From a virus, in the IMG/VR virus record IMGVR_UViG_3300047373_000049, positions 1-28,016 of that record: DNA of 28,016 bases. The stretch is one strand, 5' to 3'. The notes beneath the pieces are model-generated. The model made no database searches. It saw only the letters and a program-made list of their open reading frames with translations, and had not been told where the DNA came from. Position 1 is the stretch's first letter, and each line of letters opens with the position of its first letter. The position numbers were made by a program, and so were the translations under genes. Of this stretch, positions 1-28,016 are shown one piece after another.

Positions 1-301
1 CCATAAGTGCTCTTGTATGTCTAAAAGCCATCCATCCTGTTATGCCCATTTGAAAGGTGCAATCAACACAAACCATTTGTGCAAGTTCAGGGAAACTTCT
101 CCAAACATGCCAGTGCTTGTCTAAGCTATCTATGACTCTTTTAATATCATTATCAAGTAGATACATAGCTTCATCTTCTGATATGCCATTTGCTTCTAAG
201 TTTCTACCTATGCCAATTGTTAATTTATCTTCAGAGCATTTGTAGGGAAAGGTTCGTAAGCCTTCATGTTTAACTAGCATCTCTCTTATTTTATCTGTCA
301 T
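1..301 (-). CDS. endolysin, T4-type lysozyme (GH24), partial at its 3' end
   Basis: Reading the minus strand from an ATG at 299-301 gives at least 100 open codons that run off the left edge without a stop. The N-terminal part reads LVKHEGLRTFPYK, then LTIGIGRNLE, the hallmark of the T4 lysozyme/glycoside hydrolase 24 family, which cuts the glycan backbone of peptidoglycan. The family catalytic pattern is Glu, eight residues, Asp or Cys, five residues, Thr; here it is E13, C22, T28, so this is the Cys variant. No signal peptide or SAR membrane segment is visible at the N-terminus, so release through the neighbouring holin is the likely route. The start follows the upstream stop directly (TAATATG) with no clear Shine-Dalgarno. 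The last third of the domain is missing only because the window ends. Confidence 0.88.
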   Translation of the reverse strand, partial: MTDKIREMLVKHEGLRTFPYKCSEDKLTIGIGRNLEANGISEDEAMYLLDNDIKRVIDSLDKHWHVWRSFPELAQMVCVDCTFQMGITGWMAFRHTRALM

Positions 302-302
302 A

Positions 303-581
303 TTATTTGTCTTGTTTTTTATGTAAATCTAATTCTGTTTGTAAGATTAAAACTTGCTTTTCTAATTCTACCACCTGTTCTTCTAAGACCCTAATATCAG
401 GAAATATGTATTTGTTTTGATTGGCTCTTAGGTTTTGTATCTCTCTGTCGTTTAAATCTATTGCTTCCTTAGTAATAGCATAACCCCAAACAGCTAAAGC
501 AATAACACTTATTATTTGCAACAAATAACTAAGGGAGATATTTAAAGTTGATTTATCATCAACCTTAGCTAACTCATTCAT
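303..581 (-). CDS. small membrane-anchored coiled-coil protein of the lysis cassette (possible spanin-like)
   Basis: 92 aa. Residues about 17-37 form one hydrophobic membrane segment (LSYLLQIISVIALAVWGYAI). Residues about 44-92 are hydrophilic with a heptad-like Leu/Val pattern (IRVLEEQVVELEKQVLILQTE), suggesting a coiled coil. It overlaps the holin stop by 1 nt (TAATG) and sits between holin and endolysin, where inner-membrane spanin subunits are often found; the topology (N-terminal anchor, long periplasmic helix) fits that role. No lipoprotein partner with a lipobox is visible in or beside it, so the spanin assignment is inference. It could also be a holin accessory or a conserved marine-phage membrane protein of unknown role. 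Confidence 0.6.
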   Translation of the reverse strand: MNELAKVDDKSTLNISLSYLLQIISVIALAVWGYAITKEAIDLNDREIQNLRANQNKYIFPDIRVLEEQVVELEKQVLILQTELDLHKKQDK

Positions 582-952
582 TATTTACCTATGCCCTTTA
601 ACCTCTCAAAAGACCTCATACCACCAAGACCAAGCATACCCATCAATACAGGTAACATAGTAGATGTATCAGCTTGAGGTACAACTATTCCAAAGGGTGC
701 TAATAATGGACTAATTAAAAAATTGACTGCAAAACCTGCAACACATACCCATGCTGTTGCTGGTCTCCATGATGATTGAAACCAACTGCCCTTGGCTTCT
801 TCTTTGTTTACTTCTATTTGTGCTTTAGCAATCTCATGTATATGCTTTTCAGACATGGTTGCAATTTCATGTGCAATCTTTTGTTTTGTGTCAGCATCAG
901 GAATGAACTTGTTGAGCAAGTCACTGACTGGTTCGATAAGTTTGTCTATCAT
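581..952 (-). CDS. holin of the 3TM family
   Basis: 123 aa. The N-terminal half is helical and charged (PVSDLLNKFIPDADTKQKI, then KAQIEVNKEEAKGSWFQ). The family signature follows at residues 55-70 (GSWFQSSWRPATAWVC), then hydrophobic segments at about 66-90 and 98-114 ending in MGMLGLGGMRSFERLKG. This arrangement matches the GTA/3TM holin family, whose members permeabilise the inner membrane so endolysin reaches the murein. Length is normal for the family. The start ATG lies 3 nt after the previous stop (TAATATATG) with no Shine-Dalgarno, so translation is probably coupled. It is the third gene of a tight five-gene lysis block. Confidence 0.85.
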   Translation of the reverse strand: MIDKLIEPVSDLLNKFIPDADTKQKIAHEIATMSEKHIHEIAKAQIEVNKEEAKGSWFQSSWRPATAWVCVAGFAVNFLISPLLAPFGIVVPQADTSTMLPVLMGMLGLGGMRSFERLKGIGK

Positions 953-955
953 ATA

Positions 956-1156
956 TTAAATTATATAATCTTTAAGAAGAATCAATAGCATTGATATTAC
1001 TATTGTTGTAAGACCACCCTTAATCCAGTTATTTAAACCATTGATATCATCATCTAATTTTTCAAAGTGTTTAAATGCTGTAGTCCACCTTTCTGCACAT
1101 TGTGTCTCATGTACTTGTAAAGATGCATGAACTTCTTGGGCGGTCTTTCTAGGCAT
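956..1156 (-). CDS. small single-span membrane protein (XhlA-like, possible second holin or holin partner)
   Basis: 66 aa. A hydrophilic N-terminal helix (residues 1-45, with Cys20) is followed by a C-terminal membrane segment at about 47-62 (GGLTTIVISMLLILL) and a short basic/aromatic tail. This helix-then-anchor layout recalls small lysis accessory proteins of the XhlA type, and its position immediately before the holin supports a lysis role. It overlaps the upstream gene by 1 nt (TAATG). Sequence identity to a named family is not certain from inspection, so the function is inferred from topology and context. Confidence 0.55.
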   Translation of the reverse strand: MPRKTAQEVHASLQVHETQCAERWTTAFKHFEKLDDDINGLNNWIKGGLTTIVISMLLILLKDYII

Positions 1157-1416
1157 TATTCTTCCTCTACTACCTCAGCTACATCTTCAGCATTAATAGC
1201 TCTATCAAATGACTCAATACAAATGTTTTTATATTCATTTGTGATTACATAGTCATCATAGGCTTCTTGAAGTCTAGCTAATTTCTTACCAGCTACATTT
1301 AGCTTTGCAGCTATAGCCATTTGGTCTTCATTTAAATCAGCAGCTCTGTATTCAGTGCCATTAAATGTAATGATTACTGGTTCTTGGTTTTCCATCTTAT
1401 TTTCTTCGTTACTCAT
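1156..1416 (-). CDS. small acidic phage protein, resembles DUF6447-type proteins
   Basis: 86 aa, acidic, ending in a run of Val/Glu. The segment VIITFNGTEYRAADLNEDQMAIAAKL followed by helical KKLARLQEAYDDYVITNEYKN resembles small marine-phage proteins with a short beta hairpin (I-x-G-x-x-Y-x-x-x-x-L) followed by two helices, which I associate with DUF6447. No function is known to me. The start ATG at 1414-1416 has a good Shine-Dalgarno (AGGAGAG, about 5 nt spacing). The stop overlaps the next start. It lies between tail-fibre and lysis genes, so a structural or lysis-timing role is only a guess. Confidence 0.55.
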   Translation of the reverse strand: MSNEENKMENQEPVIITFNGTEYRAADLNEDQMAIAAKLNVAGKKLARLQEAYDDYVITNEYKNICIESFDRAINAEDVAEVVEEE

Positions 1417-1462
1417 TAGTCTCTCCTATAAGTTTATTAAAATTAAATTATATACTAAGAAA

Positions 1463-1771
1463 TTATAATGATGAACTTTCATTAGCAAGTTTCTTAGCTT
1501 CTTTAACTTCATCTGTCCATACAGCACTTGCAATGCCTTGGACTTCTGTAGACTCGCCTGATACATCTGTATCTGTATGAGTCCAACTATCGTCATCATT
1601 CTTTACAGAACTTACACAATCTAGTGCGTGTCTATGAAAAGACCTTGAAAGCTCTACATATCCTTTAGCATCTGTGCCTTCTTTGATAACTGTAGCTGTT
1701 CTTACTTGTATAGTTTTGTAGTCTCCTACAACTTCTATTTTATCTTCTATTAATTCTTTTGTTATTGCCAT
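1463..1771 (-). CDS. hypothetical protein downstream of the tail fibre
   Basis: 102 aa from the ATG at 1769-1771, preceded by a strong AGGAG about 9 nt upstream. A longer reading from a GTG at 1807 lacks a ribosome site and would add 12 residues with no clear value. The protein begins MAITKELIEDKIEVVGDYKTIQVRTATVIKEG, predicted beta-rich, and ends with an Ala/Lys/Glu helix (VKEAKKLANESSSL). I do not recognise a family; similar short proteins that start with an I/V-alternating strand sit next to tail-fibre genes in marine phages. Context (between the fibre and the lysis block) suggests a late virion-associated or accessory protein. Confidence 0.6.
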   Translation of the reverse strand: MAITKELIEDKIEVVGDYKTIQVRTATVIKEGTDAKGYVELSRSFHRHALDCVSSVKNDDDSWTHTDTDVSGESTEVQGIASAVWTDEVKEAKKLANESSSL

Positions 1772-1827
1772 TCTATTTTTCTCCTTTTGTCCGTACCTAG
1801 AATCCACTAGGTATATTAGTTAAATTG

Positions 1828-4800
1828 TTATGATGTTGTTTCATAAAAACCTGAAAATATTACTCTTTCACCAGCAGCTAAAGTTCTTGCTGCCGAACCA
1901 CCAGCTTCTATAAAGAAAAATCGTGTAGCACCATTATCTAAAAAACCACCTTCAAGATTTGCGGCTGAACTTGTCCAGCCTACTGTAAAAGCAGAATGAG
2001 CAGCACTTACTGTAAATGGTAAACCTGTAACTTCTTGTGTAGTTGTTGAACCTGTAGCAGAAGTAATATCTCCATGTACATATACTTTATTACCAATTTT
2101 TGTGTATTTAGCAGTACCAGTCATATTGTTACCACCATGAACTGGAGTCCAAGTACCTTCTTCATAATCGTCAAGTTTGTTTGCTGTACCTGTACCGCCT
2201 AGATAAGCACCGCCACCAAGATAGAGGTCTTTGAAAGCATTACTTGTAGTACCTAGAGAAATTTCTCCGTTAACTGGAGTAGTTGTTTCATCAATAGGAA
2301 AAATTGCATTAGTTGTTCCACTAAAACCAGCACCAGTACCTGAAGATGGGTTTAAAATTAAACCAAGCGTTGAACCACCACGAGATGAGATACTTCCAAC
2401 TGGTGAGCCATCTTTTCTAAATAATGCAATATCACCATCAGAGCTAAGACGGTCAAATAGAGCAGCAACATTGTTAGTAACTGTAGACCTAACGCCATGA
2501 ATTTTACTTATCTCTAGTCCTGCACCTGAGCCATTTGTAGTTCCAATCAAAAGTGTTCCTGATGAGTCCAGTCTCATAGCCTCAACTAAATTTGTTGAAC
2601 CATTTGATGTGTAAAATCTTAAATCATAAGTACTACCAACTGAATTTGTAGAAAAAGATTGTATACCTGCTCTGTTACCATCACCAGCACCTGAACCATC
2701 ACCTGAATAAATTAAATATCCACCTGTTAATACACCTGCTGTTTTAGAAGCCGTTGAGGTTGTAGACACAAGACCATCATTAGATGATATTGATAAGGCT
2801 TCTGTAGGACTAGTAGTTCCAATTCCAACATTGCCTGATGAGTCGATGCGGACTTTTTCTGTTCCATTATATGCTGTACTTCCAGTCTTAAAAGAAATAT
2901 ACCTACTGCCCGGACCACTTGCGTCAAATGTTAAATGTCTATTAGCTGTTGCAACATGTATTGCTTCTGCTTCAATAGTCCCAACATCAATACTGAATCT
3001 TTCTACCCCACTAGAATCTCCAAATCCTAATTCATATGAAGGACTACTCGTTCCAATTCCAACACGTCCTGATGAGTCTATTCTTGCTCTTTCAGTAAAA
3101 GTTGTACCATTTGTAGAGTTACCAAAAATTATTGCATTGTTGTTACCACCAGCACTATCAGCAGCACCTATAAAGGTTGCACCACTATTATTTGAAAATG
3201 TACCAAACTGTGTAGTATTGCTAGACCTGTTTATTCTTATACCTTCATACCAGTTTGCAGAGCCTTGTTTAATTTCTAATTTAGCTGCTGGTGATGAGTC
3301 TCCAATTCCAACATTGCCTGTATCAGTTATACGAAGTGCTTCAGTACCTCCTGAAGCTGTCAAGAATCTATGATTTGTATTAGTATTGTAAAAAGAACCA
3401 GTTGCATCTACACCAATATTTGTAAACTCAGAACCATCATCTATTCTTATGTAAGTGTTATTTGCTGTTCCTGATATATGAAGTTGAGTCTCAGGACTAG
3501 TCGTTCCAATTCCAACACGTCCTGATGAGTCTACCGAAATTCCACCACTTCCATCATTAGTGAGTTTTCCTGATAAATAAATATCTTTAAACCTAATATT
3601 ACTAACACCTAAATCAACAGCATTATCATTATTAGCACTTGCTGTAGTTGGTGAAATTGCTGAAGCTGCATCATTTATTCTAAGGCCAACAACACCCTGC
3701 ACTAAAGATAAATCACTTCCTATTTCTTTAATGACTCCATTGTTAGCTCCTGCAGTAATAGTGCCACTAATATCAGCACTACCATCAACAGTCAAACCAT
3801 CCATTGTGGCTGTACCAGTAATATTAATATCACCAGTACCTGTTATATCGCTTGAATTTAAGTCTAAATCACCACCTAATTGTGGAGTTGTATCTTCTAC
3901 AACATTGTTAATAGAAACAGCTTGTACTCTAGCATCAGTGTAATAAAGGTTAGAGCCTTCTGATAAATCGCCAGTGTCTTTTGTTGCAAGTCTTGTATCA
4001 AAATCAGTGTTAGCTCTTGCACTTGTATAATATAAATTAGTACCTTCTGATAAATCGCTTGTAGACTTGCCACCAAATGCAGAATCAAATCTTGTAGAAG
4101 TATAGTAAAGATTGCTAGTGCCTTCAGATACATCATCAGTATCTTTACTTGCTAGTCTTGTATCAAATCTAGCATCAGTATAATAAAGATTAGTACCCTC
4201 TGATAAATCACTTGTAGACTTAGCAGTAAAGGCTGAATCAAATCTTGCTTGGGTATAGTAAAGGTTGGTGCCTTCAGTTAAATCATCAGTATCATGATTA
4301 GATAAGCTAGATACAGTTCCTGTAACTGCTCCTGTTAAGTTACCCTCAACATTGACTACTAAAGTTCCTAGTGAGTTAAGTGTTATGTTTCCTGTGGCAC
4401 TGCCATCTGCTGTAGTAAGACCCATTGTAAATTTATCAACTGATTCATCCCACATAAAGATACTATTATCAGCAGTACCTCTATTAATAAGCATACCTGA
4501 GTCATTGACAGGACTTCCTGTAAGACCTGCATTAAGTTGGAATAGGTTATCTTCTATATCTAAATTAGTTGTATCTAATGAGGTTAGAGTGCCATTAACA
4601 GTTAAATTACCTGCTACTGTTAAGCTGTCTGCAATTTGTACATCATCAGGTAATGATAATGTTACGTCTGCTGATTCACTACCACTTCCTGATACTGTTA
4701 TTTTATTAGCAGTTCCTGTAATGGTTTGAATATAATTGCCTGTAGTGTCAGTTCCTAATGCAACTGAATTAGCAGCTACAGTATTTGCTTGTATTCCTAA

Positions 4801-6477
4801 TGCATCAACAAATGCTTTAGTTACTCTTGCATCTATAGCTGAATTTGCTCTTGTATCTGTATAGTATAAATTTGTGTTTTCAGTTAAATCAGCAGTTGTT
4901 TTATTACCAAAAGCAGAATCAAATCTAGTGGTTGTGTAATATAAATTAGTAGTTCCTTCACTTAAATCATCTGTATCTTTAGATGTAAAAGCAGAATCAA
5001 ATCTAGCTGATGTGTAATATAAATTAGTACCTTCTGCTAAATCACTTGTAGATTTAGTTCCAAGCCTAGTATCAAAATCTGTATTTGTTCTTGATGTTGT
5101 GTAATAAAGGTTAGTAGTTCCTTCTGATACATCATCTGTATCTTTAGTGGCTAGTCTAGTATCAAATGCAGAATTTACTCTTGCATCTGTATAGTAAAGA
5201 TTAGAGCCTTCAGATAAGTCACCTGTATCTTTAGTAGCTAACCTAGTATCAAAATCTGTATTAACCCTAGCTGTTGTGTAATATAAATTGCTACCTTCAG
5301 TTAAGTCTCCAGTATCTTTAGTAGCTAGTCTTGAATCAAAATCTGTATTTGCTCTAGCAGTTGTATAGTAAAGGTTAGTATTCTCAACAACAATAGAAGT
5401 ATCTAAAGTTGCAGTAGTTGATTGATTAGAGCCATTACCTATAAATATCTTGCCATTATCTAGGTTAGGAGTAGCGTTACTTCTTCCAGCACCACCTACT
5501 TTAATAGAACCATTAACAGCATGACTTCTTAACACCTTACCTATGTTTTGTATTTGTGATGATTCTCCAGTTGGAGCTGTTGTGGAATATTCACCTGCTG
5601 TTGTAGATACATAAAGTATTTCACCAACTGATTCATTTGAAGTATCAACATTAATTAAGTTACCCAGTGTAACTATTTGCAAATTAGTATTAGCATTAGC
5701 ATCTTCAGCAGCTATACCAAATGCAGGCATTTTAGAAGCATCATCAGCTTTTGCTTTGCCTACTGTTGGAGTGTTTCCTGATACTCCTGATACATAAATA
5801 ATATCTCCTTTAGATAGTGCCTCATCTGCTTTTGCTGTAAATCTAACAGACCCATCAATATCTCCAATAAATTCATCAGTTGCAGTAACAGTATTAAATG
5901 TAACGTCATCAGTTGTAGCTACAGCTTGTCCTATAGCAATACTAGGAGTAGAACTTTCTCCAGTTCCACCTGTTACTGTTACACCAGTACCACCTGACAT
6001 AGATTCAACATAATCACCAGTTGTATCAATTCCTAAAGTAATAGAGTTAATTTGCACAACTGTATCTATATCAACATTAGTACTACCATCAAAAGATACT
6101 GAACCCACTACATCACCTGATAAAGATATGGTTCTAGCTGTAGTTAATATATCAGCAGAATCTGCATTACCTGTTAAGTCCCCAGTGACATTACCTGTAA
6201 CATTACCTGTTAAGTTACCAGTAACATTTCCTGTTAAATCGCCTGTAAATGTATTAGATGCAGTAATACTAACACCTGTAGTAATCCAAGCATTATCAGC
6301 AGCATTTCTTATCTTTAGTACACTGCTAGATGTATCTACCCATAATTGATGAGCAAATGTAGTTGATGGTTCTGTTGAGCCACTATTAACAGTTGCAATA
6401 GCTAAAAGAGCATTGTTTAAATCTGCTCTAAAGTCTGCACCTGATTGGTTTGCTATGTTGTAATCGTGTTGTGCCAT
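1828..6477 (-). CDS. large repetitive tail fibre / receptor-binding protein
   Basis: 1549 aa. The N-terminus (MAQHDYNIANQSGADFRADL) looks like a fibre attachment domain. Next come Asn/Gly/Thr repeats (GNVTGNLTGNVTGNVTGDL), a DEALSKGDIIYVSG block also seen in cyanophage-type virion proteins, a first run of seven NLYYT repeats, a block with LDIEDNLFQLNAGLTGSP and MWDESVDKF, then five more NLYYT repeats. Several SSGRVGIGTTSP-type segments follow, typical of beta-helical phage fibres. The C-terminus contains ANKLDDYEEGTWTP and a beta-rich tip of about 110 aa, the probable receptor-binding head. There is no S74-type intramolecular chaperone at the end. ATG at 6475-6477 has AGGA 8 nt upstream. It follows the J protein and an assembly-protein gene, as expected for a side or central fibre. 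Confidence 0.85.
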   Translation of the reverse strand: MAQHDYNIANQSGADFRADLNNALLAIATVNSGSTEPSTTFAHQLWVDTSSSVLKIRNAADNAWITTGVSITASNTFTGDLTGNVTGNLTGNVTGNVTGDLTGNADSADILTTARTISLSGDVVGSVSFDGSTNVDIDTVVQINSITLGIDTTGDYVESMSGGTGVTVTGGTGESSTPSIAIGQAVATTDDVTFNTVTATDEFIGDIDGSVRFTAKADEALSKGDIIYVSGVSGNTPTVGKAKADDASKMPAFGIAAEDANANTNLQIVTLGNLINVDTSNESVGEILYVSTTAGEYSTTAPTGESSQIQNIGKVLRSHAVNGSIKVGGAGRSNATPNLDNGKIFIGNGSNQSTTATLDTSIVVENTNLYYTTARANTDFDSRLATKDTGDLTEGSNLYYTTARVNTDFDTRLATKDTGDLSEGSNLYYTDARVNSAFDTRLATKDTDDVSEGTTNLYYTTSRTNTDFDTRLGTKSTSDLAEGTNLYYTSARFDSAFTSKDTDDLSEGTTNLYYTTTRFDSAFGNKTTADLTENTNLYYTDTRANSAIDARVTKAFVDALGIQANTVAANSVALGTDTTGNYIQTITGTANKITVSGSGSESADVTLSLPDDVQIADSLTVAGNLTVNGTLTSLDTTNLDIEDNLFQLNAGLTGSPVNDSGMLINRGTADNSIFMWDESVDKFTMGLTTADGSATGNITLNSLGTLVVNVEGNLTGAVTGTVSSLSNHDTDDLTEGTNLYYTQARFDSAFTAKSTSDLSEGTNLYYTDARFDTRLASKDTDDVSEGTSNLYYTSTRFDSAFGGKSTSDLSEGTNLYYTSARANTDFDTRLATKDTGDLSEGSNLYYTDARVQAVSINNVVEDTTPQLGGDLDLNSSDITGTGDINITGTATMDGLTVDGSADISGTITAGANNGVIKEIGSDLSLVQGVVGLRINDAASAISPTTASANNDNAVDLGVSNIRFKDIYLSGKLTNDGSGGISVDSSGRVGIGTTSPETQLHISGTANNTYIRIDDGSEFTNIGVDATGSFYNTNTNHRFLTASGGTEALRITDTGNVGIGDSSPAAKLEIKQGSANWYEGIRINRSSNTTQFGTFSNNSGATFIGAADSAGGNNNAIIFGNSTNGTTFTERARIDSSGRVGIGTSSPSYELGFGDSSGVERFSIDVGTIEAEAIHVATANRHLTFDASGPGSRYISFKTGSTAYNGTEKVRIDSSGNVGIGTTSPTEALSISSNDGLVSTTSTASKTAGVLTGGYLIYSGDGSGAGDGNRAGIQSFSTNSVGSTYDLRFYTSNGSTNLVEAMRLDSSGTLLIGTTNGSGAGLEISKIHGVRSTVTNNVAALFDRLSSDGDIALFRKDGSPVGSISSRGGSTLGLILNPSSGTGAGFSGTTNAIFPIDETTTPVNGEISLGTTSNAFKDLYLGGGAYLGGTGTANKLDDYEEGTWTPVHGGNNMTGTAKYTKIGNKVYVHGDITSATGSTTTQEVTGLPFTVSAAHSAFTVGWTSSAANLEGGFLDNGATRFFFIEAGGSAARTLAAGERVIFSGFYETTS
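3920..4290 (-). repeat. second block of NLYYT coding repeats (5 copies)
   Basis: Five in-frame copies of a 25-29 codon unit with consensus (D/S)DLSEG(T/S)NLYYT(S/D)AR(F/A)(D/N)(S/T)(A/D)F. Nucleotide copies differ at third positions, so the array is old enough to have drifted at DNA level while the amino-acid pattern is kept. Together with the first block it makes 12 copies. Confidence 0.85.
4845..5390 (-). repeat. first block of NLYYT coding repeats (7 copies)
   Basis: Seven in-frame copies of the same unit (NLYYTTARxNTDFDTRLATKDTGDLSEGS and shorter variants lacking the DTRLA piece). Unit length alternates between about 25 and 29 codons, consistent with a repeating shaft element. The two blocks are separated by about 185 codons of non-repetitive fibre sequence. 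Confidence 0.85.
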
Positions 6478-6505
6478 AATAAAATCCTATTTTATATATC
6501 TTAAA

Positions 6506-6883
6506 TCATTCAGGGATAGTTGGAAATATCACATCAGCAATATTATCAGTTGCTTGTTGTGAAGATGGTAAATCCCTTAATTCCTGTCTATATGTTGACC
6601 ATTCTTGTTTCTTGGAATCAGATAAAGGACAATCATTTACTTGAGTCCAGTCTGATTCTTTTAATAATTCGTTTCTTTGTATTCTAATTGTTTGCCAAAA
6701 ATCTATAGTTTGTTCTACTGCTTCACCATCAATAATTTTATATTCTTCAACTGCATAAACACCCTCTATTATTGATTGACCTTCTTGTAAAGGTATTTCA
6801 GATAATGCCACATTTGTTGCACCACTCTCTAAGACTTCTCCTGTTGCAGTGTTGTATGTTGTGTATTCTATTATTGTTTTCAT
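6506..6883 (-). CDS. phage tail/fibre assembly protein (tail assembly chaperone-like)
   Basis: 125 aa. The C-terminal half carries RIQRNELLKESDWTQVNDCP, then a W-x-x-Y-R-x-x-L-R-D-L-P motif and a final FPTIPE. This R-x-x-L-L-x-x-SDWT ... W-x-x-YR-x-x-LR pattern is typical of phage tail assembly chaperone/Tfa-like proteins encoded beside fibre genes. The N-terminal half (TTYNTATGEVLESG) is a small beta domain often seen in the same family. It starts 1 nt before the J stop region and ends 28 nt before the fibre start, so it probably helps fold or attach that fibre. It lies upstream of the fibre gene, whereas Tfa genes usually lie downstream. Confidence 0.7.
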   Translation of the reverse strand: MKTIIEYTTYNTATGEVLESGATNVALSEIPLQEGQSIIEGVYAVEEYKIIDGEAVEQTIDFWQTIRIQRNELLKESDWTQVNDCPLSDSKKQEWSTYRQELRDLPSSQQATDNIADVIFPTIPE

Positions 6884-6884
6884 T

Positions 6885-9800
6885 TTATTGAGTGTTATCT
6901 ATAAATACATAAAGTGATTGGTATGTACTTCTTAGTTTTGTTATCCATCTTACTCTCCAATATACTTTATTGGCATTTGTTCCTGATGTTGGTAGTCCTG
7001 AGATAGTTCCATTATAAGCAAAAACATAGGTTCTAAATGTTCCTGCTGCCATAGTAACATTTTGTATACCACCTGCTGCTTGAGTATATGTAGAGCCACC
7101 ATTTACACTGTATTCTAAAACACCATTTGTACAGTCACCATAAACACCAGTCCAAATTGCTTGATATGAAGCACCATCTCTAACATCATCTACTACACAT
7201 GAACTTAAATAAGTTCCTGTTGTTGATGTTATGGTTGTAAAGTTTGTTGAACCTCTTTGAAAAGCACTAGCGAAAGTTGATAAAGGCACTGCTGAACCTG
7301 TATGAGAAATAATATCAGCAGATACATCTGCAAAATGTTTTACATTTAAAGTATCAACATTAATTCTAGCTGCATCTAATTGGTCTGCTGTTATCTTGGT
7401 AGCTGATATGCTTTGTACTTTATCATTAGTAACAGCGTTACTAGCTATCTGATTTGTATCTACTCCACCTGATTTAATAATTAAATTACCACTTCCATCA
7501 GTATCTAAAGTAACACCATCAATTAATATTTTATCTGCTGATAGATTATTGATTCTTGCATTATCAATAAGAACAGTACCACCACTAACAACAAAAGGAC
7601 TAATACTACTTCCTGCATCATTATCTATTTTGAAAGTGTCAGCCAAGAAGGCTATTGTGCTAGTAGCACCAGTTCCTGAATCAGCATTACTGTTAAGAAC
7701 CATTTGTGCGACTTTACCATTTGCATTTAGTTGTAATACATAAGATGCAGAAGCATTATCATTAATGTCAGTTATTGCTGTTGCATTTGTTGTTATAGAT
7801 GCTGTATTTCCACCAACTGTAGAAGTAAGACTTGTAATGTCAGAAGCAAGAGCTGTATCTGCATTTGCTCTTGTTGTAGCTTCTGAAGTAATTGCAGAGG
7901 TATTTGAATTAACTGTAGAAGTAAGACTTGTAATATCTGATGCTAATGCAGTATCTGCATTTGCTCTTGTTGTAGCTTCAGAAGTAATATCTGCTGTATT
8001 ATCATCAACTATAGAGGTTAAAGATGTTATATCAGAAGCAAGAGCAGTGTCAGCATTAGCTCTAGTTGTAGCTTCAGAAGTAATTGCTGAAGTATTGTTG
8101 TTCACTGTAGAGGTCAAGCTAGTTATATCTGCTGCTAAAGCAGTATCTGCATTTGCTCTTGTTGTTTGTTCAGTGCTTATTGCTGATGTATTACTATTAA
8201 CTGTAGAGGTTAAGCTAGTTATTGCACTTGCATTAGCTGAAGTATCAGTTGTAAGAGTAACTATATCACCCTGAGCTGTAGCTATATTTGTTGTGTTAGT
8301 AGATACAGTTGAGCTTAATGAATTATATAAAGTTATTAGTGAAGAATCTCTAGCTTTTACCCAACCATTATTAGATGCGTTTCTAACATACATTTGATTA
8401 TTATCATCAGTATCTGCCCATAAATCTTGAGGTTGTAATGCAGAGCTGTCACTTCTTGTTGTTGGAGCTGATGTAGATTTTATTAATTGAGTTGAATTAG
8501 TACCACCAGCATTGATTGCAGATTGCACATCAGCACCTATTTTATCTAATGTTACTGCATCATCTTGAATGTCAGCAGTTGCTGTAGGAGCATCACCAAT
8601 AGTAAAGGTTAAAGTCGCTGGAGATGATTCTGAGCCTAATGTATTAAGTGAGCTAACACTAGCAACATAATTAGTATCAACAGGCAAAAAGTTTAAATCA
8701 CAATTCTCTACATCTACTATTTTGTTTATAACTTGATTACTAGAACTATCTACAACATTGATTCTGTATTGATAGTTAGGAAAATCAGTTGGTTCATTCC
8801 AAGATAAAAATGGTCTGCCTGTAGAGCTAGAATCAGTATCAGTAAATGATAATCCTGTTGGAGCTTTTACTGCATAAGCAGAAGGTAGGTTAGCTAACTC
8901 TTCTACTGGTTCTTGAGGTGGTACTTCCCATGTATAGACATCAAAGTATTCTATTAAACTAACTGCAACCAATCCATTTGGTTGTAATTCTAATGCTTCT
9001 ACTCTACAAACTTTGCCTGAGAATCCTAGACCAGCATAAGTTAAATCTACTATGTCTCCAACATTCAATTTATACATCTCAGGAGTTCCTAAGAACTGCA
9101 TAGTAGTCTGATTTCTGCTTCTAGTTAAGATTGCCTTACCCATGTTATAAGCTATATAGGGGTCGCTTATATAAGGGAACTCAGCTTTAATTTCTAATAT
9201 CTCATCACCATCATCTGAATAATATTCAGGACTTGCATCATGTAAAACAGTAGCTGTATCTAATTCGTATTTCTTATTAGCATTAAAAAATTCAACAATA
9301 ACCTTATTTGCTTTTTTATCTTTGTTTCCATAATCAACTGATATACCAGCATCAGCAATAATATGATTGTCATTAATGCTAAATGTAGATGTTCCTGTAT
9401 CTTCTATAGATAATTCATACTTACCATCTATATAAAGAAAAATACCACGCATATTTGCAAGTAATTCTTTTGCATTATCCATAACATTTTTATTAGCATC
9501 TAAATAACCATTACAATGAAATCTTTTTACTTTAACTAATGATGTTCCTGCCTGTGATGAGTATGTAGAACCTAGCGTATCATTAATATATACAATGTAT
9601 TCGTTGTTTTGGTCGTAGAATCCATTTCTTTGAACATCTTTAATTTCTTTACCATCTACAATAAGGGTGTTGCTTCCATCACGAATATCTATCACTTCTC
9701 CAACTTTATTTTGCCACCAAGCACTATCAGGGTCAGTTCCACCAATGGTTATAAAGTCATCCCCAACATTACCCGACCAAGTAAGAGATTGTGCTGAGCC

Positions 9801-10688
9801 ATTAAAGTAAGGTTGGTCAACTTCTGTATCACAGACATTGGCAGCAGCAGTAAATGTGCTCATGTTTATTTGTGACTGAGTTAAACCCTTACCATAATCA
9901 TTATTAGTTATGTAATCTAAAAAAGTTAAAGCTGGATTATCTGAATATTCATAAGTAGATACAGTTCCAAATGTTTGATTTGTATCTCTTGGGTCAAATA
10001 CTTTTTTACCTCTAACCTGAACTGTTAGTTGAGGTACTCCTGACCATATGCCCTCTTTATCATAGCCATAATGAGCTGCTATATAACAAACACCATTTAG
10101 TTTGTGTGCTGATGTCCAGTTAGGCATAGAAGCTACAAGCATAGGGTCTGCTGTTTGTGTTACAGCTCCGTGATGTAGATTCATAACATATCTATATTTT
10201 TGTGTGGGACTAGTTCCAAATTGACCAGCACCAGCATCTATACCAGTACCATTTTGTGAAACTGTATTTAGTGAACCTGAACCTGAAGATATCTTGTCTG
10301 AGCCAATATAACCACCATCTCTAAATCTTGCTGAATCAGTTAAAGGATTACCATCTAGCTCAATAGTTCTTCCAATAATTTCATCACACTCACCAACTGA
10401 TAAAGCATAAACTACATATAAATCTCTTGAGTCATTGGCAGATACATCCATGTAGATAATCTGTGCACCAACTCTACGAGTTCCATAAATAACAGGTAAT
10501 TTTCCACCAGCAGAGGTTTTGTTAGCCATAATGACCTGACCTTGTGCCTGCATGTCTTTAGCCTGTCTATAACCTTTTACTCCAACTGCTAAAGTAGCAA
10601 GTGTTACAGTCCAAGAAACAACAGTGGCTATCGTTGCTGCTGTTGTAGCTCCAATCCCTAAAAATGTTAAAAATGCAGTTAAGCTCAT
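6885..10688 (-). CDS. tip attachment protein J-like (host specificity protein)
   Basis: 1267 aa. The N-terminus has a hydrophobic, Ala/Thr-rich segment (residues about 5-38), then the conserved J-type region GGKLPVIYGTRRVGAQIIY and SVGECDEI, followed by the beta-rich hub domains (PQLTVQVRGKKVFDPRD, FLDYITNNDYGKGL). A fibronectin-like stretch lies at about 605-700. Residues about 805-965 hold 32-aa coiled-coil-like repeats, followed by a conserved GKVAQMVLNSNADSGTGATSTIAFLAD segment and a C-terminal beta tip. J proteins cap the tail and contact the host receptor. The ATG overlaps the upstream stop (TAATG). The gene sits last in the tail-tip group before fibre genes, as in lambda. Confidence 0.85.
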   Translation of the reverse strand: MSLTAFLTFLGIGATTAATIATVVSWTVTLATLAVGVKGYRQAKDMQAQGQVIMANKTSAGGKLPVIYGTRRVGAQIIYMDVSANDSRDLYVVYALSVGECDEIIGRTIELDGNPLTDSARFRDGGYIGSDKISSGSGSLNTVSQNGTGIDAGAGQFGTSPTQKYRYVMNLHHGAVTQTADPMLVASMPNWTSAHKLNGVCYIAAHYGYDKEGIWSGVPQLTVQVRGKKVFDPRDTNQTFGTVSTYEYSDNPALTFLDYITNNDYGKGLTQSQINMSTFTAAANVCDTEVDQPYFNGSAQSLTWSGNVGDDFITIGGTDPDSAWWQNKVGEVIDIRDGSNTLIVDGKEIKDVQRNGFYDQNNEYIVYINDTLGSTYSSQAGTSLVKVKRFHCNGYLDANKNVMDNAKELLANMRGIFLYIDGKYELSIEDTGTSTFSINDNHIIADAGISVDYGNKDKKANKVIVEFFNANKKYELDTATVLHDASPEYYSDDGDEILEIKAEFPYISDPYIAYNMGKAILTRSRNQTTMQFLGTPEMYKLNVGDIVDLTYAGLGFSGKVCRVEALELQPNGLVAVSLIEYFDVYTWEVPPQEPVEELANLPSAYAVKAPTGLSFTDTDSSSTGRPFLSWNEPTDFPNYQYRINVVDSSSNQVINKIVDVENCDLNFLPVDTNYVASVSSLNTLGSESSPATLTFTIGDAPTATADIQDDAVTLDKIGADVQSAINAGGTNSTQLIKSTSAPTTRSDSSALQPQDLWADTDDNNQMYVRNASNNGWVKARDSSLITLYNSLSSTVSTNTTNIATAQGDIVTLTTDTSANASAITSLTSTVNSNTSAISTEQTTRANADTALAADITSLTSTVNNNTSAITSEATTRANADTALASDITSLTSIVDDNTADITSEATTRANADTALASDITSLTSTVNSNTSAITSEATTRANADTALASDITSLTSTVGGNTASITTNATAITDINDNASASYVLQLNANGKVAQMVLNSNADSGTGATSTIAFLADTFKIDNDAGSSISPFVVSGGTVLIDNARINNLSADKILIDGVTLDTDGSGNLIIKSGGVDTNQIASNAVTNDKVQSISATKITADQLDAARINVDTLNVKHFADVSADIISHTGSAVPLSTFASAFQRGSTNFTTITSTTGTYLSSCVVDDVRDGASYQAIWTGVYGDCTNGVLEYSVNGGSTYTQAAGGIQNVTMAAGTFRTYVFAYNGTISGLPTSGTNANKVYWRVRWITKLRSTYQSLYVFIDNTQ
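7790..8270 (-). repeat. 32-codon repeats inside the J-like gene
   Basis: About five tandem copies of a 96-nt unit encoding DITSLTSTVNxNTSAITSEA plus TTRANADTALAS. The heptad-like spacing of Leu/Val/Ile and polar residues suggests a trimeric coiled-coil stalk between the J hub and the C-terminal tip. The copies are nearly identical in protein and close at DNA level, which could allow expansion or contraction by recombination. Confidence 0.8.
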
Positions 10689-11236
10689 TATTTACCCCAC
10701 CTAACATCATCTTTTGTTTGAGTTGCAAACTCAAAACCTTTATCACCTGTACTAAACGCCTGTTGTGACTCGTCAGAAAAATGTCTGCCTTTAGTTAAAT
10801 TCCAGTTTGCCCAATGTGAAGCAACAATTAGATTTATAACTGAATCAGTTACAGTTTCATTAATCCCAACATTTCTTATTTGACCTGTAAAAAAGTTTAT
10901 TGCACCCACGAGAGTTTCATCTGAATTAAAATAAGCCAAATAAATATCTACTGTCTTATCTGTAAATTCACCATTTTCTACAAGACTTCTAATTTGGTTC
11001 GTAACATTAGATAACCTAATACCGATTTCATTGACTTGTAATTGACCTGTTTCAGTTGTTGAGTCTACTTGCAAAAAAGAACCACCAGCTTCATAAGAAT
11101 TAGAATCATATGTAATATCTGAATACCAATCAGTAAGTCTGATAGTAGATGATAAATTAAGCTCAACTAAAAAAGCTGTCTTAGTTGCTGTTGATGATAC
11201 TTGAGTTTGTAAATCAGTAGATAAACTTCTTGGCAT
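10688..11236 (-). CDS. minor tail-tip protein, DUF2163/gpL-like
   Basis: 182 aa. It begins with LSTDLQTQVSSTATKTAFLVELNLSS, then a strand-rich region containing IRLTDWYSDITYDSNSYEAGG and a conserved IGIRLSNVTNQIRSLV. It ends in a segment like GRHFSDESQQAFSTGDKGFEF, which in this family is the QxxFPxDxGFEF-type tail that marks the hub-binding end. Related proteins occupy the position between the tape measure and the J-like protein and form part of the distal tail hub. It overlaps both neighbours by 1 nt (TAATG at each junction), so it is translated coupled with them. No Cys cluster is visible, unlike lambda gpL, which binds an iron-sulphur cluster. Confidence 0.68.
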   Translation of the reverse strand: MPRSLSTDLQTQVSSTATKTAFLVELNLSSTIRLTDWYSDITYDSNSYEAGGSFLQVDSTTETGQLQVNEIGIRLSNVTNQIRSLVENGEFTDKTVDIYLAYFNSDETLVGAINFFTGQIRNVGINETVTDSVINLIVASHWANWNLTKGRHFSDESQQAFSTGDKGFEFATQTKDDVRWGK

Positions 11237-11841
11237 TAGGCTATAACCTCTCTAACGTCAAATGAAATACTGTAAAAACCATTAGCACCTGTTGAATACA
11301 TGATTTCATTGTTTTCTAAATAAACAGTAAAACTTGGTTTGTTTACAGTAACTGCAACATTGTCAGTTAAAGCTGTTACTAAATTAGGCGATATAAGAAC
11401 AGTCAATGCTCCACTACCATCAGAATCAATATCTGATTGAACCATGTATACCTTGCTATGATTTGCAAACTTGATTAAATCTCCAGCTTTTAAAGCACCT
11501 GTTTGGTTGGCTGTAAAGCCATCTAAGGCTATAGAAGCATCTCCTGATACATGTGCTCCAACTACTTGTATATCTGTTTCTGACTTGCCCGCACCTAAGT
11601 TGTCTAGTGGTGCAACTATTGTAAAGTCCTCAAAAGAACCTTTTTGTTTTTGTAAAAATGCAAATATTTCCTGAGCTTTTTCTTGTTGTAATGGTGGCAT
11701 TGCAACTGTAAAAGAAAAATACTGAGCACCTATTTGTCTTACTTGTTTTTTGCCTGATAGTGTTTGATTCAATAAAGTAGGTCTATTGTCTTTAAAGTTA
11801 AGACTTCTAAAATTTGGGTCTGTTGGAAATTGTCCTGACAT
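11236..11841 (-). CDS. distal tail / minor tail protein (DUF2460-like position)
   Basis: 201 aa. The N-terminus FPTDPNFRSLNFKDNRPTLLNQTLSGKKQ followed by QIGAQYFSFTVAMPPL matches a phage tail protein family that follows the tape measure in many alphaproteobacterial and marine siphoviruses. Beta-rich, with QKQKGSFEDFTI as a conserved centre and SFTVYLENNEI near the end. It probably forms part of the tail tip between the tail tube and the hub. The assignment to a named family (lambda gpM-like or distal tail protein) is by position and general look, not by a decisive motif. Confidence 0.65.
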   Translation of the reverse strand: MSGQFPTDPNFRSLNFKDNRPTLLNQTLSGKKQVRQIGAQYFSFTVAMPPLQQEKAQEIFAFLQKQKGSFEDFTIVAPLDNLGAGKSETDIQVVGAHVSGDASIALDGFTANQTGALKAGDLIKFANHSKVYMVQSDIDSDGSGALTVLISPNLVTALTDNVAVTVNKPSFTVYLENNEIMYSTGANGFYSISFDVREVIA

Positions 11842-13601
11842 TATACTATTCCCATTTTGCCTTGATTATTCATGGCATTGTTTATGATTGATGTTATTAA
11901 TCCTTTTCTTGATGCTAGTAACTGGTCAAATCCAGCAGCATCTACTGTTGATATATTAAAGTTGACTGTTGGTGCTGATTGAGGAGTTCCCATTTGTTTC
12001 AAGTCTTGGTTGCTTACTATTTGGCCACCTTGGTTTGGAATAAAAAGCTCTCTTCCTGATTCGCCAACCATGTATGGCTTGCCTGCATTAACAGAACCAC
12101 CAAGAGCCTTTTTACCAAATATCCCCTGAAAGAATGACTCAACACCACCTGTAAAGGGTTTTAGTATTGCTTCTTGTAAAGCAATTCTTATGATTTGCTC
12201 TATTGCATAATCAGCAAAATCCTTAAATGCCAGCTTGCCATTCTTAAGACCATCAACAATTGTATCTTCTAATTTTTTTGTTGTATTTATAGCAAGATTA
12301 GAAATAGCGGCATCGGTTGCACCAAGACTATCTTTAAATGCAGAAACAGACTCTGACATGCCATTTGTAATATCATCATTATCATCATTAAGATTTCCTA
12401 ACTCAAGATTAAAGTTTTTTGTAGCCTCAATAGCTGCATTAATTGCCTTTACAACTGGATTGTTTTCAGGGTCTTCCCCATTAACAGCAGTATTTAATTC
12501 TATTAATTTTGCTTTAACCTTTGTCATCTCTGTTGTTAAGTCTGCTGCACCAACTATCGCACCCTCAAACCCATCCATAAAAAATTGTTCTTCACTCATG
12601 AAGGCTTTTACTAACTGGTTATAATATTTTTTAGTTTTCTCAAATTCAACTTTAAGTTTTTCATTTTCAGAAAAAATATCTCCAAAAATTTGTTTACCTA
12701 TTTTTGTTTGCCCAAATTCAACTAGCTTTTGTTTAATACCATCAAGAAATGTTATAAAACCAATAAATGATGTTTTCATAAACTCAAGAATGTTTATAGC
12801 TAAACTTTTTCCAAAGTTTTCAAATGTTTTGTCAGCACCTTTCATTTCTGAAAGTATTGTTTCAAGTTTTGTTGCTACGCCTTCTAAAACAGGAATAAAT
12901 GCAGCACTTACATTTGCTGTAATTGCTTGAATTTGTTTTTTAAGAACATTTAAAGAATCAGCAAACATTTCTGCCTTTGCTATACTTTGTTTGCTTATAA
13001 TAATTCCTAGATTTTCTGCTTGCTGTTCAAACTCTCTTAATCCATCAGCACCCTCTTTTAGAGTTGAAACCAAAGACACACCCTCAGAATCAAAGAATTT
13101 AAAAGCTAGCCTAACTCTCTCACCCGAATCCTTTGTGTTCTCTAAACCATCAGCAACATCAAGTAAAATATCTCTGATATCTCTTAAGTTACCATCATTA
13201 TCTTTTAATTGAATCCCTAGTTGTTCAAATGCTCTTTTTGACTCTCCAGTACCTTTAGCAGCTTCTGCTGCTCTTCTTATAAATCTTTGCAGACCCATAT
13301 CAAGAGCTTCCACTTTTACGCCAGTTTGTTCAGCAGCAAACCTCATGGCTTGTAAAAACTCAACCTCAATACCCAGCTTATTAGCTGTTTTACCGAGCTT
13401 GTCCATAAAGTCTACATTAACTTTAACCAGTGCAGCTAAAGCAGTTGCAGTAGCAGTTGCTGCCAAACCAACCTTAGCAACACCCATTGTAGCCTTCCCA
13501 GCTACAGAACCAACACCTTTGAGTCCTTTGGTTACGCTATCAAAAGCTGCCTTAGTTTTGTTTACTGCTGTTAATGTAAATTTTACTTTTTTATTTGCCA
13601 T
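11841..13601 (-). CDS. tail tape measure protein
   Basis: 586 aa, helical, with an Ala/Gly/Val-rich hydrophobic N-terminal part (residues about 25-65) and long helical segments. Near the C-terminus, at about residue 495, it has the ALGGSVNAGKPYMVGESGRE motif that is characteristic of lambda-type tape measure proteins, here followed by LFIPNQGGQIVSN. The protein sets tail length; with about 1.5 angstrom per residue, 586 residues suggest a tail near 90 nm (inference). It lies directly after the tail chaperones and its start overlaps the frameshift extension by 11 nt, the classical layout. Confidence 0.9.
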   Translation of the reverse strand: MANKKVKFTLTAVNKTKAAFDSVTKGLKGVGSVAGKATMGVAKVGLAATATATALAALVKVNVDFMDKLGKTANKLGIEVEFLQAMRFAAEQTGVKVEALDMGLQRFIRRAAEAAKGTGESKRAFEQLGIQLKDNDGNLRDIRDILLDVADGLENTKDSGERVRLAFKFFDSEGVSLVSTLKEGADGLREFEQQAENLGIIISKQSIAKAEMFADSLNVLKKQIQAITANVSAAFIPVLEGVATKLETILSEMKGADKTFENFGKSLAINILEFMKTSFIGFITFLDGIKQKLVEFGQTKIGKQIFGDIFSENEKLKVEFEKTKKYYNQLVKAFMSEEQFFMDGFEGAIVGAADLTTEMTKVKAKLIELNTAVNGEDPENNPVVKAINAAIEATKNFNLELGNLNDDNDDITNGMSESVSAFKDSLGATDAAISNLAINTTKKLEDTIVDGLKNGKLAFKDFADYAIEQIIRIALQEAILKPFTGGVESFFQGIFGKKALGGSVNAGKPYMVGESGRELFIPNQGGQIVSNQDLKQMGTPQSAPTVNFNISTVDAAGFDQLLASRKGLITSIINNAMNNQGKMGIV

Positions 13602-13742
13602 TGTTTCGTTTCTCTTCAGCTAACTCTAGGTAAGCTATCCATCCTTGATATTCTTGGACACTAATTTGCTGTATTTCTTGTAAGGTTTTACCCAGTTTTT
13701 CAGCTAGTGCATATTGCACATATAAATTAGCATCCTTTGTTA
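13591..13742 (-). CDS. GT extension of the tail assembly chaperone, reached by -1 frameshift
   Basis: There is no own start here. In the -1 frame after the slippery site the DNA reads 50 codons to a TAA at 13591-13593: LTKDANLYVQYALAEKLGKT followed by LQEIQQISVQEYQGWIAYLELAEE and a basic tail. The pattern A-x-x-LG-x-T-L-x-E-(I/L)-x-x-(I/M)-(S/T)-x-x-E-(F/Y)-x-x-W-x-A-Y is the usual T domain of lambda-like tail assembly chaperones. The predicted fusion with the G part is 161 aa (111 + 50). The extension overlaps the tape measure start by 11 nt. In lambda the GT fusion binds the tape measure during tail assembly. Confidence 0.85.
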
Positions 13743-14075
13743 GTTTTTTTTCGTTTCCTCAATGGGTTCTTGACCCATGATTTGTTGTGCAACGCTAACT
13801 AATATCTCTCTATCAACATTGTTTAATAAAGCATTTTTATCTGCTAAATCAAAAAGTTTATCTCCATTTTCATCTAGTGCTTTGTAAATAAGAACATAAG
13901 CCATCATTGTTAAATCATCTTCTTTACTCATTTTATAGAGCTTAGAAGTTTCAGCTAACGTTAATGGCTTACTATATATTTTTAAGGCTTTGTCATCTTC
14001 ACCCCATTCAGGCACTTCGATTACTTTGACATCTTGCTCTGCAAAATGCTTTTTTGCGTTATCTATTGCTGACAT
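13740..14075 (-). CDS. tail assembly chaperone, G-like
   Basis: 111 aa, acidic and helical, with a beta start (VKVIEVPEWGEDDKALKIYSKPLTLAE) followed by KLYKMSKEDDLTMMAYVLIYKALDENG. This strand-plus-helices form and the location between tail tube and tape measure are those of the G-type chaperone that coats the tape measure before tube polymerisation. It ends in ETKKN, where the poly-A stretch forms the slippery site that makes the longer GT form. The ATG at 14073-14075 has only a weak AAG-type ribosome site. Downstream, the fusion form and then the tape measure follow with no gap. Confidence 0.85.
   Translation of the reverse strand: MSAIDNAKKHFAEQDVKVIEVPEWGEDDKALKIYSKPLTLAETSKLYKMSKEDDLTMMAYVLIYKALDENGDKLFDLADKNALLNNVDREILVSVAQQIMGQEPIEETKKN
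13743..13749 (-). promoter_or_regulatory. programmed -1 ribosomal frameshift site A AAA AAC
   Basis: In the frame of the upstream chaperone the codons are ACG AAA AAA AAC TAA. The heptamer A AAA AAC directly before the stop fits the X XXY YYZ rule for -1 slippage, and the -1 frame continues into a recognisable T domain. A small inverted repeat GTGCA-ATA-TGCAC lies at 13707-13719, but at about 24 nt downstream it is farther than a usual stimulatory hairpin. Confidence 0.85.
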
Positions 14076-14079
14076 TTTC

Positions 14080-14469
14080 TTATACTGTTGTTGATGTTAA
14101 AGCACCATTGCCTTGTACTGAAATACTAGCTTCAATTAATCCATCAAATGATGCACTTCTTGAAACGCCAGTAACAATAGCTGAACCAGTATAATAAGTA
14201 TCACCTGATGTATCTCCTTCAGGATAAACATTTAGTGTTACTTCTGAGCCAATAGTTAAAGCACCTTGACCACTAGTATCAGTCTCATCCCAAAATACAT
14301 CTAAACTTCCTGAGAAAGAAGTCAATGATGATTTATATGTTCTAGCAGAATCACCCATTGAAGTATCTTCTAAAGTATCAGCAGATTCCTCGATTGAGTA
14401 AGACCTAATTTCAGCTACAGCATTAGAACCGACTTTAACAGTTCCTTCACTTCCTTTATGTGTTGCCAT
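14080..14469 (-). CDS. major tail (tube) protein
   Basis: 129 aa, almost entirely beta, starting ATHKGSEGTVKVGSNAVAEI and containing SYSIEESADTLEDTSMGDSA and SLTSFSGSLDVFWDETD. This pattern (short N-terminal strand, an I-x-x-A-x-x-x-x-D-x-T loop with a following G-S-x-D-x-x-x-D) is that of siphophage tail tube proteins, which stack as hexamers to form the tail lumen. The ATG at 14467-14469 follows GAGGT with 5 nt spacing, and the small gene upstream ends 14 nt inside this one. Placement between tail terminator and chaperone genes supports the call. Confidence 0.87.
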   Translation of the reverse strand: MATHKGSEGTVKVGSNAVAEIRSYSIEESADTLEDTSMGDSARTYKSSLTSFSGSLDVFWDETDTSGQGALTIGSEVTLNVYPEGDTSGDTYYTGSAIVTGVSRSASFDGLIEASISVQGNGALTSTTV

Positions 14470-14623
14470 TTTCTACCTCGTCTTTCGACTTTTTCTTAGA
14501 AGAAGGTTTAATTTTATCTTGCGAATGGACTGCTTCTTCTTTCCAACCCATATTCAATAAAGACTCAACCTTTGAAGGGTGAGCTTCTATCAAAACTTTT
14601 CCATCAGGACTAATCATTTTCAT
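14456..14623 (-). CDS. 55-aa small protein with GW motif
   Basis: A short minus-strand ORF from ATG 14621-14623 (AGGAG 7 nt upstream) to TAA 14456-14458. It reads MKMISPDGKVLIEAHPSKVE then SLLNMGWKEEA and a Lys/Ser-rich tail. Small phage proteins with P-x-G ... HPSKVxxLLxxGW are common around head-tail genes, but I know no function. It lies between tail terminator and tail tube and overlaps the latter by 14 nt, which argues for translational coupling. The strong ribosome site, tight fit in the gap and coherent sequence make it a real gene. Confidence 0.75.
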   Translation of the reverse strand: MKMISPDGKVLIEAHPSKVESLLNMGWKEEAVHSQDKIKPSSKKKSKDEVENGNT

Positions 14624-14632
14624 AATTGTCTC

Positions 14633-15073
14633 CTATACAGCTACGTCAGGATTAGTTTCCTTGACATAGTAATTAGTTAAAAAGGTCAAACTCACATATC
14701 CTAGTGGTTTCTCACCTTCACCATTAAACTCTATTTCAGTTGATTCTAAATAACAGTCTTTAGCTAATCCATCTAAAGTTCTATCTGCTGCTATTGCTTC
14801 TTCAACTTCTTTGCTTATTGTATCAATAGTATCATCAAAGTTGCTAGTAGCTTTTGCATATCCTTCTACTACTACTGATAATTCTCTACTCATAACTCTA
14901 TCAGTACCTATAACTATAGGCTCAGACGTTTCTGATTTAGTGTAGATAACTAATGCTGGTACTGTTTCTAGTGGATAAACTCTTGACTCATAGACTCTTG
15001 AACCAGTTGTAGTTAATCCAGTTAAAGTAGTACCAAACTTTTCTCTTATTTGTTGTCTAATATGATTTGCCAT
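14633..15073 (-). CDS. tail terminator protein (gpU-like)
   Basis: 146 aa. It starts with a helix (ANHIRQQIREKFGTTLTGL), then TTGSRVYESRVYPLETVPALVIYT, a strand segment SRELSVVVEGYAK, an acidic helix DDTIDTISKEVEEAIAA and a final strand pair (ESTEIEFNGEGEKPLGYVSLTFLTNYYV). This alpha-beta order and the R-V-x-x-S-R-x-x-P ... P-A-x-x-(I/V)-Y signature are those of the lambda U/tail terminator family, which caps the tail tube and joins it to the head. It overlaps the previous gene by 1 nt. Position before the tail tube gene agrees. Confidence 0.8.
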   Translation of the reverse strand: MANHIRQQIREKFGTTLTGLTTTGSRVYESRVYPLETVPALVIYTKSETSEPIVIGTDRVMSRELSVVVEGYAKATSNFDDTIDTISKEVEEAIAADRTLDGLAKDCYLESTEIEFNGEGEKPLGYVSLTFLTNYYVKETNPDVAV

Positions 15074-15423
15074 TATATTTCCTCTAACATTAATGCACTA
15101 AACCCTGTTCTGTCTGCTTGTATGTTTACTACAGTATAGTTTTGTGCTGCTTTGAGTATATTACCATTAGTATCTTTTATTGCAGATACGTTTAAAGTAT
15201 TTCCAAATGAAATATTAGGAACATCTATAGTTCTGCAATAGGCTATTGGCTTTAATGCTTCCACACCAATGCCTTCTTCTTGTTCTACATATTCATTATT
15301 TAGAATGACATTGATTGTTGATGATGTCCCACTGTTTGTATAAACAGCACTTACACCATGACCAAAGTTTATGTCTAAGTAACCCAACATATCTTCTTCA
15401 GTTTCTAATCTAAATTGAGACAT
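15073..15423 (-). CDS. head-tail joining protein, FII-like, paralogue B
   Basis: 116 aa, beta-rich. Shares with its upstream neighbour the ordered motifs GHGVSA, INVIL, PIA, DVPNIS, NGNILKAA, YTVVNI and TGF. Short proteins at this site (after capsid, before tail terminator) form the head completion and attachment layers; the FII-like label is from position and from the metal- or hub-like beta fold suggested by the sequence, not from a proven family match. It overlaps both flanking genes by 1 nt. It probably arose with its neighbour by tandem duplication, and one copy may have taken on a separate role in the neck. Confidence 0.62.
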   Translation of the reverse strand: MSQFRLETEEDMLGYLDINFGHGVSAVYTNSGTSSTINVILNNEYVEQEEGIGVEALKPIAYCRTIDVPNISFGNTLNVSAIKDTNGNILKAAQNYTVVNIQADRTGFSALMLEEI

Positions 15424-15824
15424 TATTCTTCCTCAAGAACCAAAGAAACTAAGCCTGTATTGTCAGGCTCAACTGTTCTAACTATAAATGTTGTAGCTGG
15501 TTTTAATACATTGCCACGATTAGTTGTAATTGCATCAACTAATAATTTATCTTCTTGGGATATATAAGGTACATCAGATGCTTTGACTATTGCTCTTGGT
15601 TGATAACCAGCAACAGGCACTGTTCCACCCTCTATGTTGAAATACTCTTGGTCAATAATAATATTAATGTTTTTAGAAAAACCTGAATCAATATCAAAAA
15701 GAGTATCTATTAATGGGAAATCATCCCATAAGGATTGTTGCACCTCAAAGAATGTAGCAGTAACACCATGACCTGTTGTTGTATCAACATAGGCGTTAAA
15801 ATCTAATGCACTCTCTAAAGGCAT
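15423..15824 (-). CDS. head-tail joining protein, FII-like, paralogue A
   Basis: 133 aa. N-terminus MPLESALDFNAYVDTTTGHG, then a strand with TATFFEVQ, and a longer insert (SLWDDFPLIDTLFDIDSG) that the shorter paralogue lacks. The C-terminal 80 residues align with the neighbour: INIIIDQEY, PRAIVKASDVPYIS, NRGNVLKPATTFIV, NTGLVSLVLEE. Likely a neck protein joining capsid to tail. The ATG sits 4 nt upstream of a weak AAAGT ribosome site, and the gene begins 3 nt after the stop of the small post-capsid gene. Confidence 0.62.
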   Translation of the reverse strand: MPLESALDFNAYVDTTTGHGVTATFFEVQQSLWDDFPLIDTLFDIDSGFSKNINIIIDQEYFNIEGGTVPVAGYQPRAIVKASDVPYISQEDKLLVDAITTNRGNVLKPATTFIVRTVEPDNTGLVSLVLEEE

Positions 15825-15827
15825 GAT

Positions 15828-16043
15828 TTACTTTTTAGCTCTAGTTTTAGGAGCTTTAACTTTTGATGTTTCCAAACCAACACTTCTATCTTCTTTTTTA
15901 GCTTTTGGTTTAGCAACATGGATTTCTGCTTTTTTATAAGCACATAAAGAATGACCCTCAACTTCATTAAGTTCTACTATATCTCCAGCATGAACCTTTG
16001 AACCACCAGCCATTGTATCTTGTAATATTTTATATTTTTTCAT
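15828..16043 (-). CDS. small basic-tailed protein following the capsid gene
   Basis: 71 aa from an ATG at 16041-16043 (MKKYKILQDTMAGGSKVHAG, then DIVELNEVEGHSLCAYKKAE), ending in a Lys/Ala/Pro-rich basic tail (KPKAKKEDRS ... KAPKTRAKK). An upstream ATG at 16083-16085 would add 14 residues encoded by a GC-rich hairpin, and neither start has a Shine-Dalgarno. I prefer the shorter form because the hairpin looks like a non-coding element. The core, a small beta barrel with AGDIVEL, resembles short proteins found directly after capsid genes in marine phages; a role in head decoration or completion is inference. Confidence 0.6.
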   Translation of the reverse strand: MKKYKILQDTMAGGSKVHAGDIVELNEVEGHSLCAYKKAEIHVAKPKAKKEDRSVGLETSKVKAPKTRAKK

Positions 16044-16053
16044 ATTTAAGGTA

Positions 16054-16069
16054 GGGGTGTTTCCACCCC
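16054..16069 (-). other. GC-rich hairpin with GAAA tetraloop between capsid and next gene
   Basis: On the minus strand the sequence is GGGGTG GAAA CACCCC: a perfect 6-bp stem with a GNRA-type tetraloop, starting 24 nt after the capsid stop. It has no U-tract after it, so it is not an ordinary terminator. In an AT-rich genome this stem stands out and could stabilise the 3' end of the capsid message or mark an RNA processing point. Confidence 0.6.
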
Positions 16070-16092
16070 CATTCCATTTAAGCATCAGTTAA

Positions 16093-18672
16093 TTAGTCGC
16101 TTGATTTACAGAAAGATACTGCATGTCTTACAGCTACATCAACAGTTTGTAGAGCAACAATTCTTACTCCACCTGAAGTTGATAATGCATAAGGGTCAAC
16201 AGTAATATCTAGTCCACCATACATACCAATCAATAGGTCTGCAAAGTTACCAAAGTAGAAGTCACCACTTGTTACTTGATTACTTCTGACAACATTATAG
16301 CCATTCATGCTATTGTCAGGAGAAACAACAAACTGAGCAGTGCCAGTAGCCTTTTCAGTTGTTTTTAAAGTACCAAAGTCAGCAGGTCTACATATATAAC
16401 CTAAAGAACCAGTCAATGCGTTGTCATTAGCAACAGCACTTTCCATAGCTACGATTTCTGCCCATGTTGGGTTAGCAGCAGCGAAAGTTGTAGTGTTAAT
16501 ACCTGAAGTATTAGCAATACCTGTTGGTTGACCACTTGAACCTGAACCAGCTAAAGCACCTAAGTCAATTGCAGTAGCGATTGATTTTGTTAGGTCATCT
16601 CTGATTAAGTTCTCAACATCTAAAGAAGATTGTTGTAATAACAGTCTTGTTACATCAGTAAAAGCACCAATGACTTTAGGAGACATAGTTACTGAACCAG
16701 CAGTAAACTCAGACTCAGCAGCAGCACTTCCTTCTGTTGCAATCCATCCAGCAGATGCACCAGCAGTTTTCTTAGGAATTACAACATTACCTTGTAATCC
16801 TCTAAGCATAGTAGCACCAGCTTGCATTACTGATGACTCATTTCTAAGTACATCAATAAAGTCATTTCCTCTGTAATCTTCAGCTACTAGAGTTGAATCA
16901 TCAGATGTGTTTAGGTCTCTTTTACCCCAGCTTCTTAGCACTTCAGCAGGAAGCATAATGCCTTGAGCATCTTTACCATACTGTCTTGCAGCTTCAGCAG
17001 AACATTCAAATTCAAATGCTGCATCTTGTTGTGCTTTTCTGTCAGAAGGATTAGCCATAGCTCTAATTGCTTTAACTAGACTAAATTCTCTTACTTCTTC
17101 TTTGCTCATACCGATTTCTGAAGGAGTTTCTAAAGGAGTGTTGTTAGAAATATTTTCTAATAATACACCTCTGAATTCTTCAACAGATACGCCATCAGCG
17201 ATTGCTTTGTCAGCTAAATCTCTTTTATTGTGTCTAGCTGCTAAATCTATAATCTCTTTTGAGTTTCTTTTAAATTCAGCTTTAGCTTCATCAATAGTCT
17301 GAGTTCTAACTTCATCAAGATTAATATCTTGTTTCTTTTCGTTTTCCATTATTCTCACCTTTGTGTTATTTATTTGTTTTTCTTTAGAACGACCAACACC
17401 AACAAGTCTTGACTGGTCAGCAGGGACTGATACAGAAGAAACTTCCATAGGAGTCCATTGAGCTTTGTAGTAAGTCTCATCATTGTCTTGATATCGTTCC
17501 AGTTTATCAATGCGATACCCTACCGATATGTTCATCCGTATCCCATCTTTTACATCTTCAAATACTTCACGAGCTAAAGCAGATTTACCAAATCTAACTA
17601 CAGCAGTTGTCCTTTTTGCTGTCTCATCTAATTTGAATTCTTCAATCACACCAATTTGTTTTTCCATATTATGGTCTAACAAAAGTGGGGCACGTCCCGA
17701 ATTTATAAACTCCATGTTTATATCATCAGCCGAATGTCCTAGCACTTCCATGCCAAAACTTCTTTCTACAGGCTCTTCACTAGAAACACCTACGCGAACT
17801 ATTCTCTTTTCTTCATCAAGATAAGAGTGTTTAGATAAATCAATAGTTCTATATTTCATAGGCATATCAATTACTTTTCTTTCCTCATCTGATTCAGTCA
17901 TAGATACTTCTTCAGTTGTCTCTAATTCTTCACCTTCATGTTCTACATCCTCATGTTTCTCAAACTCAACAATAACAGTATTGTCAGTCTCAGTAACATT
18001 AAGGATATGTCTATCTTCTTTATTCATAGATTTCTCCTCTTCATTTGTTAATAAAGGATGTTTTTCCAATTCATTAGAATTGAAATCGTTAAAATCCCTA
18101 ATGGGATTAATTTTTGTTAAAGTGCTGAATTTATGTCCCACTTCAGTATCAGTAGGCTCACCACTTCTATAAACTTGTATTAATGCAGCAGGGTCATCTT
18201 CAGTTCCAGTAATAGTTAGTTGACTATTAGGAATATTGATTTTCCCATCTCTTTCAATCTTAATTATTTTTCCTCTAGCTCTTCCACCTGCACTATCCCA
18301 ACTTACAAAATCGCCTAGTTTAAGTGCATCAGGCATAGCTCTATCTTCTTCTTTTTTCATTTGTTCTACCAATCTTTTTGACCAACTAAATCCAGCATCA
18401 CCACCCCATAATGCCCATGCTATTCTTCCATTAGATGGATAACCTTCTTCACCCTGTTTAAAGCCCTTGCCCTTTTTATCTACTTCATGTCTTGAGAAGA
18501 AGCTATACATCCTTTTTACAGTATCATCAGATAGGTTTTCACCAGCCACTATTTGTCTTGCTCTTACAGCTCCAACCCTAGTGCCACCTCTACCATGTTC
18601 CTCACGCCAGTCCAAACCTCTTTGAGCTTCAGTTTTCATACCATCATTAGGCTTAGGCATCTTCTTCTTCAT
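16093..18672 (-). CDS. fused head polyprotein: unknown domain + Tudor-like domain + prohead protease + major capsid protein
   Basis: 859 aa from the ATG at 18670-18672 (AGGGTGGAG just upstream; a GTG at 18678 would add two residues). Residues 1-110: a phage domain with GLDWREEHGRGGTRVGAVRA, FFSRHEVDKKGKG and GYPSNGRIAWALWGGD. Residues 112-190: a Tudor-like (HVA1/DUF2945-type) domain, VSWDSAGGRARGK ... TGTEDDPAALIQVYR ... GHKFSTLTKI. Residues about 216-430: HK97-family prohead protease with catalytic His334 in LLLDHN, Ser383 in NISVGYR, and WTPMEVSSVSVPAD. From 442: an acidic/helical scaffold-like stretch, then an HK97-fold capsid (about 525-859). Protease-capsid fusions are known in marine phages; the protease would cut the scaffold and capsid parts free. 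It overlaps the portal by 20 nt. Two internal SD/ATG pairs are listed separately. Confidence 0.88.
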   Translation of the reverse strand: MKKKMPKPNDGMKTEAQRGLDWREEHGRGGTRVGAVRARQIVAGENLSDDTVKRMYSFFSRHEVDKKGKGFKQGEEGYPSNGRIAWALWGGDAGFSWSKRLVEQMKKEEDRAMPDALKLGDFVSWDSAGGRARGKIIKIERDGKINIPNSQLTITGTEDDPAALIQVYRSGEPTDTEVGHKFSTLTKINPIRDFNDFNSNELEKHPLLTNEEEKSMNKEDRHILNVTETDNTVIVEFEKHEDVEHEGEELETTEEVSMTESDEERKVIDMPMKYRTIDLSKHSYLDEEKRIVRVGVSSEEPVERSFGMEVLGHSADDINMEFINSGRAPLLLDHNMEKQIGVIEEFKLDETAKRTTAVVRFGKSALAREVFEDVKDGIRMNISVGYRIDKLERYQDNDETYYKAQWTPMEVSSVSVPADQSRLVGVGRSKEKQINNTKVRIMENEKKQDINLDEVRTQTIDEAKAEFKRNSKEIIDLAARHNKRDLADKAIADGVSVEEFRGVLLENISNNTPLETPSEIGMSKEEVREFSLVKAIRAMANPSDRKAQQDAAFEFECSAEAARQYGKDAQGIMLPAEVLRSWGKRDLNTSDDSTLVAEDYRGNDFIDVLRNESSVMQAGATMLRGLQGNVVIPKKTAGASAGWIATEGSAAAESEFTAGSVTMSPKVIGAFTDVTRLLLQQSSLDVENLIRDDLTKSIATAIDLGALAGSGSSGQPTGIANTSGINTTTFAAANPTWAEIVAMESAVANDNALTGSLGYICRPADFGTLKTTEKATGTAQFVVSPDNSMNGYNVVRSNQVTSGDFYFGNFADLLIGMYGGLDITVDPYALSTSGGVRIVALQTVDVAVRHAVSFCKSSD
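17347..17362 (-). promoter_or_regulatory. internal ribosome binding site and ATG for the capsid part
   Basis: Within the fused ORF, AAAGGTGAG (17354-17362) stands before an in-frame ATG at 17347-17349 (AAGG to ATG 8 nt). Translation from here gives a 418-aa scaffold-plus-capsid protein, a normal size for an HK97-type capsid precursor. The codons just before it read as a low-complexity linker (KEKQINNTK), as expected of a former intergenic leader. Confidence 0.6.
18025..18039 (-). promoter_or_regulatory. internal ribosome binding site and ATG for the protease part
   Basis: GAGGAG (18034-18039) with 6 nt spacing precedes an in-frame ATG at 18025-18027 (Met216, MNKEDRHILNV). Starting here would skip the first two domains and make a 644-aa protease-capsid protein. 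The encoded NEEEKS is itself purine-rich, so the match could be partly chance. Confidence 0.5.
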
Positions 18673-20149
18673 CTCCACCCTGTATCTTTGCTTCTACAGG
18701 TAGCTTTTGACCAAATGGCTGATAGGCTAGTTCAATATCATATTGTTTAGCTAGTTCTATTTCTTTTTGATGTTGTTCAAATAACTCTTCAGTATCTCTG
18801 CCATAAGATGCAGAAATATCAGAATAGGTAAGTGTTCCATTTTGCAAACCAATAACATTAGCCTGCATTTCTTTTAGTGGGTCAATCCAAGCAAAACTTC
18901 TTGGTATGTAATTAATTGACCTTGCGAATTTATCATATTTACCCATGGGTAAATTAATATATCCAGTTGAGATAGACATCTCTAACCATGATTGGAATAC
19001 TGGGTTTACAAAATGCTCAATTACAAACTGTTGATATATCTGATACATACTTCTATCTTCTAAAGCACCTTGTCTGATACTTGAATAATTTACTGAAGTT
19101 AAATCATTAGATAATGAGTGATAAGAAATGTTTAAACCTGATGCAATACTTCTTAATACACTAGTTGTAAATGACTCAAAAGCAGATGTTGGGTGGGTTG
19201 GGTCAAAACTTTTAAAGTCCATACCTTGAGGTAATTGTTCAAATACTCCAGCCTGTGCGTTCATTGTTGGATTAAAGGTGTCTTCATAAGCACCATCACC
19301 AACATATCCATCACCATCAGGTGAAGTAAAGAAACCCATCTTAGATGCACCAACTCTAGCTGCAACTATTTCTGCTTCTAAATAACCATTTAACATTTTC
19401 ACATTAGCCATTGCTGTAGCAACCAAAGAAACACCTCTAGTTTGTTCTGCCCTAGAAGGTAGGTAAGCATGGATAATCTCATCAGCAGGAACTCTAATGT
19501 GTTGAGCTTGAGCTAAATAATTTCTGTCATATGGATGGTCTTTATATAAATGATAAGCAACTGGTCTGTCATACTTATCTACTTCAACACCCATTTTAAT
19601 TTTGTTTCCAGTAGCTTTGTAAATGTCATTCTTGTTTTCATCTAAATGGTCAGCTTCTAAAAACTGTAATTCAAAACCAAAAGGTGAATTAGTGTTTTTT
19701 ATTTTCCTGATTAGTACTTCGCCATCTCTACATAAAGATTCAACAAATATTTTTTGGCAATCTAAGAATGATAATCTGCCATTAGTTGTACAGTTACCAA
19801 CTTGACCCCATTCTTTCCAAGCTCTTTCAATCAGCAGGTTAGCTCCAATATCTAAAGAACCATTATCGTTCCTAGATTTGGAGCTCACTCTTATGCCATG
19901 CTTACCGATAACATTAGATACCATCAGGTTAAGGTATCGTGCTATATAGCTATCGTTTCTTGCAAGTTCTCTAGCTCTATCTCTTAATATTCTTATGTTA
20001 TCTTTTATTTCAGCATCAGCACTTGTTGAGCTTGTTACAAAATCTGCAAACAATCTACCAGTGTTAGCACCAGTATAGCTTCTTCTATATGCTTGTCTTT
20101 TTTTCTTCTTAGGCTCGTTTACGCCTAATATCCTGTTATACCATGCCAT
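18653..20149 (-). CDS. portal protein, lambda (GpB) family
   Basis: 498 aa. N-terminal basic stretch (EPKKKKRQAYRRSYTGANTG), then LRDRARELARNDSYIARYLNLM and VSNVIGKHGIRV, the family's stem-wing signature. Further marks are ERAWKEWG, FVESLCRDGEVLIRK, FGFELQFLEADHLD, GVEVDKYDRPVAYHLYKDHP, IIHAYLPSRAEQTRG, and the C-terminal SYHSLSNDLTSVNYSSIRQG. All are in the order seen in lambda-type portals, which form the dodecameric DNA channel at one capsid vertex. Length is normal. It overlaps the gpW-like gene by 1 nt and the head polyprotein by 20 nt, so the three are translationally linked. Confidence 0.92.
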   Translation of the reverse strand: MAWYNRILGVNEPKKKKRQAYRRSYTGANTGRLFADFVTSSTSADAEIKDNIRILRDRARELARNDSYIARYLNLMVSNVIGKHGIRVSSKSRNDNGSLDIGANLLIERAWKEWGQVGNCTTNGRLSFLDCQKIFVESLCRDGEVLIRKIKNTNSPFGFELQFLEADHLDENKNDIYKATGNKIKMGVEVDKYDRPVAYHLYKDHPYDRNYLAQAQHIRVPADEIIHAYLPSRAEQTRGVSLVATAMANVKMLNGYLEAEIVAARVGASKMGFFTSPDGDGYVGDGAYEDTFNPTMNAQAGVFEQLPQGMDFKSFDPTHPTSAFESFTTSVLRSIASGLNISYHSLSNDLTSVNYSSIRQGALEDRSMYQIYQQFVIEHFVNPVFQSWLEMSISTGYINLPMGKYDKFARSINYIPRSFAWIDPLKEMQANVIGLQNGTLTYSDISASYGRDTEELFEQHQKEIELAKQYDIELAYQPFGQKLPVEAKIQGGDEEEDA

Positions 20150-20766
20150 TATGTGTAGCTCTTGGGTGTTGAGCCAGTAGCACTACCAAAATTAACCTTA
20201 ATGGTATTGCCTGACCCTCTGTTGTTTTTAATTCTCTGTATTTTAACTTCTTTTAGATATTCAGCTTTGTATCTATCTCTAAAAGTCATTAGTTCATCTA
20301 TAGACATTCTTGATAATGACCTTCCAGCTATAGACATAGATGATTGGTCTATATTTGCCCTGTTCTCAATTACAGCTTCTATGCTATCTAAAACAATCTT
20401 TGCATGACTTCTAACTGAAGCAGTTGTAGTTGCATAATTATCTTGAACTTCTACAAATCCTTCTTCTAGTTTAACTCTTGCAGAGTCAGAGCTTCTAGTC
20501 ATATAAGAAACCCAGTTGTAATTGCCTTTTGTGTATGAAGCAGTGTTGTTTGCTTCAATGATATAGGTATCGTTTGATTCAGTTGCAGTTAATGTGAAAT
20601 TAGAAGCTGTAGCACCATCAACTAAATTGAACTCATAGGATAATGAGTAAGATGCTATTGGGTAATCTTCTGATAAATCGTCTCTTTTCCATGCCCAAAA
20701 GTCTCCCAACTGAAGCTCAGTAGGAACTTGGGATGGATAATTTGTTGAATCAAATTTGTTGCTCAA
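20149..20766 (-). CDS. gpW-like head-tail joining protein with extra N-terminal beta domain
   Basis: 205 aa from a TTG start at 20764-20766; GAGG lies 7 nt upstream and no ATG or GTG is available in frame. Residues 1-115 are beta-rich (VPTELQLGDFWAWKRDDLSEDYP, SYEFNLVDG, YNWVSYMTRSSD). Residues about 115-195 carry the gpW-like helical hairpin: LDSIEAVIENRANIDQSSMS, then IAGRSLSRMSIDELMTFRDR and YKAEYLKEVKI, ending in a strand, GNTIKVNFG. gpW stops the packaged DNA leaking from the portal and gives the tail a docking site. The same two-part architecture occurs in other phages, so the fusion itself is probably established. It is the first gene after the terminator at 20844-20880 and lies directly upstream of the portal gene. 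Confidence 0.75.
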   Translation of the reverse strand: MSNKFDSTNYPSQVPTELQLGDFWAWKRDDLSEDYPIASYSLSYEFNLVDGATASNFTLTATESNDTYIIEANNTASYTKGNYNWVSYMTRSSDSARVKLEEGFVEVQDNYATTTASVRSHAKIVLDSIEAVIENRANIDQSSMSIAGRSLSRMSIDELMTFRDRYKAEYLKEVKIQRIKNNRGSGNTIKVNFGSATGSTPKSYT

Positions 20767-20787
20767 GCAAAAACCTCATAAATGTTT

Positions 20788-20805
20788 TAGATATATCTAT
20801 ATCTA
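20788..20805. promoter_or_regulatory. perfect 8-bp palindrome, operator-like
   Basis: TAGATATA-TC-TATATCTA, an inverted repeat of two 8-nt arms with a 2-nt centre, 22 nt upstream of the TTG start of the gpW-like gene. Its position between the terminator and the first head gene suggests a binding site for a regulator or an RNA hairpin in the leader. Such AT palindromes arise easily in AT-rich DNA. Confidence 0.4.
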
Positions 20806-20833
20806 ACACTAAAGTGCAATAGGTTATTGTCAA
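20805..20833 (-). promoter_or_regulatory. candidate promoter for the head operon (weak -10)
   Basis: A perfect TTGACA at 20828-20833 (minus strand) lies just after the terminator at 20844-20880 and in front of the head genes. At 17 nt spacing the -10 position reads AGTGTT, a poor match, so the site may use another sigma factor or an activator, or may be chance. Confidence 0.3.
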
Positions 20834-20843
20834 TATCAAAAGG

Positions 20844-20880
20844 GCAAAAAATAAAAAAGGCTCAATTAAGAGCCTTTTGT
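20844..20880 (-). terminator. rho-independent terminator after the 117-codon gene
   Basis: On the minus strand AAAAGGCTC-TTAATT-GAGCCTTTT forms a perfect 9-bp stem (20855-20878) followed by TTATTTTTTG, a T-rich tail. It starts 16 nt after the stop of the upstream gene and would end transcription before the head genes unless antiterminated. Confidence 0.88.
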
Positions 20881-20893
20881 CATTTTGGTGGGA

Positions 20894-21247
20894 TTATGCG
20901 GTTTGCATATTAACCTGCTCTACATCTTCTTCAGTTAATGTGTGATTAGGATTACCAATCGCACAACCTTTCATATAAAAATCACCAAGAGATTCTATAG
21001 ATTTATATAAGTCAGATAGGTCAGTATTGTTTTCTGAATATCCAAGACATACAGTTTGTGAATCACTCATAAAAAACATGCTCTCTATCATTCTTTCTGA
21101 GGGTGTTTTAGTAAGTGCAAAGTTAGTTACATAGTTTTGCACCATGCTACATGCTTTTTTATACTTTGCTCTATCTTTAGTTCTAATTTCAAAATCAGCA
21201 AGTACATCTCCATCTCTTGTCATCATTGTATCTAATTCGCTTTTCAT
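20894..21247 (-). CDS. unknown protein in a single-gene unit between terminase and head genes
   Basis: 117 aa from the ATG at 21245-21247, which has a strong AAGGAG 6 nt upstream; a longer form from 21271 has a poorer site. Sequence MKSELDTMMTRDGDVLADFE, then KDRAKYKKACSMVQNYVTNF and MIESMFFMSDSQTVCLGYSE. It has three Cys residues (37, 72 and 95 from this start, by rough count) but no clear metal motif, no membrane segment and no family I recognise. A weak promoter candidate lies upstream and a clear terminator downstream, so it can be transcribed alone, as is typical of a moron. It breaks the usual terminase-to-head gene order. Confidence 0.72.
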   Translation of the reverse strand: MKSELDTMMTRDGDVLADFEIRTKDRAKYKKACSMVQNYVTNFALTKTPSERMIESMFFMSDSQTVCLGYSENNTDLSDLYKSIESLGDFYMKGCAIGNPNHTLTEEDVEQVNMQTA

Positions 21248-21300
21248 GTTTGACTCCTTTTTGTTTAACATACTACCTATATTACCTATAAATATATAAA

Positions 21301-21329
21301 TGTATATAGATTGAATGAAAAAACAGCAA
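21301..21329 (-). promoter_or_regulatory. candidate promoter for the single-gene unit
   Basis: TTGCTG (21324-21329), 17 nt spacer, TATACA (21301-21306) on the minus strand, with very AT-rich flanks. Two direct copies of TATAGGTA with a 9-nt period follow at 21274-21290, close to the likely transcription start. Each box matches the consensus only partly. Confidence 0.35.
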
Positions 21330-23150
21330 TTATTTCCAAGAAGTAGCGAAATTTCCTCTATTTATGCCTTTTTGTGGTCTATTTTGTGTTTTTTCTCTTG
21401 GTTTTGACTCTTGGGTAAGTATTTTGTTCTCAATAGAATCATAGTTAGGATTCAAGATGTAGATAGCAGCAAAGTTATAGACCAATGTATCTAATGCTTC
21501 ATTTCTTGGTCTAATTTGCTTCCAAGCAAGTGTTTTTCTTCCTCTAACAAACTTAGTGATTCTTTTCTCACTTGTAAGTTGCTTAAAGTACTCTTCATCT
21601 AAGTCTGAGCAAAAATGCAGTGTAGTTGTATCAGGTTCAGTAGATAATCTAGCAAATATAGCTTCTTTGGCACTATCAGAACCAACACCATATAGAACAG
21701 CCTTATTCTTACCAACAAATGTAGGTCTATTTGCTATTGGCTTACCTGCTGTTGATAAACCTTTGATTGCAAAGATTCTTCTTGACTGTCTTGGTTTAGT
21801 AAACTGATAAACCATATTGGTATGATGTCCACCTGAGTCAATAGTGCAACATGATATAGGTATCAATCTCTCTGATTCAGTTTTAAATCTTTTCTTTAGG
21901 TAAGCATCTAAGTCTGACCAAACATTCTGAGCATTTGGGTCTCCCCAAAATATCTTGTAATCACAAACCCATGCTTCATAGTTCTTACCCCATCCAACTA
22001 ATTGCAGTTCTAGTCTATCCTTCTGAGTATCAACACCAGCAGTAAGAACTAAAACATCTTCAGGAATGGTTGTGTAGTCATAGTTTAATCTTCTGCTTAG
22101 CAATGTCTCATGGTCTACAGCATCACCTTGCTCTTCCCATGATTCTCCAAGAGCAGTATTTATCCAAGTCTTTAACATCTCAGGATTCTTTTTAGCCTCA
22201 AGAAATGATTTAGCCATATCTGCCCAAGTAGACCAAGGTGAATATAGTTCTGATATATGAAAACCTGCTGTATCTGATTTAGGTGCAGAAGCTATCCACT
22301 CTCCATGCTTTAACATCCATTGTTTTTTAGATTCATTTATTACAGAGCCACAATGCTCACAAGCATAAGTAGCAGTCTCAGGCTTATCTTCTTCCCAAAC
22401 TACATTCTTCCATTTTAATATTTGTGTTTCTTCACATTCAGGACAAGGCACATGGTAATAGCGTTTGTCTGATTCTTCAAAAGCAGTTTCTATTCTTGAT
22501 AGTCCTTTTATTGTTGGGGTTGAGCATAGATATATCTTCTTATTCCAAAAGGTAGTTGTTCTTTTAGTTGCAAGTGATATTGGGTCTCCCTCTGCTCCTG
22601 CTGATGCTTCGTACCTGTCACATTCGTCTCCCAAAACGACACGCACTGCTCTTGAGCTAAGACCTGATGCAGAATTAGAACCAACTATGTTTAAGTTACC
22701 ACCTGCAAACTTCTTAGATAAAACTGTATTACCACTATCTCTGCTTCTTGGGTCTTTAACACAATCCCTAATCTTTTCTGAGTCTCTAATCATCATAGCA
22801 AGTCTATCTTTACTAAATGCTTGAGCCATGGCTAGCGTAGGTTGCATGATTAACATAGGAGCAGGGTCTTGGTCTATGTAGTAACCAATAACGTTTAGTA
22901 ATATCTCAGTTGCACCAACCTGAGCAGATTTCATAAATACTATTCTTTGAATATCATGGTCATTAAAGGTATTCATTATCTCTCTCTGAAATGGAGCTCT
23001 GTCACTTTTCCACTGACCAGCTTCTGCTGAAGATTCAGGTGAAAGCCTTCTGTAGTTATCTGCCCAGTCGCTAATCTTCAGATTGGGTGGTGGAGTCCAA
23101 ACCTGATTGGTCTCCTGTATCACCTTTTCTATATTTTTGAGGTATTCCAT
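21330..23150 (-). CDS. terL: terminase large subunit, GpA family
   Basis: 606 aa. Conserved ATPase: QREIMNTFND, then MKSAQVGATE (residues 73-82, Walker A variant), SGLSSRAVRVVLGDECDRY (Walker B VVLGDE at 171-176) and CSTPTIKG (209-216, coupling motif). A zinc-binding insert follows with C236-x2-C239 and C264-x2-C267. The nuclease domain has acidic residues in LTAGVDTQKDRLE (Asp374), CTIDSGG (Asp438) and NEALDTLVYN (Asp554). GpA-type enzymes cut concatemers at cos and pump DNA into the procapsid. The ATG overlaps the small-subunit gene by 80 nt; no other in-frame start lies before residue 59. Its C-terminus is basic and disordered. Confidence 0.95.
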   Translation of the reverse strand: MEYLKNIEKVIQETNQVWTPPPNLKISDWADNYRRLSPESSAEAGQWKSDRAPFQREIMNTFNDHDIQRIVFMKSAQVGATEILLNVIGYYIDQDPAPMLIMQPTLAMAQAFSKDRLAMMIRDSEKIRDCVKDPRSRDSGNTVLSKKFAGGNLNIVGSNSASGLSSRAVRVVLGDECDRYEASAGAEGDPISLATKRTTTFWNKKIYLCSTPTIKGLSRIETAFEESDKRYYHVPCPECEETQILKWKNVVWEEDKPETATYACEHCGSVINESKKQWMLKHGEWIASAPKSDTAGFHISELYSPWSTWADMAKSFLEAKKNPEMLKTWINTALGESWEEQGDAVDHETLLSRRLNYDYTTIPEDVLVLTAGVDTQKDRLELQLVGWGKNYEAWVCDYKIFWGDPNAQNVWSDLDAYLKKRFKTESERLIPISCCTIDSGGHHTNMVYQFTKPRQSRRIFAIKGLSTAGKPIANRPTFVGKNKAVLYGVGSDSAKEAIFARLSTEPDTTTLHFCSDLDEEYFKQLTSEKRITKFVRGRKTLAWKQIRPRNEALDTLVYNFAAIYILNPNYDSIENKILTQESKPREKTQNRPQKGINRGNFATSWK

Positions 23151-23595
23151 TTTGTGCTAACTCATTAAGTGCTTCATGCACTTGTTCCTTTAATATCAAT
23201 TCTGCTTCTGCATACTTATCTACTGTAATAACCTGATGTGCAATTCTTGATGGTAGTCCTAGTAGTTTAGCTCTAGCATTAGATACATAATCAACCCAAG
23301 TATCTTCTACAAGTTGTGCTGGTATTAGACTACCTTCTAACTCTTCTACTTCTAACTCTGCTTTTCTAGCTTGAGCTGCTGTTAGTTTTGTTTTCTCTTC
23401 AGCAATATCCCCAGTTCCACTGCGTTTGTTGTAGCCACCTAGTTTTCTAAGGTATGAAATGTAAGCAACTCTGCAAACATCTACGTTAAGTGGACTTCTC
23501 CCCATTTTTGAGGGAAGTACACCGTCTCTAATCAATTCTGAGACTCTTTTGACTGATAAGTCCAAGTGGTCTGCAATCTCTCGTTGTGTAGCCAT
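23071..23595 (-). CDS. terS: terminase small subunit, Nu1-like
   Basis: 174 aa. The N-terminus is a winged-helix DNA-binding domain (TQREIADHLDLSVKRVSELI, then GVLPSKMGRSPLNVDVCRVAYI). Residues about 65-130 contain EEKTKLTAAQARKAELEVEE, then GSLIPAQLVEDTWVDY and NARAKLLGLPSRIAHQ, the standard order for Nu1-type subunits that bind cos DNA and recruit the large subunit. The C-terminus is Asp/Ser/Thr-rich and overlaps the large-subunit gene in another frame. The ATG at 23593-23595 has only a weak ribosome site. Confidence 0.88.
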   Translation of the reverse strand: MATQREIADHLDLSVKRVSELIRDGVLPSKMGRSPLNVDVCRVAYISYLRKLGGYNKRSGTGDIAEEKTKLTAAQARKAELEVEELEGSLIPAQLVEDTWVDYVSNARAKLLGLPSRIAHQVITVDKYAEAELILKEQVHEALNELAQNGIPQKYRKGDTGDQSGLDSTTQSED

Positions 23596-23687
23596 ACAGT
23601 GCGTTAATTACCCTATTAGATTTTGGCTGTCGCTAGAAAAAAACTGTGGTCGCGAATAACCCACAATGGTTGCTGTAGAAGAACCTA
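23596..23687. other. non-coding gap before terminase small subunit, possible cos region
   Basis: 92 nt without a gene. It is less AT-rich than its surroundings and holds TGTCGCTAG and TGGTCGCGAATAACCC, including a TCGCGA palindrome. Lambda-like phages keep cos just upstream of the small-terminase gene, so this is the natural place to look, but nothing in the sequence proves a cut site. Confidence 0.25.
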
Positions 23688-24305
23688 TCATTTGGCACTC
23701 TTGAGTGCTTTAGTAAATTCTTCAGCAAAGTTCTTGTCAAACTTAGCCTTACTATATTTCTCAGCTATCTTGTAGAAGGGAAACATAGCCTGATAGGTTA
23801 CGCTGTTCTTGAAAGCAACCATCAGCTTAGCTGACCTGTCCTTCTGCCTTTCCCATACACCATCAATACCTTTGATGTTACCAATGAATTGAGTTTGTTT
23901 TTTTATTAGACCACTCTTCCTGCCTGCGATATTACCAAACTTATTTAACTTGGCATTAGGTATGTAAGGTACACCAACCTTAGATGACTCACCTGACCTA
24001 ACACCACCATGCACTAGGTATTGCATGAACTTGTTTGCCCATTCAGTAAAACCTAATGTGCCAGTAAGATTTGTTTTCCTTGCACTGATTCTATAAAAGG
24101 CTTTAGTTGTTCTTGCCATTGGTCTATCTAGTTTCTTAATCATTTGCTTTTGCATCTCTCTATCTAAACCTTTCATGCGATTACCTTTGCCTATGCCTAG
24201 TGTTTTGTTGATAGCCATAGCAGTAGCGAATGGCACTTGTTTCTTCTGTACTCCAGTAGTCCACTTAGTTACATCTTTAATATTGTCTTTAATTGATACT
24301 CTCAT
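23688..24305 (-). CDS. phage protein before terminase, possibly minor tail/tail completion (gpZ-like)
   Basis: 205 aa from the ATG at 24303-24305 (GGAGAAAGGG just upstream); a TTG at 24317 gives four more residues and is less likely. It has VPFATAMAINKTLGIGKGNRM near the N-terminus, then LDRPMARTTKAFYRISARKTNLTGTLGF, GGVRSGES and VPYIPNAKLNKFGNI, ending in basic helices. The AINKT and FDRP...AFY...K-x-NLT-x-x-(V/L) pattern resembles a phage virion protein family related to minor tail protein Z, and lambda Z helps to finish the tail neck. It overlaps the HTH gene by 4 nt (ATGA). Confidence 0.55.
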   Translation of the reverse strand: MRVSIKDNIKDVTKWTTGVQKKQVPFATAMAINKTLGIGKGNRMKGLDREMQKQMIKKLDRPMARTTKAFYRISARKTNLTGTLGFTEWANKFMQYLVHGGVRSGESSKVGVPYIPNAKLNKFGNIAGRKSGLIKKQTQFIGNIKGIDGVWERQKDRSAKLMVAFKNSVTYQAMFPFYKIAEKYSKAKFDKNFAEEFTKALKSAK

Positions 24306-24460
24306 CCCTTTCTCCAATGTGATTGTGTTTGGAACTTTAGACCTAATGCTTTAGCTTTCCTTCTGATAGTAGATGGATGCACATCATAAGTCATAGCAAT
24401 ATCATGAGATGATTTGCCTTCCTTAATCTTCTGTTCTAATTTTTGTTTATCTATCTTCAT
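24302..24460 (-). CDS. 52-aa helix-turn-helix protein
   Basis: Minus-strand ORF from ATG 24458-24460 to TGA 24302-24304. MKIDKQKLEQKIKEGKSSHD followed by IAMTYDVHPSTIRRKAKALG shows a compact HTH: helix, SSHDIAMTYDV turn, then the recognition helix HPSTIRRKAKALGL. Such one-domain DNA-binding proteins occur next to terminase genes and may regulate late transcription or assist packaging. It overlaps both neighbours by 4 nt (ATGA), which supports that it is real and translated in the chain. Confidence 0.75.
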   Translation of the reverse strand: MKIDKQKLEQKIKEGKSSHDIAMTYDVHPSTIRRKAKALGLKFQTQSHWRKG

Positions 24461-24681
24461 AGGTTCTCATAATGTTCTTTTAATTTATTAATATACCAAA
24501 TACTCTTCTCTAAGTCCTGAATGTTAGCATCTTTGTACTTATGCCTGTGTAGATACTTGATAGCATTACCCTCAAGATATGCAGGGAAGTTGCTCCCTAA
24601 TTGTTGTTTTATGTAGTCAATACACTCTACGCCACCTTTAGCGTTATTGTAATGTAATGGATGGTTTATTGGGTCATTCAT
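24457..24681 (-). CDS. DUF3310 family protein
   Basis: 74 aa covering the whole domain: INHPLHYNNAKGGVECIDYI, FPAYLEGNAIKYLHRHKYK, DANIQDLEKSIWYINKL. The family motif H-P-x-H-Y...G-x-E-x-I-(D/E) ... G-(N/F)-x-x-K-Y-(L/I)-x-R...K....D-L-x-K-A-x-x-Y is intact. The domain is also found in T7 gp1.7, a nucleotide kinase, so nucleotide metabolism is plausible, though the single domain may not be enough for that activity. It starts inside the previous gene (ATGA overlap). Confidence 0.88.
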   Translation of the reverse strand: MNDPINHPLHYNNAKGGVECIDYIKQQLGSNFPAYLEGNAIKYLHRHKYKDANIQDLEKSIWYINKLKEHYENL

Positions 24682-24974
24682 TTGTATCTCTTGTTAAAGT
24701 TATCTTTTGATAGTTTTAGCATACTTATAATTGCTTCTAAATTAAGCATTACTGTTTGCATTAATCTTGCTTCATAACAAATATTCTCTATATTTATATA
24801 TAAAGGGTCATTATCTAATTCTTTTTTTATTTTAAGTTCAGGGTCAATGTGATTCCAAAGCTCGTTGATATCTTCTGTAGCTATATTTAACCAATCAAGC
24901 ATTTCGTTATATTCTTGAACGCCAAGCAATTCTAGGTCTTCTTCTTTAACAATTTTATACAATTCTTTATTCAT
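24678..24974 (-). CDS. hypothetical helical acidic protein
   Basis: 98 aa, mostly helical and acidic at the start (YKIVKEEDLELLGVQEYNEM, LDWLNIATEDINELWNHIDP), with a later helix YEARLMQTVMLNLEAIISML. No family recognised. Good ribosome site (AGGAG, 7 nt before ATG 24972-24974), and ATGA overlaps at both ends. It lies between a small conserved protein and DUF3310 in the early/middle gene chain. Confidence 0.65.
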   Translation of the reverse strand: MNKELYKIVKEEDLELLGVQEYNEMLDWLNIATEDINELWNHIDPELKIKKELDNDPLYINIENICYEARLMQTVMLNLEAIISMLKLSKDNFNKRYK

Positions 24975-25153
24975 TTTTTTCTCCTAATTAGTTCATTCTT
25001 ACATTTTTGTATGACCTTTTTCTTAGAGCTAGACGATTCAATATAATCATTTAGTTCTTGTACTGTCATACTCTTTAGATAGTAGTGTTCTGTCTTTGTC
25101 TTACCTGTTGCTCTATCTTTAACAACAGCACTAGGTCTTAGTTTAATTGGCAT
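24971..25153 (-). CDS. small basic phage protein (60 aa)
   Basis: 60 aa, MPIKLRPSAVVKDRATGKTK followed by TEHYYLKSMTVQELNDYIES and a Lys/Arg-rich end. The K-L-x-P-S-A-x-x-K-D-R-x-T-G-K...HYYxK pattern is a recurrent small protein of T7-like and marine phages; I know no assigned function. The start has AAGGAG 5 nt upstream, overlapping the end of the nuclease gene by 16 nt. Confidence 0.75.
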   Translation of the reverse strand: MPIKLRPSAVVKDRATGKTKTEHYYLKSMTVQELNDYIESSSSKKKVIQKCKNELIRRKK

Positions 25154-25599
25154 AGTTGCTCCTTAGTTAATGTATCTATTCTCATACAATAGTTTTTAAA
25201 TATATCTATAGGAATCAAGTAAGCATCAATTATCTTTCCATCAATCCTATAGTTCTTTCCTTCTAATATGTTGTTGTCTTTTATGCACTCCTTCATAGCA
25301 TCTGACTTAATCCAGTAGAGCATGGTCTTGGTAAGATATGCCCAGTAGTCTGCTGTAGTTGCATTAATACCTGACTCAACATGATTGCAGTAAGTTTCTA
25401 TAAAAGCATTATTAGTTCTGTCAGTGTGTTTATCTCTTTTAACCTCTATTGTTTTATCTATCTCAGGAATCATAATGTCATATTCTTTAAAGTTGCCTTC
25501 CATCTTGTACGCCATTGGATGCTTCCTGTTGATAATATTAAGAACAAACCTTTCACCAGCTTCTCCATAAGGTAGGTCTTCATTATAAAATTTATTCAC
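25138..25599 (-). CDS. PD-(D/E)XK-like nuclease
   Basis: 153 aa from a GTG start at 25597-25599 (GTGA overlap with the preceding stop). The nuclease core is visible: acidic Glu16 in EAGERFVLN, Asp41 in KEYDIMIPE, then Glu52-x-Lys54 in KTIEVKRDK, Glu68 in AFIETYCN, and a conserved SGINATTADYWAY. The D...E-x-K arrangement marks the PD-(D/E)XK fold. Phage members with the ExK-ET-SGIxxTxADYW pattern probably process DNA junctions or host DNA; the exact substrate cannot be read from the sequence. Confidence 0.75.
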   Translation of the reverse strand: MNKFYNEDLPYGEAGERFVLNIINRKHPMAYKMEGNFKEYDIMIPEIDKTIEVKRDKHTDRTNNAFIETYCNHVESGINATTADYWAYLTKTMLYWIKSDAMKECIKDNNILEGKNYRIDGKIIDAYLIPIDIFKNYCMRIDTLTKEQLCQLN

Positions 25600-25712
25600 T
25601 TCTTGTTCTTTTCCTTTTTCTTTTTACCAAAGATTTTATCCCAATTATCATCAATCTTTTTCTTATCTTCTTTACGTCTTTTAGACCCCTTACCACCATG
25701 CCACTTACTCAT
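25596..25712 (-). CDS. 38-aa highly basic protein between methyltransferase and nuclease
   Basis: Minus-strand ORF from ATG 25710-25712 to TGA 25596-25598. It reads MSKWHGGKGSKRRKEDKKKI, then DDNWDKIFGKKKKEKNK. Small phage proteins with an N-terminal KWHGGKGS and a C-terminal NWDxIFGK occur widely in phages, which supports that this is a gene and not chance. It overlaps the methyltransferase stop (ATGA) and the nuclease start (GTGA). Function unknown; its charge suggests nucleic-acid contact. Confidence 0.78.
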   Translation of the reverse strand: MSKWHGGKGSKRRKEDKKKIDDNWDKIFGKKKKEKNKK

Positions 25713-26239
25713 ACTTCATTTCCCCAAACATCCCAGTTATCTCTCTTATTCCTAGCAAACATTTCCAAATAATTACTTGGAGACATTTCTTCTACTAAAT
25801 CATAGAAAGATTGTGGTTTTGTTGAATGTGGTCTTAAACTTGGATTATGAATCCAATTTAATTTTCCTATGTTTTTGAATTTTTGCATTGGTTTACCAGC
25901 AAAACCTAATAAACAAAATTCTGTACCAAATACATAACCCATGCAAGGAGCTATACCTGATGGTTTTGTCCAAACCATTGTTAGATGATAATTTACACCC
26001 CAAGACTTTAAAACATCAAATGTGTGTGGAAGCATTTTATTTGTAGTCCATGTATAAACATGACAACCAGTATTACAAATATCTTGCAGGGGCATGTCTT
26101 TTATCTCTTGTAAAGTCATGGTTGGATAGTCTAATTTTTCTTTTCTATTTTCAGCTCTTTTTACACTGCCAGTCATTGATATTTCCCAAGGTGGGTCAAG
26201 AACTATGGTGTTATATTTTTTATTAGGAAAATTAGACAT
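25709..26239 (-). CDS. MT-A70 family DNA adenine (N6) methyltransferase
   Basis: 176 aa from the ATG at 26237-26239 (AAAGG 6 nt upstream); a TTG at 26245 is less likely. Family marks are TIVLDPPWEIS (catalytic DPPW at residues 15-18), YPTMTLQEIKDMPLQDI, HVYTWTTNKMLP, WGVNYHLTMVWTKPSG and an end HSTKPQSFYDLVEEMSPSNYLEMFAR. This is a compact single-domain enzyme of the kind phages use to modify their own DNA against host restriction. It overlaps the unknown gene upstream by 8 nt. Confidence 0.93.
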   Translation of the reverse strand: MSNFPNKKYNTIVLDPPWEISMTGSVKRAENRKEKLDYPTMTLQEIKDMPLQDICNTGCHVYTWTTNKMLPHTFDVLKSWGVNYHLTMVWTKPSGIAPCMGYVFGTEFCLLGFAGKPMQKFKNIGKLNWIHNPSLRPHSTKPQSFYDLVEEMSPSNYLEMFARNKRDNWDVWGNEV

Positions 26240-26726
26240 AATCAACCTTTTGAATATTAACTGACTTGTCTAATTTACTTAGCAATTCTTTAGCTCTCAT
26301 AAAATCACTGGGGATGCATCTAAATAATTCCTCAATACTAAATATCATTATGTCCTTCTCATCTTTGTGTATTTTCTCCAGTATAGGTTTATCAGAATCA
26401 GTATCACAAACCAGTGCTGTTTTATTATCAAAATTAAAACACTTGGCATTGGGTTGTATTTGTATATAACCACTTTCCTCACATTTGATATTTAACTGCT
26501 CATAAGCTCTTAACATCATTTCAGCCATCTTAAGTTGCTTTTGTTTAGAATCATTAATCATAGAATCTTTAAACAGTTGCTCTGCTCTACAAAACTTAAT
26601 CTCAAACTTAACACCAACAATCTTAAAGATGCGTTTACGATTACCCCACTTAACATAAGTCTCATTCTCATAAGTTCTTAAATCTTTTAATCTATCTTTT
26701 AATGTTTCATCTAAATATATTTTCAT
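26232..26726 (-). CDS. hypothetical protein upstream of the methyltransferase
   Basis: 164 aa from the ATG at 26724-26726, which has AAGGA 5 nt upstream; a longer reading from 26741 has a pyrimidine-rich leader and no ribosome site. It begins MKIYLDETLKDRLKDLRTYE, continues with KWGNRKRIFKIVGVKFEIKF and a helix KQKQLKMAEMMLRAYEQLNI, and contains CEESGYIQIQPNAKCFNFDN then TALVCDTDSDKP. No family recognised. Its stop overlaps the methyltransferase start by 8 nt, so the two are probably made together. Confidence 0.7.
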   Translation of the reverse strand: MKIYLDETLKDRLKDLRTYENETYVKWGNRKRIFKIVGVKFEIKFCRAEQLFKDSMINDSKQKQLKMAEMMLRAYEQLNIKCEESGYIQIQPNAKCFNFDNKTALVCDTDSDKPILEKIHKDEKDIMIFSIEELFRCIPSDFMRAKELLSKLDKSVNIQKVDYV

Positions 26727-26744
26727 AAACTTCCTTATCATTTA

Positions 26745-26784
26745 GAAGGGAAGTAAGGGAAGTATTACATACTTCCTTCCCTTC
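26745..26784 (-). repeat. imperfect purine/pyrimidine hairpin in the helicase-downstream gap
   Basis: Arms GGAAGTAT (26758-26765) and ATACTTCC (26769-26776) pair perfectly around a 3-nt loop. Outer arms GAAGGGAA (26745-26752) and TTCCCTTC (26777-26784) also pair, leaving a 5-nt bulge. No T-run follows on the minus strand, so it does not look like a terminator. Confidence 0.6.
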
Positions 26785-26812
26785 CTTCCTTCATAATTGT
26801 TGATATTTGACC

Positions 26813-26860
26813 AAAACTTCCTTCAAAACTTCCTACCAAACTTCCTTCAAACTTCCTTCT
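26813..26860 (-). repeat. four tandem 11-12 nt repeats, minus-strand consensus GAAGGAAGTTTT
   Basis: Plus-strand cores ACTTCCTT, ACTTCCTA, ACTTCCTT, ACTTCCTT begin at 26816, 26828, 26840 and 26851, that is with periods 12, 12 and 11. A further copy lies in the hairpin (26771) and another forms the ribosome site of the next gene (26729). The array starts immediately after the helicase stop codon. Confidence 0.8.
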
Positions 26861-26862
26861 CA

Positions 26863-28016
26863 TTAGAACTCATCCTCAAAGTTTGGCTGTCTATTTTTGA
26901 ATTTAATGTGTTGCCAACCAAATTTATCATGCTTAAACACCTGTCCTTTTTCTTTTAAAGCATCTAAATGTTTACCAATATTATTGGCATTTATACTATC
27001 CCCAGCTTTATTCTTCACAAATCCCTCTAAGTCACTTGGTTGTAAGAATTGGTCTTGGGGATTCTGATTATCTTTAATATAAGCAACAGTCTCTAATGCA
27101 GTTAAGGTTCTATCTTGCATCATAGGTAGTTTATCTGTCCTCTTGGTCTTAAAATCAATTGTAGTCTCTTCTAAGAAGCCTGACGTTAGGTTCAAGCCTT
27201 CGCCTATAATCTCTACTTCTTTAAATACAAAAGACTTCTCAGACATTCCCTGACCATCTTTGTTTAAAGTCTGCTCAAAGGTTACAAACATTTGCTCTTC
27301 TAAAGTATCGCCTATAGCTTTATCTTCTCTATCAACCTTAAATTCATAATCTAAAGAAGCACCCATAACACTAGAACCTCTACCTCTATCTGAGTTTCCA
27401 TGACCAGTATGATGAACCAAAAGAACACAACATTTGTAATGTGATACAAGTCCATCTAATTTATTGATAAAGTTACCAACATCTTCTGCACTGTTCTCGT
27501 TACCTACAAAGTTTCTTTGAAACGTATCAATAACAATCATTCCGATTTTTCCAACCTGATTTTGTAATGCATCTATTTCTTCTTCAAGCATTTTAAAATC
27601 ATCATTATCATTAATTCTTATAGCTCTGTCTGATAGATATAAAGGAATATTCTCTAGGCTATACATACCTTGTTGCCATGCAGCTAACCTTCTCTTCGTG
27701 CCTCTCTGACCCTCTCCGCACACAAACATTACAGGTGCAGCATAAGCATCATTTCCATAAAACTTCTCACCCTTAGCTATAGCTGCTGCCATAGCAATAG
27801 CAATAAAAGACTTTCCACTCTTTGGTTTACCAAACACGCAAGCCAGCGATTCCTTTTCCAGTATTCCCTCTATCAACCAATCAGGATTATCTACTTGCTT
27901 CATCAGTTCATCAGCTCTAGTGAAAGTAACCATACCTTTTGGCTTCTTTTCTACACAACTGTTTATATAATCTTCTAAATCTTTAGACTCCTTAAAATCC
28001 CCTCTTACAAATGCAT
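26863..28016 (-). CDS. RepA/RecA-like replicative helicase ATPase, partial at its 5' end
   Basis: An ATG at 27931-27933 would give 356 aa, but the frame stays open to the window edge (GDFKESKDLEDYINSCVEKK precedes it) with no stop, so the real start is outside. Core: DWLIEGILEKESLACVFGKP, Walker A GKPKSGKS, Walker B IGMIVIDTFQ, then LLVHHTGHGNSDRGRGSS and a sensor-like ASLDYEFKVDR, as in RepA-type hexameric helicases (AAA_25). The last 75 residues (TALETVAYIKDNQ ... NANNIGKHLDALKEKGQVFK) look like a winged helix. In phages this ATPase is often fused to a primase/TOPRIM domain that would lie upstream. It is the likely replication motor. Confidence 0.85.
   Translation of the reverse strand, partial: AFVRGDFKESKDLEDYINSCVEKKPKGMVTFTRADELMKQVDNPDWLIEGILEKESLACVFGKPKSGKSFIAIAMAAAIAKGEKFYGNDAYAAPVMFVCGEGQRGTKRRLAAWQQGMYSLENIPLYLSDRAIRINDNDDFKMLEEEIDALQNQVGKIGMIVIDTFQRNFVGNENSAEDVGNFINKLDGLVSHYKCCVLLVHHTGHGNSDRGRGSSVMGASLDYEFKVDREDKAIGDTLEEQMFVTFEQTLNKDGQGMSEKSFVFKEVEIIGEGLNLTSGFLEETTIDFKTKRTDKLPMMQDRTLTALETVAYIKDNQNPQDQFLQPSDLEGFVKNKAGDSINANNIGKHLDALKEKGQVFKHDKFGWQHIKFKNRQPNFEDEF

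What the first reader, a model, noticed from the sequence alone, without database searches (positions are those of the whole stretch)
20844..21329. Self-contained unknown gene (moron-like) between terminase and head genes
Late genes run as a chain, but here a 117-codon unknown gene is set off by an AT-rich leader with a candidate promoter and tandem TATAGGTA repeats on one side, and the window's clearest intrinsic terminator on the other. It separates terminase from gpW/portal, which are usually adjacent. This is how morons, often superinfection-exclusion or anti-defence genes, look. The protein has no family I recognise.
Basis: inference. Interest (0 to 1): 0.6.

Follow-up and report, generated by a model that had tools for sequence, protein, structure and literature searches.

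The report
Swappable one-gene cassette in ocean phages
Between two essential blocks of genes, these viruses of marine bacteria carry a single plug-in gene with its own on and off signals; near-identical viruses in the sea carry a completely different gene, or none, in the same socket, which points to a shared pool of accessory genes that may help the virus against its host.

Summary
The 117-codon gene X (20894-21247, minus strand) is one allele of an interchangeable cassette between the terminase and gpW/portal genes. In 86 scorable relatives the slot is empty (89-96 bp) in 40 and occupied in 46. The 42 distinct occupied slots carry at least 20 unrelated small genes, almost all behind the same promoter-leader-RBS (a 27-mer identical in 30 of 42) and before the same terminator. 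Near-isogenic phages (flanks about 99% identical) are empty or carry one of two unrelated genes; identity stops at the start codon and resumes at the stop codon or terminator. The leader matches the one that opens the early operon of relatives. X itself occurs in that early position in relatives, and in an unrelated slot of another phage type, where a second cargo family also turns up. The phages resemble the CRP-822-type family, low-GC group, probably infecting SAR86. Best-supported mechanism: cargo exchange by recombination through shared ends, and independent (probably early) expression of a small soluble accessory effector, most likely against host functions or defences. X's biochemical function is not shown. 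It works like T4-like PeSL cassettes but is a distinct variant.

The parts
21330..23150 (-). terminase large subunit; its stop codon is the 5' border of the slot
   Evidence: Pfam GpA_ATPase and GpA_nuclease, PHROG 15
21301..21306 (-). candidate -35 of the cassette promoter (TATACA)
   Evidence: aligned with the same element in relatives carrying unrelated cargo
21279..21284 (-). candidate -10 (TAATAT) in this leader allele; TATAAT in most other alleles; the TATAGGTA repeats overlap it
   Evidence: weak by consensus in this allele
21248..21271 (-). conserved leader ATGTTAAACAAAAAGGAGTCAAAC with Shine-Dalgarno AAGGAG (21254-21259)
   Evidence: the 27-mer including the start codon is identical in 30 of 42 distinct occupied slots with unrelated cargo; single match in the window, none in shuffles
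20894..21247 (-). cargo gene X, 117 aa, no family match, predicted soluble
20855..20878 (-). intrinsic terminator (AAAAGGCTCTTAATTGAGCCTTTT, then TTATTTTTT), conserved at the same distance from gpW in nearly all occupied slots
20806..20833 (-). candidate promoter of the head operon (TTGACA-16-TAGTGT), present in empty and occupied alleles, so outside the cassette
   Evidence: sequence comparison only
20787..20806 (-). conserved near-palindrome TTAGATATAGATATATCTAA before gpW, possible operator
   Evidence: present with small changes in nearly all alleles
20149..20766 (-). gpW-type head-tail-joining gene, 3' border of the slot
   Evidence: PHROG 5774
18653..20149 (-). portal gene
   Evidence: Pfam Phage_portal_2

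Best explanation
X is the cargo of a swappable single-gene cassette that runs from the TerL stop codon to just before the head-operon promoter. The cassette carries its own sigma-70-type promoter, a short leader with a strong ribosome-binding site, one small gene (rarely two) and an intrinsic terminator, so it forms its own transcription unit and does not feed into the head operon. The leader is a version of the module that opens the early operon of the same phages, so the cargo is probably expressed from the start of infection although it lies among late genes. Cargo is exchanged between co-infecting phages by recombination through the shared ends (leader on one side, terminator and gpW side on the other), or lost to give the empty allele. 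X and the other cargo proteins are small soluble accessory effectors from a pool shared with other slots and another phage type; the most likely role is to act on host functions or host defences, probably in SAR86. Shown here: variable occupancy, unrelated cargo, conserved ends, sharp borders, X at several positions, purifying selection on X. Inferred: recombination as the route, early expression, effector function, SAR86 host.
For: Occupancy: 46 occupied and 40 empty on a TerL tree of 90 loci; at least 14 occupancy changes (10 forced by supported branches), 34 changes when cargo identity is counted. Cargo: at least 20 families unrelated by BLASTP; no Pfam match for 22 representatives. Shared ends: 27-nt leader identical in 30 of 42 distinct slots; terminator 29-mer found in 54 viral stretches, which where they can be scored are this slot. 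Sharp borders: in 139 pairs with the same leader allele and unrelated cargo, divergence starts between -4 and +20 nt of the ATG, and identity is regained at the terminator or stop codon. Near-isogenic trio: L034 and L054 are 99.0% identical over 2435 nt up to the start region and 99.4% over 1203 nt after the cargo, with unrelated genes between; L029 is empty with flanks 99.5% and 99.8% identical to L034. Movement of X: its DNA is 97% identical to the copy in L003, and identity ends at the leader and near the stop; X directly follows the lysis genes in L004 and L005. Early leader: whole relatives have the same promoter-leader module at the start of the early region. Shared pool: an unrelated slot of a second phage type holds X in L006 and cargo F1 in L189/L190, flanks about 95% identical. 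Selection: pairwise dN/dS of X 0.11-0.44. Host: CRP-822-type family, low-GC subgroup predicted to infect SAR86 (PMC12629253); a SAR86 single-cell contig carries this phage type joined to chromosomal genes.
Against: No transcript data: promoter activity, early timing and termination are sequence inference. In the window's own leader allele the -10 is degenerate (8 of 12). X has no homologue of known function and its structure model is poor (mean pLDDT 52; no fold hit below E=0.001), so 'effector against host or defence' rests on anatomy alone. No cargo gave a convincing match to known defence families (weak PADLOC hits only), and no library of anti-defence proteins was at hand. The recombination route is inferred from borders, not observed. 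The SAR86 single-cell link could be an amplification chimera.
Confidence: 0.72

Rival explanations
1. X is a minor structural or packaging protein that belongs in the late operon between terminase and gpW.
For: Position and strand match the late genes.
Against: Missing in 40 empty loci and replaced by unrelated genes in the others while most flanking head genes stay about 90-100% identical; no gap at all in isolated Roseobacter relatives.
Confidence: 0.03
2. The cassette cargo works against competing phages (superinfection exclusion or inter-phage interference) and not against the host.
For: Phage hotspots elsewhere carry such genes (P2/P4 hotspots, PMC9122126); high turnover and an early-type promoter fit.
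Against: No transmembrane-like segment in any cargo, unlike common exclusion proteins; the family is reported as strictly lytic, so the benefit would be limited to co-infection.
Confidence: 0.2
3. The cassette is a selfish or homing element that spreads by itself, and the cargo has no benefit for the phage.
For: High turnover at one site next to the terminase, a place where homing endonucleases often sit (general knowledge).
Against: No nuclease, integrase or transposase family match in any cargo; X is under purifying selection; empty alleles persist beside occupied ones.
Confidence: 0.05
4. The useful part is the promoter-terminator pair as an insulator between the terminase and head operons; the ORF is a dispensable passenger.
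For: Leader and terminator are far better conserved than the cargo; one allele (L134) has ATT in place of the start codon.
Against: Nearly half of the relatives do without both; ORFs are open in almost all alleles and X is under purifying selection.
Confidence: 0.08

Closest known systems
PeSL mobile regulatory cassettes of T4-like phages (Arbiol 2010; Comeau 2014; both known here only through PMC4503421 and from memory)
   Same: Conserved early promoter and stem-loop/terminator motifs at the borders of variable small genes, thought to mediate modular shuffling between related phages.
   Different: Here one fixed slot in a roughly 30-35 kb phage that is not T4-like, signals on opposite sides of one gene, a nearly invariant leader including the RBS, location at the terminase/head joint, and a leader shared with the phage's own early operon.
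Morons of temperate phages (e.g. lambdoid phages)
   Same: Extra gene between conserved late genes with its own promoter and terminator, present or absent in close relatives.
   Different: Here in a family described as strictly lytic, with at least 20 interchangeable genes behind the same signals; expression in a lysogen not shown.
P2/P4 anti-phage hotspots (PMC9122126)
   Same: One locus between two conserved genes with high turnover of unrelated accessory genes.
   Different: P2/P4 hotspots are 1-5 kb and carry recognisable defence systems next to cos; here mostly one small gene of unknown family with fixed regulatory ends.
CRP-822-type phage family (PMC12629253)
   Same: The isolates are the closest sequenced relatives by TerL (about 48-50% identity) and share the order TerS, TerL, gpW-type gene, portal, capsid.
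   Different: The sections read describe the packaging module as conserved and mention no such slot; the isolates have no gap between the terminase and gpW-type gene.

Membership tests
moron (accessory phage gene with own signals) | present in some and absent in other close relatives at the same site | tested here: met
   46 occupied, 40 empty; near-isogenic empty and occupied pairs
moron (accessory phage gene with own signals) | own promoter | tested here: inconclusive
   conserved promoter-like module, good in most alleles, weak in the window's; no transcript data
moron (accessory phage gene with own signals) | own terminator | tested here: met
   hairpin with z=-5.5 and U-tract, conserved in nearly all occupied slots; termination itself not measured
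moron (accessory phage gene with own signals) | expressed independently of the late programme, often in the lysogen | not testable with these tools
   needs transcriptomics; family reported almost without integrase
PeSL cassette (T4-like) | conserved promoter and stem-loop at the borders of shuffled genes | tested here: met
PeSL cassette (T4-like) | T4-like phage; promoter and stem-loop combined in one motif; many copies in shuffled regions | tested here: not met
   lambda-type TerL and portal; signals lie on opposite sides of the cargo; each occurs once in the window. Definition from memory and PMC4503421; so it works like PeSL but is not filed as one
superinfection exclusion protein | membrane or surface localisation | tested here: not met
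   no transmembrane-like segment in X or other cargo; signal peptides not tested by a dedicated program
superinfection exclusion protein | blocks infection by a second phage | not testable with these tools
   needs an expression and plaque test
homing endonuclease element | encodes a site-specific nuclease | tested here: not met
   no family match for X or 21 other cargo representatives
CRP-822-type phage | shared core genes and gene order (TerS, TerL, gpW-type gene, portal, capsid) | tested here: met
CRP-822-type phage | place in the core-gene phylogeny (subgroup V) | not tested
   core-gene tree not rebuilt; subgroup V inferred from low GC (35%) and the SAR86 link

The most novel reading that the evidence does not exclude
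The invariant leader and terminator act as dedicated exchange ends, so that phages of one marine host share a common pool of one-gene effector cassettes that plug into fixed sockets in several phage types: an integron-like system without an integrase, driven by phage recombination functions.
Probability: 0.3. Interest if true: 0.75.

Novelty: new variant of a known kind. Interest (0 to 1): 0.6.

Why it matters
Wild phages that are about 99% identical on both sides yet carry an unrelated gene, or none, in one socket are natural isogenic test sets for unknown phage genes. The constant leader and terminator give a DNA tag with which such cargo genes can be fished from any virome. The cargo list (at least 20 families without known relatives) is a ready set of candidate host-takeover or anti-defence proteins for SAR86, a dominant and uncultivated marine lineage.

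Tried and rejected
Family searches of X in Pfam, PHROGs, PADLOC and solved structures gave nothing credible. Structure prediction from five sequences was poor (pLDDT 52) and the viral fold search gave no hit below E=0.001, so fold comparison was dropped and the PDB fold library not searched. No X relative in annotated phages or in GTDB genomes; a profile search found no further viral relatives. Weak cargo matches (ribonucleotide reductase, clamp loader, GajB, Cas6) are near chance and were not used. The TATAGGTA repeats were considered as a recombination or regulatory element and rejected because they occur only in one leader allele. A homing element, a structural gene and a DNA-mimic reading (net charge of X only -7) were considered and set aside. 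The original PeSL papers are not held.

Full report
What is in the sequence. The window is an entire 28,016-bp virus record. On its minus strand the packaging genes run TerS (23071-23595), TerL (21330-23150), gene X (20894-21247), a gpW-type head-tail-joining gene (20149-20766), the portal (18653-20149) and a protease-capsid fusion (16093-18678). X has an AAGGAG site 6 nt before its ATG and 117 codons. An in-frame ATG at 21271 would give 125 residues but lies inside the conserved leader. The terminator at 20855-20878 is the best of the window and folds far better than shuffled sequence (z=-5.5). The TATAGGTA repeats are real but overlap the -10 region of one leader allele, and that allele's promoter scores only 8 of 12.

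The slot in relatives. TerL relatives at 88-98% identity were fetched (80 loci). The distance from the TerL stop to the gpW start falls into two classes, about 90 bp (empty) and 420-1060 bp (occupied), while TerL, portal and in most cases gpW stay highly similar. X itself was found in this slot only in one other contig (L002/L124), identical to the window. On a TerL DNA tree of 90 loci, 46 are occupied, 40 empty and 4 unscored; at least 14 occupancy changes are needed, 10 of them forced by supported branches, and 34 changes when cargo identity is counted.

Cargo and its signals. The 42 distinct occupied slots encode at least 20 mutually unrelated small proteins of 65-184 aa. The 27-mer ATGTTAAACAAAAAGGAGTCAAACATG is identical in 30 of 42; four more are close variants; six have a second leader type ending AAGGAGTTAAAAATG. 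Most have a promoter-like pair with 10-11 of 12 matches, whose -10 ends 6-8 nt before the leader. All but two (L064, L071) contain the terminator core GGCTCTTAATTGAGCC, about 106-108 nt before gpW. L064 and L071 have a different leader and a different terminator in the same arrangement, so the arrangement itself seems to be favoured. L050 holds two cargo genes in tandem, each behind a copy of the leader.

Sharp borders and near-isogenic pairs. Among 139 pairs with the same leader allele and unrelated cargo, divergence begins between -4 and +20 nt of the ATG, and identity is regained at the terminator or stop codon. L034 and L054 are 99.0% identical over 2435 nt up to that point and 99.4% over the 1203 nt after the cargo, with unrelated genes between. 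L029 is empty with flanks 99.5% and 99.8% identical to L034. In L026 the ORF runs into the terminator stem and stops there. X also carries a joint: its last residues (QVNMQTA) differ from the L003 copy (VSK) where DNA identity stops.

Where X occurs. Four other contigs have X homologues outside this slot. In L004 and L005 X is the first gene after the lysis genes, behind ATGTTAAATAAAA(A/T)TAAGGAGTTAAATAACATG; in L003 it lies at a contig end beside replication genes with the same leader. Whole relatives have this promoter-leader module at the start of the early region, followed by a different small gene in nearly every genome; several contigs have the exact slot leader there (L090, L101, L102, L119, L120, L131). 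In L006, a phage with Terminase_6, a different portal family and an HK97-type capsid, X sits on the opposite strand between head genes with its own promoter and terminator. The same site in L189 and L190 (flanks about 95% identical over 2.6 kb) carries cargo family F1, 82% identical to F1 of the TerL slot. A common pool thus serves at least three positions in two phage types. Pairwise dN/dS of X is 0.11-0.44, so the protein is maintained.

A module joint. Five contigs (L093, L108, L115, L128, L133) have TerL at about 59% and TerS at 48-53% identity to the window but gpW and portal at 88-95%, with a normal cassette between. The cassette therefore lies at a joint where terminase and head modules are exchanged. 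It is followed by a promoter-like TTGACA-16-TAGTGT and a palindrome that are present in empty alleles too, so it sits between two transcription units.

Host. The closest isolates are Roseobacter phages of the CRP-822 type (TerL about 48-50%), in which TerL and the gpW-type gene are adjacent. The description of that family predicts SAR86 as host of its low-GC subgroup V (PMC12629253). Window GC is 35%. Independently, contig 4 of SAR86 single cell AG-390-L11 carries chromosomal genes (histidine biosynthesis, thymidylate kinase, acyl transferase) up to about 50 kb and then this phage type to its end, with an empty slot. It may be an integrated phage or an amplification chimera.

How it most likely works. 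The cassette is a complete transcription unit with a version of the early leader, so it should be read by the host polymerase from the beginning of infection, independent of the late genes around it, and the terminator keeps it from driving the head operon. Co-infecting phages exchange the cargo by recombination in the shared ends. Small size, solubility, lack of known relatives, early-type leader, high turnover and purifying selection are typical of host-takeover and anti-defence proteins (general knowledge of phage early genes; inference). My estimates for the separate steps: swappable cassette 0.95, exchange through shared ends 0.75, early independent expression 0.65, action on host functions or host defences 0.5. 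The function of X remains untested.

Compared with what is known. It works like a moron and like the PeSL cassettes of T4-like phages, whose promoter and stem-loop motifs are credited with gene shuffling (cited in PMC4503421). It is not a T4-like phage, and the two signals flank the cargo here instead of forming one composite motif. P2/P4 hotspots (PMC9122126) are the closest functional analogue. The sections of PMC12629253 that were read describe the packaging module as conserved and mention no slot; its figures and supplements were not seen. Verdict: a new variant of a known kind.

Noticed in passing
L142 and L173-L176 (SAR86 single-cell contig CACEDS010000004.1): This phage type is joined to SAR86 chromosomal genes at about 50 kb of a 72.7-kb contig, although the family is reported as lytic; prophage or single-cell amplification chimera.
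   Followed up: partly
L006 3397-3741; L189 and L190 3001-3465: A second accessory-gene slot in a different phage type, opposite strand between capsid-protease and head genes, with a conserved TTATAATATG promoter region; cargo shared with the window's slot.
   Followed up: partly
early regions of relatives, e.g. L120, L090, L101 and the records behind L143-L164: The first gene of the early operon is itself different in nearly every relative behind the same promoter-leader, a second hypervariable slot.
   Followed up: partly
window 20787-20806: Conserved near-palindrome TTAGATATAGATATATCTAA just before gpW in nearly all relatives, a possible operator of the head operon.
   Followed up: no
L064 and L071, TerL-gpW slot: Same architecture built from a different leader (AAAAAAGGAGATAAAAATG) and a different terminator (AAGCCCCTTAATGGGGCTTTTTT).
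   Followed up: partly
L134, TerL-gpW slot: Cargo of family F0 whose start codon reads ATT instead of ATG, possibly an inactivated allele.
   Followed up: no
L093, L108, L115, L128, L133: Terminase module replaced (TerL about 59%, TerS about 48%) while the cassette ends and head module stay 88-95% identical to the window.
   Followed up: partly
window 16093-18678: Single 861-codon ORF that joins a head maturation protease region with the major capsid protein (PHROG 617 and 4523).
   Followed up: no
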